Shown here: piece after piece, positions 1 through 64,000 of the stretch | Layout: every line of letters starts with the position of its first letter | Position numbering within the stretch: position 1 is the first letter of the stretch | Source: a bacterium HR29 | GTDB taxonomy: Bacteria; Chloroflexota; Dehalococcoidia; Tepidiformales; Tepidiformaceae | Reading direction: 5' to 3' | Assembly: GCA_002898215.1 (NCBI GenBank) | Contig: BEIF01000004.1 | Coordinates: 1 to 64,000 of the forward strand | Length of the DNA: 64,000 bases | Translations under genes and position numbers: made by a program | Notes under the pieces: generated by a model | Told to the model about the DNA's origin: nothing | The model's database searches: none | What the model saw: only the letters and a program-made list of their open reading frames with translations

Positions 1-2217
<2,217 letters not shown>

Positions 2218-2242
2218 GGTCGCTCCTCCGGGCCCTCGCGCA

Positions 2243-2713
2243 CTACCAGCGGTAGTGGACGAAGGCGCGGTTGGCCTCCGCCATGCGATGGGTATCGTCT
2301 CGGCGCTTCACAGCAGCACCGGTGTTGTTGGCGGCATCGAGGAGTTCGTCGGCGAGCCGCTCGAACATCGGTCGACCCTTGCGAGCCCGGGCGGCGTGGA
2401 TGATCCACCGCATGGCAAGGGAGAGCCGGCGATCGGGACGGATTTCGACCGGCACCTGGTAGGTGGCACCGCCGACGCGGCGGGGCTTGACTTCGAGAAC
2501 CGGCGTCACGTTCCGTATCGCCTGCTGGAAGACGTCGAGCGGGTCGCGGCCCGTGCGCTCCCGGATGCGGTCGAAGGCGCGGTAGAGGATCTTCTCCGCC
2601 ACGCTCTTCTTTCCATTGCGCATGATTTTATTGATCATCACCTGGACCAGCACGCTGTTGTAGCGTGGGTCAGGGGGAATCTGCCGTTTTTCTGGTTTGT
2701 AGCGTCGCGGCAT
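2243..2713 (-). CDS. rpsG: 30S ribosomal protein S7
   Basis: S7 is a primary binder of the 3' major domain of 16S rRNA and nucleates assembly of the 30S head. The 156-residue product has the normal length and begins [19 protein letters not shown], the typical S7 start. The conserved VEIRPDRR and R-rich segments are present. It sits between rpsL (36 bases upstream) and fusA (25 bases downstream). In E. coli, S7 represses its own operon; whether that holds here is not visible. Confidence 0.98.
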
Positions 2714-2749
2714 AGCTGCGCGTTCCTCCCGAAGGGAACCGGCCCTGGC

Positions 2750-3196
2750 CTAGCGGCGGGCCGTCCGGCCGGTGACCTCCTGGTTCTTCTTGGTGCCGTA
2801 CTTGCTGCGCCCGCGGCGCCGCTTCGCGACGCCGGCGGCATCGAGGGCGCCGCGGACGATGTGGTAGCGAACGCCCGGGAGGTCCTTCACGCGACCGCCG
2901 CGCACCAGCACGACGGAGTGCTCCTGCAGGTTGTGGCCCTCGCCGGGGATGTAGGCGGTGACTTCGATGCCGTTGGAGAGCCGGACCCGCGCCACCTTCC
3001 GCAGAGCCGAGTTCGGCTTCTTCGGTGTTTGGGTGCGGACCTGGACACACACGCCGCGCTTCTGTGGAGAGCCGCGGCCCCGGACGCGCGTGAGCTTGCC
3101 CGTCCGCCCGTTGTAGTTGAACAACAGGGCGGGCGCCTTCGACTTCTTGACCTTCGGCTTGCGGCCCTTGCGGACCAACTGGTTGATTGTCGGCAT
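2750..3196 (-). CDS. rpsL: 30S ribosomal protein S12
   Basis: S12 sits at the decoding centre and affects accuracy and streptomycin response. The ATG at 3196 begins [16 protein letters not shown]; a longer in-frame extension upstream has no S12 character and is rejected. The protein is 148 residues. Compared with E. coli S12 it carries about 16 extra residues between PAL (22-24) and PQKRG (44-48). Gram-positive S12 proteins have an insert at the same place. The [11 protein letters not shown] decoding loop at about 57-67 is intact. It is the first gene of the operon, with a leader of about 210 bases. Confidence 0.97.
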
Positions 3197-3275
3197 CGCG
3201 AACCTCGGCGTTCGAGCGGTTGGTGCCCACCGGCACACCCGCTGGGCGTGGCCGCTGGCGGAAGGTTCTCCGGGG

Positions 3276-3305
3276 CACGAAAACAGGCCGGAAAGCCTGT
3301 TCGTG
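3276..3305 (-). promoter_or_regulatory. Hairpin in the rpsL leader
   Basis: Within the untranslated leader of rpsL the complement can fold AACAGGC (3295-3301) against GCCTGTT (3282-3288) across a six-base loop. Outer pairs CACGA/TCGTG extend the stem past a two-base bulge. The transcript side continues into two more T residues, so it is only weakly terminator-like. Ribosomal protein operons are often regulated by folded leaders; a regulatory role here is inference. Confidence 0.4.
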
Positions 3306-3410
3306 AACAGCACCCTGGCAGCTGCGCCGTCCAGGGCCGTCTTCAAGCGCTCGGCTTTGCGACCTGGCGAACTCGAAGAAGCCTGCCAGTCAGTTAAGCC
3401 ACGATCGAGA

Positions 3411-3438
3411 AGCGTAGCATACCGGTGGCGAGAGTCAA
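3411..3438 (-). promoter_or_regulatory. Promoter of the rpsL-rpsG-fusA-tuf operon
   Basis: On the complement, TTGACT (3433-3438) and TACGCT (3411-3416) are separated by 16 bases, a good sigma-70-type promoter. Transcription would start near 3404, leaving about 210 bases of leader before rpsL. The same -10 hexamer, TACGCT, occurs in front of hrcA and rpiB in this window. Confidence 0.75.
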
Positions 3439-3520
3439 ACATGCGCCTTTCGGCGTCGCGTCGCGCCGGCAGCACCACTTTGCCACCGAACCGTCCGCTG
3501 CGTTCCCTCTCCTAGCCCCC

Positions 3521-3658
3521 GAGGGCCGCCGTTGCTAACGGCAGGTACCCGGGAACGGGTGCCAGCGACATTGTCCTCCCCGTCGCCGGGGGCGCGGCCC
3601 GAACGGGTGGCGCCCCCAAAACCCTCCCGCCGCGCCAGTTCCCCTGGCGCGGCGTTTT
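3521..3658 (+). ncRNA. Candidate structured RNA or leader element upstream of the LysM gene
   Basis: Five hairpins follow one another with almost no spacing. H1 pairs 3528-3533 with 3537-3542. H2 pairs 3544-3551 with 3556-3563 and is capped by a GGAA tetraloop. H3 pairs 3565-3569 with 3582-3586. H4 pairs 3588-3594 with 3611-3617 and can have an inner CCC/GGG stem. H5 is the 11-pair terminator at 3628-3654 followed by TTTT. There is no convincing coding frame. It ends 74 bases before the LysM start. I could not match it to the consensus cores I remember for c-di-AMP, c-di-GMP, ZTP, fluoride or T-box elements. It could be a riboswitch-like attenuator or an independent small RNA. Confidence 0.5.
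3628..3658 (+). terminator. Intrinsic terminator between the str operon promoter and the LysM gene
   Basis: CGCCGCGCCAG (3628-3638) pairs perfectly with CTGGCGCGGCG (3644-3654) across the loop TTCCC and is followed by TTTT. It reads on the plus strand. No plus-strand gene lies upstream, so it must end a short non-coding transcript or act as an attenuator in the LysM leader. Confidence 0.8.
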
Positions 3659-3732
3659 CGCAGGTGATTGCCCCACGGGCCACATCGTGCCACCATAGGC
3701 CCGGTGGCGGCAGGCCCAAGGGTGAAGAGCTC

Positions 3733-4506
3733 GTGACCAGCCCCGGGGAAGAAGAGATCGGAGCCATCTGCCCGTACCTAGGCCTGGCAGACGACGCCGA
3801 ATCGCACGCGACCTACGCGACCGAGGCGCACCGCTGCTACCGCATGCCCACGCCGACCCGGATCGCCCTCAACCACCAGGAGACGTTCTGCCTTGGCGGG
3901 GCATACGCGAACTGCCCCGTCTACCGCGGCGAGGGCGTGCCCGGAGCGCGACCAGCCGCCCAGGCGGGCGCCGCCAGGCCCGCAGGACCGACGCAAGGGC
4001 CCGCGACACCACGACGGAGCCCAGGCCGCGTGGCCGCACCGTCCCGGACACCACCGTCGGGCATGATGACCCTTCCTCGGCGCGGAGGCGGCATCAGCAT
4101 GCCCGCAGCAACCGTCGGCCTGTTCGCGCTCGCCCTCGGCCTCGTGATTCTGGCGATCATCATCCAGCGCGCCCTTGGTGGAAACGGCGACGAGTTGACC
4201 GCGGCCGAGCGTTTCCAGACCCAACAGGCGCTCGCCGGGACGACGCCAACCCCGACGACCGGGACCCCAGGCGAAGGGACGCCGACCGTCACCGCGACGG
4301 AGACCGAAGCGCCGGGCAGGACACCGGAGGCGACGCCGAGCCCCACACCCGGCGGACAGCGCACCTACACGGTCCGGGCCGGGGATACATGCTTCGGCAT
4401 CGCCGAGGAGTTCGGCATCACCGTGGAGCAGCTCCGCGCAGCGAACGGACTCGACGAAGCGTGCACCATCTACCCGGACCAGCAGCTCATCATTCCGACC
4501 CCGTGA
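3733..4506 (+). CDS. Single-pass membrane protein with cysteine-patterned head and C-terminal LysM domain
   Basis: The 257-residue protein has three parts. An N-terminal segment carries four cysteines at about residues 13, 35, 53 and 61, in a CPYLGL...RCY...FC...NCP pattern that suggests a metal or iron-sulfur site. A hydrophobic helix spans about 124-146. A Thr/Pro-rich linker then leads to a LysM repeat at about 212-257 (YTVRAGDTCFGIAEEFGI), a peptidoglycan-binding module. The topology implies a cytoplasmic head and an external LysM domain. The GTG at 3733 is chosen because the conserved head begins just after it; an upstream in-frame ATG at 3532 lies inside the folded element. The 3' end overlaps the convergent YqeK-like gene by 17 bases. 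The exact function is unknown. Confidence 0.8.
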   Translation: MTSPGEEEIGAICPYLGLADDAESHATYATEAHRCYRMPTPTRIALNHQETFCLGGAYANCPVYRGEGVPGARPAAQAGAARPAGPTQGPATPRRSPGRVAAPSRTPPSGMMTLPRRGGGISMPAATVGLFALALGLVILAIIIQRALGGNGDELTAAERFQTQQALAGTTPTPTTGTPGEGTPTVTATETEAPGRTPEATPSPTPGGQRTYTVRAGDTCFGIAEEFGITVEQLRAANGLDEACTIYPDQQLIIPTP

Positions 4507-5152
4507 GGAAGCCGGCGGCGAACTCCTCCAGCTCGGCGTCGGAAACCCGGGGCGGTGAGGCGCGGTCCAGGTGGTGTTCGGCAACCCACGCCCGTCGCGC
4601 ACGCCAGTGTTGGGCGTGGTGCTCCCAGCCGTGCGTCCGCTCCTCGACCCACTTCCAATCGGCCCAGCAGAGGAGCGCCAGGTCAAGGTCGCGGTGGGCC
4701 GCCTCGCGGATGAGGCGCATCGGCCAATCTCGCCGCCTCTTCGCCGCCTCCACCTTGTCGGCGATGAGGATGACTTTCGCCAAGAGCGACATGCGCTCGA
4801 GCCCCAGGGTGTGGGAGGCGATCGCCTCGAGGACATCGGCATCGCCGACGCCGTACCGCTCGCGCAAGACGGCGGCCGCTATCGGTCCGTGAAGGACGAT
4901 GGGGGCGCGCTCGTCGTCGGGTTCGAGCGCGAGGCCGAGCCCCCGGGCGAGGCGGAGCTGCTCCTCGGGCGGGTGAGCACGGAAGAGATCGTGGCCCCAG
5001 GCAGCGAGCTCGACACGGTCCGGGTCGAGGTCCCAGGAACGGGCAAGCAAGAGGGCTTCGCGAACGACTCGCTCGACATGGCGCAGCAGCCCGCGGGGGC
5101 GGTCGGCCATCGCTTGCCGCACGGCCTCGATCTGGGCGCGGATGGACGACAT
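4490..5152 (-). CDS. HD-domain hydrolase, YqeK-like
   Basis: The 220-residue protein resembles the YqeK family, HD phosphohydrolases that split diadenosine tetraphosphate symmetrically. Visible motifs are a histidine in RHVERVVREALLLA (about 24), the HD pair in AAWGHDLFRAH (about 50-60), HGPIAAAVL (about 88-96) and the downstream SHT and ADK motifs. YqeK is normally near nadD, which is absent here, so the substrate is less certain. It starts exactly one base after the HIT gene's stop codon, so the two are co-transcribed. A shared role in dinucleotide polyphosphate removal is inferred. Confidence 0.8.
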   Translation of the reverse strand: MSSIRAQIEAVRQAMADRPRGLLRHVERVVREALLLARSWDLDPDRVELAAWGHDLFRAHPPEEQLRLARGLGLALEPDDERAPIVLHGPIAAAVLRERYGVGDADVLEAIASHTLGLERMSLLAKVILIADKVEAAKRRRDWPMRLIREAAHRDLDLALLCWADWKWVEERTHGWEHHAQHWRARRAWVAEHHLDRASPPRVSDAELEEFAAGFLTGSE

Positions 5153-5497
5153 CTACCCTTCGGGGCCGAGGCGGCGCCCGCCCAGGAGGTGGAGGTGGAG
5201 GTGTGAGATGGTCATGCCCGCATCGGGGCCCACGTTGAAGGCGAGGCGGTATCCGCGCTCGGCAAGGCCCTCGTTGCGGGCGACCTCCTTGGCGAGGATG
5301 AACAGCCCGGCGAGAATTTCGGCGTGGCCCCAATCGAGCGAGCGGGCGTCGTCGATGTGCTGCTTCGGGATGAGGAGGACGTGGATTGGCGCCCGGGGGT
5401 TGATATCACGGATGGCGAAGGCATGGGCGTTTTCGGCGATCTTGGTCGTGGGCACCTGACCCGCGTGCATCCGGCAGAAGAGGCAATCGGCCACCAT
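5153..5497 (-). CDS. HIT family nucleotide-binding hydrolase
   Basis: This is a 114-residue histidine-triad protein of the Hint/HinT type, which hydrolyse nucleoside phosphoramidates or related dinucleotides. It has an N-terminal CLFCRM zinc-type start and the catalytic HLHLHLLGG near residue 100. The ATG at 5497 is chosen over longer starts because the family begins here and a TAGAAT -10 box lies seven bases upstream. It is followed directly by the YqeK-like gene. Confidence 0.92.
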   Translation of the reverse strand: MVADCLFCRMHAGQVPTTKIAENAHAFAIRDINPRAPIHVLLIPKQHIDDARSLDWGHAEILAGLFILAKEVARNEGLAERGYRLAFNVGPDAGMTISHLHLHLLGGRRLGPEG

Positions 5498-5504
5498 GGG
5501 GCCG

Positions 5505-5510
5505 ATTCTA
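5505..5510 (-). promoter_or_regulatory. -10 box of the HIT gene, leaderless type
   Basis: TAGAAT on the complement lies seven bases before the ATG, with no Shine-Dalgarno sequence between. A transcript from it would begin at or next to the start codon. Confidence 0.6.
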
Positions 5511-5538
5511 CCGCGGGCAAGCGCGAGGCACACCAGCG

Positions 5539-6099
5539 GTGAAAGCGGCGCCCACGGCCCTGTCCCTCTTCTGGGCCCCGCTCTGTGCGGTCGGGTCGCA
5601 CGGCAGCGGCGGCCCCAATGCGCAGATCTGTCTCGCCGTGGTGGGCGCGTCCATCGTCCCCGAACGGCCGCGGGTGATTGTCGGGCTCTGGAAAACGAAC
5701 CTGACACACGACTTGGTGCGCTCCTCGGGAAGCTTCGCCCTTACGCTCCTGGACGAGGCACAGCACGAGTTACTCTGGCCCCTCGGCATCCGTTCGGGCA
5801 GGGAAGGGCCGAAGCTGCAGGGGCTTCCGTACGCGCTCACCCCGCGGGACGACCCGTGGTTCCCGGGAGGTGTAGCAGCCTTCGACTGCACGGTCCTTGC
5901 GACCCTCGACGCGGGCGATGCGAGCTTCTTCCTCGCCGCGGTGGAAGGAGTGCTCGAGGAGCGAGACGGGGTTCCCCTGCGCTGGCCCCGGGCGCAGGAG
6001 CTGCTGGGGCCAGCGTTCGCCACGGCATGGGAGGCGAAGGCGGCGCGCAACCGCGCAGCCGCATCCTCGCTGATGAGATGGCTGGAGAGCGACGGCTGA
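5539..6099 (+). CDS. Flavin reductase-like (FMN-binding split barrel) protein
   Basis: The 186-residue protein resembles the flavin reductase/flavoredoxin split-barrel family, which binds FMN and reduces it or passes electrons. Typical features are an N-terminal strand followed by CLAVVGASIVPERPRVIVGL and the KTNLTHDLVRSSGSFAL segment, the usual place of flavin contacts. The C-terminal part is helical and variable. A GTG start is used at 5539. It is divergent from the HIT gene, 41 bases away. No partner oxygenase is next to it, so the physiological electron acceptor is unknown. Confidence 0.72.
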   Translation: MKAAPTALSLFWAPLCAVGSHGSGGPNAQICLAVVGASIVPERPRVIVGLWKTNLTHDLVRSSGSFALTLLDEAQHELLWPLGIRSGREGPKLQGLPYALTPRDDPWFPGGVAAFDCTVLATLDAGDASFFLAAVEGVLEERDGVPLRWPRAQELLGPAFATAWEAKAARNRAAASSLMRWLESDG

Positions 6100-6147
6100 C
6101 GCCGAGCCTCGGGTACACTGGCGCCCGACGCCCGTCGGAGGTGAGCG

Positions 6148-7032
6148 ATGGAGTGCGTGAAATGCGGGGCGCATCTTCCCCCGGAAGCGCGGTACTGCTG
6201 GCGCTGCGGGTACCGCGCTGCGCGCGCCCCCGCTGACGAGCCGACGACCGCTCTCGAGCCTCCGGAGCCTGCTCCTGCTCCGGGAGGCGGGCTTCGCTGG
6301 GCGCCGCCCGCCTCCGAGCCGGAAGCGGCCGCGCCCGAAACCTCCAGCGCGAAGAGGGCGTGGCCCACGCCGGTGCCGGCAGCAGCCGGCGGCCGGTGGC
6401 AGTACGCTTCCGCCCACGGGCTGGCGACCGCCATCAGGGTGCTGGCCGCGTTCGTCGTCCTGGGTTTCGCACTCGACGCCCTGCTGGGGTTCGCCCTGGT
6501 GGTAAACCCTCGCTCGACGACCTACGACACCCTCGGCATCGGGACGCTCATCGGCTTCCTCGCTGTGCTGCCGATGGCCGTCCTCTTCCTCGTCTGGACT
6601 CGCCGAATCACCGGCAACCTGGAGGTCTTCGGCACCGAGCGCTCATGGGGCACCGGCTGGGCCATCGGGGCGTGGTTCATCCCCTTCGGGTCGTGGATTC
6701 TGCCAATGTTCGTCATCAACCAGGCGTACAAGGCCACCGACCCCGGGGTCGCGCCCCCGGTCGGGAGCCAATGGCGCTCCAGGCCAAGCTCGGCTCTCTA
6801 CTGGACCTGGTGGGTGTCGTGGGTTCTGGGAAACGCCCTCAGCAGCGTCCCGCTGAGCGTCTACCAAGAGACCGCTGCGCGGAGCGAGGACGAGCTCGTG
6901 ACGGTCGGCTGGGCCTTCTTCCTTTGCTACAGCATCCTCGCGGCAGCGGCGGTGCTCGGCGCAGTGGTCGTCCATCACCTCACGAACCGGCAAGATGCCT
7001 ACGCTCGACGCTGGTTTCAGCTGCCGGTCTAG
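6148..7032 (+). CDS. Zinc-ribbon membrane protein, DUF4328-like
   Basis: The 294-residue protein begins with a zinc ribbon (CVKCGAHLPPEARYCWRCGY, cysteines near 3, 6, 17 and 20). A Pro/Glu-rich linker and then about four to five hydrophobic segments from about residue 95 to 280 follow. The membrane part resembles DUF4328 (the W-A-WFIPFGSWILP-NQAYKA pattern near 170-195). These proteins have no established function. The ATG at 6148 follows GGAGGTGAGCG, a good ribosome site, and TACACT at 6114-6119 is a plausible -10. Confidence 0.75.
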   Translation: MECVKCGAHLPPEARYCWRCGYRAARAPADEPTTALEPPEPAPAPGGGLRWAPPASEPEAAAPETSSAKRAWPTPVPAAAGGRWQYASAHGLATAIRVLAAFVVLGFALDALLGFALVVNPRSTTYDTLGIGTLIGFLAVLPMAVLFLVWTRRITGNLEVFGTERSWGTGWAIGAWFIPFGSWILPMFVINQAYKATDPGVAPPVGSQWRSRPSSALYWTWWVSWVLGNALSSVPLSVYQETAARSEDELVTVGWAFFLCYSILAAAAVLGAVVVHHLTNRQDAYARRWFQLPV

Positions 7033-7585
7033 CCCTCGCGCCGCCGTGTGCCACCCGCCGCGGGCCGACTCCCGCACATCCGGCCCGAACGGCCGCCCAG
7101 TAGCGAACTAGGAGGGACGCGGCCGGCGCGCCGAACGTCCAGGTGCAGGGCAACCGCGTAGCTGTGGGCGCTCGCGACGGTGGGGCGGGGGCGCACACCG
7201 TTCGAGAGCGAGCTCGTCGACAGCTGGCCGACGCCGGGCCTCCGACGCTCGCCCGCGCACCCTCGACCTTCGAGCTCGACGGCTCTCCAGCGACCGGTCT
7301 CGGCGGGGGTTCTTCGAGCCGACGCACGGTTGGCCATCCCAGAAAGCTCCGCCCGCCATCTCGGGAGGTCGGGGCGTTCGATGCGGCTTCCACCGGTCGG
7401 TCCGCTGGCGGATGGGCCGGGCCGGTCGTGCGAGCTCGCTGTCGCGCTTGCCCCACGGCGCTCGTCGACGACGCTGCTCGCGGTTCGCCCCGCCCGGCCC
7501 CGAGGAATGCGGAGGTATCTCGACGCGTGGGGAGCCTCGGCTCGAGTCCCCAACCGAGCCCTGGCGCGGCCGCATCGAACCTCGG
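7033..7585 (+). other. 553-base gap with no recognisable gene
   Basis: This stretch lies between two convergent genes. Several frames are open on both strands, as expected in GC-rich DNA, but none gives a recognisable domain, a good ribosome site or a hydrophobic pattern. I see no tRNA, strong terminator or clear repeat. It could be an eroded gene, as in the similar gap at 28423-29043, but I could not identify one. Confidence 0.5.
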
Positions 7586-9478
7586 TCAGGCCAAGATGAC
7601 GTGCTGGCGGAGGAAGCGCTCCGTGGCGCGAAGGAAGTGCTCGATGGTCTCGGGGCGGCGCCAACCGTGTCCCTCGCCCTGGTAGACGTGGAACTCGTGG
7701 GGGACGCCGCGCGCCTTGAGCGAGGCGACGATCGTTTCGCTCTGGTCGAGGGGCACCACGCGATCCTGGTCCCCGTGAAAGATGATGAGCGGGTCGACGA
7801 TCCGGTCGGCGTGGAAGATAGGGGACCGCTCCCGGTAGCGGTCGGCCGCCGCGGGAAGCGCCCCGACGAGGAGGTCGAGGTAGCGCGCCTCGAACTTGTG
7901 GGTGTCGCTGGCGAGCGTGAAGAGGTTCGATACGCCGAAGAGGCACACGCCCGCGCGATACCGACCCGGGTAAGTGACGAGGGACTGGAGGACCGTGTAG
8001 CCCCCTGCGCTGCCGCCGAATATCACCGCTCGCCGGGGGTCGGCGAGTCCCTGCGCTCCGAGCGCCTCCACCCCGGCGAGGCAGTCCTCCACATCGACGA
8101 TGCCCCACCTGCCCCTGCCCGCGAGCATGTAGGGGCGCCCGTGGCCGGTGCTCCCGCGGTAGTTCACCTCCAGCACCGCCCAGCCTCGAGTGGCGAAGTA
8201 CTGGGCGTACGGCCGCCAGGTCGCCGAGACGTGGCTCGTAGGGCCGCCGTGGACGGACACGATGAGCGGCGGCGGGGCCGCGCCCGGGGGTAGCGGAGGC
8301 ACGGGCGGGAAGTAGAGGCCATGGACATCGGTTCCGTCGACCGTCCAGGAGAACGGCCGCGGGACCGAGAAGCCCTCGGACGGAACAAGCTCGGGGTCGG
8401 CGTGCCGGAGGATGGTAACAGCGGGCTCCGCACCGTGGAGGTCGACCACGACGAGGCGAGGGGGCACGGTGCCAGCGCTGGCGACGCAGGCGATGCGCTC
8501 GCCGCGGAGGGGGGCCACCGGATGGACGAACGAGGTGTAAGGCGGAAGGGCGAGTGGGTCCAGCCGCCCCTGCTCCGGGTCGACGATGACGAGGGATTCG
8601 AAGCCACGCTCCTGACGGACGGCCGCGATCCGTCCGCTGGGGAGCACCGCGAAGGCCCGCATTCCTTGGTTCCAGGCCGGCCTGCCGTACTCGCAGGCGC
8701 CATCGGTGAGCTGACGGAGGGAGCCGGAGGCCAAGTCAAAGGCGAAGAGATGCCCCCAACCCGGCGCGTCGGAGACGAAGTAGAGCGTCCGGCCATCGGG
8801 GCTGAACGCCGGCTGAAAGACGGCCGTGTCGGCCCCGCCGGCCACCCTCCGCACCTCGGAGAGGCGGAGGTTGCCGGAGGAGGTGTCGAGGCGGGCGAGG
8901 CGGAGCTCGGTGCCGTCCCAGGGCATGTTCGGCTGGTCCCATTCGACCCAGGCGATCCACTCGCCCGAGGGGTGCCACACCGGCTGCATGAAGAAGTCGC
9001 GGCCGCCGGCGATGCGTTGCGGGAGCTGCGAGCCGTCGGTCGGCACGGCGAGGAGCGAGTCGACCCCTTCGTAGGAGTGGACGTACACCACCCAGCGCCC
9101 GTCGGGCGAGACGGCGGGGGTCGACGCTTCGCCGAACGCGGGCGTGATCGGCCGCCCCAGTCCACCCCGGAGCGGGCGGCGGTAGATGCGCTGGTCCTCC
9201 GCGCCGACGAAGTAGAGGTCGCCGTGGGCGACGGTGAGGTCGCCGCCGCCGTAGCCGATCCGAGCGCGCACGCTCCGGTCTGGGGTCAGGTCGCGGATGG
9301 GGCCCCCGCTTGCCTGGGCGACTGCCATGCCGTGGTCGCCGCGTCCCTCGAGCCAGACGAGCGTTGCGCCGTCGGTATCCCAGCAGAGCTCACCGAGCCG
9401 GAGCGTGGAGGCGATGAGACGAGGTGAAAGCGGGCTCGGCCACAGCCCGGGAATCGTGTACGGCGCTCCGGTGCTCAC
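7586..9478 (-). CDS. S9 family prolyl oligopeptidase/acylaminoacyl peptidase
   Basis: The 630-residue protein has the S9 architecture. An N-terminal beta-propeller with repeated PDGRWVVY/SPDGRTLYF blades covers about residues 20-360, followed by an alpha/beta hydrolase domain. The catalytic serine is in GGSAGGY (about 490), the aspartate in HGDQDRVVPL (about 575) and the histidine in GEGHGW (about 605). These enzymes cleave short peptides or remove N-acylated residues. No signal peptide is seen, so it is probably cytoplasmic. The GTG at 9478 has GGAGGG upstream. It follows cimA by 47 bases. Confidence 0.9.
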   Translation of the reverse strand: MSTGAPYTIPGLWPSPLSPRLIASTLRLGELCWDTDGATLVWLEGRGDHGMAVAQASGGPIRDLTPDRSVRARIGYGGGDLTVAHGDLYFVGAEDQRIYRRPLRGGLGRPITPAFGEASTPAVSPDGRWVVYVHSYEGVDSLLAVPTDGSQLPQRIAGGRDFFMQPVWHPSGEWIAWVEWDQPNMPWDGTELRLARLDTSSGNLRLSEVRRVAGGADTAVFQPAFSPDGRTLYFVSDAPGWGHLFAFDLASGSLRQLTDGACEYGRPAWNQGMRAFAVLPSGRIAAVRQERGFESLVIVDPEQGRLDPLALPPYTSFVHPVAPLRGERIACVASAGTVPPRLVVVDLHGAEPAVTILRHADPELVPSEGFSVPRPFSWTVDGTDVHGLYFPPVPPLPPGAAPPPLIVSVHGGPTSHVSATWRPYAQYFATRGWAVLEVNYRGSTGHGRPYMLAGRGRWGIVDVEDCLAGVEALGAQGLADPRRAVIFGGSAGGYTVLQSLVTYPGRYRAGVCLFGVSNLFTLASDTHKFEARYLDLLVGALPAAADRYRERSPIFHADRIVDPLIIFHGDQDRVVPLDQSETIVASLKARGVPHEFHVYQGEGHGWRRPETIEHFLRATERFLRQHVILA

Positions 9479-9525
9479 GGTGAACCCTCCAGGGCGGGTC
9501 GGGTCCCCCTATTGTGCCCGTCAGG

Positions 9526-11118
9526 TCATTCGCGCGCGACGAGGGCGTACTCGAGGGCGTCGGCCAGTGCGAGCCAGGAAGCTTCGATGATGTCGGTCGA
9601 GGAGCCGACGGTCGTCCAGTACCGTGTGCCGTCGGTCGAGGCGATGAGCACCCGAACGCCGGCAGCGGTGGCCGCCTGGCTATCGAGGATGCGCACCTTG
9701 TAGTCGACGAGCTTCACGGATTCCAGCTCCGGGTAAAAGCCGAGGAGGGCGCTTCGGAGGGCGAGGTCGAGGGCGTTGACGGGCCCATTGCCCTCCGCGG
9801 CGGTGTGGCGAAGCTCACCCCCCACGCGTACCTTCACCATCGCCTCGGCCAACATCTCGCTGCTGACGTCGCCGTTGCGATGGGCCCGCCGCCGCTCGAC
9901 GATGACGAAGTCTTCGAGCTCGAAGGGAGGGCGGTACCCAGGAAGCGTGCGCCGCACGAGAAGTTCGAAGCTGGCCTCGGCACCTTCGTACTGGAACCCC
10001 TGGCTCTCCTTCTCTTTCACGACCTGCAGAAGGCGGCGGATCTCCTCGTCGGTGAAGGGGTAGCGCAGGCCCAGCTCCTCGAGCTTCATGAGCAGGTTCC
10101 GCTGCCCGGAGAGCTCGCTCACCAACACGCGGGCATGGTTGCCGACGAGGGCCGGGTCGATGTGCTGGTAGGCGCGTTCGTCCTTCATGATGCCGGCCAC
10201 GTGATAGCCGGCCTTGTGGGCGAAGGCGCTCGCTCCAACGTACGGCGCCTGGGGGTTCGGCGCCATGTTCGCCAGTTCGGCCACGTAGTGTGCTGTCTCG
10301 GTGAGGCGACGGAGCTGCTCGTCGGTGACGCAGTCGATGCCCATCTTCAGCTTCAAGTTGGCGATGATGGTGAGGATGTCCGCGTTGCCACACCGCTCCC
10401 CGTAGCCGTTCACGCACCCCTGAACCTGGTAGACGCCCGCTTCGATGGCGGCCAGGCTGTTGGCGACGGCGAGCCCGGCATCGTTGTGGCAGTGGATGCC
10501 GAGACGGGCGCCGGGGAGGGCGCGCTTCACCGCCTCGATGGCGCGCACCAGTCGCGGCGTCGTCATCCCACCGTTCGTGTCGCAGAGCACGAGCACATCG
10601 GCACCCGCCCGGGCCGCACTCCGCAGCGCCAGGACGGAGTATTCAGGGTCATCGTAGAAGCCGTCGAAGAAGTGCTCGGCGTCGAAAAAGACCTCCTTCC
10701 CCATCGCCTTGAAGTAGGCGACGGAGTCGGCGATCATCGCGAGGTTCTCTTCGGGGGTGGTTTCGAGGACGCGCTCGACCTGGAAGCGACTCGCCTTCCC
10801 GACCAGGGTTACGCCCGGGGTCCTGGCGTGGACAAGGCTCTGGATGTTCGGGTCCTCTTCGCAGGTGAGACCGGGCTTCCGCGTGCCGCCGAAGGCAGCG
10901 ATCTTCGCGTGGCGGAATGTCACGCCCTCGATACGGCGGAAGAACTCCGCGTCCTTCGGGTTGGAACCGGGGAACCCGCCCTCGATCCAGTGCACGCCGA
11001 GCTCGTCGAGCTTCTTCGCCACCCGGACCTTGTCCTCGACGGAAAGCGAGATGCCTTCCATCTGAGAGCCGTCACGGAGGGTGGTGTCGTAGAGCTGAAC
11101 GCGATCATCCGTCGGCAT
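9526..11118 (-). CDS. cimA: (R)-citramalate synthase
   Basis: This enzyme condenses pyruvate and acetyl-CoA to citramalate, the first step of the threonine-independent isoleucine route. The 530-residue length suits the citramalate synthase branch. The catalytic TIM barrel starts with VQLYDTTLRDGSQMEG (about 6-21), and the metal and substrate site HCHNDAGLAVANS appears at about 210. The C-terminal third forms the regulatory domain where the end product binds. The ATG at 11118 has AAAGGA about eight bases upstream; a longer start reads into the leader and is rejected. A possible attenuator lies at 11218-11283. Confidence 0.88.
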   Translation of the reverse strand: MPTDDRVQLYDTTLRDGSQMEGISLSVEDKVRVAKKLDELGVHWIEGGFPGSNPKDAEFFRRIEGVTFRHAKIAAFGGTRKPGLTCEEDPNIQSLVHARTPGVTLVGKASRFQVERVLETTPEENLAMIADSVAYFKAMGKEVFFDAEHFFDGFYDDPEYSVLALRSAARAGADVLVLCDTNGGMTTPRLVRAIEAVKRALPGARLGIHCHNDAGLAVANSLAAIEAGVYQVQGCVNGYGERCGNADILTIIANLKLKMGIDCVTDEQLRRLTETAHYVAELANMAPNPQAPYVGASAFAHKAGYHVAGIMKDERAYQHIDPALVGNHARVLVSELSGQRNLLMKLEELGLRYPFTDEEIRRLLQVVKEKESQGFQYEGAEASFELLVRRTLPGYRPPFELEDFVIVERRRAHRNGDVSSEMLAEAMVKVRVGGELRHTAAEGNGPVNALDLALRSALLGFYPELESVKLVDYKVRILDSQAATAAGVRVLIASTDGTRYWTTVGSSTDIIEASWLALADALEYALVARE

Positions 11119-11217
11119 CGCGCGATCCTTTCGGTACGGGAGTGGGGAGGGGAGAGGAAAACGACCTGCTCGCCCGGGTGGAGGAACGCGGGCGGCCCTA
11201 GACGCGGCCAATCGCAG

Positions 11218-11283
11218 CCCCGCGGGATTGCCGCGGGGGGATTCTCACCTCACCGGAGGGATGCGAATAGGCCACGCGACCAT
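11218..11283 (-). promoter_or_regulatory. Possible leader peptide and attenuator hairpin upstream of cimA
   Basis: On the complement a 12-codon frame starts with ATG at 11283 and stops at 11245-11247. It encodes MVAWPIRIPPVR, with two valines and two isoleucines. Six bases after the stop, CCCCGCGG (11231-11238) pairs with CCGCGGGG (11218-11225) across five bases. The hairpin has no T-run. The arrangement resembles branched-chain amino acid attenuators and fits a gene of isoleucine synthesis. There is no good ribosome site for the small frame, so it may be coincidence. Confidence 0.35.
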
Positions 11284-11318
11284 GGTAGCATGCGCCGGTC
11301 CAAGTGCCAGACGACCCG

Positions 11319-12149
11319 TTACCGAGCCTCGGCCTGCGCAGGGAGGAAGGCCCATGCTCCGTATCCGACCACGCGCGCCCGGTCGCCGGCCGTGTCGCCC
11401 GAATTCCGGAGGTCGATGCGGAGCGCGCGCAGGCCGCGCCGGCGGGCCCAGCAGAGCAAGCCGGCCAGAGGGACTCGGCCGCAGGCCGCTCCGGGGGCGA
11501 GCCGCTCGAAGGCGAGCGATTCAACAACCCGGGCCGTCGCCTCATCGGCCCTCTTGGCAGCCGCCCAGTCGAGGTAGTGGCTGAGGTCGGTGCTGACGAG
11601 GAGGAGCGTCCCCTCGAGCTGAACGGCGCGCTCCATCGCCCCGGCCACCGCTTCCGGGGAGGCGTCACCGCACAGGACCGGGAGGATGGGAACCGTCCCG
11701 AAGAGGACCTGGAGAAACGGTAGCTGGACTTCGAGGGAATGCTCCGGTGCGTGCGGAGCGTCGCTGACGAGGACGCCGGCGAGGGGCGCGAGCATCGCCG
11801 CCGCCTCCGTGTCGACCGGGAGGGGCCCGAGCGGCGTCGCGAACACCTCCGCCTCGGGCAGGGCCATACCCTTGAACGGGACGAAGTGCGCCGGTCCGAA
11901 GAGGGCGATACGGCGAACCTCGGGGGCGAACGGCGCGAGAGCGGCGTAGGCGCGCCCCGCCACCGGGCCCGAGTAGGCGTAGCCGGCGTGGGGCACGACA
12001 GCCGCGGCCGGCGCCTCGGGGAGGCTCACACTTCCGGCGGACAGGAGCCGCTGCACCTCGCGCCGAAGCACCTCCGGGTCGGCCGGGTAGAAGGAGCCCG
12101 CCACGGCCGGAGGACGAACCTTGCGAGCATGATCTCCGATCGCCGTCAT
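11319..12149 (-). CDS. amrB: AmmeMemoRadiSam system protein B (MEMO family)
   Basis: The 276-residue protein belongs to the MEMO family, a fold related to non-haem iron dioxygenases. Motifs include VRPPAVAGSFYPADPE (about 10-25), VPHAGYAYSGPVAGRAYA (about 50-67), FGPAHFVP and STDLSHYL. The biochemical role of the AmmeMemoRadiSam set is not settled. It is divergent from the radical SAM partner at 12191 with 41 bases between, supporting a joint role. The AMMECR1 (A) component is not in the window. Confidence 0.88.
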   Translation of the reverse strand: MTAIGDHARKVRPPAVAGSFYPADPEVLRREVQRLLSAGSVSLPEAPAAAVVPHAGYAYSGPVAGRAYAALAPFAPEVRRIALFGPAHFVPFKGMALPEAEVFATPLGPLPVDTEAAAMLAPLAGVLVSDAPHAPEHSLEVQLPFLQVLFGTVPILPVLCGDASPEAVAGAMERAVQLEGTLLLVSTDLSHYLDWAAAKRADEATARVVESLAFERLAPGAACGRVPLAGLLCWARRRGLRALRIDLRNSGDTAGDRARVVGYGAWAFLPAQAEAR

Positions 12150-12190
12150 CCTCGTCGGGTTGCGAGCCGTCTCGCGAGATCGTACTCGCT

Positions 12191-13315
<1,125 letters not shown>

Positions 13316-13348
13316 GGCCGCGCAAAGCGCGCAAGACGCTGCTTCGGG

Positions 13349-13354
13349 TATGCT
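13349..13354 (+). promoter_or_regulatory. -10 box of the GntR gene, leaderless type
   Basis: TATGCT lies nine bases before the ATG at 13364, and no clear ribosome site intervenes. Confidence 0.55.
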
Positions 13355-13363
13355 GGAAGCGGC

Positions 13364-13690
13364 ATGGTGATCGAACGGCAGCGGGGGCGAACGAAGGCCG
13401 ACATCGTCTACGAGGCCCTGCAGGCGGCAATCCTCTCCGGCCAGCTCGAGCCGGGGGAGCACCTGCGGCAGGAGGAGATCGCGGCCCGCTGGGGTGTGTC
13501 GCAGACGCCGGTGCGCGAGGCGTTCCGCCGGCTCGAAGCCGAAGGGCTCATCGAGCATGAACCGAACCGCGGCGTCGTCGTCCGGGGGCTGCCGTGGAGA
13601 CCGCCGCCGCCTCCGCTCGAGTCGCTCGCCCGGCGCTGGGCCGACCTCGTCAGCGACCCGGATGCGGTCCCCGGTACCGACTTCCCCTAG
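13364..13690 (+). CDS. GntR-type regulator consisting of the DNA-binding domain only
   Basis: The 108-residue protein contains a GntR winged helix (about 10-75), with VYEALQAAILSGQLEPGEHL and the recognition helix in WGVSQTPVREAFRRLEAEGL. The wing HEPNRGVVVRG follows. Family members normally have an extra effector domain of about 150 residues (FCD or UTRA); here only about 30 Pro-rich residues remain. It may be a natural stub or a truncated gene. It is followed five bases later by the DUF983 gene. Its targets are unknown. Confidence 0.8.
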   Translation: MVIERQRGRTKADIVYEALQAAILSGQLEPGEHLRQEEIAARWGVSQTPVREAFRRLEAEGLIEHEPNRGVVVRGLPWRPPPPPLESLARRWADLVSDPDAVPGTDFP

Positions 13691-13694
13691 GTCG

Positions 13695-14087
13695 ATGGCA
13701 GCGCCGAGGCCGAGCGCGCGCCGTCTGCTGCGTCACCTCCGGCTCGCGGTTCGGAACCGCTGCCCGCGCTGTGCGCGGGGCGCCGTCGCCCGGCTGCCGT
13801 GGCACACTCGGGAGCGGTGCGAGGTTTGCGGGTACCTCTTCGAGCGCGAGCCGGGCTACTACACAGGCGCGATGTACCTGAGTTACACCTTCGGGGCCGT
13901 GGTCACCCTACCGGTGTGGGTCCCCATGCTCCTCGCGGGCTTCGAGGTCCCCTGGATCGTCGCGGCGGTCAGCGCCGAGCTCATCCTCGCTGCACCGCTC
14001 CTCTTTCTGGCATCGCGGGTGGTGTGGATGCACATCGATTGCGCATTCGACCCGCCATCCGATGCTGCGGGACCACCTACCCCTTGA
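13695..14087 (+). CDS. DUF983 family membrane protein
   Basis: The 130-residue protein shows the DUF983 pattern. An N-terminal CPRC zinc knuckle (about 20) is paired with CEVCGYLFEREPGYYTGAMY (about 40-60), then two hydrophobic helices (about 63-85 and 88-112). No function is established; members are common near respiratory genes. The ATG at 13695 follows the GntR stub closely. The 3' end overlaps the convergent VWA gene by 11 bases. Confidence 0.82.
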   Translation: MAAPRPSARRLLRHLRLAVRNRCPRCARGAVARLPWHTRERCEVCGYLFEREPGYYTGAMYLSYTFGAVVTLPVWVPMLLAGFEVPWIVAAVSAELILAAPLLFLASRVVWMHIDCAFDPPSDAAGPPTP

Positions 14088-16236
14088 TCTGCTTCCGCTT
14101 CTGGGCGACGTAGTCGACGAGGATGTACTCGCCGAGCTTGTCGGGGGTTGTGTAGAAGACTCGCCCCTTGTTGATCTTGGCGACCTGGTTGACGAATTCC
14201 TTCAGGTAGTAGTTCCGGTCGAGCATGAAGGTGTTGATGGTAATGCCCTTCTGGGTGCAGCGCTTCACTTCCTTCAGCGTCTCCCGAATGGTGATCGGGC
14301 TGGGCGGATAGGCGAAGTAGCTGCGCCCGCGCTCGAGGTGAGCTGTCGGTTCACCATCGGAGATCATGATGATCTGCCGCGTGCCCACCGTGTGCTTCGC
14401 CAACAGCTTCTGGGCGATGATGAGGGCATGGTGCATGTTGGTGCCCAAGACCGACTCGTCCCACCGCACATAGGGAAGCTCTTCGGGCTTCAGTTCGCGG
14501 GCGTAGGCGCTGAAGCCGATGATGTACAGGCTGTCGCGCTGGAACTGCGATGAGATGAGGTTGTTGAGCGCCAGCGCCACCTTCTTCGCAGCCTGGAAAC
14601 TGCCACGAAGCGCCATCGACCAGCTCAGGTCGAGCATGATCACCGTCGCGGTCTGGGTGAGGTATTCGGTCCGCGACACTTCGAAGTCCTCGGGGCGCAG
14701 GCGCACCGGCGTCCCAGGCCCCTCGCGGTACATGGAGTTCATGATCGTCTTCTGGATGTCGAGGAAGAACGGGTCGCCGAACTCGTACGGCTTCGTGGAG
14801 TCGGTACGCTCACCCCCACGGCCCGACTCCTGGACCTGGTGCTTGCCAAAGCTTTCCTTCTTCAGTCTGGCGTAGATCTCGGCCAGGGCGCGCTGGCCGA
14901 TCTTCCGCGTTCCGCGGGGCGTCAGCTCCCAGCCCTGGCCACGGCGGCGGATGTATCCGGCCTCTTCCAGGATCTCGAGGAAGCGGCGGAGCTGCTCGAG
15001 CGTCTCGCGGGCTTCCGGCCCCAGAATCTCCTCGAGCTTGTCGGCGTCGATGTCGTCGATGTCACCGCCGTACTGGGTGCGCTCGATCTGGCGCTCCAGC
15101 TCGTCGATGGTCTGCATGTGCTCCATGAGGCGCATCGCCGCCTGGAGGTCGAGCTCCTCGTCGCCGCGGAAGGGGTACTGGTTGCGCAGGTCGCGCATGG
15201 GGTAGAGGAACTCGAGGTTCTGCGCGAGCTCGGCCAGCTCCTGCTGCAGCTCCGGGTCACCGATCTTGTCCGCGAGCAGGTCCTGGAGCTGCTGGCGAAG
15301 GTCGGGGGGCAGGCTGTCGAGGAGGCTCTGCATCTGCCCGATGGAGTGCTGCATCTGGGCGACGAGCTCCTCGAGCGACCGAGGAGGGTTGTCGCCGAAC
15401 AGGTCGCCGTACTGCTGCATGAACTGCTCGAAGTCGGGCTGCTTCCCTTCCAGCCGGTCGCGGAGCATCTGGTTCAGGTCCTTCACCATCTGCTTCAATC
15501 GCGCCAGCTCTTCGGGAGTCATGTTGGCGATCTGCTGGTAGATGTCTTTGAAGAAGGTCTCCAGCATCGCCTTGCGGAGCGATTCGAGCAGTTCGTTGAA
15601 GCGCGCCTGGGCCTCGGGATCCATGAACTCGTACTTCTGCAGCTCGCGCACCTGACCGGCGACATCGGGCGGCAGATTGTCGAGAAATTCCCGCTTCCGC
15701 TGGGCAATGGAGCGAAGCATCTCGGCAAATTCGGGCGGGGGTTGCTGCCCCTCACCGCCCGGCTGGCCGGCTCGCTCGGAGCCCCGCTGCTCCCCGCCCT
15801 CTGCGCCCTGGGAGGCCTGCTGGCGGCTTCCCTGTTCCGAACCAGGCTCTCCCCCGCTCGGTTCGCCCACGCGCGAGCTGCCGGAAGCATCGGCCGGGGG
15901 CTGTCCCAGGACCTCCTGCAGTCGGCGGTCGATGGTCGACCGCTCCATCTGGATGATCTCGTCGAGCTTTCGGCGGATGTCGTCGAAGATGGAGGTCAAG
16001 TCGAACCGGTCCAGCTGCTGCCGACGCTGCTGGCGAAGACGCTGCAGGAGGTCGCGCAGGCCCTGCGTGCGGTCGCCCATGGGGGTGCGCACGCCCCGCT
16101 GCATGAGGTTACGGAGGGCGTGCTGGAGGTCCCCGAAGTTCATGAGGTCGTCGGTGATGTTGTCGAGGATGTCATCGGCGCCCAGCTCGGGAACGTCCTG
16201 GGTGCCGTCCCACATGGAGTAGCGGTAGAGCGTCAT
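14077..16236 (-). CDS. VWA domain protein with long charged coiled-coil N-terminus
   Basis: The 719-residue protein starts MTLYRYSMWDGTQDVPELG. About 400 residues rich in Gln, Glu, Leu and Arg follow, predicted as helical and coiled coil, with a Gly/Glu/Gln low-complexity patch near 115-165. The C-terminal domain (about 535-719) is a von Willebrand factor A fold with the metal site DLSWSM and further positions in LGTNMHHAL and ISDGEP. Such proteins often work with MoxR-type AAA ATPases, but none is adjacent. There is no signal peptide. AGGGG precedes the ATG. Confidence 0.85.
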   Translation of the reverse strand: MTLYRYSMWDGTQDVPELGADDILDNITDDLMNFGDLQHALRNLMQRGVRTPMGDRTQGLRDLLQRLRQQRRQQLDRFDLTSIFDDIRRKLDEIIQMERSTIDRRLQEVLGQPPADASGSSRVGEPSGGEPGSEQGSRQQASQGAEGGEQRGSERAGQPGGEGQQPPPEFAEMLRSIAQRKREFLDNLPPDVAGQVRELQKYEFMDPEAQARFNELLESLRKAMLETFFKDIYQQIANMTPEELARLKQMVKDLNQMLRDRLEGKQPDFEQFMQQYGDLFGDNPPRSLEELVAQMQHSIGQMQSLLDSLPPDLRQQLQDLLADKIGDPELQQELAELAQNLEFLYPMRDLRNQYPFRGDEELDLQAAMRLMEHMQTIDELERQIERTQYGGDIDDIDADKLEEILGPEARETLEQLRRFLEILEEAGYIRRRGQGWELTPRGTRKIGQRALAEIYARLKKESFGKHQVQESGRGGERTDSTKPYEFGDPFFLDIQKTIMNSMYREGPGTPVRLRPEDFEVSRTEYLTQTATVIMLDLSWSMALRGSFQAAKKVALALNNLISSQFQRDSLYIIGFSAYARELKPEELPYVRWDESVLGTNMHHALIIAQKLLAKHTVGTRQIIMISDGEPTAHLERGRSYFAYPPSPITIRETLKEVKRCTQKGITINTFMLDRNYYLKEFVNQVAKINKGRVFYTTPDKLGEYILVDYVAQKRKQIKG

Positions 16237-16400
16237 CCCCTGCCCTCCCGGCGCGCAATCGCCACCTTCACGGCTACCGTAGCGGAATTCGAGGAGGTTG
16301 TCAGTCGGCCGGTTCCCGACGCGGGACGTGAGGGTGAAGGCTGGGGAACGCCCTCCCTCCTCCGGTGTGCAGCCCGGCCAGGGCGCCGAAGATCACGGCG

Positions 16401-17279
16401 ATGGGGATGGACGTTTCCGCGCTGTTGGAACGCCTCGACGAACTGCCGCCCCTCCCGGCGGTCGCGGCCAAGGTCCTCGCCCTGGCGGAAGACCAGCGGA
16501 CGAGCGCCATCGACCTTGCCCACGTGCTGAGCACGGACCAAGCGCTGACGGCGAAGCTCATCCGCATCAGCAACTCGGCCTTCTACGGGTTCGCCCGGCG
16601 GGTCAGCACCGTGCGCGAGGCAGTCGTCGTCCTCGGCTTCCGTCAGGTGCGTCAGGTGGCCTTGGGCATGAGCATGATGAGCGCCTTCCGCCTTCCGACG
16701 CGGCTCGCGTCGGTGTTCGACCTGGACCTCTTCTGGGGTCACAGCGTGGCTGTTGCGGTCGCCGCGGAAGCGATCGCAAAACGCACGCGCGCCGCCCGGC
16801 CCGAAGATGCGTTCACCGCGGGAATCCTTCACGACATCGGCCGGCTAGGCTTCTGCGTCCTCGAGCCCGAGGGCATGCGCGAGGCGGTGGAGCTGGCGCG
16901 CGATGCGCACATCCCTCTCTGGGTCGCCGAAGCGGAGGTTCTGGGGATCGACCACCGGGATTTCGGCGCGGCAATCGGGCGGAAGTGGAAGTTCCCCGGC
17001 TTCCTGCTGGAGGCCCTCGCGCGCCACCACGACGAAGCGCTCACCCCCGAGCGAGATGGGCTCGCAGGAGCAGTGGCCCAGGCCAACCGGCTCGTCCTCC
17101 ACTACGGCCTCTTCTGCGGCTACGAGACCGATGGGGCTGCTCCGCCGCCGCTTCCCGCCGACCTGGAGCGGTACGAAGCGATGGCAGGCGGGATCGAGCG
17201 GGTGCTGGAACGAGCCTTCGCCTTCATCGAGAGCGCTTCGGGAACCCCGAATCGCTGGTATCAGCCGCTCTCGGCCTAG
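16401..17279 (+). CDS. HDOD domain signalling protein
   Basis: The 292-residue protein is an HDOD domain, a degenerate HD fold used in regulation. Conserved stretches are LPPLPAVAAKVLALAED, LSTDQALTAKLIRISNSAFYG (about 45-65), the VREAVVVLGFRQVRQ helix and GILHDIGRLG (about 145). The C-terminus adds ARHHDEA and helices. No kinase, receiver or GGDEF part is attached. The start is uncertain: ATG at 16401 or 16407, neither with a strong ribosome site. The stop codon TAG shares a CTAG palindrome with the convergent MFS gene. Confidence 0.85.
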   Translation: MGMDVSALLERLDELPPLPAVAAKVLALAEDQRTSAIDLAHVLSTDQALTAKLIRISNSAFYGFARRVSTVREAVVVLGFRQVRQVALGMSMMSAFRLPTRLASVFDLDLFWGHSVAVAVAAEAIAKRTRAARPEDAFTAGILHDIGRLGFCVLEPEGMREAVELARDAHIPLWVAEAEVLGIDHRDFGAAIGRKWKFPGFLLEALARHHDEALTPERDGLAGAVAQANRLVLHYGLFCGYETDGAAPPPLPADLERYEAMAGGIERVLERAFAFIESASGTPNRWYQPLSA

Positions 17280-18583
17280 GCCGACTCGGCGGCGCGACCG
17301 GAGCGGGTGCGTGGCGAACTCTCCGCCCTGACGGCCTCCGGTGAGGGCGAGCGCCAAACCGCGAGCGCGCCAAGCGTGGCCGACAGCGCAGCGGCAAGGA
17401 TGGCCGGACGATAGGAATCGGCGGCGTCGTAGATGACGCCTCCCAACCAAGGGCCAGCGAGCGCGCCCACGCCGGCAGCCGTGTAGAACACGCCGATGAC
17501 GCTGCTCACCGCACGCGTTCCGAAGTAGTCGGCCATGAGCGTGGGGCTGAGGGCCACGAACGCGCCGTAGGCGGAGCCGAAGAGCGCACCCCAAAGAACG
17601 AGCGCCGGCACCGAGGATAAGGGAACCGCAAACCAGACGTAGGTCAGCACGGCCATCCCAACGATGCTCGCTCCGTAGGCGGTTCGCCGGCCGAGCCGGT
17701 CGCCGAACGGGGAGAGGAGGAGACGGCCGACCATCGAACCGATGCCGATACCCGTAAGTCCCAGCGAGGCCTGGGCGAGCGAGAGCCCCTCGTCCTGGCC
17801 GTAGGGGACGATGTGCCCGAGGGCGAGGAACACCGGCGCCGTTGCCAGCACGCCTGCGGCGTACAGCCAGGCGAACGCCTTCGTCCGCACCGCCTCGCCG
17901 ACGCCGAGCCCGGGGAGGCCCGGCTCGGGCCCTGCCTCGCCGGAGGGCGGGCGAGACAGGGCATCCCCGCCGTCGGGGCGGAGGCCGAGTTCGGCCGGTG
18001 AGCGTTCCAGCGCCCAAGCGGCAACGCCTCCCAGCACCCCAGCCGCGATGCCGGTCAGCACCATCGCCGTGCGCCACCCGTAGGCATCGATGAGGGCGCT
18101 CGATATCGGCGGTACGACGATCGTTCCGAGACCGATGCCGGACACGGCGATCCCCGAGGCGAAGGCGCGCCGCCGCACGAACCATCGCTGCACGGCCGCA
18201 ATGGAGGGGACGTAGCAGGCCGCGACCCCGCTCCCCACGAAGAGGCTGTAGGAGAGGTAGACCTGCCACACCGCCTGGGCGCGGCTCGCGACGAGCAAGC
18301 CCGCGAAGAATGCAGCCGCTCCGGCCATGCACACTGCCCGCGGGCCGTACCGGTCGGCGAGCGGGCCGGTCGCCGCCCCCAGGCCGAAGTAGAGGAAGCC
18401 CGTGAGTGCGAACACCAGGGAGACCGCCCCTCGGTTCGCCGCGAACTCGTCGCGCAGCGGCTCGAAGAACGTACCGAACGAGTAGGCAACACCGAAGGAC
18501 ACGAACATGCAGAGAAACGCCGCAGCGACGACGACCCAGCCGTAGAAGACGCGCCGCGCCAGCGGGTGGAAGGGGCCCGGCAT
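17276..18583 (-). CDS. MFS transporter, oxalate/formate or monocarboxylate antiporter-like
   Basis: The 435-residue protein has about twelve hydrophobic segments. It begins HPLARRVFYGWVVVAAAFLCMF, the typical start of OFA/monocarboxylate-type MFS carriers. The loop motif GPLADRYGPR appears at about 70 and its second-half counterpart LLSPFGDRLGRR at about 285. The likely role is secondary transport of a small organic anion, but the substrate cannot be read. The ATG at 18583 follows AGGGGG and a TACAGT -10 at 18593-18598; a longer start adds non-membrane sequence. Confidence 0.85.
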   Translation of the reverse strand: MPGPFHPLARRVFYGWVVVAAAFLCMFVSFGVAYSFGTFFEPLRDEFAANRGAVSLVFALTGFLYFGLGAATGPLADRYGPRAVCMAGAAAFFAGLLVASRAQAVWQVYLSYSLFVGSGVAACYVPSIAAVQRWFVRRRAFASGIAVSGIGLGTIVVPPISSALIDAYGWRTAMVLTGIAAGVLGGVAAWALERSPAELGLRPDGGDALSRPPSGEAGPEPGLPGLGVGEAVRTKAFAWLYAAGVLATAPVFLALGHIVPYGQDEGLSLAQASLGLTGIGIGSMVGRLLLSPFGDRLGRRTAYGASIVGMAVLTYVWFAVPLSSVPALVLWGALFGSAYGAFVALSPTLMADYFGTRAVSSVIGVFYTAAGVGALAGPWLGGVIYDAADSYRPAILAAALSATLGALAVWRSPSPEAVRAESSPRTRSGRAAESA

Positions 18584-18650
18584 AGCCCCCTGACTGTAGC
18601 AGACCGCAACTCCCGTTGACGCCCGTATCGCCCGACCGAAGGATGACGCC

Positions 18651-20423
18651 GTGAGGCGTGCTCGTGGCGGGAGCTCCCTGGGGTGGCGGTTCCTCTTCGC
18701 CACCGCCGTGCTGGCGAACGTCGCCGCTGCCGCGTACCTCGCAGCGGCCGTGGTCGGCAGGTCGAGCTCAGCCGAAACCGCGATACCAGCCGAGCCGTCG
18801 CCTACGGCCGAGTCGGGGCCGCTCCGCTACGCTGGCGCGCTCCCCGCCACCGTCCGCGCACGGCTGCCGGAGCGTTTCGAGCCCGCCGGGCCCGGCGAAC
18901 CCGCCGACCTGGCGTTCGTGCGGGTCGCCAGCCCCGACGGGGTCGTCGCGCGATGGTTCGTGCCCGTCTCGGCCTGGGGTACCGGGGTGCAGAGCCTCAC
19001 CCTCGACCAGCTCCGGGCACTGGCCGCTGGACGGATCGCGGATTGGTCGGAGGCGGGCGGGCTCGGCGGTTCGCCGCGATTCGCGGCGGTGGCGAGCGAC
19101 GCGGAGACCATCACCGCCTGGCTCGGCGGCGAGCCCGAGCTGTTCGAGGATTACGAAGCGCTCTTCGCCGCGCTCTCGCCCGGCTCGGGCCGCTGGGCGC
19201 TCGTCCCACTGGAAGAGCTCCGGCCAGCGGCAGCCGTGCTGCAGGTCGAGGGGCGGGACGTGTGGGACCCCGCCGCCGCGGCTCGTTGGCCGTTCGCCGA
19301 GCGCTGGCGCGCCCTTCCGTTCACGGAGCGGGGCGAAGCGGCAGCCGCTGCGGCGGCCGCCGCTATCGCCGCGGCACCGCCGGAGGCTGTTCGGGTCGTC
19401 GCGACAGGCGACATCCTTCAGACTCGGTGTACCCTGGCGCGCATCGAGGGCCTCGGCGACTGGCGTGCCCCGCTGGCCACGCCGCTCGGGGCGTTCCTAG
19501 CGGGGGCTGACCTGACCATCGGTTCGCTCGACACGAGCGTTCAGGACTTCGCCGAGCCTTTTCGCTGTGTGGCCACCACGAACCTCACCTCGCCACCGGA
19601 GACCCTCCAAGCGCTGCAGGAGGCCGGCTTCGACGTGCTGACGGTGGCCACGAACCACACCTTCGACTGCGGCACCGCCGGCGCGTGCGGCCCTCGAGCG
19701 TTCCTGCGGACCCTCGAGCTGGTGCAAGCGGCAGGAATCCGGACCGTCGGGGGCGGGCGGAACCTGGCCGAAGCGCTGGCACCGGCCGTCTTCGACGTCC
19801 GCGGTACGCGCATCGCGGTCCTCGGTTTCGACGACATCGCCGCCGGCCCACCGAACGAGAACGCCGCCGGCGCCAATTCCCCGGGCACGGCTCCGATGGA
19901 CGACTCGTACGAGGAAGAGCGCGAACTCGGGTATCCGGCCTTCTACGCCCCGGCGGAACTGCTCGGCGTTTCCCGGCTGCAGGCGCAGGTGGCAGCGGCG
20001 AAGGCCCAGGCCGACATCGTGATCGTCCTCCTCCAATCCGGGACGGAGGATACACACGACCCCAGTCCACGGAGCATCAAGGCGGCACGGGCCGCGATCG
20101 ATGCCGGTGCCGACCTGGTGGTGGGAAACCAGGCGCACTGGGTTCAGGCCATCGAAACGCGCGGCAGCGGCTTCATCGCCTACGCGCTGGGAAACTTCAT
20201 CTTCGACCAGGTCCACACCATCGAGCACCAGCAGGGAGTCTTGCTGGAAGCCTTCCTCCTCGCCGGCCGTCTGGCGGGGGTGCGTCTCCACCCGTACCGG
20301 ATCATGGAGCAATACCGGCCCGAGTTCGTCGGGGTCGAGGAGCGGCTGAAAATCCTCGAGGACGTCTTCGGTGCGACGGCGCGTCTACCCGGGGAGAGTG
20401 ACAACCGAGGGCTCCGCCGATAA
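18651..20423 (+). CDS. CapA-like metallophosphatase-fold protein with N-terminal substrate-binding-like domain
   Basis: The 590-residue protein has one N-terminal membrane anchor or uncleaved signal (about 10-35). A domain of about 200 residues resembling a periplasmic phosphate-binding fold follows (SLTLDQLRALAAGRIADWSEAGG near 120). A CapA/PgsA domain runs from about 245 to the end. The CapA metal motifs are VVATGDIL, TVATNHTFDCG and VGNQAHWVQ. CapA proteins act outside the cell in poly-gamma-glutamate export or related envelope work. No capB or capC is nearby, so the substrate is open. The GTG at 18651 has AAGGA upstream. Confidence 0.82.
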   Translation: MRRARGGSSLGWRFLFATAVLANVAAAAYLAAAVVGRSSSAETAIPAEPSPTAESGPLRYAGALPATVRARLPERFEPAGPGEPADLAFVRVASPDGVVARWFVPVSAWGTGVQSLTLDQLRALAAGRIADWSEAGGLGGSPRFAAVASDAETITAWLGGEPELFEDYEALFAALSPGSGRWALVPLEELRPAAAVLQVEGRDVWDPAAAARWPFAERWRALPFTERGEAAAAAAAAAIAAAPPEAVRVVATGDILQTRCTLARIEGLGDWRAPLATPLGAFLAGADLTIGSLDTSVQDFAEPFRCVATTNLTSPPETLQALQEAGFDVLTVATNHTFDCGTAGACGPRAFLRTLELVQAAGIRTVGGGRNLAEALAPAVFDVRGTRIAVLGFDDIAAGPPNENAAGANSPGTAPMDDSYEEERELGYPAFYAPAELLGVSRLQAQVAAAKAQADIVIVLLQSGTEDTHDPSPRSIKAARAAIDAGADLVVGNQAHWVQAIETRGSGFIAYALGNFIFDQVHTIEHQQGVLLEAFLLAGRLAGVRLHPYRIMEQYRPEFVGVEERLKILEDVFGATARLPGESDNRGLRR

Positions 20424-20459
20424 TAGAAGGGAGGGAGTTCCAGACAGAGGGCGCAGGCG

Positions 20460-21284
20460 ATGGTTCAGAGCGAACGGATCGCCGCCGGCGTGGCCGAGCT
20501 CCGGGAGACGATCCGCGCCAACGACGGCGAGAACGTGGCGACCTGGAGCTTCGAGCGCCGCGTCGACGAGCTGATTTCGGCTTTCTACGACGACATCGAC
20601 ACGCTCATCACGCTGCGGTTGGGGGACATCCTCGACCTGTTCCTCATCAAGGTGCTGTACGTGAAGCGGAGGAGCCGCGATTACGCCACCCTCGAGTACC
20701 TCGGCCGCATGCTGGAGCGTTACCTGCGCGCGAGCGAGCTCATCCTGGGCGGGAAGAGTCGCGGCTTCACGGCCTATCTCTCGGACCTGATGGAGGAGAC
20801 GGCCCATCCTTCCGGGGCCTTCCAGAACCTGTTCGAGGCGTACCGGAAGTACGGCGACAACGCGCTCTTCATCGCGGGCATCTTTCCCGCCAGCCTCGGC
20901 CGGCGGCGGCGCGGCGGCTGGCTCGGCGGCGCTCCCTTCGTGGACCGCTCCTACTTCACGACGATGGGACGGCGGTACTACGAGCTGGCCGCCAACCATG
21001 AACTGGCCGAGTGGGCACAGCTGCGGGATACGCTGCTGCGCCTCGCGCGGTACTTCGACGTCTACGTCGACGCTCTCAACGAGATGAGCGCCCGCTACGT
21101 GATGGGCATGGACATGCGCATCATCGCCGACAAGATGCTCGACGCGTTCAACCGGTACCGGCGCACGCGCGACCCGCGCGAGCTGGAGCTGGCGCGGAAG
21201 TACGCGGCGTTGATGAAGCTGGATGCCCGGCAGTGGCCGGCGCTCGACGCCGTGGCCGGAGCTGCCCCCGCCGATGCGCTCTAG
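20460..21284 (+). CDS. Conserved-looking protein of unknown function, mostly helical
   Basis: I do not recognise this 274-residue protein. It is rich in charged and aromatic residues and appears wholly helical, with no signal peptide or membrane segment. A short Arg/Gly stretch (RRRRGGWLGG, about 151-160) interrupts the helices. The ATG at 20460 has AGGGAGGGAG upstream. It lies 36 bases after the CapA-like gene, so co-transcription is likely. Its TAG stop shares a CTAG palindrome with the convergent oxidoreductase. Codon use matches its neighbours. Confidence 0.75.
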   Translation: MVQSERIAAGVAELRETIRANDGENVATWSFERRVDELISAFYDDIDTLITLRLGDILDLFLIKVLYVKRRSRDYATLEYLGRMLERYLRASELILGGKSRGFTAYLSDLMEETAHPSGAFQNLFEAYRKYGDNALFIAGIFPASLGRRRRGGWLGGAPFVDRSYFTTMGRRYYELAANHELAEWAQLRDTLLRLARYFDVYVDALNEMSARYVMGMDMRIIADKMLDAFNRYRRTRDPRELELARKYAALMKLDARQWPALDAVAGAAPADAL

Positions 21285-22186
21285 GAGCGAGCCGGCGCGC
21301 GGTGGAGCCCAGGCAAGTAGTCGCGGCCGAAGCGGGCGATGACCTCCTCCGCCTGGTGGTAGGCCCGGGGATCGATGAGACAGATCGCGTGGCGGACGCC
21401 GCGGCGGGCCAGCGCCTCAAGCTGTTGGGCCGCGGCCTCCATCGAGTCGGGCCCGATCACACCCGCGCCTTCGAGCGCGAGCACGAGGGCGTCGGGGTCG
21501 CGGCCATGCTGCCGAGCCGTTTCGCGGGCGAGGGCGAACCGCGCCTCGAGGTCGGGCAGGCTCTTGGCCGTCGCCAACCAGCCGTCCGCGTACCGTCCGA
21601 CGCGGCGGAGCTGGCCCTCGCTTTCGCCCCCAAGCCAGATGGGAATCGAGCCGTTCGCCGGCTTGGGGTTGCAGGTCCAGTCGACGCACTCGTAGAACTC
21701 GCCGCGAAACTGCACCCACTCCTCGGTCCACAAGGCGCGAACGAGCTGGAGCCACTCCTCGGTTCGCTTGCCGCGCCGTTCGAAGGGGACGCCGAGCACC
21801 TGGAACTCTTCCTTCCACCACCCGACCCCGCCCCCGAGGATCAGCCGGCCGCCGCTGAGATGGTCGATGGTCGCGAGGATCTTCGCGTGGAGGACGGGAT
21901 GCCGCATCGGGAGCACGAGAACGCTCGTGCCGAGCCGGATGCGGTTGGTGACGGCGGCGAGGAAGGCGAGGAGCGTAAGCGGCTCGAGGAAGTCGAGCGT
22001 CGGGCGAAAGCCGAGCCGACCGTCGGGCGAATACGGGTAGGCCGAGCCCTGCTCCTTGCGGATCACGACGTGGTCGAAGACCCAGAGCCCGTCGAAGCCA
22101 GCGTCCTCCGCGGCGCGGGCGAAGCGCTCGATGACCTCGCGGCGGGCGAACGGACCCACCTGGGGGACGTGAAGTCCGACCTCCAT
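21281..22186 (-). CDS. LLM class F420-type oxidoreductase
   Basis: The 301-residue protein has the bacterial luciferase-like TIM barrel. Typical stretches are GLHVPQVGPFARREVIERFARAAEDAGFDGLWVFDHV, LEPLTLLAFLAAVTNRIRLGTSVLVLPMRHP and the GRLILGGGVGWWKEEF loop near 100-115. Members with this pattern usually use coenzyme F420 for hydride transfer. The substrate cannot be told. The ATG at 22186 is six bases after GGAGGT, which decides against the longer start. The 3' end overlaps the upstream gene by four bases, tail to tail. Confidence 0.85.
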   Translation of the reverse strand: MEVGLHVPQVGPFARREVIERFARAAEDAGFDGLWVFDHVVIRKEQGSAYPYSPDGRLGFRPTLDFLEPLTLLAFLAAVTNRIRLGTSVLVLPMRHPVLHAKILATIDHLSGGRLILGGGVGWWKEEFQVLGVPFERRGKRTEEWLQLVRALWTEEWVQFRGEFYECVDWTCNPKPANGSIPIWLGGESEGQLRRVGRYADGWLATAKSLPDLEARFALARETARQHGRDPDALVLALEGAGVIGPDSMEAAAQQLEALARRGVRHAICLIDPRAYHQAEEVIARFGRDYLPGLHRAPARS

Positions 22187-22254
22187 GCTGCACCTCCGGC
22201 GTTGCGGAGGCATGGTAGCGGAGGCGGCCCCTTCCGGGAACGGCGGCGTTCCGT

Positions 22255-23214
22255 TCAGCCGGCGCGCTGGCGGGGCCCTGTCCCCTCGTCTCGAAGGATG
22301 TCGGAGCCGGGCGCGGCGTCGCTGCGGGGGGGCCGCTGGAGTTCACGCCGGAGAAGCTGCCGGTAGAGCTGGGCGTGGCGGAACGCCGCAGCCTCGGCAT
22401 CGAAGACGACGCGCGCCCGCGCCCGGGCGAGCGCCGGCGAGAGGAGGTCGAGATGCTCGAGGCTCTGCGCAGCGGATTGCGCGCTGGGGCACACCCAGCC
22501 GGATTCGCCGTGGACGACGAGCTCGGCGATAGGCGTGCCTTCGAAGGCGATCACTGGGGTGCCGCAGGCGAGAGCGGTTACCGCCGCCATGTCGAACCCG
22601 CGGCGCCCGAAGGAGAGGTAGGCCGCCGCCGACCAGATGGCGGAGGGGAACGAAGAGGGACCGAGGCGCTCGACGCGGAGCCACCCGCCCTGTTCGCCGA
22701 TCCGGATCGCCGCGCCACAGCTTTCGCTCAACTGTGCTTCGGGGCCCAAGACGACGACGAGCCGGCGCTCCTGACGGGTGGCGACGGCGATGGCCGCGCC
22801 GAGGGCGTACTCGTCCCGGCCATCGAAGCTGAAGGCGAGGTGGTCTCCCTGGTCGCGGTCGGCGGGGATGAGCGACATGTCGACCGCGGGTGGGATGACG
22901 GCGATGGCGCGGAGCCCGTCGCTCTGATGCTGGCGGTAGGTGAGGGCGATGAAGCGGCTCGGGGGCGCCTCCTCGTCGTACCGGGTGGCGAGCGTGAGGT
23001 CCGCGCGCGGCCGTGGGCCAGGAATGACGCCGTGGAGGTGGAGGACGTCGTAGCTGCGGCCGACGAAGGCAGGGAGCCGCTGCGCCTCGATGAGCTCCAC
23101 CTCATGGCCGAGCTCGCGGAGCGCCGGGACCAGCCACGCCGTGTTGGCGGCCACGGCCGAGAGGAAGGGGTTGCGGCTGCGCAGGTCAGCGACGTGGGCG
23201 ATGCGGAGCGCCAT
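22255..23214 (-). CDS. Glycosyltransferase family 4-like protein under CIRCE control
   Basis: The 319-residue protein has a GT-B-like layout. The N-terminal half begins IAHVADLRSRNPFLSAVAANTAWLVPALRELGHEVELIEA. The C-terminal half carries LACGTPVIAFEGTPIAELVVHGESGWVC (about 220-250), the donor-sugar signature of GT4 enzymes. The acceptor is unknown. The ATG at 23214 follows GGAGGAGG. A full CIRCE operator and a promoter lie 20 to 75 bases upstream, so HrcA should repress it independently of dnaK. No other glycosylation gene is adjacent. Confidence 0.78.
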   Translation of the reverse strand: MALRIAHVADLRSRNPFLSAVAANTAWLVPALRELGHEVELIEAQRLPAFVGRSYDVLHLHGVIPGPRPRADLTLATRYDEEAPPSRFIALTYRQHQSDGLRAIAVIPPAVDMSLIPADRDQGDHLAFSFDGRDEYALGAAIAVATRQERRLVVVLGPEAQLSESCGAAIRIGEQGGWLRVERLGPSSFPSAIWSAAAYLSFGRRGFDMAAVTALACGTPVIAFEGTPIAELVVHGESGWVCPSAQSAAQSLEHLDLLSPALARARARVVFDAEAAAFRHAQLYRQLLRRELQRPPRSDAAPGSDILRDEGTGPRQRAG

Positions 23215-23234
23215 CGCAGGAACCTCCTCCGGTC

Positions 23235-23261
23235 TTAGCACTCTCGCCTCCCGAGTGCTAA
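23235..23261 (-). promoter_or_regulatory. CIRCE operator (HrcA site) before the glycosyltransferase gene
   Basis: TTAGCACTC (23235-23243), nine spacer bases and GAGTGCTAA (23253-23261) form a perfect CIRCE, the binding site of the heat-shock repressor HrcA. Its outer edge overlaps the -10 of the promoter at 23260-23287. It begins 20 bases before the start codon. Confidence 0.95.
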
Positions 23262-23287
23262 TGTACGCCGGCCAGGGCGGCCGTCAA
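23260..23287 (-). promoter_or_regulatory. Promoter of the glycosyltransferase gene
   Basis: On the complement, TTGACG (23282-23287) and TACATT (23260-23265) are 16 bases apart. The -10 shares its last two bases with the CIRCE, so bound HrcA would block polymerase. The -35 abuts the hairpin that follows dnaK. Confidence 0.75.
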
Positions 23288-23318
23288 GCGGGCCGCCCCG
23301 TCGTCGGGGCGGCCCGCT
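23287..23318 (-). terminator. Hairpin after dnaK, terminator-like
   Basis: AGCGGGCCGCCCCG (23287-23300) pairs perfectly with its complement at 23305-23318 across a four-base loop, giving 14 pairs. There is no T-run, so it may end dnaK transcription inefficiently or stabilise its 3' end. It starts 16 bases after the dnaK stop. Confidence 0.65.
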
Positions 23319-23334
23319 GGCAGGGAGGCAGCGG

Positions 23335-25221
<1,887 letters not shown>

Positions 25222-25244
25222 TCTTCATCCTCCTCGGGTTGCGT

Positions 25245-25835
25245 TCAGTTCGTTTCTTCGGGCGCGGAGCCTCCGGGAGGCTGGCCGTTCCCGACGATGA
25301 CGAGGGCCGGGCGCAGGACCTTATCGCCCAGCCGATATCCCTTCTGTAACACGTGGACGACCTTCCCCTCCTCGCCGGGCTCCTGGGCCACGGCCTCGTG
25401 GATGGTGGGGTCGAAGGCCTCCCCTGCAGCGGCGATCTCGGTCACGCCCATCGATTCGAGCAGGGCCTTGAACTTGCGGTGGATGGCGATAATGCCCTGC
25501 ACCCAGCTCAGCCCCGCGAGGTGGGCATCGACGCTCTCCACGGCGCGGTCGAGGTCATCGAAGACGGGGAGGAGGTTGATGGCGAGGGCAGCGTTGGCAA
25601 GCTTCGCCGCCTCCGAGCGCTCCTGCTCCACGCGCCGCTTGTAGTTGATGAAGTCGGCGGCGCTCCGCTGCCAGTTCCGGAAGTACGTCTCGGCGCGCTC
25701 TCGCTCGGCGGCGAGCTGTTCTTCGAGGGACAGCTCGCGCTCCTCCGTCTCGGGCCTGCCTTCGCCCGGGCCATTCCCCTCGGGAGGAGGGGTCGTTTCG
25801 TTCGCGACCAGTTCGTCGTCGCGCTGCGCGGTCAT
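25245..25835 (-). CDS. grpE: Nucleotide exchange factor GrpE
   Basis: The 196-residue protein is GrpE, which releases ADP from DnaK. It has an acidic, disordered N-terminus (about 1-40) and a long helix. The core signature RNWQRSAADFINYKRRVEQER is at about 53-73, and the beta-domain ending EVAQEPGEEGKVVHVLQKGYRLGDKVLRPALVIV is clear. It starts four bases after the hrcA stop, so translation is probably coupled. Confidence 0.97.
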   Translation of the reverse strand: MTAQRDDELVANETTPPPEGNGPGEGRPETEERELSLEEQLAAERERAETYFRNWQRSAADFINYKRRVEQERSEAAKLANAALAINLLPVFDDLDRAVESVDAHLAGLSWVQGIIAIHRKFKALLESMGVTEIAAAGEAFDPTIHEAVAQEPGEEGKVVHVLQKGYRLGDKVLRPALVIVGNGQPPGGSAPEETN

Positions 25836-25838
25836 ACG

Positions 25839-26873
25839 TCAATCACCCCCGTAGAAGGTGCGGATGAGCTGGGTAAGGACGTCGCGGATGTAGCGCACGT
25901 GAGCGACGGTATCGGCGTACGCCATGCGCGTCGGTCCGAGCACGCCGACGATGCCCGCGACACCGCCCTCCACGCCGTAGCGCGCCAGAACGAAACTCAT
26001 CTCCTGGTAGGGGCCCTCGCGGTTTTCGTCGCCGATGACAACGGCCACGCTTTCGGGGGCCAAGCTCTCCACCGGGAGGGCCCTCCGCAGCTCCCGCCCT
26101 TCGACGGCCGCCAGGGTGTCCAGCACGCGGTCGGAGTCCTCGAACTCCGGCTGGCGAAGCATCTCGCGGACGCCTTCGACGACGATGTCATCGAGGCCTT
26201 CCCGTTCGAGGCTGCGGAGAAGGTCGGTGAGCTCAGCCAGGACCGCCGCTTCCACCGAGAGCTGGTCGCCAGGGCGGACCTGGGGAGCGGGGATCTCGTG
26301 CCAGCGGCGCCCGCGAAGCTCGACGTTCAGCCGGTTCGCCAGAAGGGTGAGGCTTTCCTGGTCCACCGACTCGTCGAACTCGATGACGCGCTGGTGGACG
26401 GCGGCGTCGGCGGTAACCACCACCAGCAGGGCGCGCCGTTCGCCCAGCTCGACGAGCTGCATGTTCTTGAAGAAGACCTCGCGGAGCCGGGGCTCGGTGA
26501 CGAGGGCGGTGTTGCCCAGGGCGCGGGCGAGCACCGTCGCGGCGAGGCTCGTCCACTCTTCGATACGGCGCGCTGCCTGATGGAACTGGTGGAGGATGCG
26601 CGCGCGCTCCTCCGCCGAGAGCGGCTTCTCGCGCATCAACGAACCCACGTAGTAGCGGTAGCCGCGGTTACTAGGGATGCGGCCCGCTGAGGTGTGGGGA
26701 TGCGTGATGAAGCCCTCGATCTCCAGCGCCTGCATCTCGTTCCGGACGGTAGCGCTGGAGAGCGGCAGATTATGCCGCTGCACCAGCGCCTGCGAGCCCA
26801 CCGGCTGGGCGCTGTCGACGTAGTCGTCGATGATGAGAGCCAGGATCCGAGCGCGCCGCTCTGATAACACCAT
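25839..26873 (-). CDS. hrcA: Heat-inducible transcription repressor HrcA
   Basis: HrcA binds CIRCE operators and represses chaperone genes when not heat-stressed. The 344-residue protein has the N-terminal winged helix (MVLSERRARILALIIDDYVDSAQPVGSQ, then LSSATVRNEMQALEIEGFI) and the GAF-like and dimerisation parts. The ATG at 26873 is preferred over a TTG six bases upstream because GAGGA is correctly spaced for it. CIRCE lies 22 bases upstream, so it represses itself. A second CIRCE in this window lies before a glycosyltransferase. Confidence 0.96.
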   Translation of the reverse strand: MVLSERRARILALIIDDYVDSAQPVGSQALVQRHNLPLSSATVRNEMQALEIEGFITHPHTSAGRIPSNRGYRYYVGSLMREKPLSAEERARILHQFHQAARRIEEWTSLAATVLARALGNTALVTEPRLREVFFKNMQLVELGERRALLVVVTADAAVHQRVIEFDESVDQESLTLLANRLNVELRGRRWHEIPAPQVRPGDQLSVEAAVLAELTDLLRSLEREGLDDIVVEGVREMLRQPEFEDSDRVLDTLAAVEGRELRRALPVESLAPESVAVVIGDENREGPYQEMSFVLARYGVEGGVAGIVGVLGPTRMAYADTVAHVRYIRDVLTQLIRTFYGGD

Positions 26874-26894
26874 TATCAAGTCCTCGACCAGATC

Positions 26895-26921
26895 TTAGCA
26901 CTCAATCACGCGGAGTGCTAA
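26895..26921 (-). promoter_or_regulatory. CIRCE operator (HrcA site) before hrcA-grpE-dnaK
   Basis: TTAGCACTC (26895-26903), nine spacer bases and GAGTGCTAA (26913-26921) form a perfect CIRCE, 22 bases before the hrcA start. It lies downstream of the -10, where HrcA binding would block the start of transcription. Confidence 0.96.
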
Positions 26922-26932
26922 GCCCTGCTCCG

Positions 26933-26962
26933 AGCGTACCCTAGGCCGCCGACCCCAGGCAA
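26933..26962 (-). promoter_or_regulatory. Promoter of hrcA-grpE-dnaK
   Basis: On the complement, TTGCCT (26957-26962) and TACGCT (26933-26938) are 18 bases apart. The spacing is acceptable and the start would fall at the edge of the CIRCE. Confidence 0.55.
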
Positions 26963-27033
26963 GCGGACCGGCCCTGGCGGCAGCCCCCGTGGGCGTGCCA
27001 GAATTCCGTTCAGCTCCTCCAGGAGGTTCGGGG

Positions 27034-27804
27034 ATGCCGACCGTGCTTTCGGCCGGGGTTCCGATTCGCTTCGTGGACGAGGGCACAGGACCGGCTATCG
27101 TGCTCGTCCACGGCTTTGCGAGCAGCCTCACGGGAAACTGGCGGGCCACCGGCGTGATCGCCGCGCTGGTCGGGGCCGGGCGCAGGGTGGTGGCGCTCGA
27201 CTGCCGCGGCCACGGCGAGAGCGGCAAACCGCACGACCCCGCAGCCTACGCCGGAACGGCGATGGCCGACGACGTCATCGCCGTTCTCGACCACCTCGCC
27301 ATTCCGGAAGCCGACATCATGGGGTACTCGATGGGCGGCTTCCTCACCGCCTCCCTCCTGGTTCGGCACCCGAGCCGGTTCCGCAGCGCCATCCTCGCTG
27401 GCGTCGGCGACATGGTGAACCAAGGAGGCCCCGACCCCGAGCGCGGTGAGCGGATCGCCGAGGCGCTGCTCGCCCCATCGGCCGAGGCCGTGACAGACCC
27501 CGTAGCCCGCACCTTCCGCCGCTTCGCCGAGCGGAACGGCAACGACCTGGTAGCCCTCGCGGCTCTGCAGCGGGCAGAACGGTTCCGCTACGACCCCGCG
27601 CGGTTGGCCGACGTGCGTATCCCCGTGATGGTGTTGGTGGGCCGCGAGGACGCCCTCGCCCAAACGGCCGACCGTTTGGCGGCCCGCCTGCCCAACGCCC
27701 GCCTCCGCACCGTGCCCGGCGACCACCTCACGGCCGTGAACGCCGACTTCATCCGAGAGGTCCTCGCTTTCCTCGACGAGGTCTCCCCGGTCGCACGACC
27801 CTAG
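27034..27804 (+). CDS. Alpha/beta hydrolase
   Basis: The 256-residue protein is a compact alpha/beta hydrolase. The oxyanion segment LVHGFASS is near residue 30. The nucleophile serine is in GYSMGG (about 105), the acid in VGREDAL (about 206) and the histidine in PGDHLTA (about 230). The lid is short. The substrate (ester, lactone or epoxide-like) cannot be determined. The ATG at 27034 follows CAGGAGGTTCGGGG, which rules out the longer start. It is divergent from hrcA. Confidence 0.88.
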   Translation: MPTVLSAGVPIRFVDEGTGPAIVLVHGFASSLTGNWRATGVIAALVGAGRRVVALDCRGHGESGKPHDPAAYAGTAMADDVIAVLDHLAIPEADIMGYSMGGFLTASLLVRHPSRFRSAILAGVGDMVNQGGPDPERGERIAEALLAPSAEAVTDPVARTFRRFAERNGNDLVALAALQRAERFRYDPARLADVRIPVMVLVGREDALAQTADRLAARLPNARLRTVPGDHLTAVNADFIREVLAFLDEVSPVARP

Positions 27805-27812
27805 GTTTCCGC

Positions 27813-27842
27813 TTGCGCAGGATGGCATACCTCTTGTAAGCT
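27813..27842 (+). promoter_or_regulatory. Promoter of the YceI gene
   Basis: TTGCGC (27813-27818) and TAAGCT (27837-27842) are 18 bases apart. An inverted repeat GCTGCT/AGCAGC (27840-27845 and 27857-27862) overlaps the -10 and could be an operator or a leader hairpin. Confidence 0.5.
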
Positions 27843-27879
27843 GCTAACGAACGATAAGCAGCAAGGAGGAGATGCCCCG

Positions 27880-28422
27880 ATGTGGAAGCTCGACAAGGCG
27901 CACACGAACGCCGCCTTCGCAGTCAAGCACATGCTCGTGACCACTGTCCGCGGCCGCTTCACGAACGTCGACGCGGAGGTGGAGATCGACGAGAAGGACC
28001 TCACGAAGTCGCGTGCGACGGTGACCATCGATGTCGCCTCCATCGATACCGGCGAACCGCAGCGCGATGCCCATCTGCGTTCGGCCGACTTCTTCGATGT
28101 CGAGAAGTACCCGAAGATGACGTTCGTCACGCGCAGCATCGAGCGGGTGGGCGAGGGGAAGTATCGGATTACCGGCGACCTCACCATCAAGGACGTCACG
28201 AAGCCCGTCACCTTCGAAGCCGAGGTCGCGGGTCCGGCGAAGAACCCTTGGGGTATGGAAGTGATCGGCATCGCGGCCGAGGCCAAGGTGAACCGAAAGG
28301 ACTGGGGGCTCACCTGGAACGCGCCCCTCGAATTCGGCGGTTGGCTCATCGGCGACGAGGTGAGGCTGAACTTCGACGCTGAGCTCGTGAAGCAGCCGGC
28401 GGAGGTCGCCGCGGGCAATTGA
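27880..28422 (+). CDS. YceI family protein (lipocalin-like barrel)
   Basis: The 180-residue protein belongs to YceI, a barrel that binds polyisoprenoid or other lipids. Family motifs are MWKLDKAHTNAAFAVKHML (1-19), RGRFTNVDAEVEID, KSRATVTIDVASIDTG, DAHLRSADFFDVEKYPKMTF (about 65-84) and the closing LTIKDVTKPVTFEAEV. No signal peptide is present, unlike E. coli YceI, so it is cytoplasmic here. AAGGAGG precedes the ATG. It is monocistronic: its own promoter precedes it and a terminator follows. Confidence 0.93.
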   Translation: MWKLDKAHTNAAFAVKHMLVTTVRGRFTNVDAEVEIDEKDLTKSRATVTIDVASIDTGEPQRDAHLRSADFFDVEKYPKMTFVTRSIERVGEGKYRITGDLTIKDVTKPVTFEAEVAGPAKNPWGMEVIGIAAEAKVNRKDWGLTWNAPLEFGGWLIGDEVRLNFDAELVKQPAEVAAGN

Positions 28423-28463
28423 CCCGAGCGCTTCACGTACGGCGCCACGCGGACGACGGCACC

Positions 28464-28485
28464 GGGGCCCCGAAAGGGGCCCCTT
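28464..28485 (+). terminator. Terminator after the YceI gene
   Basis: GGGGCCCC (28464-28471), a GAAA tetraloop and GGGGCCCC (28476-28483) form an eight-pair hairpin followed by TT. It lies 41 bases after the YceI stop. Confidence 0.7.
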
Positions 28486-28569
28486 CTCCATTGGCCCGCG
28501 AGCGGGGAACGCCTTCTCGCCGGCAGCAGCGGTCCACCTGGCGACGCTAACGTGGGCGGTTCGCGCCCG

Positions 28570-29037
28570 ATACGCCGACGAAGAGCGCTACCCCCAGCTT
28601 GGCGCGCAACCCATCGTCGCATCCCCAGGCTGTGGGACGTCGCCGCCATCCTCGAGGCGAAGCACCGCGCCTTCTACACCGACCCGCCTCCTCCGATGGG
28701 CTCGCGGATTCTGAAGGCGGCACTCGATTGCGGTGACCCGATTTCGGCTGGCGTCGCGGAAGGGCCGACGAACGACCGGCTGGGGAGAAGAGCCCGGCCC
28801 CGTCGTCCCCGATGTGCTGGAGCGACGAGTGCGGGCCGCCGCGCCGCCAGCCGTCCGCAACGTGCGGGCTGCCGACCTCGAACGATGGTGTTGGGCGAAG
28901 GACTCCGCCGGCCTTCGGGCACGGCGGTACTCTCCCACGGTCAGGAGGTGACGCCCATCGTCCGTGACCGGCTGGGGAGCTTCACTCCTTCCGTGTCGGA
29001 AGTCTCCGTGTCGGAGCCCCGACGGCCGCCAGCCTGA
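28570..29037 (+). pseudogene. Decayed HD-domain (HD-GYP/response-regulator type) gene
   Basis: No single frame is intact, but consecutive pieces in shifting frames read as the C-terminal half of an HD-domain signalling protein. One frame gives YPQLGAQPIVA to about 28617. After a shift, RIPRLWDVAAILEAKHRAF and MGSRILKAALDCGD run from 28618. After a second shift, VVPDVLERRVRAAAPPAVRN and VRAADLER follow at about 28802-28884. A third shift restores MVLGEGLRRPSGTAVLSHGQ and EVTPIVRDRL, from 28885 to a TGA at 29035. Intact members have the form HPQLGA-RIPRL, RILKAALD and LAEDLR-SGT-L-SRGQEVTP. The usual receiver half and the catalytic HD region are missing. The family call is from memory of those motifs. 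Confidence 0.7.
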
Positions 29038-29043
29038 GGTCTC

Positions 29044-29559
29044 CTAACCCGCGGATTCTCCCCCCGATGCGCCCGCGCGCTTCCGGGCGATGTACTGCTC
29101 GACGTCGAGGAGTCGGTCCGGCCCCGCGCGGCGGATGACGCCGAGCAGCTCGTCCATCGTTTTCACCTCCTCCACCTGCTCCTCGACGAACCAGCGGAGG
29201 AATTCTTCGGTGCTGTGGTCGCGTTCCTCCCGCGCGAGGTCCACGAGCCGGTGGATCTGGCGGGTGACCTCGAGCTCCCAGTCGAGAGCCTGCTGCACAG
29301 CCGCCTCAGCGGAGGGGAAGGTCGCTGGCGGCGCGGGAATGGTAGGCACCCGGACGTGAGCGCCGGCATCGAGGATGTAGCGGAAGAACTTGATCGCGTG
29401 CTCCCGCTCTTCGTCGGACTGGTGAGCGAAGAACTCCGAGAGCTCCGGGAGCGATTCCCGGTCGAAGTAGCCGGCGATGTTGAGGTACTGGTTCGAGGCC
29501 GCCAGCTCGCGGCCGAGGTGTTCATTCAGCTCCTTCTCCATCCGTTCGCTGATGAGCAC
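29044..29559 (-). CDS. ftn: Bacterial ferritin
   Basis: The 171-residue protein is a non-haem ferritin that oxidises and stores iron in a 24-mer shell. The four-helix bundle carries expected ferroxidase residues: Glu in RELAASNQYLN (about 18), Glu and His in EEREHAIKFFRYI (about 51-54), Glu in DWELEVTRQ (about 94) and Glu/Gln in RWFVEEQVEE (about 127). No bacterioferritin haem methionine pattern is evident. A GTG at 29559 is used; an internal ATG seven codons later is possible. Seven bases separate its end from the HD pseudogene. Confidence 0.92.
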   Translation of the reverse strand: MLISERMEKELNEHLGRELAASNQYLNIAGYFDRESLPELSEFFAHQSDEEREHAIKFFRYILDAGAHVRVPTIPAPPATFPSAEAAVQQALDWELEVTRQIHRLVDLAREERDHSTEEFLRWFVEEQVEEVKTMDELLGVIRRAGPDRLLDVEQYIARKRAGASGGESAG

Positions 29560-29664
29560 GAGCGACCCCCTCTCTGCGGTCGCGCCGGCGCGACGCCCGG
29601 CGCGGCTCCACCCATCGTACCGTCAGGCCGCGTCGGCCGTCACCGCTCCGTGCCGGTCGACCCC

Positions 29665-30654
29665 TCACTGCTCCACGGGGGTATCGGTCCTGTTCCCCCA
29701 CTCAGCCCACGAGCCGTCGTAGAGCCGGTTCCCCTGGCCGTAGCCGATGAGCTTCAGCGTGAACAGGGTGTGGGCCGCGCGCACTCCGGTCTGGCAGTAG
29801 GTAACGATGGTGGAGTCCTTCTTGATGCCAGCCTTCTCGAAGAGGGCGCGGAGTTCGGCCGCCGGCTTCCACACCTTCGGGTCGCTCTCCGTCAACGAGA
29901 GCGTCCAGTCGACGTTGATGGCGTTGGGGATGTGTCCCCCGCGGGCAGCCCGCACGTCGGCTCCCACGTACTCGGCCTGCGAGCGAACATCGAGGAGCAC
30001 GACCTCGCTGTTCGGGTCGGAGGAGTACTCCTTCACCTGCTCGATGCTGCAGATGAGGTTCGGGTCGGGCTTCGGCGTGAAGACGGCGGGGGTGACCGTG
30101 GGGACCTCCTTCGTGACGGGCCGGCCCTCCTTCTCCCATTTCGCCCAACCACCGTTGACGATGCGAACGCGCTCGTGCCCGTAGTAGTTCAGCACCCACC
30201 AGAGGCGCGCTGCCCAGAGGCCGGTCCCCTCGTCGTAGATGATCACCTCGGTATCGGGGCCGACGCCCAGCTCTCCCATCTTCTGGGCGAAGAGCTCCTC
30301 GCGGACGACGTGGAGCTTATCGTCGGGGTCCTTCAGCAGGGTTCGGTCGTACCAAACGGCGCCGGGGAGGTGTCCGGCGTCGTACGCCTGACGCTCGCGA
30401 ATGTCGATGATACGGATGTCGCTCCGACCGAGCTGGCCAGCGAGCCAGTCCGTCTCGGCGAGCAGCTCCGGATGGGCGTACCCTTCGGGTTCGGCTACGG
30501 CGGTTTGCTGTTCGCCTGACGGAGCAGCGGGTGAAGGTGCCTCGTCATCGTCCCCGCCGCAAGCCGCCAGGGCGAACGACAGAGCAGCCAGGAGCACGAC
30601 GATGGCGCCCAACGATCGCTTCGCCTTCGGAAGCGCGGATACAAACACGGCCAT
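29665..30654 (-). CDS. Two-domain rhodanese (sulfurtransferase) lipoprotein
   Basis: The 329-residue protein has a lipoprotein signal (hydrophobic 16-31, lipobox ALAAC near 32), so it is anchored outside the membrane. Two rhodanese domains follow. The first (about 60-180) has YDEGTGLWAARL where the active cysteine would be and is inactive. The second (about 190-329) has the active loop YCQTGVRAAH. It should transfer sulfane sulfur from thiosulfate or a similar donor to an acceptor. It is 11 bases downstream of tusA and in line with the YeeE-like carrier, forming a sulfur-handling operon. Confidence 0.9.
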   Translation of the reverse strand: MAVFVSALPKAKRSLGAIVVLLAALSFALAACGGDDDEAPSPAAPSGEQQTAVAEPEGYAHPELLAETDWLAGQLGRSDIRIIDIRERQAYDAGHLPGAVWYDRTLLKDPDDKLHVVREELFAQKMGELGVGPDTEVIIYDEGTGLWAARLWWVLNYYGHERVRIVNGGWAKWEKEGRPVTKEVPTVTPAVFTPKPDPNLICSIEQVKEYSSDPNSEVVLLDVRSQAEYVGADVRAARGGHIPNAINVDWTLSLTESDPKVWKPAAELRALFEKAGIKKDSTIVTYCQTGVRAAHTLFTLKLIGYGQGNRLYDGSWAEWGNRTDTPVEQ

Positions 30655-30665
30655 CCTCCTTCGGG

Positions 30666-30953
30666 TTAGCTTGCAGTGAGCTCCGCAGCGCGCCGGGAGA
30701 TCTCCTCCAGCGCCTTGCGCGTGTCGATGGGGGCCTCGGCCTTAACGAGCCGGATACGCCAGAGGCCCTTGCCGACGACTTCGATGGTCGATTGGTAGCC
30801 GAGCTTCGCGCCCTCCCAGGGAACGGTGGAGAGGGCAGGGGCGTGGTCGGTGAGGACTTCGAGGGTCTCACCGGGAGGAAGCTTCTGTAGTGCCTGGCGT
30901 GCCTTCATGGCGGGGTACGGGCACATCTCCCCGCGGACGTCGAGTTCCACCAT
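30666..30953 (-). CDS. TusA-family sulfur carrier protein
   Basis: The 95-residue protein has the TusA fold, with the active cysteine in DVRGEMCPYPAMKARQAL (CPYP at about 11-14). Such proteins carry persulfide sulfur in the cytoplasm. The C-terminus is slightly longer than usual. It lies between the YeeE-like membrane protein and the rhodanese lipoprotein on the same strand. YeeE and TusA-like genes are commonly paired, and TusA-like partners are needed for thiosulfate uptake by TsuA in some bacteria. Confidence 0.9.
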   Translation of the reverse strand: MVELDVRGEMCPYPAMKARQALQKLPPGETLEVLTDHAPALSTVPWEGAKLGYQSTIEVVGKGLWRIRLVKAEAPIDTRKALEEISRRAAELTAS

Positions 30954-30992
30954 CTCGATACACCTCCTTCCTCGGTGCTCCTTCGGGTCCGG

Positions 30993-32222
30993 CTAGGGCA
31001 GGCGTTTGATGAGGGCCACGCCGACGGCCGCTCCGAGGAGCAGGCCCGCGCCGAACACCCAGCCGGCCACCGCCAGCGACGGGATGGAGGAGAAGAACGC
31101 CCCGATGGTGCAGCCGATGGCGATCACCGAGGCGTACCCCATGAGCAGCCCGCCGACGGCGGCCTGCGCGAATCGCGAAGGGTTACGGGGCCACCGCAAG
31201 CGGAACTCGCCGGAAAGCCAGGAGGCGCCGAAGGCGCCCATGACGAGCCCCAACACGGTGGCACCGCGAACGGTCATCCAGCCGCCGGACCCCGGCGTGC
31301 AGCCCGCGAGCAAATCGGACCCCTTCAGCGGGAGAGCGGACCGACCGAACCAACCGGCGACGTTGTCGGCCCACAGCGAGAGACCCCCGGTCACGCCGAG
31401 CGGGACCTGGTAGGCCAGGGCGATGATCGAGACCACGGCGAGGGCGATGGCTCCCGTGCGGTAGCTCCAGCCCTGGGGCGACATCACCGCCTGCCAGGCG
31501 CGCTCCAGATGTTCCCGCACGCCCATGGGCGGCAGCGGGGTGGGCGGCGGCACTGCTGGCATACGGGGCGAACGCGACTCCCACCAGAGGACTGCCAGAT
31601 AGGCGATCCCGAGTCCGGCCAGGACGACGAGGACCGAGGGGACGAATCCGAGCTCGGCGGGGAGCCAGAGCGCGCTGCGTTCACGGATGTCGTTGTCGTA
31701 CCACCAGGCCCACGTATGGTTGGCGAGCTCGAGGCCGGCGAGTATGCCGCCCATCGCCACCCAGGAGGCGAGGTACCCCTCGCCCATACGCCACAGAGAG
31801 CCGGAGACGCAGCCGCCGGCGAGCACCATCCCCACCCCGAAGGCGATCCCGCCGACGATGGTTGCGATGCCCACGGGTTGGATATGGGGCCCGTTCGGGT
31901 TTACGCCGAACGACGGGTCGGGAACGAGGCGTGCCTCGAGGGCGGCGAAGCCGACCGTCGCGACCGCCAGTCCAGTGAGGATTGCCCTCAGGAGACGCCC
32001 GTCACCGAGGAGAATGAGGTCGCGAAAGGCGCCGGCGAAGCAGAGCCGGCTGCGCTGGAGGATGACGCCGAAAGCGATTCCGATGAGCCAGTAGGCGCCG
32101 AAGGCGAAGGATTCGGCGTCGAGGAGGGCCCAGCCGACGACCACGCCGACGCCCCACAGCAACGCCCGAAGGGCAGCCGGGGGAATAGTCGGGCGCTTCA
32201 GGGCCTCGGCGACGGTTGCCAC
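30993..32222 (-). CDS. YeeE/YedE family sulfur-compound carrier (TsuA-like)
   Basis: The 409-residue protein has about nine or more hydrophobic helices in two pseudo-repeats. The TsuA-type cysteine sites are visible: QRSRLCFAGAFRDL (about 60), LAGGCVSGSLWRMGEGY (about 130) and AIGCTIGAFFSSIPSL (about 370). In thiosulfate transporters these cysteines relay the ion through the membrane. The product is therefore a likely thiosulfate or persulfide importer. It is the first gene of the carrier-TusA-rhodanese operon. A GTG at 32222 lacks a clear ribosome site, so the exact start is uncertain. Confidence 0.88.
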   Translation of the reverse strand: MATVAEALKRPTIPPAALRALLWGVGVVVGWALLDAESFAFGAYWLIGIAFGVILQRSRLCFAGAFRDLILLGDGRLLRAILTGLAVATVGFAALEARLVPDPSFGVNPNGPHIQPVGIATIVGGIAFGVGMVLAGGCVSGSLWRMGEGYLASWVAMGGILAGLELANHTWAWWYDNDIRERSALWLPAELGFVPSVLVVLAGLGIAYLAVLWWESRSPRMPAVPPPTPLPPMGVREHLERAWQAVMSPQGWSYRTGAIALAVVSIIALAYQVPLGVTGGLSLWADNVAGWFGRSALPLKGSDLLAGCTPGSGGWMTVRGATVLGLVMGAFGASWLSGEFRLRWPRNPSRFAQAAVGGLLMGYASVIAIGCTIGAFFSSIPSLAVAGWVFGAGLLLGAAVGVALIKRLP

Positions 32223-32269
32223 GGAGTAAAGTTTATGAAGTCGCGTGACAATCTCGCCAGTAGCTCGGC

Positions 32270-32345
32270 TGGCGCGGCTGGAGGGATTCGAACCCCCGCC
32301 ACCTGGTTCCGAAGACCAGTGCTCTGTCCGCTGAGCTACAGCCGC
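32270..32345 (-). tRNA. tRNA-Arg (anticodon TCG)
   Basis: The complement folds as a full cloverleaf. The acceptor GCGGCTG/CAGCCGC, D-arm GCTCAGCGGACAGAGC, anticodon arm CTGGT-CTTCGGA-ACCAG, T-arm with TTCGAAT and an encoded CCA end are all present. Anticodon TCG reads CGA, arginine. It is 76 bases long, with TATACT 11 bases upstream. Confidence 0.97.
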
Positions 32346-32356
32346 GCCCTTGAGTC

Positions 32357-32362
32357 AGTATA
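32357..32362 (-). promoter_or_regulatory. -10 box of the tRNA-Arg gene
   Basis: TATACT on the complement lies 11 bases before the mature 5' end. No good -35 is seen at the expected distance. Confidence 0.6.
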
Positions 32363-32369
32363 CCGGCCC

Positions 32370-33590
32370 TCAGCCTAGCGCCCCCTCGGCAGCGAAGGCT
32401 GCGATTTCGTCGTCGGTGAGGCCGGCCTCGCGCAGCACCTCCGCCGTGTGGGCTCCCGGCTCCGGACTCGGCCCGCGCACCCCGACGTCCGCTCCCCAGA
32501 GGCGGAACGGGACGCCCACGGTGCGGAAGACACCGGCCGGGTGCTCGACTTCCGGGAAGGCGCCAAGCGCCTCGAGGCTCGGGTCCCCGACCACATCCGG
32601 CAGCTCTACCATGGGCGCCCAGATCAACCCGTGCCGGTCGAGCCGCTCCGCCCACTCCGCCAGCGTCCGGCGGCGGAACTCCGCCTCGATCATCGCGGCG
32701 AGCTCGGCGCCACGCTCCTGGCGCAGCTTCATGGTTGCGTAGCGGGCGTCGGCCGCCCAGTCGGGACGCTCGAGAGCCGCGCAGAGCTTCGGCCAGTAGG
32801 GGTCGGGCGTCATGTGGACGAGCATGATCCAGCGGCCGTCGGCGGTCGGATACGTGTTGAAGAGCGGGTTGGCAGGGGCGGTTCGGTCGAAGCGGGAGGG
32901 TTGTTGGCCGTCGATGAGCGTCCGCGCGACGTCGCTCGCGATGGTGTAGACGCCCGTCTGCTGCAGCGATACCTCCACGACCGTCCCGCGCCCGGTGCGG
33001 TCGCGAAGGCGCAAGGCGGCCAGGATGGCCGCCAGGGCGTTCATGGCGGTGGTGTGATCCCCCTGGGCGATGCGCGAGATGACTGGCGGGCCCTCGCGAT
33101 GGCCGATGAGCCCCATGATTCCGGCCCGCGCCCAGAAGGCGGCGAAGTCGAATCCCGGCCGTCCGGCCTCCGGGCCACTGAGGCCGTAACCGGTGATGGA
33201 GCACACCACCAGGCGTGGATACGCAGCGAGCAGCTCGGCCGGCGCAAGGCCGTAGCGCTCCAGCCGCGGGCCGAGGAGGTTCGTCAGGAAGACGTCCGCG
33301 CCCGCCAACAATCGACGGAGAAGCTGCTGGCCGGCGGGGGCGCGGAGGTTGATGGTGACGGAGCGTTTGCCGCGGTTCTCCAGCTCGAAGAGGAAGTTCA
33401 CCTTGTACGTCCCCTCGGCGTCGACAGGCACGACGCCGCGCATCACCTCGCCACCCGGAGGCTCCACCTTGATGACGTCCGCCCCGAGGTCGCGGAGGAG
33501 GGCGCCGACGGCCGGGGCGGCCACGTAGTTCGCCGCTTCGATGACGCGGATCCCTTCGAGCGGTGCAGGAGCCTGGAATTCGGGGGACAT
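32370..33590 (-). CDS. CaiB/BaiF family CoA transferase
   Basis: The 406-residue protein is a type III CoA transferase, moving CoA between carboxylic acids. It begins APLEGIRVIEAANYVAAPAVGALLRDLGADVIKVEPPGG, with NLRAPAGQQLLRRLLAGADVFLTNLLGPRLERYGL near 80-115 and ITGYGLSGPEAGRPGFDF near 130. The region that holds the catalytic Asp in formyl-CoA transferase (QDA) reads SLQQTG here, so activity may differ. The ATG at 33590 follows a TACCAT -10 by eight bases. The substrate is unknown. It is divergent from malQ. Confidence 0.85.
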   Translation of the reverse strand: MSPEFQAPAPLEGIRVIEAANYVAAPAVGALLRDLGADVIKVEPPGGEVMRGVVPVDAEGTYKVNFLFELENRGKRSVTINLRAPAGQQLLRRLLAGADVFLTNLLGPRLERYGLAPAELLAAYPRLVVCSITGYGLSGPEAGRPGFDFAAFWARAGIMGLIGHREGPPVISRIAQGDHTTAMNALAAILAALRLRDRTGRGTVVEVSLQQTGVYTIASDVARTLIDGQQPSRFDRTAPANPLFNTYPTADGRWIMLVHMTPDPYWPKLCAALERPDWAADARYATMKLRQERGAELAAMIEAEFRRRTLAEWAERLDRHGLIWAPMVELPDVVGDPSLEALGAFPEVEHPAGVFRTVGVPFRLWGADVGVRGPSPEPGAHTAEVLREAGLTDDEIAAFAAEGALG

Positions 33591-33598
33591 CGCGGCCC

Positions 33599-33604
33599 AT
33601 GGTA
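33599..33604 (-). promoter_or_regulatory. -10 box of the CoA transferase gene, leaderless type
   Basis: TACCAT on the complement is eight bases before the ATG, with no ribosome site. Confidence 0.5.
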
Positions 33605-33636
33605 CGGGGGCGGCTGGCGCAGGCTCCAGGGCGCCG

Positions 33637-33642
33637 TACGAT
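33637..33642 (+). promoter_or_regulatory. -10 box of malQ, leaderless type
   Basis: TACGAT lies six bases before the GTG start of malQ, leaving no room for a Shine-Dalgarno sequence. Confidence 0.55.
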
Positions 33643-33648
33643 GGCGGC

Positions 33649-35145
33649 GTGAGCGTCATCGACCGCCGGCGGGCGGGCATCCTCCTCCACATCAGCTCGC
33701 TTCCCGGTCCGTGGGGAACCGGGGACCTCGGGTCCGAGGCGGAACGCTTCCTGCAGTTCCTCGCCGCCGCCGGCGCGACCCTCTGGCAGATGCTCCCGGT
33801 CGGGCCTCCCGGCTTCGCCGACTCGCCCTACCAGGCACGTTCGTCGTTCGCCGGCAATCCGCTCTTCGTGCCGCTGGAGCTCCTCGCCGAACGTGGCCTC
33901 CTCCGTCGGGAGGAGCTGCCCGAGCCCTTCGCGGACGATGGGTACGCCGACTTCCCGGCAGCGGCGCGGGCGCGCTTCGTGGCGCTGCGGCGGGCGTTCG
34001 AACGGTGGCAGCCCGACGAGGGCTTCGCGGCCTTCCGGGCCGCGACAGCGAGGTGGTTGCCGGAGTACGCCCTCTTCGCCGCGCTCCACGATGCCTTCGG
34101 TCGGCCGTGGTGGGAGTGGCCCCTAGAGCTGGTGCGGCGCGAGCCCGCAGCCCTCGCCGATGCACGCCGGAAGTTCGCCGCGGAGATCGGCTTCCACGAA
34201 GCCGTGCAGTGGTGGTTCTGGCAGCGATGGGACTATCTCCGTCAGGCCGCTCGACGCCTCGGCATCCTCCTCATCGGCGACGTCCCGTTCTACCCCGCGC
34301 TCGACAGCGCCGACGTGTGGGCCCACCAGGAGCTGTTCTGCCTCGACGAACGCGGTCGGCCGACGGAGGTCGCCGGCGTGCCTCCCGACGCCTTTTCGGC
34401 AACCGGTCAGCGCTGGGGGAACCCCGTCTACCGCTGGGAGTCGCACCGCAGCCAGGGGTTCGGATGGTGGGTCGAGCGGCTCGCGTGGAGCGTGCGGGCC
34501 TTCGACGCAGTCCGCATCGACCACTTCCGCGGCTTTGCGGCGGCATGGCACATCCCAGCGTCGGCTCCTACCGCCATCGAGGGGCGTTGGGTGCCGGGGC
34601 CTGGACTGGCGTTCTTCGACCGGGTCAGGGAAGCGCTCGGCGGCTTGCCGTTTATCCTCGAGGACCTGGGGCTCATCACCGAAGACGTGCACGCCCTGCG
34701 GCGAGCGACCGGCTGCCCAGGGATGGCGGTGCTCCAGTTCGCGTTCGACGGCAGCGCGGAGAATCCCTACCTGCCGCACAACCTCGAGCGGAATACCGTC
34801 ATCTACCCCGGCACGCACGACAACGACACGGCGGTCGGTTGGTGGGCGGGCCTCGAGGTGGCGACGAGGGCGCGGGTGCGCCGATACCTGGGCTGCGAGG
34901 TCCGGGACCCGGCCGAAGCGCTTGCCCGTCTGGCTCTCAGCTCGGTGGCGGGATGGGCCCTCATCCCGATGCAGGACGTGCTGCGGCTAGGGAGCGACGC
35001 GCGAATGAACACGCCTGCCCGGCTCGAAGGGAACTGGCGCTGGAGGGCGAGGAGGGAGCAGATGGAGAGCGGCTGGGAGGGGTGGTTCCGAGAGCTCGCC
35101 GAACCCTTCGGCCGGGTTCCCGAGGGCCGTGGCGCGCCCGGCTGA
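33649..35145 (+). CDS. malQ: 4-alpha-glucanotransferase (amylomaltase)
   Basis: The 498-residue GH77 enzyme transfers glucan segments between maltooligosaccharides in glycogen or starch metabolism. Family stretches are RRAGILLHISSLPGPWGTGDLG (about 5-26), LQMLPVGPPGFADSPYQ-type loop, GDVPFYPALDSADVWA, AVRIDHFRGF (catalytic Asp, about 290), EDLG and PGTHDNDTAVGWW. The GTG at 33649 is chosen because upstream residues are unlike the family and a TACGAT -10 lies just before it. It is divergent from the CoA transferase. Confidence 0.95.
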   Translation: MSVIDRRRAGILLHISSLPGPWGTGDLGSEAERFLQFLAAAGATLWQMLPVGPPGFADSPYQARSSFAGNPLFVPLELLAERGLLRREELPEPFADDGYADFPAAARARFVALRRAFERWQPDEGFAAFRAATARWLPEYALFAALHDAFGRPWWEWPLELVRREPAALADARRKFAAEIGFHEAVQWWFWQRWDYLRQAARRLGILLIGDVPFYPALDSADVWAHQELFCLDERGRPTEVAGVPPDAFSATGQRWGNPVYRWESHRSQGFGWWVERLAWSVRAFDAVRIDHFRGFAAAWHIPASAPTAIEGRWVPGPGLAFFDRVREALGGLPFILEDLGLITEDVHALRRATGCPGMAVLQFAFDGSAENPYLPHNLERNTVIYPGTHDNDTAVGWWAGLEVATRARVRRYLGCEVRDPAEALARLALSSVAGWALIPMQDVLRLGSDARMNTPARLEGNWRWRARREQMESGWEGWFRELAEPFGRVPEGRGAPG

Positions 35146-35147
35146 CG

Positions 35148-35153
35148 TATCCT
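35148..35153 (+). promoter_or_regulatory. -10 box of the DinB gene, leaderless type
   Basis: TATCCT is six bases before the ATG at 35160, in the 14-base gap after malQ. Confidence 0.45.
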
Positions 35154-35159
35154 TCGGCC

Positions 35160-35648
35160 ATGGAGCCGACGTTCGCCGCCGCCGTCCGAATCGCCCGCGA
35201 GCTCCTCGAGGAGTTCGCGGAAACCGTGCGCTCGCTGCCGGCCGAGGCGCTGGACTGGCGCCCCGCGCCGGGCGCGAGCTCCGTGGCCCAGCTAGCCGCC
35301 CACGTCGCCAGTTCGACGCCGTTCTGGTTCGCCGCCGCCGTCGGCGAACGGCGGGACATCATCGGCTATCGCCGCGGCGAACGGGAACGCGCCTTCGAAA
35401 CGGCCGGTGTGGCTGCGGACGAGCTCTCCGAGAGGCTTCACGCTGCTGTCCAGGAGCTGGAGCGCTTGGCTGCGCAGGGTCAGCCGCACCACCTCCGCCG
35501 CGTCATCGAGTGGGCGGACGACGACGGCACGGCGCCGGCGCTGACGGGCGCAGAGGCGCTCTTCCGGGCGGTGTCGCACCTCCGGGAGCACCTGGGGCAC
35601 GCCCAGCTCACGCGAGACGTGTGGAACGCAGGGGGCGTCGGGGCATGA
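35160..35648 (+). CDS. DinB-like four-helix protein
   Basis: The 162-residue protein resembles DinB/YfiT-type four-helix bundles: LLEEFAETVRSLPAEALDWRPAPGASSVAQLAAHVASSTPFW (about 15-57) and the final SHLREHLGHAQLTRDVW. The conserved histidines at about 50, 135 and 139 could bind a metal. Members are thiol-dependent transferases or of unknown role. Its TGA overlaps the ribD ATG, so the two are translationally coupled; no functional link to riboflavin is known. Confidence 0.82.
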   Translation: MEPTFAAAVRIARELLEEFAETVRSLPAEALDWRPAPGASSVAQLAAHVASSTPFWFAAAVGERRDIIGYRRGERERAFETAGVAADELSERLHAAVQELERLAAQGQPHHLRRVIEWADDDGTAPALTGAEALFRAVSHLREHLGHAQLTRDVWNAGGVGA

Positions 35649-36760
35649 CCTCGCCGTGGATGAAGCGGGCGCTGGACGCGGCGGCGGCGGCCAGGGGGTT
35701 CACCAGTCCCAACCCGTGGGTCGGGGCGGTCCTCGTGCGCGACGGGAAGCTCCTGGCCGTCGGGGCGACGGCGCCCCCTGGGGGTCCGCATGCCGAAGCG
35801 GCGGCGCTCGCCCTGGCGCCCGGCGAAGGGGCCGACCTGTACATCACTTTGGAGCCGTGCGTGCCCTTTCCAGGAAAGCGAACGCCCTCCTGTGCGGAGC
35901 GCATCGCGGCATCGGGCGTCCGCCGCGTGGTGGTGGCCATGCCGGACCCTGACCCCCACGTGGCCGGGAGGGGGATTGCGCTCATGCGGCAGGCGGGGAT
36001 CGCGGTCGAAGTGGGAGACGGCCAGGCGGAAGCGGTGGAGCTGCTGCGGCCGTACATCAAGCACCGACAGACGGGTATGCCGTACGTCATCCTCAAGTTC
36101 GCGGCGAGCCTCGACGGTCGGATCGCCGCCGCCAGCGGGGATGCCCGGTGGATCACGGGCGAAGCCGCGCGGGAGGCCGCCCATCGCCAGCGGGCGTGGG
36201 TCGACGCCGTGATGGTGGGAGCCGGAACGGTGCTGGCCGATGACCCGGAGCTGACGGCGCGCCCCGGAGGCGCGCCGTGCGAGCGACAGCCGCTCCGCCT
36301 CGTCATCGACGCCCGAGGCAACGTGCCGCCCGGAGCGAGGGTCTTCGCCGCCCCCGGCCGTGCCATGGTGGCGACGACGGTCCGCTCTTCGGCCGCGTGG
36401 CGGCAGTCGCTGGAGGAAGCCGGCGTCGAAGTGTTCGTCTGCCCCGAGGACGGTGAGGGGGAGGTCGACCTCCGCGCGCTTCTCCGAGCGCTGGGCGAGC
36501 GAGGCGTGCTCTCGGTCTGGGCCGAAGGGGGCGCACGGCTGCTCGGCTCGCTCGTGAGCGGGGAGCTGGCCGATGAGCTCTGGGCGTTCGTGGCGCCGAT
36601 CCTCATCGGGGAGCGAGGCGTTCCAGCCGTCGCCTGGCCCGGAGTTGCCAAGGTGAGCGAGGCACCGCGTCTCCGAGCCGTCCGGGTCGAGCGGTTCGGC
36701 GACGACGTGCTCGTCCGGGGAGCGTTCGGCCCCTGGGAGCCGAAGCTCCCCGAGGTCTGA
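35645..36760 (+). CDS. ribD: Bifunctional riboflavin deaminase/reductase RibD
   Basis: The 371-residue enzyme performs the second and third steps of riboflavin synthesis, deamination of the pyrimidine and NADPH reduction of its ribose. The deaminase part has PNPWVGAVLV, the zinc histidine in GPHAEAAAL (about 48) and LEPC...TPSC cysteines (about 75-86). The reductase part has PYVILKFAASLDGRIAAASGDARWITG (about 140-166) and a C-terminal GGARLLGS loop. No ribE, ribA or ribH follows and no FMN riboswitch is seen, so the pathway is scattered. It starts in an ATGA overlap with the DinB gene. Confidence 0.95.
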   Translation: MTSPWMKRALDAAAAARGFTSPNPWVGAVLVRDGKLLAVGATAPPGGPHAEAAALALAPGEGADLYITLEPCVPFPGKRTPSCAERIAASGVRRVVVAMPDPDPHVAGRGIALMRQAGIAVEVGDGQAEAVELLRPYIKHRQTGMPYVILKFAASLDGRIAAASGDARWITGEAAREAAHRQRAWVDAVMVGAGTVLADDPELTARPGGAPCERQPLRLVIDARGNVPPGARVFAAPGRAMVATTVRSSAAWRQSLEEAGVEVFVCPEDGEGEVDLRALLRALGERGVLSVWAEGGARLLGSLVSGELADELWAFVAPILIGERGVPAVAWPGVAKVSEAPRLRAVRVERFGDDVLVRGAFGPWEPKLPEV

Positions 36761-36812
36761 ATTCGGCGGCCCGCCAAGCGTGTACCATAGGGCGAAACAA
36801 ACGGGGGGCACC

Positions 36813-37283
36813 ATGGCTCGGTACTGGGTCGTCGTGGGTGGGCCGGAGATCTTCGCGAAAACCCGAGAGCTCGGCTTCACGGTTCACGGCTTCAAGAGCA
36901 CCCGGAGGGGGATGGTGCAGCGCATTCAGCCGGGGGACATGCTGGCGTTCTACATCACGGGGAAGAAGCAGTTCGCCGGGACGGCGCGGGTGACGGGGCC
37001 GATGTTCGAAGATGCCACCCCGGTGTGGCAGAGTGCCAAGAAGCCGGACGAGCGTTACCCGTACCGCGTTCCCATCGAGGCGGACATCATCCTGCCCGAG
37101 GAGGCCTGGGTGGACGCGGAGCCCCTCCATGACCGCTTCCGGTGGACGCAGCGGTGGCCTCGCGAGCACTGGACGCTGGCCTACCAGGGGAACCTGCACG
37201 AGATTCCCGAGGAGGACTTCGCGCTGCTTCGGGCAGAGCTCGCCGCTGCGTTGGCTCGCGCGGAGGCGGGACGGACCCGTTGA
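36813..37283 (+). CDS. EVE domain protein
   Basis: The 156-residue protein is a stand-alone EVE domain, a PUA-like fold that binds modified bases in RNA or DNA. The family opening ARYWVVVGGPEIFAKTRELGFTVHGFK is present, followed by RRGMVQRIQPGDMLAFYITGKKQFAGTARVTG (about 35-66) and WPREHWTLAYQGNLHEIPEEDF. The ATG at 36813 follows CGGGGGGCACC; an in-frame start 11 codons earlier is unlikely. The EVE role can be RNA quality or defence; no defence genes are nearby. Confidence 0.88.
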   Translation: MARYWVVVGGPEIFAKTRELGFTVHGFKSTRRGMVQRIQPGDMLAFYITGKKQFAGTARVTGPMFEDATPVWQSAKKPDERYPYRVPIEADIILPEEAWVDAEPLHDRFRWTQRWPREHWTLAYQGNLHEIPEEDFALLRAELAAALARAEAGRTR

Positions 37284-37286
37284 GGA

Positions 37287-37315
37287 TTGTGCGAACTATC
37301 ACACGCTGGTAGTAT
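37287..37315 (+). promoter_or_regulatory. Promoter of the zinc-ribbon gene
   Basis: TTGTGC (37287-37292) and TAGTAT (37310-37315) are 17 bases apart, ending 34 bases before the start codon at 37350. Confidence 0.65.
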
Positions 37316-37349
37316 CCGCGCGAGCGATGGGCAGGAGGTGGGGAAACCC

Positions 37350-37556
37350 ATGTTCGAGTTTCCGAAGTGCCGCAAGTGTAACGCGGGAGACTTGGTGCCG
37401 TTTTCGGACTTCGGAAGCCATGGTGCTCCGATTCAATTCAAGGCTTGGGCATGCACCAATCCCGCGTGCGGCTACAACATGAAGATCCGGAACGGGGAGC
37501 TCTTCATCGACGAGCCGATCAACGACGGGCAGTATTACGCGGCGCGCGGGCGGTGA
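37350..37556 (+). CDS. Small zinc-ribbon protein
   Basis: This 68-residue protein begins MFEFPKCRKCNAGDLVPFSDFG and has paired cysteines CRKC (7-10) and CTNPAC (about 35-40), a likely treble-clef or zinc-ribbon site. GAPIQFKAWAC separates the pairs. No other domain is present. The ATG at 37350 follows GGAGGTGGGG, and its own promoter lies upstream. The function is unknown; such small zinc ribbons often bind nucleic acids. Confidence 0.75.
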   Translation: MFEFPKCRKCNAGDLVPFSDFGSHGAPIQFKAWACTNPACGYNMKIRNGELFIDEPINDGQYYAARGR

Positions 37557-37584
37557 GGAGCGGGCGCGAGCCCGGCGTTTGTGA

Positions 37585-37590
37585 TAGCAT
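37585..37590 (+). promoter_or_regulatory. -10 box of nuoB, leaderless type
   Basis: TAGCAT lies six bases before the GTG start at 37597. Confidence 0.45.
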
Positions 37591-37596
37591 GCGCAA

Positions 37597-38280
37597 GTGA
37601 TGACAGCGACGCCCGCGAACCGCTTCTACCGTCCCCAGCCGTTCGCAGCGGACACGGCCATCGACGAGGAGCTGCAGCAGAACATCCTGGTGACGAGCGT
37701 CGACCAGGTGCTGAACTGGGCGCGGCGCTCCTCGCTCTGGCCGGCGATGTTCGGCCTCGCGTGCTGCGCGATGGAGATGATCGCGACGGCGACGCCGCGG
37801 TACGACATCGCGCGCTTTGGGGCGGAGATCTTCCGCGCCTCCCCGCGACAGGCCGACCTGCTCATCGTCCCCGGCACGGTGACCTGGAAGATGGCGCCCG
37901 CTGTGCGGCGCATCTGGCTCCAGATGCCGGAGCCGAAGTGGGCGATCGCCATGGGCGGGTGCGCCACCATGGGCGGGCCGTTCGCCTACGCCTACAGCGT
38001 CACCCCGGGCGTGAACACGCTCATCCCCGTGGACGTCTACGTACCCGGCTGCCCGCCGCGGCCGGAGTCGCTGCTCACCGGGCTGATGCTCCTTCAGGAC
38101 AAGATCCGTCACGACACCATCGGCAAGGGGTGGAAGCGGAGGGACGTGGAGCCGCAGTTCCACCGCTATCTGCCCGAGGGCGATCCCATCCGCAAAGAGC
38201 TGGAGTCGCTCTGGCCGCCCTACATCGATTACGACAAGCCTCCGACCGGCGGCGCGTTCGGCGACGAAGCGAAGCGGTAG
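37597..38280 (+). CDS. nuoB: NADH-quinone oxidoreductase subunit B (NuoB)
   Basis: NuoB carries the terminal iron-sulfur cluster N2 of complex I, next to the quinone site. The 227-residue protein has all cluster cysteines: GLACCAMEM (about 59-60), GGCATMGG (about 126) and PGCPPRPE (about 156). The C-terminus is extended by about 40 charged residues. The GTG at 37597 is used; the next codon is ATG. The other nuo genes are absent here, which is unusual since nuoA-N normally form one operon. Confidence 0.92.
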
Positions 38281-38360
38281 CCGGAGAGGCGCCCCGATAC
38301 GCCTCCGTCGGGCGCGGGGCTCGTCCCACGCCCGCAACACATCGCGACCGAGGAGATCCG

Positions 38361-38573
38361 ATGGCAAAGGCACGCTGGGAGGAGATCGAGGCCCTGGTGA
38401 AGCCGTACTTCGACGCCGGCTTTACCCCCGACCGGAACGACCTGGTCGAGCTCGCCTACCGGGAGAACGCAAGCGATGACATCGTCGATGCGTTCGACTC
38501 CCTCGGAGGGAAGCCCATCCCCTCCCTCGACGACCTGCGCCGCCAGCTCGAGGCGAACGGGGTCCTCGCCTGA
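38361..38573 (+). CDS. Small acidic protein of unknown function
   Basis: The 70-residue protein begins MAKARWEEIEALVKPYFDAGF and contains DRNDLVELAYRENASDDIVDAFDSLGG. The layout resembles DUF2795-type small proteins, in which a DELV-H segment is followed by a VLDAL-SL helix, but this is only a suggestion. ATG follows GAGGAGATCCG. It lies 80 bases after nuoB on the same strand. No function is proposed. Confidence 0.7.
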   Translation: MAKARWEEIEALVKPYFDAGFTPDRNDLVELAYRENASDDIVDAFDSLGGKPIPSLDDLRRQLEANGVLA

Positions 38574-38601
38574 GGGCTGCCTCTCGCGGTGAAGCGAGCC
38601 A

Positions 38602-39018
38602 TCAGGGCCCGTGGCGCCCACCCGGTGCGCCGCGGCGCTCGGTCACGAACCGACGGATCGCCTCGTACGCGGCCCAGAGCTCGCGGTCTTCGTGCAGCGG
38701 TGAACGAGGCGGTGCGATGTGGTAGCCGCCGAAGGCGCGCACCACTTGGGGATGGTCGTCGATGACGAAATCCGGAGGGAACGGGACGCCGAGCTCTGCC
38801 AGGCGGGCGTGATGGTCGTAGAGCGGCTTCCAGAAGCAATCGAGGACGTACTCGTGGAGCTCGAACTGCCGCACGACCTCCCAGCGGGGCCCGTATCCGC
38901 TCCAGAGATACACTTCGTGTCCTTCGGCGCGCAGTAGCCCGAACACCTCGTGCACGCCCGGCCTGAGGCGAACGTCCCAGGTGATGATCGTGTCGTCGAC
39001 GTCGAAGAAGATGCGCAT
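38602..39018 (-). CDS. HAD-fold hydrolase-like protein
   Basis: The 138-residue protein has a minimal HAD fold. It has the phosphatase motif MRIFFDVDDTIITW (DxDxT at 6-10), a motif II serine in YLWSGYG (about 38) and DFVIDDHPQVV (about 87), the acidic motif. There is no cap domain, which recalls the NIF/NLI-type or polynucleotide phosphatase branch. The start is uncertain: ATG at 39018 or three codons earlier, with no ribosome site for either. Its neighbours give no hint of the substrate. Confidence 0.8.
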   Translation of the reverse strand: MRIFFDVDDTIITWDVRLRPGVHEVFGLLRAEGHEVYLWSGYGPRWEVVRQFELHEYVLDCFWKPLYDHHARLAELGVPFPPDFVIDDHPQVVRAFGGYHIAPPRSPLHEDRELWAAYEAIRRFVTERRGAPGGRHGP

Positions 39019-39132
39019 CGGGCGCATGGTGCCCGATGCCGCCGAGCGCCTGCAACAACCGCTCAAGAGGCGGGCCCTTCCATGGTGGGGACGGGACCAT
39101 ACGGCCCACCATCCCCGGCCCGCACCGGCCGC

Positions 39133-39717
39133 TCAGTAGCCGAGCCGTTTCAGCTCTTCGTATCGGAACGCGGGGCGCTCCAGATACTCCTTCAGGCTCA
39201 TCCCACGCTGGTCACGCGCCGAGAGGACCGGGTCGGAGTACGGCCACTGGACGCCGATATCGGGGTCGTTCCACGCCACCGTGCCTTCGGAGGAGGGCTC
39301 GTAGTAGCCGGTGCACTTGTACTGGACCTCGGCGACATCGGTGAGGGTGGCGAAGGCGTGCCCGAACCCGACGGGAACGTAGACCTGCCGCATGTTCTCG
39401 GCCGAGAGCTCCACCGCCACCCAACGCCCGAAGGTCGGCGAACCCACCCGCAGGTCCACGGCGACGTCGAAGATCGCTCCCACCGTGCAGCGGACGAGTT
39501 TCCCCATCGGCGCGGTCATGTCCTGGTAGTGGAAGCCGCGGAGCACCTTCTTCCCCGAGCGGGAGTGGTTGTCCTGGACGAACTCCCAGGGGATGCCGTG
39601 CTCGGCGAACCGCTTCTTGTGGTAGCTCTCGATGAAAAACCCGCGTTCGTCGCGGAAGTAGTCGGTATCGATGATGAGGACGCCTTCCAGTTCGGTGGGC
39701 GTGACCCGGATCTCCAC
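39133..39717 (-). CDS. rfbC: dTDP-4-dehydrorhamnose 3,5-epimerase-like protein
   Basis: The 194-residue cupin protein has RfbC motifs: IIDTDYFRDERGFFIESYHKKRFAEHG (about 14-41), DNHSRSGKKVLRGFHYQ (about 50-66, catalytic His in FHYQ), VRCTVGAIFDVAVDLR and VPVGFGHAFATL (about 117-128). It epimerises a dTDP-4-keto-6-deoxyhexose. A GTG at 39717 follows the previous stop by two bases, so it is coupled to the epimerase gene. With the reductase at 40845 it suggests deoxysugar supply for the envelope. No rfbA or rfbB is in the window. Confidence 0.9.
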   Translation of the reverse strand: MEIRVTPTELEGVLIIDTDYFRDERGFFIESYHKKRFAEHGIPWEFVQDNHSRSGKKVLRGFHYQDMTAPMGKLVRCTVGAIFDVAVDLRVGSPTFGRWVAVELSAENMRQVYVPVGFGHAFATLTDVAEVQYKCTGYYEPSSEGTVAWNDPDIGVQWPYSDPVLSARDQRGMSLKEYLERPAFRYEELKRLGY

Positions 39718-39719
39718 GG

Positions 39720-40757
39720 CTACTCCTCGAGTGGCTCGAAGATATGGTGGGTCGCCTGATAGGCCGGCCGGATCGACTCGAGCAGCTCCATCCAGGTGAT
39801 GTTGTAGAACTTCGGATGCCCGAAGGCTTCGGGTGGCCAATCGCCGAAGCGGGCGACGAGCTGCTCGACCGCATCGGCGGCGGTTGTGCGGAATTCGACC
39901 CCGAGGCGACGCCGCAGCTTCTCCCCTGAGCAACGGTAATTGCGGACGATCCGGGGAAGCGGCCCGTTTTCGATGCCGACCGGGCGACCGAGCCGTTCGA
40001 GGGCGGCCGCGACGGTCTGGGCGAGATCCCGGATGCGGTAGTTGTCCTGGACGACGTTGAAGATCTCCCCGCGGACGAGCTCGGAGGGAGCTTCGAGGCA
40101 GGCGATGTGGGCTTCGGCCAAATCGTCGATGCCGACAAGGGGCCGCCACATGTACCCGCCGCCGTGGAGGATGAGCTTGCCGCGAACCAGGGCATCCTTG
40201 ACGAAGGAGTTCACCACCAAGTCGAACCGCATCCGCTCGCTGGGGCCGAAGACGGTCGCCTGTCGGAGGATGACCGGTTCGAAGCGGTCGTCGGCGAGCT
40301 CGAGGAGGCGCTCTTCGCCGTACCGTTTGGAGGTGGCGTAGGCGCCGCGCGGCTGGATTGCGGCGGTCTCGTCGAGGATTCGGCCGTCGTCGCAGATGCC
40401 GTCGTAGAGGGAGCAGCTGCTGCCGAAGACGAACCGCCGGATGCCCGCCTCCTTCGCCAACTTGGCGAGCGTTTCGGTGGCGATGGCGTTCATCTGCCAG
40501 TTGGCGTCGGGGCTGTACTCGGCGGTGGGGTCGTTGCTGAAGCCCGCGAGGTGGTCGATGGCATCGACGCCGTCGAGCACGCCCTCGGGCAGGCGGCGCA
40601 CGTCGGCGTTCACCAGCTCGACGTTGGGATGGCCGGCGTAGTGGGGGAGCCCCCAGAACATCCGATCGAGGACGCGAACGCGGTGGCCGCGTTCGAGGAG
40701 CTTGGGCACCAGAACACTGCCCACGTACCCGGCACCGCCGGTCACGAGAATGCGCAC
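39720..40757 (-). CDS. NAD-dependent nucleotide-sugar epimerase/dehydratase
   Basis: The 345-residue extended SDR protein has the Rossmann motif RILVTGGAGYVGSVLVP (2-18), DHLAGFSNDP (about 72), the catalytic SSCSLYDG and YATSKRYGEE (YxxxK, about 134-138), and PSERMRFDLVVNSFV. These place it with NDP-sugar epimerases or dehydratases, but the substrate is not clear from sequence. The GTG at 40757 follows GGGAGGTTC. It lies between rfbC and rfbD, where rfbB would be expected; it is not a typical RfbB. Confidence 0.85.
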   Translation of the reverse strand: MRILVTGGAGYVGSVLVPKLLERGHRVRVLDRMFWGLPHYAGHPNVELVNADVRRLPEGVLDGVDAIDHLAGFSNDPTAEYSPDANWQMNAIATETLAKLAKEAGIRRFVFGSSCSLYDGICDDGRILDETAAIQPRGAYATSKRYGEERLLELADDRFEPVILRQATVFGPSERMRFDLVVNSFVKDALVRGKLILHGGGYMWRPLVGIDDLAEAHIACLEAPSELVRGEIFNVVQDNYRIRDLAQTVAAALERLGRPVGIENGPLPRIVRNYRCSGEKLRRRLGVEFRTTAADAVEQLVARFGDWPPEAFGHPKFYNITWMELLESIRPAYQATHHIFEPLEE

Positions 40758-40844
40758 GCCAGAACCTCCCGGTAGGACCCGGCCGACCGGCCGGACACTG
40801 ACGGGGATCGTACCCGCCCTCCGGCCCACGGGATAGGCCCAACG

Positions 40845-41696
40845 CTAGGCGGGAATGTGGCCTTTCTCGCGCAGGTAGCGCTCGAGGCCGAGCCGCCAGT
40901 GGCGGAGCGGCGCCACCCGTTCCGAGCCGAGGACGCTGTATTTCGGTCGCACGACCGGGCCTCCGAACTCTTCGCTGGTGACGCGCCGGAAGTCGGGGCG
41001 AAGCCCGCACAGCTGGAAGATGGCCTCGGCGAAATCGGCCCAGCTGCACCCCTCCGCGGCGGCGAGGTGGACGACGCCGGTCATCCCCGATTCGACGAGC
41101 GGAAGGAGGCCCTCGGCGATCTCCGCCGTGTTCGTGGGCGCCGTGACCTGGTCGGCGACGACGCGGATGGGCTGTCCTTCCCGAGCCAGCCGCAGCATCG
41201 TTTCGACGAAGTTGCCGCCCTTGCCGGCCGAGCCGGCGAGACCGAACAGGCCCGAAACCCGCACGACGAGCGCGCCGGGATGGGCCTGGAGCACGAGGTC
41301 TTCCGTGGCGATCTTCGACGTGCCGTACACGTTGAGGGCGCGCCTCGCGTCCGACTCCACATAGGGCGCGCGTTTCGAGCCGTCGAAGACGTAGTCGGTG
41401 CTGAACTGGACGAGGGCCGCCCCGGCCTCGCGGGCAGCGAGGGCGACGTTCCGGCCGCCCACGGCATTGACCTCGAAGGTGCGGAGGGGTTCCTGCTCGC
41501 AGACAGGGAGGTTGTGGAAGGCGGTGGTGTTGACCACCACGTCGGGACGGGCGGAGGCCACGAGCCGCCGGACAGCTTCGGCATCGGTCACGTCGGCGTC
41601 GCTGCGGACGGCAGGGATGACCTCCACCTGTCCGGACCAGAGGCGCACGATATCGGAGCCGAGCTGCCCGGAGGCACCGAGAACGAGCACGCGCAT
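40845..41696 (-). CDS. rfbD: dTDP-4-dehydrorhamnose reductase-like protein
   Basis: The 283-residue SDR protein has RfbD character: RVLVLGASGQLGSDIVRLW (2-20), RPDVVVNTTAFHNLPVCEQEP (about 52-72), FSTDYVFDGSKRAPYVESD (about 100) and the catalytic YGTSK (about 126-130). It would reduce the 4-keto sugar to dTDP-rhamnose with NAD(P)H. The ATG at 41696 is preceded by TACGAT only six bases away and has no ribosome site. It precedes the epimerase and rfbC on the same strand, 87 bases apart. Confidence 0.87.
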   Translation of the reverse strand: MRVLVLGASGQLGSDIVRLWSGQVEVIPAVRSDADVTDAEAVRRLVASARPDVVVNTTAFHNLPVCEQEPLRTFEVNAVGGRNVALAAREAGAALVQFSTDYVFDGSKRAPYVESDARRALNVYGTSKIATEDLVLQAHPGALVVRVSGLFGLAGSAGKGGNFVETMLRLAREGQPIRVVADQVTAPTNTAEIAEGLLPLVESGMTGVVHLAAAEGCSWADFAEAIFQLCGLRPDFRRVTSEEFGGPVVRPKYSVLGSERVAPLRHWRLGLERYLREKGHIPA

Positions 41697-41702
41697 GTGC
41701 CG

Positions 41703-41708
41703 ATCGTA
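41703..41708 (-). promoter_or_regulatory. -10 box of rfbD, leaderless type
   Basis: TACGAT on the complement lies six bases before the ATG. Confidence 0.55.
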
Positions 41709-41783
41709 CGGGGGCGGCTGGAAGGAGCCAGCGCTCCCTCGTCGCAGTGGACGCGAAGCCCCTCGAGGCCCCACGATGGTCGT

Positions 41784-42260
41784 ATGGCCGACACCCCTGC
41801 CCTGACGGAGCGCCAACAGCGGGCGATCGCCCAAGCAGCCGCGACGAAGAACGCCCTGCTGGAGGCCCAGCAGCACCTGCAGCACGCCCTGGGGTTGCCC
41901 CAAACCGGACGGGAGCAGCGGTGGGCCGACCGCGTGGCCCGGGAGCTGGAAGCAGCTCGGAAGGCGCTCGACGCCCATAAGATGGAGGTTCGCGGACCGG
42001 GCGGGCTGTACGAGGAGCTGCGCTTCGACGCGCCCTGGCTCATTCCGCGGGTCGACCAGCTCGTGGCGCAGATGGACCGGGTCGAACGGGAGCTCGCAGA
42101 CCTGGCGACGGAGATCCGGCACGTCCAGGACGGGGACCTCCGCGGGCTGCACCATATCCGCCACGACGCCGAGCGGGCGCTGGCGATGCTTCGCGACCTT
42201 CTGGCAAGAGAGGGCGACTTGGTCTACGAGCGGTTCAACGAGCCGGCTGCGCTCGACTGA
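41784..42260 (+). CDS. Coiled-coil protein of unknown function
   Basis: The 158-residue protein is almost entirely helical and highly charged, with heptad-like spacing over about 5-75 and 85-145. It has no cysteine, signal or membrane segment. It is divergent from rfbD. The ATG at 41784 has CACGAT, a poor -10, six bases before it and no ribosome site. I do not recognise a family. Confidence 0.65.
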   Translation: MADTPALTERQQRAIAQAAATKNALLEAQQHLQHALGLPQTGREQRWADRVARELEAARKALDAHKMEVRGPGGLYEELRFDAPWLIPRVDQLVAQMDRVERELADLATEIRHVQDGDLRGLHHIRHDAERALAMLRDLLAREGDLVYERFNEPAALD

Positions 42261-42318
42261 GGGTTAGGAGGTCTTTACGTTCGGAACCTGGTTCGACGCC
42301 AAGCGTCCATGCGGCAGA

Positions 42319-42347
42319 TTGTAGGGGTCCTGGAGGGACGGTAGAGT
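42319..42347 (+). promoter_or_regulatory. Promoter of the cytochrome oxidase assembly operon
   Basis: TTGTAG (42319-42324) and TAGAGT (42342-42347) are 17 bases apart. They lie 46 bases before the GTG at 42393, which has AGGAG upstream. Confidence 0.6.
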
Positions 42348-42392
42348 AGGAGGCGGATCGTTCCTTCTTTCACGAAGTCAGGAGCCGAGTGG

Positions 42393-43463
42393 GTGGCCAT
42401 CGTCGAACGGGGATGGAATGCAGCGTTGATGCGCCCCTTGGCCCGCATCCCCGGCTGGGCGTGGTTCGTGTTTGGCCTTCTCCTCGCTGTGGCGGCAACG
42501 GTCTGGCTGCAGCGACAAAGCGAGGCAGCCTCGCTCGGCTTCGTGTTCGTGTGCACCTTTGCGACGGTGCCGCCCCCTCGCTTCCCCGACGCCCTATTCA
42601 CCGTGGTGGTGGAACCCATCCCGATGTATCTGCTGGGCGCAGCGGCGTTCTGGTACGTTCGCGCGTTCCGCTGGGCGCGGGAGCGGGGGTACGGCCGGCA
42701 GTTTCCGCGGTGGCGGTTAGCGGCCTTCCTCGGGGGCACGGCGCTCGTGCTCCTTTCGGTCTTCGGACCGGCGGCGGCCTATGACCACACCTTCCTCTCC
42801 GTTCACATGGTGCAGCACTTCCTGCTCATCACCTTGGCCCCTCCCCTGCTGCTGATGGGTGCCCCGATGACCCTCTTCCTGCTGCGGCTGGGACGCGACC
42901 GGCGGCACCGGCTTGCCTATCCACTCCTGCACTCGCGGCCGTTCCGAGCCTTTACCCACCCGCTGGTGGGGCTGGGGCTCTTCGCGCTCGTGCCCACCCT
43001 CTGGTACGTGACGCCCGCTTTCGACGCCTCCCTGGACCATCAGGCGCTCCACTACGGGGGGTATGCCCTCTTCCTCTTCGCAGGCGTCCACTACTGGTGG
43101 CCGATCGTCCCCGGCAATCCAACGCGCTGGAACCTCGCGTACCCCCTGCAGATGGCGTACCTGCTGGCGCTGGTGCCGATCCACGCCTTCCTGGGGCTGA
43201 TGTTCTACCAACCGGACAACGTGTTGTACGAGCAGCTGGCGACCATCCCACGCTCGTGGGGGCCGTCTCCGTTGCTCGACCAGCAATTCGCGGGGGCATT
43301 CATGTTCGTAGTGGGCGAGGCACTCGGGCTGGCCGCGCTCATGGTCGTGGCGGTGCGTTGGGCCGCCGCCGAAGAGGCGAAGGGCCGGCGGTACGACCGC
43401 GAGACCGCGCGCCGGCGCGGCGCCTCGCCATCCGCCGCGCAAGGAAGGGGGAATCAGGGATGA
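42393..43463 (+). CDS. ctaG: Cytochrome c oxidase assembly protein, CtaG/Caa3 type
   Basis: The 356-residue membrane protein has about seven to eight hydrophobic helices and the Caa3_CtaG signature HTFLSVHMVQHFLLITLAPPLLLMG (about 130-154). It also has the HPLVGL and HYWWP segments, whose histidines may handle copper. It helps install copper in the oxidase. The GTG start has AGGAGCCGAG upstream. It overlaps the next gene by ATGA, starting a four-gene operon of copper and thiol chemistry. Confidence 0.9.
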   Translation: MAIVERGWNAALMRPLARIPGWAWFVFGLLLAVAATVWLQRQSEAASLGFVFVCTFATVPPPRFPDALFTVVVEPIPMYLLGAAAFWYVRAFRWARERGYGRQFPRWRLAAFLGGTALVLLSVFGPAAAYDHTFLSVHMVQHFLLITLAPPLLLMGAPMTLFLLRLGRDRRHRLAYPLLHSRPFRAFTHPLVGLGLFALVPTLWYVTPAFDASLDHQALHYGGYALFLFAGVHYWWPIVPGNPTRWNLAYPLQMAYLLALVPIHAFLGLMFYQPDNVLYEQLATIPRSWGPSPLLDQQFAGAFMFVVGEALGLAALMVVAVRWAAAEEAKGRRYDRETARRRGASPSAAQGRGNQG

Positions 43464-44119
43464 GGAGCCGATGGATCGTTGCGGTCGCGGCCACACCGCT
43501 GCTCGCACTCGTGGTCGCGGCCTGCGGCGGAGGGAAGGCCGATGTCCCGGAGGGGGCGGTGGAGGTGGGCGGGACGCCCTCCGGCGGCCTCATGGGCGTG
43601 AAGATTCGGCCGCCATTGGTGAAGCCGGACGTCGTCCTGACCGACCAGGACGGCAAGCCGTTCGACCTTCGGAAGGAGACCGACGGCTACCTCACGCTGC
43701 TCTACGTGGGGTACACGCACTGTCCCGACATCTGCCCGACCCACATGGCCGACATCGCCTACGCCTTGAAGCAGGTACCGCCGGACGTTCGGGAGCGGGT
43801 GAAGGTGGTCTTCATCACCAGCGACCCGGACCGCGACACCCCCGACGTACTGAAGCAGTACCTGGGGTACTTCGACCCCACGTTCATCGGGTTGACGGCT
43901 GATAAGGAAACCATCGACCGGGTGCAACGGGCGTTGGGGATGAACCCCGCCGAGAAGCAGGACCTCGGCGGCGGCAACTACGCCGTCGCCCACGCGGCGT
44001 ACGTCATCGCCTTCACGCCGCAGGACGACACGGCGTACACGGTCTACCCGTACGGGGTCACGCGCGACGCGTGGGTGAACGACATCATCGAACTCGTGAG
44101 GAAAGGGTATAGGGAATGA
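43460..44119 (+). CDS. SCO1/SenC family copper chaperone lipoprotein
   Basis: The 219-residue protein has a lipoprotein signal with lipobox near residue 17 (ALVVAACGG), placing it outside the membrane. The thioredoxin-like SCO domain follows, with the copper-binding VGYTHCPDICPTHMADIA (CxxxC, about 92-96) and a downstream histidine in NYAVAHAAYVIAF (about 177). SCO delivers copper to the CuA site of cytochrome oxidase subunit II or reduces its cysteines. It overlaps CtaG and the next gene by four bases each. Confidence 0.93.
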   Translation: MRSRWIVAVAATPLLALVVAACGGGKADVPEGAVEVGGTPSGGLMGVKIRPPLVKPDVVLTDQDGKPFDLRKETDGYLTLLYVGYTHCPDICPTHMADIAYALKQVPPDVRERVKVVFITSDPDRDTPDVLKQYLGYFDPTFIGLTADKETIDRVQRALGMNPAEKQDLGGGNYAVAHAAYVIAFTPQDDTAYTVYPYGVTRDAWVNDIIELVRKGYRE

Positions 44120-44682
44120 GTCGACGCTTCGTCCTCCGGCCGCTCGGCGCCCTCCTCGTCGTGGCCCTCGTGCCGCTCGCGCTTGCCGCCTGCGGGGGCG
44201 GCGACAGCGAGGGCAACGGCGACGAGAGTGAGGCCACGCCCACAGCTGCTGCGACCTACACCCTCGGCGACATCGTGATCGTCGGGCCGGCGGCGCGGGC
44301 GAACCCCAACCCGGTAAGCAGCGTCTACATGCACATCGAGAACCGGGGCAGCCAGGCGGACCGGCTCGTGGGTGTTGCCTGCCCCCTCGCCGGGATGGCC
44401 CAGATCCACGAGGTAGTGACGGAGGGCGGGCAGTCGAAGATGCAGGAGATGGCGCACGGCCTGGAGATTCCCCCGGGCGGTCACGTCGAACTGAAACCGG
44501 GCGGGTACCACATCATGCTCATGGACCTCGAACGGCCCCTCCAGGAGGGCGAGACGATCGAGGTGACGCTCCGGTTCGAGCGAGCGGGGGAGATCACCAT
44601 CGCGGTACCCGTGCGTTCGTACGACACGGAGTCGACGGACAGCGGCATGGGCTCGGGCATGGGCTCTGGCATGAACCACTAG
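44116..44682 (+). CDS. PCu(A)C-type copper chaperone lipoprotein
   Basis: The 188-residue protein has a lipoprotein signal (ALAACGGG, about 22-29) and a PCuAC domain from about 50. The copper site is the H(M)X10MX21HXM pattern: MAQIHEVV, QEMAHGL and GYHIMLMDL. The tail GMGSGMGSGMNH is Met/His-rich and may also bind copper. It passes Cu(I) to SCO or CuA. The operon order CtaG-SCO-PCuAC supports this. Confidence 0.92.
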   Translation: MSRRFVLRPLGALLVVALVPLALAACGGGDSEGNGDESEATPTAAATYTLGDIVIVGPAARANPNPVSSVYMHIENRGSQADRLVGVACPLAGMAQIHEVVTEGGQSKMQEMAHGLEIPPGGHVELKPGGYHIMLMDLERPLQEGETIEVTLRFERAGEITIAVPVRSYDTESTDSGMGSGMGSGMNH

Positions 44683-44695
44683 GACGAGGGGCATC

Positions 44696-45205
44696 ATGGT
44701 GGCGCGGGGCGGGGCGACCATGCGGGCGGCGCCCGGAGCGCTGTCGGCGCCTCGTCTCGCGCCCCCTCTGGTGTGGCTCGGCCTCGTGCTGGCCCTGGCG
44801 GGGGCCGGCCTCGCGGGTTATCTGGCGGTCGAGAACCTCCAGGGCGAAGCGGGCGTGTGCACGCTCGTCCACGGCTGCGATACGGTGCAGAACAGCCGGT
44901 ACGGGAAGATCTTCGGCGTCCCGGTTTCCGTCCCCGGGTTCGCCCTGTACGTAGCTCTGGCCGCCGGAGCCGCCGTGTGGCTCGCGGGACGGACTCCCGC
45001 CCGCGAGTGGGCCACGTTGGGGGGCTTCGCCGGCGCTCTCGGGGGTTTCGCCTTCTCGATGTACCTGACGGCCATCGAGGCCTTCGTACTGGAGGCATGG
45101 TGCATCTACTGCATCGTTTCCGCCGCATTGATGACCGCCCTCGCGGTCGTCTGGACGCTCGTGCTCACCCTTCAGCGGCGGGCAGCTCCGGCAGCTGCCG
45201 GGTAG
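44696..45205 (+). CDS. Vitamin K epoxide reductase family protein
   Basis: The 169-residue protein has four hydrophobic helices and VKOR cysteines. A loop pair lies in VCTLVHGCDTVQNSRYGKIFGVPVS (about 54-61), and the active CIYC (about 141-144) sits at the end of a helix. Bacterial VKOR reoxidises periplasmic thiol oxidases via quinones. GAGGGG precedes the ATG. As the fourth gene of the copper operon it may keep SCO or CuA cysteines in the right redox state; this is inference. No DsbA partner is fused. Confidence 0.9.
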   Translation: MVARGGATMRAAPGALSAPRLAPPLVWLGLVLALAGAGLAGYLAVENLQGEAGVCTLVHGCDTVQNSRYGKIFGVPVSVPGFALYVALAAGAAVWLAGRTPAREWATLGGFAGALGGFAFSMYLTAIEAFVLEAWCIYCIVSAALMTALAVVWTLVLTLQRRAAPAAAG

Positions 45206-45245
45206 AATCCCAGGGACACCACACCCCCAACACGAAGGAGTCGGT

Positions 45246-46034
45246 ATGTCGCTCGAAGGTCGGGTAGCCCTCGTCACCGGGGGCGGCCGCGGGATCGGCC
45301 GCGCCATCGCCATCGGCCTGGCCCAGGACGGAGCGGATGTCGCCATCAACTACCGGCGGGACGAGCAGGCCGCGCTCGAGACGGTGGAGGAGATCCGGAA
45401 ATTGGGGCGCAAGGCGAAGGCGTACGCCGCCTCGGTGGACGATTTCGAGGCCGATAAGCGGATGGTGGAGGCCATCCTGGAGGAGTTCGGGCCGATCTCC
45501 ATCCTCGTGAACAACGCCGGTATCGCCAGCCGCGGGCTCTCGGTCGTCGATACGGACCCGTCGGAGGTGGTGCGGGTGGTCTCCACCCACGCGTTCGGAG
45601 CGCACTACCTCTGCAAGCTCGTGCTGCCTTCGATGCGGACCTGTCCCCGGGGAGACATCGTGATGATCTCGAGCGCGGCGACGAAGACGATGGCTGCCAA
45701 CGGAGCACCGTACAACATGGCGAAAGCCGCCCTGGAGGCGCTGGCCCTCACGCTCTACAAGGAGGAACGCCAGTTCGGTATCCATGTGAACATCGTGGCA
45801 CCGGGCCTGGTCGATACGGAGATGGGGCGGCGGCTCGCACGGGCCACCCAGGGCGTCCAGGATATCCATCAACTCGACCCGACGATGCCCTTCGGCCACG
45901 TCTGCTCGCCCGAAGAGGTTGCCGCCGTCGTCCGCTTCCTGGTGTCGGATGCTGCCAGCTACATCACTGGCGAGCGGATTTACGTCGATGGCGGCGGCAA
46001 TATCTTCGCCTACGACCGGGCGCGCACGAGCTGA
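45246..46034 (+). CDS. SDR family oxidoreductase, FabG-like
   Basis: The 262-residue classical SDR has TGGGRGIGRAIA (11-22), NNAGIAS (about 88), the catalytic serine in MISSAATK (about 140) and YNMAK (about 157-161). The C-terminus has the VDGGGN cofactor end. It reduces or oxidises a carbonyl with NAD(P)H; the substrate is unclear. AAGGAG precedes the ATG. A class II aldolase follows three bases later, suggesting a shared sugar or polyol pathway. Confidence 0.88.
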   Translation: MSLEGRVALVTGGGRGIGRAIAIGLAQDGADVAINYRRDEQAALETVEEIRKLGRKAKAYAASVDDFEADKRMVEAILEEFGPISILVNNAGIASRGLSVVDTDPSEVVRVVSTHAFGAHYLCKLVLPSMRTCPRGDIVMISSAATKTMAANGAPYNMAKAALEALALTLYKEERQFGIHVNIVAPGLVDTEMGRRLARATQGVQDIHQLDPTMPFGHVCSPEEVAAVVRFLVSDAASYITGERIYVDGGGNIFAYDRARTS

Positions 46035-46037
46035 GGC

Positions 46038-46589
46038 ATGCGGATGCCGAACAGAGAGGTCGCCGAGCAGTTCCGCGCGGTGGGGGAGGAGCTCGCGCGG
46101 CGCGGGCTCGTGACGACCCATGGGGGGAACCTGAGCGTCCGCACGGACGGCGGCTTCTGGATCACGGGGACGGGGAAGCGTCTCGGCTCGCTCACTGCCG
46201 CCGATCTGGCGTTCGTCGGCGACGACGGGACGGCTGCCGGGCCTGCACCGTCGAGCGATACGGCGATCCATGCGGCCGTCTATCGTGTGGCCGGTGCGGG
46301 GGCCGTCGCCCATGCCCATCCCGCGTGCGCGACGGCCTGGTCGCTCGCCGTCGACCCGTTCGTGCCCATCGACCACGAAGGGATCCTCATCCTCGGGGCA
46401 GTGCCAGTGGTTCCGCAGGACGAGGCGGTTGCCGAAACCGTCGCAGCAACGCTCCTGAGGCATCGGGCGGTGCTGGTGCGGGGGCACGGGGCGTACGCAG
46501 CCGGCGAGGACTTGTGGCAGGCCGCCCACTTCATCACAGCGCTCGAAGAGAGCGCCCGCATCGCCTGGTACCACAGGCTGCTGCAATGA
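46038..46589 (+). CDS. Class II aldolase/adducin family protein
   Basis: The 183-residue protein resembles fuculose-1-phosphate aldolase-like enzymes. It has THGGNLSVR (about 28-36, phosphate loop), the zinc histidines in AHAHPACATAW (about 93-97) and VRGHGAYAAGEDLWQAA (about 154). It would cleave a sugar phosphate with Zn2+. The start ATG is at 46038, with a second ATG two codons on. It is coupled to the SDR gene. Confidence 0.88.
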   Translation: MRMPNREVAEQFRAVGEELARRGLVTTHGGNLSVRTDGGFWITGTGKRLGSLTAADLAFVGDDGTAAGPAPSSDTAIHAAVYRVAGAGAVAHAHPACATAWSLAVDPFVPIDHEGILILGAVPVVPQDEAVAETVAATLLRHRAVLVRGHGAYAAGEDLWQAAHFITALEESARIAWYHRLLQ

Positions 46590-46602
46590 CGGCCGGCAAG
46601 GG

Positions 46603-47034
46603 CTACGCGCGCGGGTAGAGGAGGAGTTGGGTGCAGCGGAAGAGGGCAAGGGTTCGGCCCGCCGCATCACGGACCTCGGCGTCCCACACCTGGGTCGTGC
46701 GGCCGCCGTGGACCAGCCTCGCGGTGCACTCGATGACACCTTCGAGGACGGTGCCGAGGAAGTTCGTCTTCAGCTCGATGGTGGTGAAGCCGGTCGCCCC
46801 TTCGGGACGGGAGATGGTTGCGCCGTAACCGCAGCACGTATCGGCCAAGGCGACCACCGTCGCAGCATGGAGATACCCGTTCGGGGCAAGGTGGTGCGGC
46901 TGGAGGTCGATCCGCGCTTCCACGCGTCCCGGCTCGGCGGCGGTGACGCGCATGCCGAGAAGCCCCGGCAGGCGACCCATCGAGGCTTGGTTGAGCTCGT
47001 CGAGTAGCGGCTGGTCAGGGGTCGGTTGCTGCAT
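46603..47034 (-). CDS. PaaI family hotdog thioesterase
   Basis: The 143-residue protein is a hotdog-fold acyl-CoA thioesterase. Its signature HHLAPNGYLHAATVVALADTCCGYGA (about 52-77) has the catalytic Asp, followed by GFTTIELKTNFLGTVLEGVIECTARLVHGGRTTQVWDAEV. The ATG at 47034 is preceded by TAGGGT at seven bases; a longer start runs through the adjacent gene's promoter. It is divergent from the amidohydrolase. Confidence 0.88.
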   Translation of the reverse strand: MQQPTPDQPLLDELNQASMGRLPGLLGMRVTAAEPGRVEARIDLQPHHLAPNGYLHAATVVALADTCCGYGATISRPEGATGFTTIELKTNFLGTVLEGVIECTARLVHGGRTTQVWDAEVRDAAGRTLALFRCTQLLLYPRA

Positions 47035-47041
47035 GAAACTC

Positions 47042-47047
47042 ACCCTA
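47042..47047 (-). promoter_or_regulatory. -10 box of the thioesterase gene, leaderless type
   Basis: TAGGGT on the complement is seven bases before the ATG. Confidence 0.45.
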
Positions 47048-47079
47048 CCCGCCGGTGGATATTCCGGCAACCCGAGGGG

Positions 47080-47085
47080 TAGAGT
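47080..47085 (+). promoter_or_regulatory. -10 box of the amidohydrolase gene
   Basis: TAGAGT is eight bases before the ATG, although GGGGAGG in that gap could also serve as a ribosome site for a transcript from farther upstream. Confidence 0.4.
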
Positions 47086-47093
47086 CGGGGAGG

Positions 47094-47963
47094 ATGCCCG
47101 CCCCACACCTCGAGACCCCGCTGCTCGATGCCCATGTCCATCTCTTTCCGCCGGAGCAGCGTGTCGAGCGCTTCGCGCTTGCGGGAGCGGACCAGGCGTT
47201 CGCGGAGCTGTACGGGAATCCCGCGGCAACCATGGCGGACCTCGACGACTTGTTGGCGGCGATGGAGCGGGCCGGGCTGACGGGCGCCTTCGCTGCAGGT
47301 TTCGCCTTCGCCAGCGAGCGCGAGATTCGGCGTCAGAACGAGTACCTGCTCGCCTGTGCCGAAGAGACGGAGCGGCGTGTGGAAGCGCTCTGCAGCCTCA
47401 ACCTCGCCGCGGCGGGCTGGGAGCGCGAGGCCGAGCGCTGCCTGGCGGCTGGAGCGCTCGGGTTCGGCGAGCTGCGGCCGCGCCACCAGGGGTGGGACCC
47501 GCTGGGCGGCGAGGCCGAGCGGCTGTGCCGCCTCGCCGCCGAGGCGGGAGCGGTTTTGCTGTGGCACACGAGCGAGCCGGTCGGGCGCCGGTATCCTGGC
47601 AAGGAAGGGGGCATCACCCCCTGGGAGCTCTTCGCACTCGCCGAACGGCACTCGGACACGCTGCACATCGGAGCTCACCTCGGGGGCGGGCTCCCGTTCT
47701 TCTGGCAGATGCCGGACGTCCGGGATAGATTCCAAAACGTGTTCTTCGATACAGCAGCCGCATTTCTGCTGTACGATGGAGGCAGCGTGCGTCGCCTCGT
47801 CGACATGGCAGGAGCCGGCGCCGTGTTGCTCGGCTCCGATTTCCCGCTGGTAGACCCGGCGCGGCATCTGCGGAAGGTGCGCGCACAGCTCGAGGCGGAA
47901 GCAGCGAGGCGCGTGCTCGGTGGTAACGCGATGCGGATCATCGAACGAAGGCGAGGCAGATGA
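47094..47963 (+). CDS. Amidohydrolase family protein
   Basis: The 289-residue protein is an amidohydrolase-2-type TIM barrel. It has the metal motif LLDAHVHLF (9-17), a Glu in GFGELRPR (about 124), HTSEPV (about 160), GAHLGGGLPFF (about 200) and the final Asp in LGSDFPLVD (about 248). Substrates are often aromatic carboxylates or lactones, but this one is unknown. ATG at 47094 follows GGGGAGG. It overlaps thpR by ATGA. Confidence 0.85.
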   Translation: MPAPHLETPLLDAHVHLFPPEQRVERFALAGADQAFAELYGNPAATMADLDDLLAAMERAGLTGAFAAGFAFASEREIRRQNEYLLACAEETERRVEALCSLNLAAAGWEREAERCLAAGALGFGELRPRHQGWDPLGGEAERLCRLAAEAGAVLLWHTSEPVGRRYPGKEGGITPWELFALAERHSDTLHIGAHLGGGLPFFWQMPDVRDRFQNVFFDTAAAFLLYDGGSVRRLVDMAGAGAVLLGSDFPLVDPARHLRKVRAQLEAEAARRVLGGNAMRIIERRRGR

Positions 47964-48568
47964 GCGAGAACGGCACCGACAGCTGGCGTCTTTTCGTGGC
48001 CTGCGAAGTCCCGCAAGAAGTGAAGGACGCCATCGCAGGCGTCATCGGGCAGCTTCGGGAGCGCAGCGGCAACGCGGTGCGCTGGGTTCGCCCCGAAGGC
48101 GTGCACGTTACGCTGAAGTTCCTGGGCGAAGTGCCGCAGAAGAAGCTTCCCGCTATCAAGCTGGCGCTGCAGGAGGCAGTCAGCCGCCACTATCCGTTCA
48201 ACCTGGAATTCTCGAACATCGGGAGCTTCGGCGGACGCGAAGGCCTGCGCATCATGTGGATCGGCATCGCCGGGGACATCCTCCGGTTGGAGGCGCTGGC
48301 CCGGGACGTCAACCTTGCGCTCTCGGTGGTCGGCTTCGAGCCGGAGCGGCGTCCCTTCCGCCCCCACCTCACCCTGGGCCGCGTCCGCGACGAGGTGGGC
48401 ACCCGCCAGCGGGCCGAGCTCGAGGTCGAGGTCTACAAGACCGAGGTGCCCCAGTGCGCCTGGCGGACGAGCGAAATCACCCTGATGCGCAGCCGTCTCG
48501 GCCCCGGCGGAGCCCAGTACGACGTCATCGCCACCTTCCCGCTGAGGGCGCAAGTGCCGACACCGTGA
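47960..48568 (+). CDS. thpR: RNA 2',3'-cyclic phosphodiesterase
   Basis: The 202-residue 2H phosphoesterase has the paired motifs HVTLKFLG (about 49-56) and HLTLGRV (about 136-142). The opening WRLFVACEVPQEVKDAI is typical. It opens RNA 2',3'-cyclic phosphates, and homologues also ligate tRNA halves. It overlaps the amidohydrolase stop by four bases. Confidence 0.93.
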   Translation: MSENGTDSWRLFVACEVPQEVKDAIAGVIGQLRERSGNAVRWVRPEGVHVTLKFLGEVPQKKLPAIKLALQEAVSRHYPFNLEFSNIGSFGGREGLRIMWIGIAGDILRLEALARDVNLALSVVGFEPERRPFRPHLTLGRVRDEVGTRQRAELEVEVYKTEVPQCAWRTSEITLMRSRLGPGGAQYDVIATFPLRAQVPTP

Positions 48569-48590
48569 CAACGCCGTGAGAGAGAGGCGT

Positions 48591-48596
48591 TAGGAT
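48591..48596 (+). promoter_or_regulatory. -10 box of the Cas4-like nuclease gene, leaderless type
   Basis: TAGGAT lies nine bases before the ATG at 48606, with no ribosome site. Confidence 0.5.
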
Positions 48597-48605
48597 GGGC
48601 GCGCC

Positions 48606-49379
48606 ATGGACGGTGCGCCCGATCTGTTTCGTCTGAGCTACCGGAAAATCCGCTCCTTCCTCACCTGCAGGAAGCAGTACTGGTTCCGGTACTGCTCGGG
48701 AATCGAGCCCCCGCCGACAGCACCGAGCCCGGCAGCGCTCGTGGGAATCGCCGTGCATCGGGGGATGGCTGTGCTCACCGAATCCGGACACGAGGAGCTC
48801 GGCCGCCGGGCGATCGATGCGTACCTGCGGATGCCGGACCACACGGCGGTAGGTCCAGGCACGGAGGGATACGAACTGGCGCATGCGCTGTTCGAGGCAG
48901 GCATCGCCGCCCACCGCGAACTCGGTGGGCGCGACGCCCGCGCCGAAGTGGGGAGCTGGGCGCCCTGGCGTGCCGGCGGCATTACGTTGTGGGCCAAGGT
49001 CGATCGCGTCGAGCGGACGTCGCAGGGCGGATACCGGTTCATCGACTGGAAGACGGAGAGGCAGCTCCGGGTCGAAGAGACGGACCTCCAGCTCGACCTC
49101 GCCCACGTCATCGTCCGTACCGTTCTCCGCATCCCCGCCTCGGAAACGGTTGAGAGCGTCGCCTGGAACCTTCGTACGGACGAGCGGCGCGTCCGGGCCC
49201 TCGGCCGCGCCGACGCAAAGGCGGCGATGCAGTATGCCGCCGCGCTGGCCCAGCGCATGCGGACGTGCTCGGAATTTCCGCCCACGCCCGGACCCGCCTG
49301 CGGCTGGTGCGAATTCCGCAGCCTCTGCGAGGAAGCCTCCACCGACGTAGGCGCGTGGTTCGAGGAAGCGGACGAATAG
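48606..49379 (+). CDS. PD-(D/E)XK nuclease, RecB/Cas4-like, with Fe-S cysteines
   Basis: The 257-residue protein starts RLSYRKIRSFLTCRKQYWFRYCSG, a Cas4/AddB-type opening with the first cluster cysteine at about 21. The nuclease core has a histidine in GIAVHRGM (about 52) and WAKVDRVERTSQGGYRFIDWKTER, supplying the Asp and D-x-K residues (about 130-153). The C-terminus CGWCEFRSLC (about 236-245) completes a four-cysteine [4Fe-4S] set. It should cut DNA ends. No CRISPR or AddA helicase is nearby, so a repair role is more likely than spacer acquisition. Confidence 0.87.
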   Translation: MDGAPDLFRLSYRKIRSFLTCRKQYWFRYCSGIEPPPTAPSPAALVGIAVHRGMAVLTESGHEELGRRAIDAYLRMPDHTAVGPGTEGYELAHALFEAGIAAHRELGGRDARAEVGSWAPWRAGGITLWAKVDRVERTSQGGYRFIDWKTERQLRVEETDLQLDLAHVIVRTVLRIPASETVESVAWNLRTDERRVRALGRADAKAAMQYAAALAQRMRTCSEFPPTPGPACGWCEFRSLCEEASTDVGAWFEEADE

Positions 49380-49442
49380 GCAGCCTTTCGGGGTCGCGGA
49401 GCGGCGCTTACGATGCGGTGGAACCCCATCGAGGAGGAGTCG

Positions 49443-50369
49443 ATGCGCACGCCGCCCCCAGAGCCCACCGAAGCGGAGGTGCTGCGATACTTCGAGACGT
49501 GCTGCAATTGGGGACGATGGGGTCCCGATGACAGCGCCGGCACGATCAACCTCATCACGCCCGAGGTCCGCCGGCACGCTGCCGGGCTGGTGCGCTCCGG
49601 GCGGACGGTCTCGCTCTCGCGCCCGTGGAACACGGTGGGCGGGCCGGGCAACTGGAACCCCGCCCAACATTACCTCCGAGTGTGGGAGGACTTCTCGGTC
49701 GATTACCTCGGCATCCTCTTCCACGGATACGCGACGACCCACATCGATGCCCTCTGCCACGTCTTCTGGCGGGGCACGATGTGGAACGGGAAGCCCGCCT
49801 CGGACGTCACGTCGTTGGGAGCCCGCTCGGGAGACGTTGCCGCCTGGAAAGACGGCATCGTGACGCGCGGCGTCCTGCTCGACATCCCGCGGTTCCGGGG
49901 AGTCGAGTACGTCGAACTCGACCAGCCCATTCGTGGTTGGGAGCTGGAAGCGTGCGCCGAAGCGCAGGGGGTCGAGCTGCGCCCGGGCGATGCGGTGTGC
50001 GTGTACGGTGGTCGGGAGAAGTTCTACGCGGCCCATCCGGAGCGGGTGCCCGGAGTCCGGCCGCAGCCGGGGCTCCACGCCGACACCGTTCCGGTGTTCA
50101 AGAAGTACGATACCGCCCTCCTGGTGTGGGACATGATGGATCACCGGCCCACGCCGTACCGCACCTTCGAGGAGCCGCCGCGGGCCGGGGGGCCCGTGCA
50201 CGTGCTGGCCATCGTCTACCTCGGAATGCCGCTGCTCGACAACGCCCTCCTCGAACCGCTCGCCCAGGCGTGCGCCGAAGAAGGACGGTGGGAGTTCATG
50301 CTCACGGTGAACCCGCTCTACGTGCGCGGGGGCACGGGCTCGCCCGTGAACCCGGTGGCAGTCCTGTAG
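49443..50369 (+). CDS. Cyclase family (kynurenine formamidase-like) hydrolase
   Basis: The 308-residue protein resembles the cyclase/KynB family of metal hydrolases. It has WGPDDSAGTINLITPE (about 27-42), the metal site FHGYATTHIDALCHVF (about 93-108, HxxxD and H) and LRPGDAVCVYGGREKF. The ATG at 49443 has GGAGGAG eight bases upstream, which favours it over an ATG ten codons before. Formamidase or lactone cleavage is possible. Confidence 0.83.
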   Translation: MRTPPPEPTEAEVLRYFETCCNWGRWGPDDSAGTINLITPEVRRHAAGLVRSGRTVSLSRPWNTVGGPGNWNPAQHYLRVWEDFSVDYLGILFHGYATTHIDALCHVFWRGTMWNGKPASDVTSLGARSGDVAAWKDGIVTRGVLLDIPRFRGVEYVELDQPIRGWELEACAEAQGVELRPGDAVCVYGGREKFYAAHPERVPGVRPQPGLHADTVPVFKKYDTALLVWDMMDHRPTPYRTFEEPPRAGGPVHVLAIVYLGMPLLDNALLEPLAQACAEEGRWEFMLTVNPLYVRGGTGSPVNPVAVL

Positions 50370-50382
50370 CCGGGAGGCTGCC

Positions 50383-50871
50383 ATGGACGTGTTCGAACGG
50401 ATGGTGGAAGCGAACCGGGCGTACGCCGCAACCTTCGAGGGGGGAGGTCTCCCCGCGCCGCCGCGCCTGCGGCTTGCCATCGTAACCTGCATGGACGCGC
50501 GCATCGATCCGATGCGAGCGTTCGGGCTAGAGCCCGGCGACGCGCACGTGATCCGGAATGCAGGGGGCCGAGTGGCCGACGCCCTGCGCAGCCTGTGCAT
50601 CAGCCAACAGCTTCTGGGAACCGAGGCTGTGGCCATCGTCCACCACACCGGCTGCGGCATGGCGACCTTCCGCGACGACGACCTCCGCGAGCGGCTCCGA
50701 GCGCAAGGGGTCGTGGCCGACCACGTGGCCTTCCTGCCCTTTCGCGACGTCGACCAGGCCGTGCGCGATGACATCGCGCTGTACCGCTCCTCCCCCCTCG
50801 TACGCCAGGACATCCCCGTGCGGGGCTTCGTGTACGACATCGACTCCGGCCTCCTACGGGAGGTGGTTTGA
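50383..50871 (+). CDS. Beta-carbonic anhydrase
   Basis: The 162-residue enzyme has the beta-class zinc ligands: VTCMDARID (Cys about 36, with the Asp-Arg dyad) and VHHTGCGM (His about 87, Cys about 91). RNAGGRV is conserved between them. It interconverts CO2 and bicarbonate. It is short compared with the 200-220 residues of many beta enzymes, matching the compact subgroup. It is 13 bases after the cyclase and likely co-transcribed. Confidence 0.92.
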   Translation: MDVFERMVEANRAYAATFEGGGLPAPPRLRLAIVTCMDARIDPMRAFGLEPGDAHVIRNAGGRVADALRSLCISQQLLGTEAVAIVHHTGCGMATFRDDDLRERLRAQGVVADHVAFLPFRDVDQAVRDDIALYRSSPLVRQDIPVRGFVYDIDSGLLREVV

Positions 50872-50897
50872 GGTGCGACCGGAGCCCGCCTACCGGG

Positions 50898-50903
50898 TAC
50901 GCT
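50898..50903 (+). promoter_or_regulatory. -10 box of rpiB, leaderless type
   Basis: TACGCT lies nine bases before the ATG at 50913. The same hexamer is used by the rpsL and hrcA promoters. Confidence 0.55.
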
Positions 50904-50912
50904 AGCGGGACG

Positions 50913-51392
50913 ATGCGCATCGCCCTCGGGTGCGACCACGCCGGCTGGCCCCTGAAGGAGGGGATCGCCGACCTGCTGCGGCGGTTGGGACACCACGTCG
51001 TCGACGTGGGCGCGCACACGTTCGACCCGGACGACGACTACCCGGACTTCGCCTATGCGGTCGCCGAGCTCGTCGCTTCCGGCCGCTGCGCGCGGGGAAT
51101 CGTCATCTGCGGGAGCGGCGTCGGGGCGGCTGTGGTCGCGAACAAAGTTCCGGGAGTCCGGGCTGCGGTTTGCCACGACACCTTTTCCGCCCGCCAGGGC
51201 GTCGAGGACGACGACGTGAACGTGCTTTGCCTCGGGGCGCGCGTCGTGGGGCCTGGCTTGGCCCTCGACGTGGTGCGGGCCTGGCTCGAAGCCCGGTTCT
51301 CCGGGGAAAATCGGCATGCACGCCGCCTCGCGAAGCTCTTGGAAATCGAGGCGCGCTACGCACGGAAGCCGGAGCAGCCACGTGGGGACTGA
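50913..51392 (+). CDS. rpiB: Ribose-5-phosphate isomerase B family protein
   Basis: The 159-residue LacAB/RpiB protein begins MRIALGCDHAGWPLKEGI, with DYPDFAYAVAELV (about 50) and GIVICGSGVGAAVVANKVPGVRAAVCHDTFSAR (about 66-98), including the phosphate and catalytic Cys loop. It interconverts ribose and ribulose 5-phosphates. ATG at 50913 follows TACGCT with no strong ribosome site. The stop overlaps the Pgi-like gene by 11 bases. Confidence 0.92.
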   Translation: MRIALGCDHAGWPLKEGIADLLRRLGHHVVDVGAHTFDPDDDYPDFAYAVAELVASGRCARGIVICGSGVGAAVVANKVPGVRAAVCHDTFSARQGVEDDDVNVLCLGARVVGPGLALDVVRAWLEARFSGENRHARRLAKLLEIEARYARKPEQPRGD

Positions 51393-52914
51393 CGCCGAGG
51401 CCCACTTCCCGCCCGACTTCGCCGCCCGCACCGCCGAACGGCTCGAGGCCCTCGCCCATGAGGGCATCGTCGAGCGGATCTGGCAGGGCGACCATACCGT
51501 GTGGAAGCCGGAACCGCGGGAGGTGGCTGACCGGCTCGGTTGGCTCCGCGCGCCCACTTGGAGTGCGAAGCGAATCGGCGAGCTCGAACGCCTGCGGGAC
51601 GAGCTCCTCGGCGAGGGATTCACGGACCTCCTCCTCATGGGCATGGGGGGTTCCAGCCTGGCGGCAGCCGTCCTCGCCACCCTGGGGGAGCGCGTCGCCG
51701 GCCTCCGATTCCACCTGCTCGACTCCACGAACCCGGAGGAGATCATCGCCCTGGAGGCGCGGCTCGACCTGAACCGGACGTTCTTCCTGGTGGCGAGCAA
51801 ATCGGGTACGACGGTCGAAACGCGTTGCCACCTCGCCTACTTCCGAAGCCGGGTGCCGCACCCGCGGCAGTTCGCGGCCGTCACCGACGAGGGCACGCCG
51901 TTGGCTCGCAGGGCCGCGGAGGAGGGGTTCCGTCGGTTGTTCCTCAACCCGGCCGACATCGGGGGGCGCTACTCGGCGCTCTCCTACTTCGGGCTAGCGC
52001 CCGCTGTCCTCTGCGGGGTGCGCGTGGGCCCGCTGCTCGAAGCGGCGAGCGCCATGGCCGAGGCCTGTCGGGCGGCGCCTGCGGCGAACCCGGGAGCCTG
52101 GCTCGGGGTCGTGCTTGGAGCAGCGGCGTCGGAGGGACGGGACAAACTCCACCTCCTCCTTCCCCCCGAGGCAGCGCCGTTCGGCGCGTGGGTGGAACAG
52201 CTTGTCGCCGAATCGACGGGGAAGGAGGGGCGCGGCATCCTGCCCGTCCTGGGCGACGGGCTGCCGCCGGACGAGCAAGGGTGGGCCGACCGGCTCGTCG
52301 CCGCCCACGGGCGCCACCTGCCCGAGCTCGGCCCCGGGGTCCCCGGAGTTCGACTGCCGGGGCTGGAGCGGACCGAGCGCCTGGGAGCCGAGTTCTTCCG
52401 TTGGGAGTTCGCAACGGCGGTCGCCGGCCACCTTCTCGGCATCAACCCGTTCGACCAGCCGAACGTCCAGGAGGCGAAGGACGCGACGGCGCTCGCCCTC
52501 GCAGGGCGCCTGCCGCGGGCAGAGGCCGAACCCCTCGGCGATGTCCTCGGGGCCGCCGGGCCGGGCTCGTACGTCGCGCTCCTCGCCTGGTTGTCCGAAA
52601 CGGACGAGCACATCGCACGCCTCGAGGCGGCGGCAGAAGCGCTGCGCGTCCGAACCGGATGCCCGGTGACGATCGGCTTCGGGCCGCGATATCTTCACTC
52701 CACCGGCCAACTCCACAAGGGTGGTTCCGCCCGGGGCGTGTTCGTCCAGGTGGTGGGGCACCGGAGCCGAGACCTGCCGGTCCCGGGGGAGACGTTCACC
52801 TTCGGCGAGCTCTTCGACGCCCAGGCGCAGGGCGACCTCGCCTCGCTGCGAGCGCGGGGGCGCCGGGTCGCCCGGGTCACCCTGGAGGAGTTGGAAGCGT
52901 ACCTCGGCTGCTAA
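51382..52914 (+). CDS. Glucose-6-phosphate isomerase-like protein
   Basis: The 510-residue protein has two SIS domains with MGMGGSSLAAAVL (about 90), VASKSGTTVETRCHLAYF (about 138) and GINPFDQPNVQEAKD (about 355). This version of Pgi is the one often fused to transaldolase, though no transaldolase part is present. It would interconvert glucose and fructose 6-phosphates. The GTG at 51382 follows GGAGC within rpiB, so the two are coupled. Its TAA shares CTAA with the convergent GT2 gene. Confidence 0.86.
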   Translation: MGTDAEAHFPPDFAARTAERLEALAHEGIVERIWQGDHTVWKPEPREVADRLGWLRAPTWSAKRIGELERLRDELLGEGFTDLLLMGMGGSSLAAAVLATLGERVAGLRFHLLDSTNPEEIIALEARLDLNRTFFLVASKSGTTVETRCHLAYFRSRVPHPRQFAAVTDEGTPLARRAAEEGFRRLFLNPADIGGRYSALSYFGLAPAVLCGVRVGPLLEAASAMAEACRAAPAANPGAWLGVVLGAAASEGRDKLHLLLPPEAAPFGAWVEQLVAESTGKEGRGILPVLGDGLPPDEQGWADRLVAAHGRHLPELGPGVPGVRLPGLERTERLGAEFFRWEFATAVAGHLLGINPFDQPNVQEAKDATALALAGRLPRAEAEPLGDVLGAAGPGSYVALLAWLSETDEHIARLEAAAEALRVRTGCPVTIGFGPRYLHSTGQLHKGGSARGVFVQVVGHRSRDLPVPGETFTFGELFDAQAQGDLASLRARGRRVARVTLEELEAYLGC

Positions 52915-53819
52915 CGCGCCATGCGGCCGGGGCCCATCGCGCCGCGGGCGAAGTCCCACAGCCCCCACCACGTAGCCCGGCAGAGATCCCACCGGCCGCG
53001 CAGAGCCCAGAGCGCCGTGCGCACGGCGCGGGCGGCGAGGAAGTAGGCGAGGAAGAGGGCGAAGCGCGGCCGGGAGACGTGCTTCCGGAGCAGGTAGGGC
53101 CGATTACGGGTGAGGTAGTACACCCCGAACGGCGTGGTTTGGCCCCCGATGGTCGCGCCTTTGCGATGGTACACGACCGCCGTGGGCTGGTAGAGGATGC
53201 GGAACCCCGCCTCGCGCGCCCGGCGGCAGAAGTCGGTGTCGTCGTAGTACACGAAGAAGGCGTCGTCGAGCAGCCCGACGGCCTGGAAACAGCGCAGGGG
53301 GACGAGCAGACAGGAGAGGTTTGCGACCTCGACCGCGTGCGGGTAGGCGTCGGCCGGGCGCTCCGGACGGCCGAAGGTGCGCTCGCGCCACCTTCCGCGC
53401 GTCCAATCGAAGGTGCCGACGGCGTCGTCGAGGATTCCGGGACGGCCGGCGAGGTACGTCTTGGGGGCGACCAGCGTCCGCTCGTCGGCGAGGGCGAGGA
53501 GCCGCTCGACGAGGTCCGGCTCCGGTTCGGTGTCGTCGTTGAGGAAGAGGACGTAATCGGGCGGGTGCTCGGCGGCGAGCAGCTCCCGCAGGATGCGGTT
53601 GCAGGCCCCGGTGAACCCGAGGTTGCGGGCGTTGCCGACGATATGCGCCTGGGGGAGGAGCTCCCGAAGGAGCCCGGGTGTCCCGTCGGCGGAGTTGTTG
53701 TCGGCCACCCAGATTTCGAGCTGCGGATAGCTGAGTCGGGCAACAGCCGCCGCGTACTCGGGGATGTGGTCAGCGGCGTTCGTCGTCACCGTGAGGATAG
53801 CCACGCGCGGAGGCGTCAT
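52911..53819 (-). CDS. Glycosyltransferase family 2
   Basis: The 302-residue GT-A enzyme has VAILTVTTNAADHIPEYAAAVARLSYPQLEIWVADNNSADG (about 6-46), NLGFTGACN (about 66), VLFLNDDTEPEPDLVERL (DD metal site, about 88-106) and DDAFFVYYDDTDFCRRAREAGF (about 190). It is of the rhamnosyltransferase type. The C-terminal 60 residues are hydrophobic and basic, so it may bind the membrane. It overlaps the ABC ATPase stop by four bases, forming an exporter operon. Confidence 0.9.
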   Translation of the reverse strand: MTPPRVAILTVTTNAADHIPEYAAAVARLSYPQLEIWVADNNSADGTPGLLRELLPQAHIVGNARNLGFTGACNRILRELLAAEHPPDYVLFLNDDTEPEPDLVERLLALADERTLVAPKTYLAGRPGILDDAVGTFDWTRGRWRERTFGRPERPADAYPHAVEVANLSCLLVPLRCFQAVGLLDDAFFVYYDDTDFCRRAREAGFRILYQPTAVVYHRKGATIGGQTTPFGVYYLTRNRPYLLRKHVSRPRFALFLAYFLAARAVRTALWALRGRWDLCRATWWGLWDFARGAMGPGRMAR

Positions 53820-54727
53820 TCCTTGCGCGCCTCGGCCTCGGCCCACTTTTCGGCGAGCTTCTCTTCGAACTCGCGGAGCGCCTCGGGTGACTCCCGAATG
53901 CGCTGCTCGATACCTTCCTCGAGCGCGCGGCGAATCTCCGGCGAGCTCGCCGCGAGGCGCTCCAGGTGGAGCCCCACGATCTCGTGCGGGTCGCCGATGG
54001 CCACGAGCTGGCCCCGCTCCATGAGCGCTGCCCGGGTGGAGAACCGCTCCACCGCGGCCAAGTCGTGGCTCACCATGACGATGGTCACCCCTCGGCGGCG
54101 CAGGCTTTCGATGTGGTCGTAGCACTTCTCCTGGAACTTCGCGTCGCCGACGGCGAGCACTTCGTCGACAAGGAGGATCTCCGGGTCGAGGAAGGCGGCG
54201 ATGGCGAACCCGAGGCGCACGTACATGCCGGACGAGTACGTGCGCATCGGTTGGTCGATGAACTCCTGCAGGCCGGCGAAGGCCACGATCTCCGGAAGCC
54301 GCGCCTCGATCTCGCGGCGCGTCATGCCCCAGAGGAGGCCGTTGATGATGACGTTCTCCCTGCCGGTGGCCTGGGGATGGAAGCCCGAGCCGAGCTCGAG
54401 CAAGGTCGAAATGCGCCCATGCACCTCGATCCGTCCGGAGGTCGGGCGTGACAAGCCCGCCAAGAGGCGTAGCAGGGTGCTCTTCCCACTGCCGTTGGCC
54501 CCGATGATGGAGAAGAATTCGCCGCGAGTGACATCGAAGGAGACCTGGCGTACGGCCCATAGGTAGGAGCGCGACTCGCGCCAGGCGCGCCAGGAGTCCC
54601 GCGGGTGGAGCAGCATCGTCTTCAGCTCCCGGGGGGCGTGCCCCAAGAGCCGGTACCGCTTCGAAACTCCGACGACGCGGATCGCCACGCCGGCCTGTTG
54701 GGCGGCGAGAAGGGACTCAGACGGCAT
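53816..54727 (-). CDS. Polysaccharide ABC exporter, ATP-binding subunit
   Basis: The 303-residue ATPase is of the TagH/Wzt type. It has VSKRYRLLGHAPRELKTMLL, Walker A GANGSGKST (about 75), a short Q-loop, the signature YSSGMYVRLGFAIAAFLDPE (about 158), Walker B ILLVDEVLAVGD and a switch His. Beyond the ATPase, about 60 residues form a charged helix instead of the Wzt carbohydrate-binding domain. The ATG at 54727 is preferred; one four codons earlier is possible. It overlaps the permease by 11 bases. Confidence 0.9.
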   Translation of the reverse strand: MPSESLLAAQQAGVAIRVVGVSKRYRLLGHAPRELKTMLLHPRDSWRAWRESRSYLWAVRQVSFDVTRGEFFSIIGANGSGKSTLLRLLAGLSRPTSGRIEVHGRISTLLELGSGFHPQATGRENVIINGLLWGMTRREIEARLPEIVAFAGLQEFIDQPMRTYSSGMYVRLGFAIAAFLDPEILLVDEVLAVGDAKFQEKCYDHIESLRRRGVTIVMVSHDLAAVERFSTRAALMERGQLVAIGDPHEIVGLHLERLAASSPEIRRALEEGIEQRIRESPEALREFEEKLAEKWAEAEARKE

Positions 54728-55511
54728 CAGCGAAGTCATCCTCGAGCTTCCGGAAGGTGAACCAGCCCACGGCGAGCGCGGCGACAGCTGCGCCCGCAGC
54801 CACGCCAAGGCCCGGTTCGGGCCAGCGTCCGTACAGGAGCACGTCGCGCCACGACTCCATGATCGGAGCGAGCGGGTTGACCCAGACGATCCACTCGAAG
54901 CGGGGAGGGATGAGCGAAGCGGAGTAGAGGATGGGAGTGCCGTAGAACACGAAAGTGAGGACTACCTCGACGATGTGCTCCAGGTCGCGGAAGAACACGG
55001 TCGCGCTTGCCACGAAGAGGGCGATGCCGGCCGTGAGCAAAAGCTGGAGGAAGAAGACCACGGGCGCGAACGTCCAGAACGGATTCGGCGAATGTCCGGC
55101 GATGACGAGGAAGAGGATGAGCACGGGCAGCGCGAGGAGGAACTGCAGGGTGTTCCCCATCACGGCGCTCAAGGGGAGAACGGCCCGAGGGAACCGCACC
55201 TTCTTCAGCAGACCACCGTTCCCCACGAACGACCCTGCTGCGGCCTGAATCGAACCCTGGAACCAGAACCAGGGGAAGAGCCCCGTCAGCAGGAACGCGG
55301 GATAACTTTCGATGCCCGCGCCCAGCACCTTGCCCAAGGCGAAGTAGAGCACGAGGCCCAGGGCGAGCGGTCGGACGAGCGTCCAGCCCCAGCCGAACAG
55401 GCTGCCCTGGTAGCGGAGGCGCAGGTCGCGGAGCGTGAGGGCGATCAGGAGCTCCGTCGCGTTGCGTAGCGTACGGCGGGGTGCTGGCGGCGCCGCAGCG
55501 AGAATCACCAT
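54717..55511 (-). CDS. Polysaccharide ABC exporter, permease subunit
   Basis: The 264-residue ABC-2 permease is of the TagG/Wzm type. Six hydrophobic segments are visible. LTLRDLRLRYQGSLFGWGWTLVRPLALGLVLY (about 25-56) and the NPLAPIMESWRDVLLYG tail are family traits. With the ATPase and GT2 it would export a lipid-linked polysaccharide made with nucleotide sugars such as dTDP-rhamnose. TAGCCT (55518-55523) lies six bases before the ATG, another leaderless-type start. Confidence 0.9.
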   Translation of the reverse strand: MVILAAAPPAPRRTLRNATELLIALTLRDLRLRYQGSLFGWGWTLVRPLALGLVLYFALGKVLGAGIESYPAFLLTGLFPWFWFQGSIQAAAGSFVGNGGLLKKVRFPRAVLPLSAVMGNTLQFLLALPVLILFLVIAGHSPNPFWTFAPVVFFLQLLLTAGIALFVASATVFFRDLEHIVEVVLTFVFYGTPILYSASLIPPRFEWIVWVNPLAPIMESWRDVLLYGRWPEPGLGVAAGAAVAALAVGWFTFRKLEDDFADAV

Positions 55512-55517
55512 GCGCCC

Positions 55518-55523
55518 AGGCTA
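55518..55523 (-). promoter_or_regulatory. -10 box of the exporter operon, leaderless type
   Basis: TAGCCT on the complement is six bases before the permease ATG. Confidence 0.45.
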
Positions 55524-55574
55524 CCCCTGCGAACGGCGTTCGCGCCACCGCCGACAGGCTGCCCCCTTTGGCCG

Positions 55575-55580
55575 TACGAT
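55575..55580 (+). promoter_or_regulatory. -10 box of the FAD-dependent oxidoreductase gene, leaderless type
   Basis: TACGAT is seven bases before the ATG at 55588. CCGACA (55551-55556) is a possible -35, 18 bases upstream of it. Confidence 0.55.
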
Positions 55581-55587
55581 AGCCGCG

Positions 55588-56886
55588 ATGCAGCCGCGAA
55601 CGCTCACCGAGCCCGCGCGGGAAACGCCAGTCATCGCCGACGTCGACGTGGCCGTCGTCGGAGGAGGCGCAGCCGGGATCGCAGCCGCCGTGGCGGCAGC
55701 CCGGCGGGGAGCGCGGACAATGCTCCTCGAACGGTACGGCTCGCTCGGCGGGCTGGCGACGAACGGTCTCATCATCCTCCTGCTCACCCTCGACGACGGG
55801 CGCGGCCACCAGGTCATCGCCGGCCTCTGCCAGGAGATGGTCGACCGCCTCGCCGCGCGCGGGGCAGCGTTCTTTCCTCCACCGGAAGAATGGGGCGTTC
55901 CCGACGAGGCGCTCGTGGAGCGGTATCGCCGCTTCGGCCTCGTCTGGGGCAGGGGTCCCCACGCGGTGCGGTACTCCGTCGCCTACGACCCGTTCGAGTT
56001 CAAGGTCGAGGCAGAGCGAATGGTGCTGGAGGCTGGCGTCGACCTCCGGCTCCATCGATGGGTAGTCGGGGTTCGCCGCGAGGGCCGGCAGGTCACCCAC
56101 CTCGTGGTGGAATCGAAGGCTGGCCGCGAGGCCATCGCCTGCCGTACCGTGGTCGACGCCTCCGGCGACGCCGACGTCGCCGCCCTGGCGGGGGAGCCGT
56201 TCGAGCTGGAGCGGGTCCACCCCTGGCTCTGGTTCCGCACCGGCGGAGCGGATGTGGAGCGAGCCGATTCGTCGCCCCACCGCCTGCGCTTCTACCGCAC
56301 CGTGCACCGCGACTCCTACCTCCACCCCTGGGGCGCCGCCGAGCGATTGGAACGCACCATCGACGCCACCAACCCCGACGAGCTGACATTCGCCGAGGTC
56401 CGCTGTCGCGCGCTCGTGCGGGAAGAGCTCGACCGTTTGCGTCGGGACGTCCCGGGGTTTGAGCGCGCCTACGTGGCGGAAGCTGCCTCCATGCTCGGCA
56501 TCACCGAATCCCGGCGGATCGTGGGCCGCCACGTCCTTTCCCGAGCGGAGATGGACACCCCGATGGAGGACGCGGTCGCCGTCACCGGCCACTGGACCAA
56601 GTACGGGGCCGTCTACGCCATCCCGTTCCGCTCGCTGCTCCCACAGGGGCTCGACAATCTGGTGGTCGCGGGACGATGCATCTCGGTCGACCACCGCGTG
56701 CATCACGCGACGAAGGAGATCCCGGCCTGTTTCGCCACCGGCGAGGCCGCCGGGGCTGCCTGTGCTCTGGCGCTCGCCGAAGGGAAGGCTCCCGCCGAAC
56801 TCGATGTCGGCCGGCTCCAGGCGGAGCTCCGGGCGGGGGGCGCTTACCTCCCCGACCGCTGGGTCTCGCCCCCGGCAAGCCAGTAG
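55588..56886 (+). CDS. FAD-dependent oxidoreductase (FAD-dependent_oxidored_2/12-like)
   Basis: The 432-residue protein has the dinucleotide motif DVAVVGGGAAGIAAAVAAARRGARTMLLERYGSLGGLATNG (about 22-62). It also has TVVDASGDADVAALAGEP near 190, IVGRHVLSRAEMDTPMEDAVAVTGHW near 310, and a C-terminal second FAD region LVVAGRCISVDHRVHHATKEIPACFATGEAAGAA. This pattern fits the FAD_oxidored_12-type family with unknown substrates. The 3' end overlaps the convergent Gfo/Idh-like gene by 43 bases. Confidence 0.85.
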   Translation: MQPRTLTEPARETPVIADVDVAVVGGGAAGIAAAVAAARRGARTMLLERYGSLGGLATNGLIILLLTLDDGRGHQVIAGLCQEMVDRLAARGAAFFPPPEEWGVPDEALVERYRRFGLVWGRGPHAVRYSVAYDPFEFKVEAERMVLEAGVDLRLHRWVVGVRREGRQVTHLVVESKAGREAIACRTVVDASGDADVAALAGEPFELERVHPWLWFRTGGADVERADSSPHRLRFYRTVHRDSYLHPWGAAERLERTIDATNPDELTFAEVRCRALVREELDRLRRDVPGFERAYVAEAASMLGITESRRIVGRHVLSRAEMDTPMEDAVAVTGHWTKYGAVYAIPFRSLLPQGLDNLVVAGRCISVDHRVHHATKEIPACFATGEAAGAACALALAEGKAPAELDVGRLQAELRAGGAYLPDRWVSPPASQ

Positions 56887-57776
56887 TCGATGGCCCGCTC
56901 GGGCCGCTCGCCATGGTCGTCCACGTCGCCACCTTCGGCTGCGGCGGCGTAGCAAGCGGCAACGGTCTCGAGGGCGCGGAGCCCGGCTTCGAACGAGGGG
57001 GCGCACCCCGTAAGAGCATCGGCGAGCGCCTGCCGCCAGCACTCCTCCCCCAGCGACAGAGGAACGGCCGCGGGGGAATCGCCACGACAGAGTTCCTCGC
57101 CATCGACCGCCTCCCCCCAGCGAAGGAGCAGCTCCGTCTCCGTTCCGGCGAGGGAGAGCACCACCCTGGCTTCCCGGTCGACCGGTTCCCAACCGCCATC
57201 CACCGCGGCATCGACGGCGGCGGCCCGCACGAGCGGCTCGGAGTCCGCCCAGCTCGACAGGGCGAGGACCGCCGCCGCCCCGAGGTCCATCAGCACGCCG
57301 CCGCCCGCCCGGTCGGGGTCGAGCCGCCAACCCTGCGGACGACGGCGGCGGCGCGTCCACCGAAGCCGGCCAGGAAGCCGCGGCCCCAGGGCGCGTCCGA
57401 GCGCGATGGCCTCGGGGCAGAGCATCGCCAAGCGGAGCGCGCCTCGCGCCGCCAACGCCGCGAGGAGGTCCGCTTCGGCCGGTCCGACAGCGAGCGGAGA
57501 CGGGCAAATGACGGCAAGCCCGGCATCGGCCGCGGCGATGCAGACGTCGTAGTGCACGTCCGTCGGTGCGGCGATGACGAGGGCGTCGACGGGAACCGCT
57601 TCGATGAGCGACCGGTAATCCTTGAAGGAGAAGGGCACGTCATGGCGTGCGGCAAAGGCGTCGGCTCCGATGGGCGCCGCGACGGCTGCCAGCTCGGCAT
57701 CGGGGAGCGCGGCAGCGGCCCTCGCGACGTGCTCGGCACAGGCCCCAGCACCGACGAGTCCGAGGCGCACCGTCAC
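56844..57776 (-). CDS. Gfo/Idh/MocA-like protein lacking usual catalytic residues
   Basis: The 310-residue protein has the family's Rossmann half (TVRLGLVGAGACAEHVARAAAALPDAELAAVA, about 2-33, and ALVIAAPTDVHYDVCIAAADAG, about 65). The EKP motif, whose lysine serves catalysis, reads CPSPLAV here (about 92). The GGGVLMDLGAAAVLAL stretch (about 142-157) lacks the usual HxxD. It may bind NAD(P) without the standard chemistry. A GTG at 57776 is coupled to the small protein upstream by GTGA. Confidence 0.75.
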   Translation of the reverse strand: MTVRLGLVGAGACAEHVARAAAALPDAELAAVAAPIGADAFAARHDVPFSFKDYRSLIEAVPVDALVIAAPTDVHYDVCIAAADAGLAVICPSPLAVGPAEADLLAALAARGALRLAMLCPEAIALGRALGPRLPGRLRWTRRRRRPQGWRLDPDRAGGGVLMDLGAAAVLALSSWADSEPLVRAAAVDAAVDGGWEPVDREARVVLSLAGTETELLLRWGEAVDGEELCRGDSPAAVPLSLGEECWRQALADALTGCAPSFEAGLRALETVAACYAAAAEGGDVDDHGERPERAIDYWLAGGETQRSGR

Positions 57777-57997
57777 GGCCCCCGGCGAGGCTTCGTTCCG
57801 CGCGAACGGCGCCCGCGACCGAGGAGCAGCGGCAGAGCCCAGTAGAACGCGAAGCTGCCGAGGGCCAGCCCGAGCGGAGTCCTCCCGGCGGGCGGCGGCT
57901 CCTGACGCGCCCGGCGGACCGCCTCTTCGAGCCGCCGTCGGGCGCCGGCCGAGGTGAGGGATTCGTCGCCGACGGGGACGTCTTCGTACGGGTCCAT
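57773..57997 (-). CDS. Small single-pass membrane protein
   Basis: The 74-residue protein has a hydrophilic N-terminus (about 1-40), one hydrophobic helix LGLALGSFAFYWALPLLLG (about 42-60) and a basic tail RGRRSRGTKPRRGP. The positive tail suggests an N-out, C-in orientation. A TATACT -10 lies eight bases before its ATG. It overlaps the Gfo/Idh-like gene by four bases. The function is unknown. Confidence 0.65.
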   Translation of the reverse strand: MDPYEDVPVGDESLTSAGARRRLEEAVRRARQEPPPAGRTPLGLALGSFAFYWALPLLLGRGRRSRGTKPRRGP

Positions 57998-58005
57998 CGC
58001 AGGCG

Positions 58006-58011
58006 AGTATA
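58006..58011 (-). promoter_or_regulatory. -10 box of the small membrane protein gene, leaderless type
   Basis: TATACT on the complement is eight bases before the ATG. The divergent otsA has the same hexamer at the same distance. Confidence 0.6.
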
Positions 58012-58039
58012 CCCGTCCGGCCTGGCACCGCTCCGCCCG

Positions 58040-58045
58040 TATACT
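58040..58045 (+). promoter_or_regulatory. -10 box of otsA, leaderless type
   Basis: TATACT lies eight bases before the otsA ATG, so a transcript would begin at or one to two bases before the start codon. Confidence 0.6.
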
Positions 58046-58053
58046 GGCGGGCG

Positions 58054-59511
58054 ATGGCCCGTTTCCGGCTCGTCATCGTCGCGAACCGCGCCTATGCCGA
58101 CCACGACACGCCGCAAGGCGCAACGCCGGAGGGAACCGCAGCGGGCGGCCTGGTGGCCGTCCTGCGGCCAGCGGCCGGCGAGGGGGCGGCATGGGTGGGG
58201 GCGGGCCGCGGACGGTACGACCGCGAACGGGTCGATGCCAGCGGCGAGGAATGGATTCGCACGCCGTACGGGGACCTTCGTCACCGGCGGTTGTTCTTCG
58301 CCGATGAGGAGTGGCGGGGCTTCTACGAGCTGGCGTCGAACGCCTTCCTCTGGCCGCTGCTGCACCTGGTACGGCCGTTTCCTCGGCTCACGACGTACTT
58401 CCCGCAGCCGCTGACGCCCACGAGGGAGGTGTGGAGCGCGTACCGGCGCGCCAACGAAGCCTACGCCGAGGCGGCTGCGTCGATGGACGCGGAGCGCGCG
58501 TGGGTGCACGACTACCAGCTCGGCCTGGTGCCTCGAATGCTGCGGGGAGCCGGGTACCGCGGCGCCATCGGGTTCTTCCTCCACACGCCGTTCCCCGACT
58601 GGGAAGTCGCCCAGGAGTTCCTCGACGCACAGGGACGCGCCTGCTTCGCGGAGTGGCTGCACGGCCTCCTCGCTGCCGACCTCGTCGGGGTTCAATCATC
58701 GGCCGATGCGCGCCGACTTCTTCGGGCGGCCGCGGTGTTGGCGGACGCCCGTGAGGCCGAGGGCGGACTGCGAGCGGAGGGCCGCTTCGTGGCCGTCGAG
58801 GCCCATCCGGTTGGGCCTGACGCCACCGCCGTGGAGGAGCCGGCGCGGACGGTGGCGGACCCCCGGTGGCTTGCCGAGCTGCGAGCCGTCGGCTTGCCGC
58901 TCGTCGTGGGCCTCGAGCGAGGCGACTACACGAAGGGAATCCCCGAGCGCCTCCGGGCCGTCGCCTCCCTCCTGCACAGGGGCCGACGGTTCATCCATGT
59001 GGGCGCCGAGGCTCCGACGCGGGTTTCGGTGCCGGGGTACGAGGCTCTGGCGGCCGTGCTGGACGACGCAGCGGCTGCAGCAGCCCGGGCGGCCGCGGAC
59101 GTGGGCCTGCCCTTCGAAGAGCGCCGAGAGGCCCTGCCTTGGGAGGACGTCGTCGCCCTGTTGCGAGCCGCCGACGTGCTCGTGGCCGCCTCCCTGGCCG
59201 ACGGCATGAACCTCGTGCCGCTACAGACGGTCCTCGCGCAGGGGATGCGTCCCGTGGAGGCGCGGGCCGTGCTCGTCGTGGGCGCCGATACCGGCACCGC
59301 AGCTGCCTACGGGCCGGAGTTCGCCGGCAGGGGGCTCGTGGTCGTCGACCCCTTGGACGATGAGGCCCTGGCGGATGCCATCGGTGCGGCCCTCGAGGGG
59401 CTCCCCGGCCGCATCAGCGATGCGTTCGCCCAAGCGGTGCGACGACGGGACGCCCGCGCCTGGGCATCCCGCTACCTCGAACGATTGGAGGCCCTCCATG
59501 CTCGCGACTGA
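58054..59511 (+). CDS. otsA: Trehalose-6-phosphate synthase (GT20)
   Basis: The 485-residue GT-B enzyme makes trehalose 6-phosphate from a nucleotide-glucose and glucose 6-phosphate. Motifs are VIVANRAY, AAGGLVAVL (about 29-37), AWVHDYQLGLVPRML (about 150), GFFLHTPFPDWEVAQEFL (about 172), GLERGDYTKGIPERLRAV (about 288-305, phosphate-binding Arg/Lys) and ASLADGMNLV (about 380). The donor-site glutamate that follows in E. coli OtsA (DGMNLVAKE) is glutamine here (DGMNLVPLQ). It overlaps otsB by 14 bases. Confidence 0.88.
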   Translation: MARFRLVIVANRAYADHDTPQGATPEGTAAGGLVAVLRPAAGEGAAWVGAGRGRYDRERVDASGEEWIRTPYGDLRHRRLFFADEEWRGFYELASNAFLWPLLHLVRPFPRLTTYFPQPLTPTREVWSAYRRANEAYAEAAASMDAERAWVHDYQLGLVPRMLRGAGYRGAIGFFLHTPFPDWEVAQEFLDAQGRACFAEWLHGLLAADLVGVQSSADARRLLRAAAVLADAREAEGGLRAEGRFVAVEAHPVGPDATAVEEPARTVADPRWLAELRAVGLPLVVGLERGDYTKGIPERLRAVASLLHRGRRFIHVGAEAPTRVSVPGYEALAAVLDDAAAAAARAAADVGLPFEERREALPWEDVVALLRAADVLVAASLADGMNLVPLQTVLAQGMRPVEARAVLVVGADTGTAAAYGPEFAGRGLVVVDPLDDEALADAIGAALEGLPGRISDAFAQAVRRRDARAWASRYLERLEALHARD

Positions 59512-60283
59512 GACGATGCAAGCCCTGCGCCGGTTCAGTGAAGGGCCACTCCCTCGCCTGCTGGCGACCGACCTCGATGGAACGCTGGCGCCCATCGTCG
59601 AGCGGCCGCAGGACGCCCGGGTGCCGCCCGCCACCTTGGCGGTGCTCGACCGGCTCGCGGCGGCGGTGACGGTGGCGGTCATTACCGGCCGCGACTTGAA
59701 CACCGCCCGGCGGATGGTGCCGTGCGAAGGTGTGGTGGTGGTGGGCAGCCACGGGCTCGAGGCGTCGTTCGAAAGCCCGCTGCTGCCCGAGGTGGACCGC
59801 CTCGCGCTCGCTGCGGCGCTGGAGGAGGCGGAGGAGCGCGTCATCGAGGCCGCCCCCACCATCTACCTCAACATCGAGCGAAAGGCGATCTCGACCGCCT
59901 TCCACTTCCGCACAGCGCCGGAGCTGGAGCCCATTATCCGGAAGGCGCTCACGCCGCTGCCGAAGGGGCTGCGCCTCCGCGAAGGGCGGATGGTCCTCGA
60001 GGTGCTGCCGGATGCGCGGGGCGGCAAGGACGTGGCGCTCCTCGCCCTTCAGGAGCACGTGAAGGCGCGCTCCCTGCTCGTGATGGGGGACGACTTGACG
60101 GACGTGGCCATGTTCCGGGCAGCGCTGACGCTCCGCGAGCGCGGGGCCACCGTCGTCATCGCCGGGGTCTCCGGCGGGCCGGAAACCCCCCCGGAGATCG
60201 GCCAACTCGCCGACACGATGCTGCATTCGCCCGAGGAGGTCCTCGAAGCGCTCCAATTCGTAGCGCGGCAGCTCGGCGTCTGA
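59498..60283 (+). CDS. otsB: Trehalose-6-phosphate phosphatase
   Basis: The 261-residue HAD phosphatase has LLATDLDGTLAPIV (DxDGT, about 23-36), VITGRD (about 66), SHGLEASFES (about 84) and MGDDLTDVAMF (about 195), with a small cap between. It removes phosphate to give trehalose, an osmolyte and protectant. The start inside otsA indicates coupled translation. An LLM-type gene converges 12 bases after its end. Confidence 0.93.
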   Translation: MLATETMQALRRFSEGPLPRLLATDLDGTLAPIVERPQDARVPPATLAVLDRLAAAVTVAVITGRDLNTARRMVPCEGVVVVGSHGLEASFESPLLPEVDRLALAAALEEAEERVIEAAPTIYLNIERKAISTAFHFRTAPELEPIIRKALTPLPKGLRLREGRMVLEVLPDARGGKDVALLALQEHVKARSLLVMGDDLTDVAMFRAALTLRERGATVVIAGVSGGPETPPEIGQLADTMLHSPEEVLEALQFVARQLGV

Positions 60284-60295
60284 TGCTCGCCGGTG

Positions 60296-61315
60296 TCAGG
60301 CGACGAGCGTGCCCAGCACCCGTTCGACGGTTCGGAGGTCGCCGGGCGGCATGGAGATGATGGGCAGGTCGACGCCGAGGCGGCGTCGCTCCTCGAGCCC
60401 GGCAGCGACCGTTTCGAGGTCGCCGTAGACGGCCACCTCGTCGAGCATCCGGTCGCCCATCGCGGCCATGATTTCAGGCGTGGTCTGGAATGGCGCCGGC
60501 TTGCTCGTTTCCGCCGCCTTGCGCATGGCCGCGACCTCCTCGGCGAACCCGTTGCGGGCGAGCATCTGCCAGTAAAAGTCGCCCATGTTGGTGACGTACC
60601 ACGAGACGGGGCCGGCTGCCTGGACCTTGGCCTTCTCCACGTCGGGGTTGATGACGACCGTGATGTTGGCCCAGCACTCGACCGCGTCGTCGGGGCGGCC
60701 AGCCCTCCGGGAGCCGCGGCGGACGATCTCCTTCCCTTCCTGGATTTTCGATTTGGGCCAGAAGATCGGCATCCACGCATCAGCAATTTCGCCCACCTGC
60801 TCCATGCTCTTGGGAGAAATAGAGGCGATCGCGATGGGGATATGGGGGCGGACTGGCTGGAACAGGAGCCGGAATCCGCGCTGGAGTTTAAAGATCTCTC
60901 CGTCGTAGAAGACCTTCTCTCCACGAACGATCATGTTGATGATCTCCGTGTATTCGCGGAGGCGACGGAGGGGCTTTTCGAACTTCTCGCCGTGCCAGTG
61001 CTCGATGACCCGGGCGCCGGACGTTCCCAAGCCGAGGATGAAGCGGCCGCCGGAGAGCTCGTCGAGGGTAGCGGCGGTCATCGCCAGCACGGCCGGCGAG
61101 CGCCCGTACACCGGGGCGATGCCGGTCCCGAGCTTGATCTTCGACGTCGCGAGCGCGATCTGGGTGAGGAGGCTGAACTGGTCCCGGCCCCAGGTTTCGG
61201 CGGTGAACACCGCCTCGACACCCACCTCTTCTGCGACCTTGATGCGCTCGATGAGTTCGCGGTTCTGTTCGGGGCTGCCGGTGAACCCGACGGCGAGGGC
61301 GAGGCGCCTGGGCAT
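60296..61315 (-). CDS. LLM class F420-dependent oxidoreductase
   Basis: The 339-residue luciferase-like TIM barrel begins RRLALAVGFTGSPEQNRELIERIKVAEEVGVEAVFTAETWGRDQFSLLTQIALATSKIKLGTGIAPVYGRSPAVLAMTAATLDELSGGRF. LGLGTSGARVIEHWHG near 90-110 is the cofactor loop of F420-type members. The substrate is unknown. AGGAG lies nine bases before the ATG. The divergent peptide ABC transporter follows, with an operator-like palindrome between. Confidence 0.87.
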   Translation of the reverse strand: MPRRLALAVGFTGSPEQNRELIERIKVAEEVGVEAVFTAETWGRDQFSLLTQIALATSKIKLGTGIAPVYGRSPAVLAMTAATLDELSGGRFILGLGTSGARVIEHWHGEKFEKPLRRLREYTEIINMIVRGEKVFYDGEIFKLQRGFRLLFQPVRPHIPIAIASISPKSMEQVGEIADAWMPIFWPKSKIQEGKEIVRRGSRRAGRPDDAVECWANITVVINPDVEKAKVQAAGPVSWYVTNMGDFYWQMLARNGFAEEVAAMRKAAETSKPAPFQTTPEIMAAMGDRMLDEVAVYGDLETVAAGLEERRRLGVDLPIISMPPGDLRTVERVLGTLVA

Positions 61316-61426
61316 CGGTGATCTCCTGCGAGATAGTTTGCCTCCGCCGAAAATTCGCGGGTGCGCTGCGGATGCAGACGCACGCTAGCAGCGGCGGAAC
61401 ATCCCCGCAACCAGCCCCGGCGTATC

Positions 61427-61443
61427 TATTGACAGTGACAATA
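61427..61443. promoter_or_regulatory. AT-rich palindrome upstream of the ABC transporter operon
   Basis: TATTG (61427-61431) and CAATA (61439-61443) flank ACAGTGA. It also holds the direct repeat TGACA-G-TGACA and, within it, TTGACA (61429-61434), with TATGAT (61442-61447) close by. The A+T richness stands out in this GC-rich DNA. It could be a repressor or activator site for the divergent oxidoreductase and transporter; no matching -35/-10 spacing is seen. Confidence 0.4.
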
Positions 61444-61500
61444 TGATGAATCGACGAAGGGCGCTCGGATCGTTGTGTAACTCGGGGGGGTAAAGCGGCC

Positions 61501-63195
61501 ATGCGTGCGAACGGTCTCTTCGGCAGCAGAGCGAGCCGCCGGCGTTTCCTCGCCGGCGCTGGGGCAGCCGGCTTGGGGGCAGGGGGGCTGCTGCTCGCCG
61601 GCTGCGGCGACGACGAGGCGCCAGTCGCCACCTCCACCGCTCCGGAAGGCGGGGCGAGCCCGGGCTCAAGCCCCACCGTGCCGCCAGAAGCGGACATCCC
61701 CAAGGATGGCATCTTGCGACTGCGTCAGACCGCGCCGTGGTCGAGCATCAACCCGTGGAAAGGTCTCGACTCCGGGCTTACCTGGGGCTTCTACGTCTTC
61801 GACCACCTCTTCTACACGCCGCTCGACACGTTGAAGCCGGAGCTCTTCCTCGCCACCTCGCTGGAGCAGCCGGAACCGACCCGGATCATCTTCAAGCTCG
61901 GAGAGGGGTACTTCCACGACAAACCGCCGGTCAACGGGTGCCGGGTGACCGCCCGGGACGTGAAGGCGAGCTACGAAACGTCGATCAAGCAGCCAGGCGT
62001 CAGCACGACCACCTTCATGACCCAGGTGTTCGCCGGCATCGAGGTGCCGGACGACGAGACGGTCATCGTCAAGCTGAATGCCCCCGATGCGCGGGCCTTC
62101 ACCAGCACGGCCCTCGGCGGTGTGATCACGAGTTCCATCATCCCCGAGGAGATCTGTGCCCAGCCGGAGTTCATGGATCGGGACATCATCGGTAGTGGCC
62201 GGTTCGTCTTCGAGGGGCACGAAGGCGGAACGAACTTCCGCCTCCGCCGCTTCGAGAAGTGGCGGATCCCGGGCGAGCCGTGGCTCGCCGGCATGCGCTG
62301 GTTCCTCATCCAGGAGCAAGCACAGGCCCTGGCAGCGTTCTCCGCTCAGGACATCGACACCGTCGGCCTGGCGAACGTGCTCGAGCGGGACCAGCTCGTG
62401 CAGCGGCACGGGAAGGACATCGAAATCGACTCCGACATCTCCCGTTCGGTGTGGGTGGTCCTCACCCGCGCCGATGGCCGGTGGGCGGACCCACGGGTAC
62501 GGCGGGCGGTGAACCTCGCCATCGACCGCGACGAAATCATCGAGATCATGACGTTCGGCGAAGGTCTGAAATCCGGGATCATGCCGCCCGCATTCGCGTC
62601 CGTGTCCCTTTCCGAACAGGAGTTGGCGGAGACGCTCTGGAAGTTCGACCCGACCCAGGCGAAGCAGCTCCTGGCGCAAGCGGGGTTCGATACGTCCCAA
62701 CCAATCGAGATCAAGGTTGCCGCTCTCGGTGATAACTACTCGAAGTTCGCTCAGGCAATCGCCGCGCAGCTCGAAAAGAACCTCGGTGTGAAGACGAATA
62801 TCGTCACCGAGGATTTCGGAACGTGGCTGCAGAAGTCTCTCTACGGGAGCGAATACAAGGACCTCATCGTCTTCCCGACGCTCGCCTACGATGAGCCGAG
62901 CCAGTACCTGCGCCCGTACGAGAAGGAAATCGGCGGCCGGCCGAATTGGGCCCGCTTCTTCGATGACGAGCTCAACCAGATGATTGCGAAGTCACGAACC
63001 ATCATGGATGAAGAAGAACGGTTCGAAGCACTGAAGGAGATACAGCGGAAGGCCATCGAGAAGGTGGCACCGGCCTTCCCAATCTACGTGCCGCGCACCT
63101 TCGCGGCCTACTGGTACTGGGTGAAAGGGCGGGTGACAGGCCGCGGGAGCTTCGGACTTTTCAACGGCAGGCTGTACATCGATAAACGGCGGTAG
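61501..63195 (+). CDS. ABC transporter substrate-binding lipoprotein, peptide/nickel type (family 5)
   Basis: The 564-residue protein has a Tat-type lipoprotein signal: SRRRFLAGAGAAG (twin arginine, about 12) and LLLAGCGDD (lipobox Cys about 36). The family 5 solute-binding fold follows, with LRLRQTAPWSSINPWKGLDSG (about 63), VTARDVKASYETSI and RWADPRVRRAVNLAIDRDEIIEIM (about 330). It collects an oligopeptide or similar ligand for the permease downstream. GGGGGG lies upstream of the ATG. The ligand is not readable from sequence. Confidence 0.9.
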   Translation: MRANGLFGSRASRRRFLAGAGAAGLGAGGLLLAGCGDDEAPVATSTAPEGGASPGSSPTVPPEADIPKDGILRLRQTAPWSSINPWKGLDSGLTWGFYVFDHLFYTPLDTLKPELFLATSLEQPEPTRIIFKLGEGYFHDKPPVNGCRVTARDVKASYETSIKQPGVSTTTFMTQVFAGIEVPDDETVIVKLNAPDARAFTSTALGGVITSSIIPEEICAQPEFMDRDIIGSGRFVFEGHEGGTNFRLRRFEKWRIPGEPWLAGMRWFLIQEQAQALAAFSAQDIDTVGLANVLERDQLVQRHGKDIEIDSDISRSVWVVLTRADGRWADPRVRRAVNLAIDRDEIIEIMTFGEGLKSGIMPPAFASVSLSEQELAETLWKFDPTQAKQLLAQAGFDTSQPIEIKVAALGDNYSKFAQAIAAQLEKNLGVKTNIVTEDFGTWLQKSLYGSEYKDLIVFPTLAYDEPSQYLRPYEKEIGGRPNWARFFDDELNQMIAKSRTIMDEEERFEALKEIQRKAIEKVAPAFPIYVPRTFAAYWYWVKGRVTGRGSFGLFNGRLYIDKRR

Positions 63196-63206
63196 CGGGG
63201 AAAGCG

Positions 63207-64000
63207 GTGCGACAGTACGCCCTCCGGCGGTTGGCCTACCTCCCCCTCATCGCGGCCCTCGTCTCGGTGATCACCTTCTTCACCCTTCGCATGCCGTGGG
63301 CGGGCGACCCGGTGACCTACATGTCGACCCAGAACACCACCGTGGAGGACCAGGAGCGTCTGCGGAAAGAGCTGGGACTCGACAAGCCCGTCGCCGTGCA
63401 GTTCGGCCTCTGGCTGGGCGACGTGCTGCGGGGGGACTTCGGTGAGACCTTTCGCGGACGCCAGCCGGTGCTCGACGAGGTGATGCGGCGGTTCCCCGCT
63501 ACCTTGGAGATCATGGTCCTCTCGCTCGGGTTCACGGTCCTCTTCGGGGTCACGTTCGGCGTTGTTTCGGCCGTCCGCCAGGATTCCTTCGCCGACTACG
63601 GCCTGCGCGTGTTCGCCGTGTTCGGGCAGTCAGTTCCCGATTTCTTCCTGCTCATCCTGCTCATTGTCTTGCCGTCGATATGGTGGAACTACAGCCACCC
63701 CATCGGTGGCCACGTGAGCATCTTCGAGGACCCTATCCGGAACCTGCGGCTGTACGTGCCACCAACACTCCTCCTCGCCGTCGGTGGGTCGGCGCTGATG
63801 ATGAGGGTGACGCGCTCGGCCATGCTCGAGGTACTGCGACAGGATTACATGCGCACAGCGAGAGCGAAGGGCCTGGGTGCATACGCAGTGATCGTGCGCC
63901 ACGGACTGCGGAACGCGCTCATTCCGATCATCACCCTCGCGGGGAATCACCTCGTCGCCCTCTTCTTCGGGGCTGTCATCCTCGAACAAGTGTTCAGCAT
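63207..64000 (+). CDS. ABC transporter permease, DppB type, 5' part
   Basis: A GTG at 63207 begins VRQYALRRLAYLPLIAALVSVITFFTLRM, the typical start of DppB/OppB permeases with a first membrane helix. The loop carries DQERLRKELGLDKPVAVQFGLWLGDVLRGDFGETF. The EAA-type motif DYMRTARAKGLGAYAVIVRHGLRNALIPI appears near the end (residue about 220). The gene runs off the window after about 264 codons. It starts 11 bases after the binding protein; a second permease and ATPases are expected beyond. Confidence 0.92.
   Translation, partial: MRQYALRRLAYLPLIAALVSVITFFTLRMPWAGDPVTYMSTQNTTVEDQERLRKELGLDKPVAVQFGLWLGDVLRGDFGETFRGRQPVLDEVMRRFPATLEIMVLSLGFTVLFGVTFGVVSAVRQDSFADYGLRVFAVFGQSVPDFFLLILLIVLPSIWWNYSHPIGGHVSIFEDPIRNLRLYVPPTLLLAVGGSALMMRVTRSAMLEVLRQDYMRTARAKGLGAYAVIVRHGLRNALIPIITLAGNHLVALFFGAVILEQVFS

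Follow-up and report, generated by a model that had tools for sequence, protein, structure and literature searches.

A putative small RNA gene with three hairpins between rpsL and a LysM gene in the Chloroflexota family of Tepidiforma

The window, that is the whole stretch of 64,000 nucleotides that was analysed, constitutes positions 1 to 64,000 of the forward strand of contig BEIF01000004.1 from bacterium HR29. The element described here is located, as in most of the loci compared, between rpsL on the minus strand and a gene for a LysM-domain protein on the plus strand, and the features of the region are as follows.

3480-3496, plus strand: conserved box TTGCCACCGAACCGTCC, from its conservation a putative activator or promoter-associated site.
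3505-3511, plus strand: putative -35 region, consensus CCCTTnG and here CCCTCTC, a conserved block at a near-constant distance.
3528-3542, plus strand: stem 1 of the preliminary description (GCCGUU-GCU-AACGGC), 6 bp, folds in the window.
3529-3536, plus strand: putative -10 region CCGTnnnT, from its conservation.
3543-3617, plus strand: predicted body of a small RNA gene with three hairpins, matched by covariance model R1, with a presumptive start at A3543 or G3544.
3544-3563, plus strand: stem 2, hairpin H1, 8 bp, with a GGAA loop in the window.
3565-3586, plus strand: stem 3, hairpin H2, 5 bp, with a loop of 12 nt.
3588-3617, plus strand: stem 4, hairpin H3, long and GC-rich.
3628-3654, plus strand: stem 5, terminator-like, 11 bp, followed by TTTT at 3655-3658.
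3688-3696, plus strand: extended -10-like sequence TGCCACCAT, recognized by eye and read as a possible separate LysM promoter.
3733-4506, plus strand: gene for a LysM-domain protein with a GTG start, the downstream neighbour (Pfam LysM, E 6.5e-15).

Five closely packed hairpins had been reported at 3521-3658 in the preliminary description, and they fold as described, well beyond dinucleotide shuffles: the plus strand of 3500-3670 has a minimum free energy of -98.1 kcal/mol (z = -5.17) that none of 200 such shuffles equals, and the fold of the minus strand is less exceptional (z = -2.62). The five stems thus exceed chance, yet they are not one five-part unit, as stems 2-4 form a conserved RNA with covariation while stems 1 and 5 lie outside it. 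Relatives show no conserved helix at the position of stem 1, which overlaps the putative -10 region and is probably not part of the RNA. The GNRA cap and the intrinsic terminator, both also reported earlier, do not extend beyond the window genome as features of a class: GGAA closes H1 only there, with CCUGACCA in the relatives, and an 11-bp stem followed by TTTT is present there but a comparable stem with a T-run is missing in nearly all relatives. By sequence comparison the conserved unit is 3480-3617, with an upstream array and three hairpins.

A BLAST search with 3510-3670 as query against 60 related genomes gave matches in 23 other genomes of the same family, spanning query positions 45-119; a further match, in genome G052, and the second of the matches in G001 do not represent the element. 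In the alignment the hairpin GGCGGCCTCCTGACCAAAGGACGCC comes first, then a near-invariant core, GGCGACATTGTCCTCCCCGTCGC, and then a long hairpin rich in GC. The covariance model R1, with 100 positions, matches 3529-3622 in the window (66.6 bits, E 1.5e-10) and finds exactly one copy in 24 of the 38 genomes of Tepidiforma's family, distributed over 14 of 18 genera and with E values of 1e-9 to 5e-19; the 393 genomes searched across the class and the 400 across the phylum gave no others beyond the family. The exact core, scanned for in 85,000 species, is found in Tepidiforma flava CP115149, in other Tepidiforma and in metagenome-assembled genomes of Dehalococcoidia. Beyond the family it occurs twice, once in Microbacterium and once in a genome of Clostridia, in both cases lacking the remaining parts of the element; R1 aligns H2 alone in these two, and they were set aside as probable chance matches. 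The small RNA thus appears, as far as these searches reach, to be confined in single copy to the Chloroflexota family that includes Tepidiforma. No R1 copy is found in genus g13 (9 genomes searched), where the region upstream of rpsL is differently occupied in all five genomes read, including the single-contig G012, nor in some further genomes of the family. At locus L083 (genome G006) the rpsL-LysM arrangement is kept without an R1 copy, and a sequence resembling GCGACCAATCCTCCCGTC may be what is left of a decayed element. In several genomes (L006, L015 and L018) short, imperfect repeats of the CGATTnnCGATTnnCGATT type are located just 3' of H3.

In the model-fitted alignment of the 24 loci, which leans towards the covariance model, 93.0% of the cells are paired, 15 of 24 pairs show double-sided changes, and the compensatory cells number 41, compared to 11.0 in shuffles, none of which is as high, and 6-13 in slid controls. 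A structure-blind MAFFT alignment by itself gives 11 pairs and 21 compensatory cells, against 5.6 and 8.2. The covariation is borne by H1, with compensatory changes in six of eight pairs and a loop of the CCUGACCA type in relatives, and by H3, with double-sided changes in nine of 11 modelled pairs. H2, which reads GCGAC-AUUGUCCUCCCC-GUCGC, has all five pairs invariant and the whole 22 nt nearly so, with the anti-Shine-Dalgarno-like loop sequence UCCUCCCC identical in 24 of 24 loci, and because H2 never varies, covariation offers no proof of its pairing. The loci share no conserved start codon or reading frame; a small peptide was rejected as the product on these grounds, the frame being interrupted in H3.

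The helices contain 33 G-U wobbles against 3 A-C, indicating that the RNA is on the plus strand, and a plus-strand RNA gene very probably exists here. The fold z averaged over 24 predicted transcripts is -3.0. The box and the CCGT motif do resemble DNA-recognition elements, and both strands fold about equally well on average, as might be expected of a minus-strand RNA or of a site at the DNA level that is part of the rpsL promoter region, but this is very improbable, as the wobble count fixes the plus strand and rejects a minus-strand RNA, and the element persists without rpsL nearby. Furthermore, the rpsL promoter, read by eye on the minus strand as TTGACT...TACGCT, is located downstream of the element, which is therefore outside the rpsL transcript.

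The array region upstream of the hairpins is unstructured in relatives but strongly patterned. CCCTTnG is found 17-18 nt upstream of CCGTnnnT with variable spacers, CCGT is invariant in all 18 non-redundant loci with a T at +7 in 15 of them, and AGG follows at +14 to +16 from CCGT, the span from CCGT to AGG being exactly 17 nt in 24 of 24 loci. The -10-like CCGTnnnT is without the A of a σ70 -10 region. Of the 24 loci, 22 have the box (consensus TGCCACCGAACCGTCC) 47-49 nt upstream of CCGT, including loci without rpsL in the vicinity. From this pattern the array reads as a putative promoter with an upstream site, and the predicted start of transcription, 3543 or 3544, would coincide with the beginning of H1. 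The only copy of the box with fewer than two mismatches in the window's own genome is the one at 3480-3496; a box regulon was rejected, with 11 other sites at two to three mismatches compared to 10 for the control in that genome. Some relatives have more box sites than the control.

The preliminary description had offered two readings, a small RNA that ends here or a leader attenuator governing the LysM gene, and the former is borne out by recurrence, covariation and the lack of an Rfam match. A cis-acting leader, riboswitch or attenuator, would agree with the position of the LysM gene, which in most loci follows the element on the same strand, and with the 11-bp terminator with TTTT that in the window separates it from the element. 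However, LysM is not adjacent in L002, L004, L005, L006, L022 and L024, several of which also lack rpsL nearby, and as the element is retained in such places it should be a free-standing gene and not a LysM riboswitch. The terminator is moreover not conserved, no riboswitch family is matched, and the promoter-like -10 sequence at 3688-3696 follows the element, with similar TGnTAnnnT-like sites seen by eye in some relatives. The leader was rejected because the element persists without LysM, and we regard it as improbable. The N-terminal motif ICPYLGLADDAESHATYATEAHRCY of the LysM protein aligns well in relatives, outside any Pfam match.

A second RNA is found on the minus strand at 3273-3368, a leader of the str operon (rpsL) that 36 of the family's 38 genomes carry in single copy and that is absent beyond the family among 393 genomes of the class. 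Double-sided changes occur in nine of 21 pairs, which belong to a hairpin at the centre and to an antiterminator-like helix in which CAGGUCGcAAAGC pairs with GCUUUcCGGCCUG. The 3' arm of that helix can alternatively form the terminator AACAGGC-UUUCC-GGCCUGUUUUCG, and the two helices are mutually exclusive. The leader has no match to an Rfam family, and a role for rpsL in attenuation or in regulation by a ribosomal protein is probable.

The suggested Rfam comparison, run on the window at gathering thresholds, gave a distant tRNA as the single match and nothing at the element, which was likewise unmatched in the loci of 12 relatives. Relaxed thresholds (E 10 and E 5, two copies) gave only matches at chance level. 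The preliminary description had not seen the consensus of a c-di-AMP-type riboswitch, and no Rfam riboswitch model is matched upstream of LysM. The 6C covariance model did not match the window or the 12 relatives' loci at gathering, nor two copies up to E 10 and E 5, and C-run loops of the 6C type are absent, the loops being AUUGUCCUCCCC and CCUGACCA, or GGAA in the window. The sequence CCUCCUCCC, which the cuckoo (ar14) RNAs carry in the unpaired part of each of their three hairpins, is absent from the loops of H1, H2 and H3; UCCUCCCC in H2 comes closest to it. 6S RNA was rejected, since the Rfam 6S model is unmatched and an RNA of about 75-90 nt with three hairpins is not a 6S rod; as a side observation, that model was detected nowhere in the genome (G000), whereas SRP RNA was. 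The small SRP RNA was also rejected, as the SRP RNA gene of the genome is located elsewhere (G000:C1:1047987-1048086). No described small RNA for Dehalococcoidia was found in the literature searched. With 24 of 38 family genomes carrying the element, with covariation and without an Rfam match, the earlier suggestion of a new class of RNA holds.

We propose that 3543-3617 on the plus strand, approximately and possibly up to 3658 in the window genome, would be a free-standing small RNA gene with three hairpins, transcribed from AGG by an unusual promoter (CCCTTnG / CCGTnnnT) with the upstream box at a fixed distance. H1 and H3 would serve as scaffold and 3' cap. CCUCC-type anti-Shine-Dalgarno motifs are present in the H2 loop AUUGUCCUCCCC and, in relatives, in CCUCCUGACC of H1; the loop sequence UUGUCCUCCCC of H2, together with CCUCCUGACC of H1 in most relatives, should then pair in trans with G-rich ribosome-binding sites of mRNAs and repress translation, as small RNAs with C-rich loops do elsewhere. 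In NfeR1 (PMC10746234) and B11 (PMC10470900) ribosome-binding sites are blocked by loops that are of the CCUCC type or rich in C, and the loops of NfeR1/ar14 act by pairing with the ribosome-binding site (PMC10746234, PMC3927594). By this analogy, a free-standing gene for a trans-acting translational repressor that works through the C-rich anti-Shine-Dalgarno loop of H2 has about an even chance of being the right description. When exact complements of both loops were sought in 22 genomes, with flanks readable for part of the matches, there was no clear enrichment and no recurring gene.

In a free-standing RNA of the same anatomy, the invariant H2 might instead be the binding site for a protein, a ligand or the ribosome, in place of antisense pairing. 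The near invariance of all 22 nt of H2 including its stem, beyond what an antisense seed needs, and the lack of a recurrent mRNA target speak for such a partner, but the loop sequence is a classic anti-Shine-Dalgarno one, of the kind known from antisense small RNAs, and we consider this possible although doubtful. A rather unlikely further reading is a new RNA class in which H2 binds a dedicated partner and a lineage-specific alternative sigma factor and an activator would serve essentially this one gene. The RNA family itself is well supported and present in cultured Tepidiforma, and both function and targets of the proposed repressor are directly testable, as the predicted start is exact and both the conserved loop and the putative promoter are defined. 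The patchy absence from a whole genus and from some single species provides natural comparisons.

The small RNA sX13 of Xanthomonas has C-rich loops, and its model (RF02232) gives a sub-threshold alignment to 3564-3659 with 14.5 bits and E 1.9, where the gathering threshold is 50; homology was rejected at this chance-level score. In the 6C RNAs a strong hairpin at the 3' end comes after the loop hairpins, and two of the loops carry runs of about six C. Their layout resembles that of the element, and the 6C/B11 RNAs of actinobacteria are likewise small and free-standing with C-rich hairpin loops, but the loops of the element are UUGUCCUCCCC and CCUGACCA and not runs of six C, the phylum is another and the promoter is different. 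In B11 two C-rich hairpin loops pair with G-rich 5' UTRs (PMC10470900). The cuckoo (ar14) RNAs of alphaproteobacteria, such as NfeR1 and SmelA075, have three hairpins as has the element, and retain the anti-Shine-Dalgarno motif unpaired while the stem sequences drift (PMC10746234, PMC3927594), like the stems of H1 and H3 do here. They differ in having CCUCCUCCC in all three hairpins, whereas in the element H2 alone has UCCUCCCC, the CCUCC of H1 is half-paired, H3 is without such a loop and the stem of H2 is invariant. As an analogy that falls short of demonstrated membership in either family, the element most likely works like the 6C/B11 or the cuckoo (ar14) RNAs.
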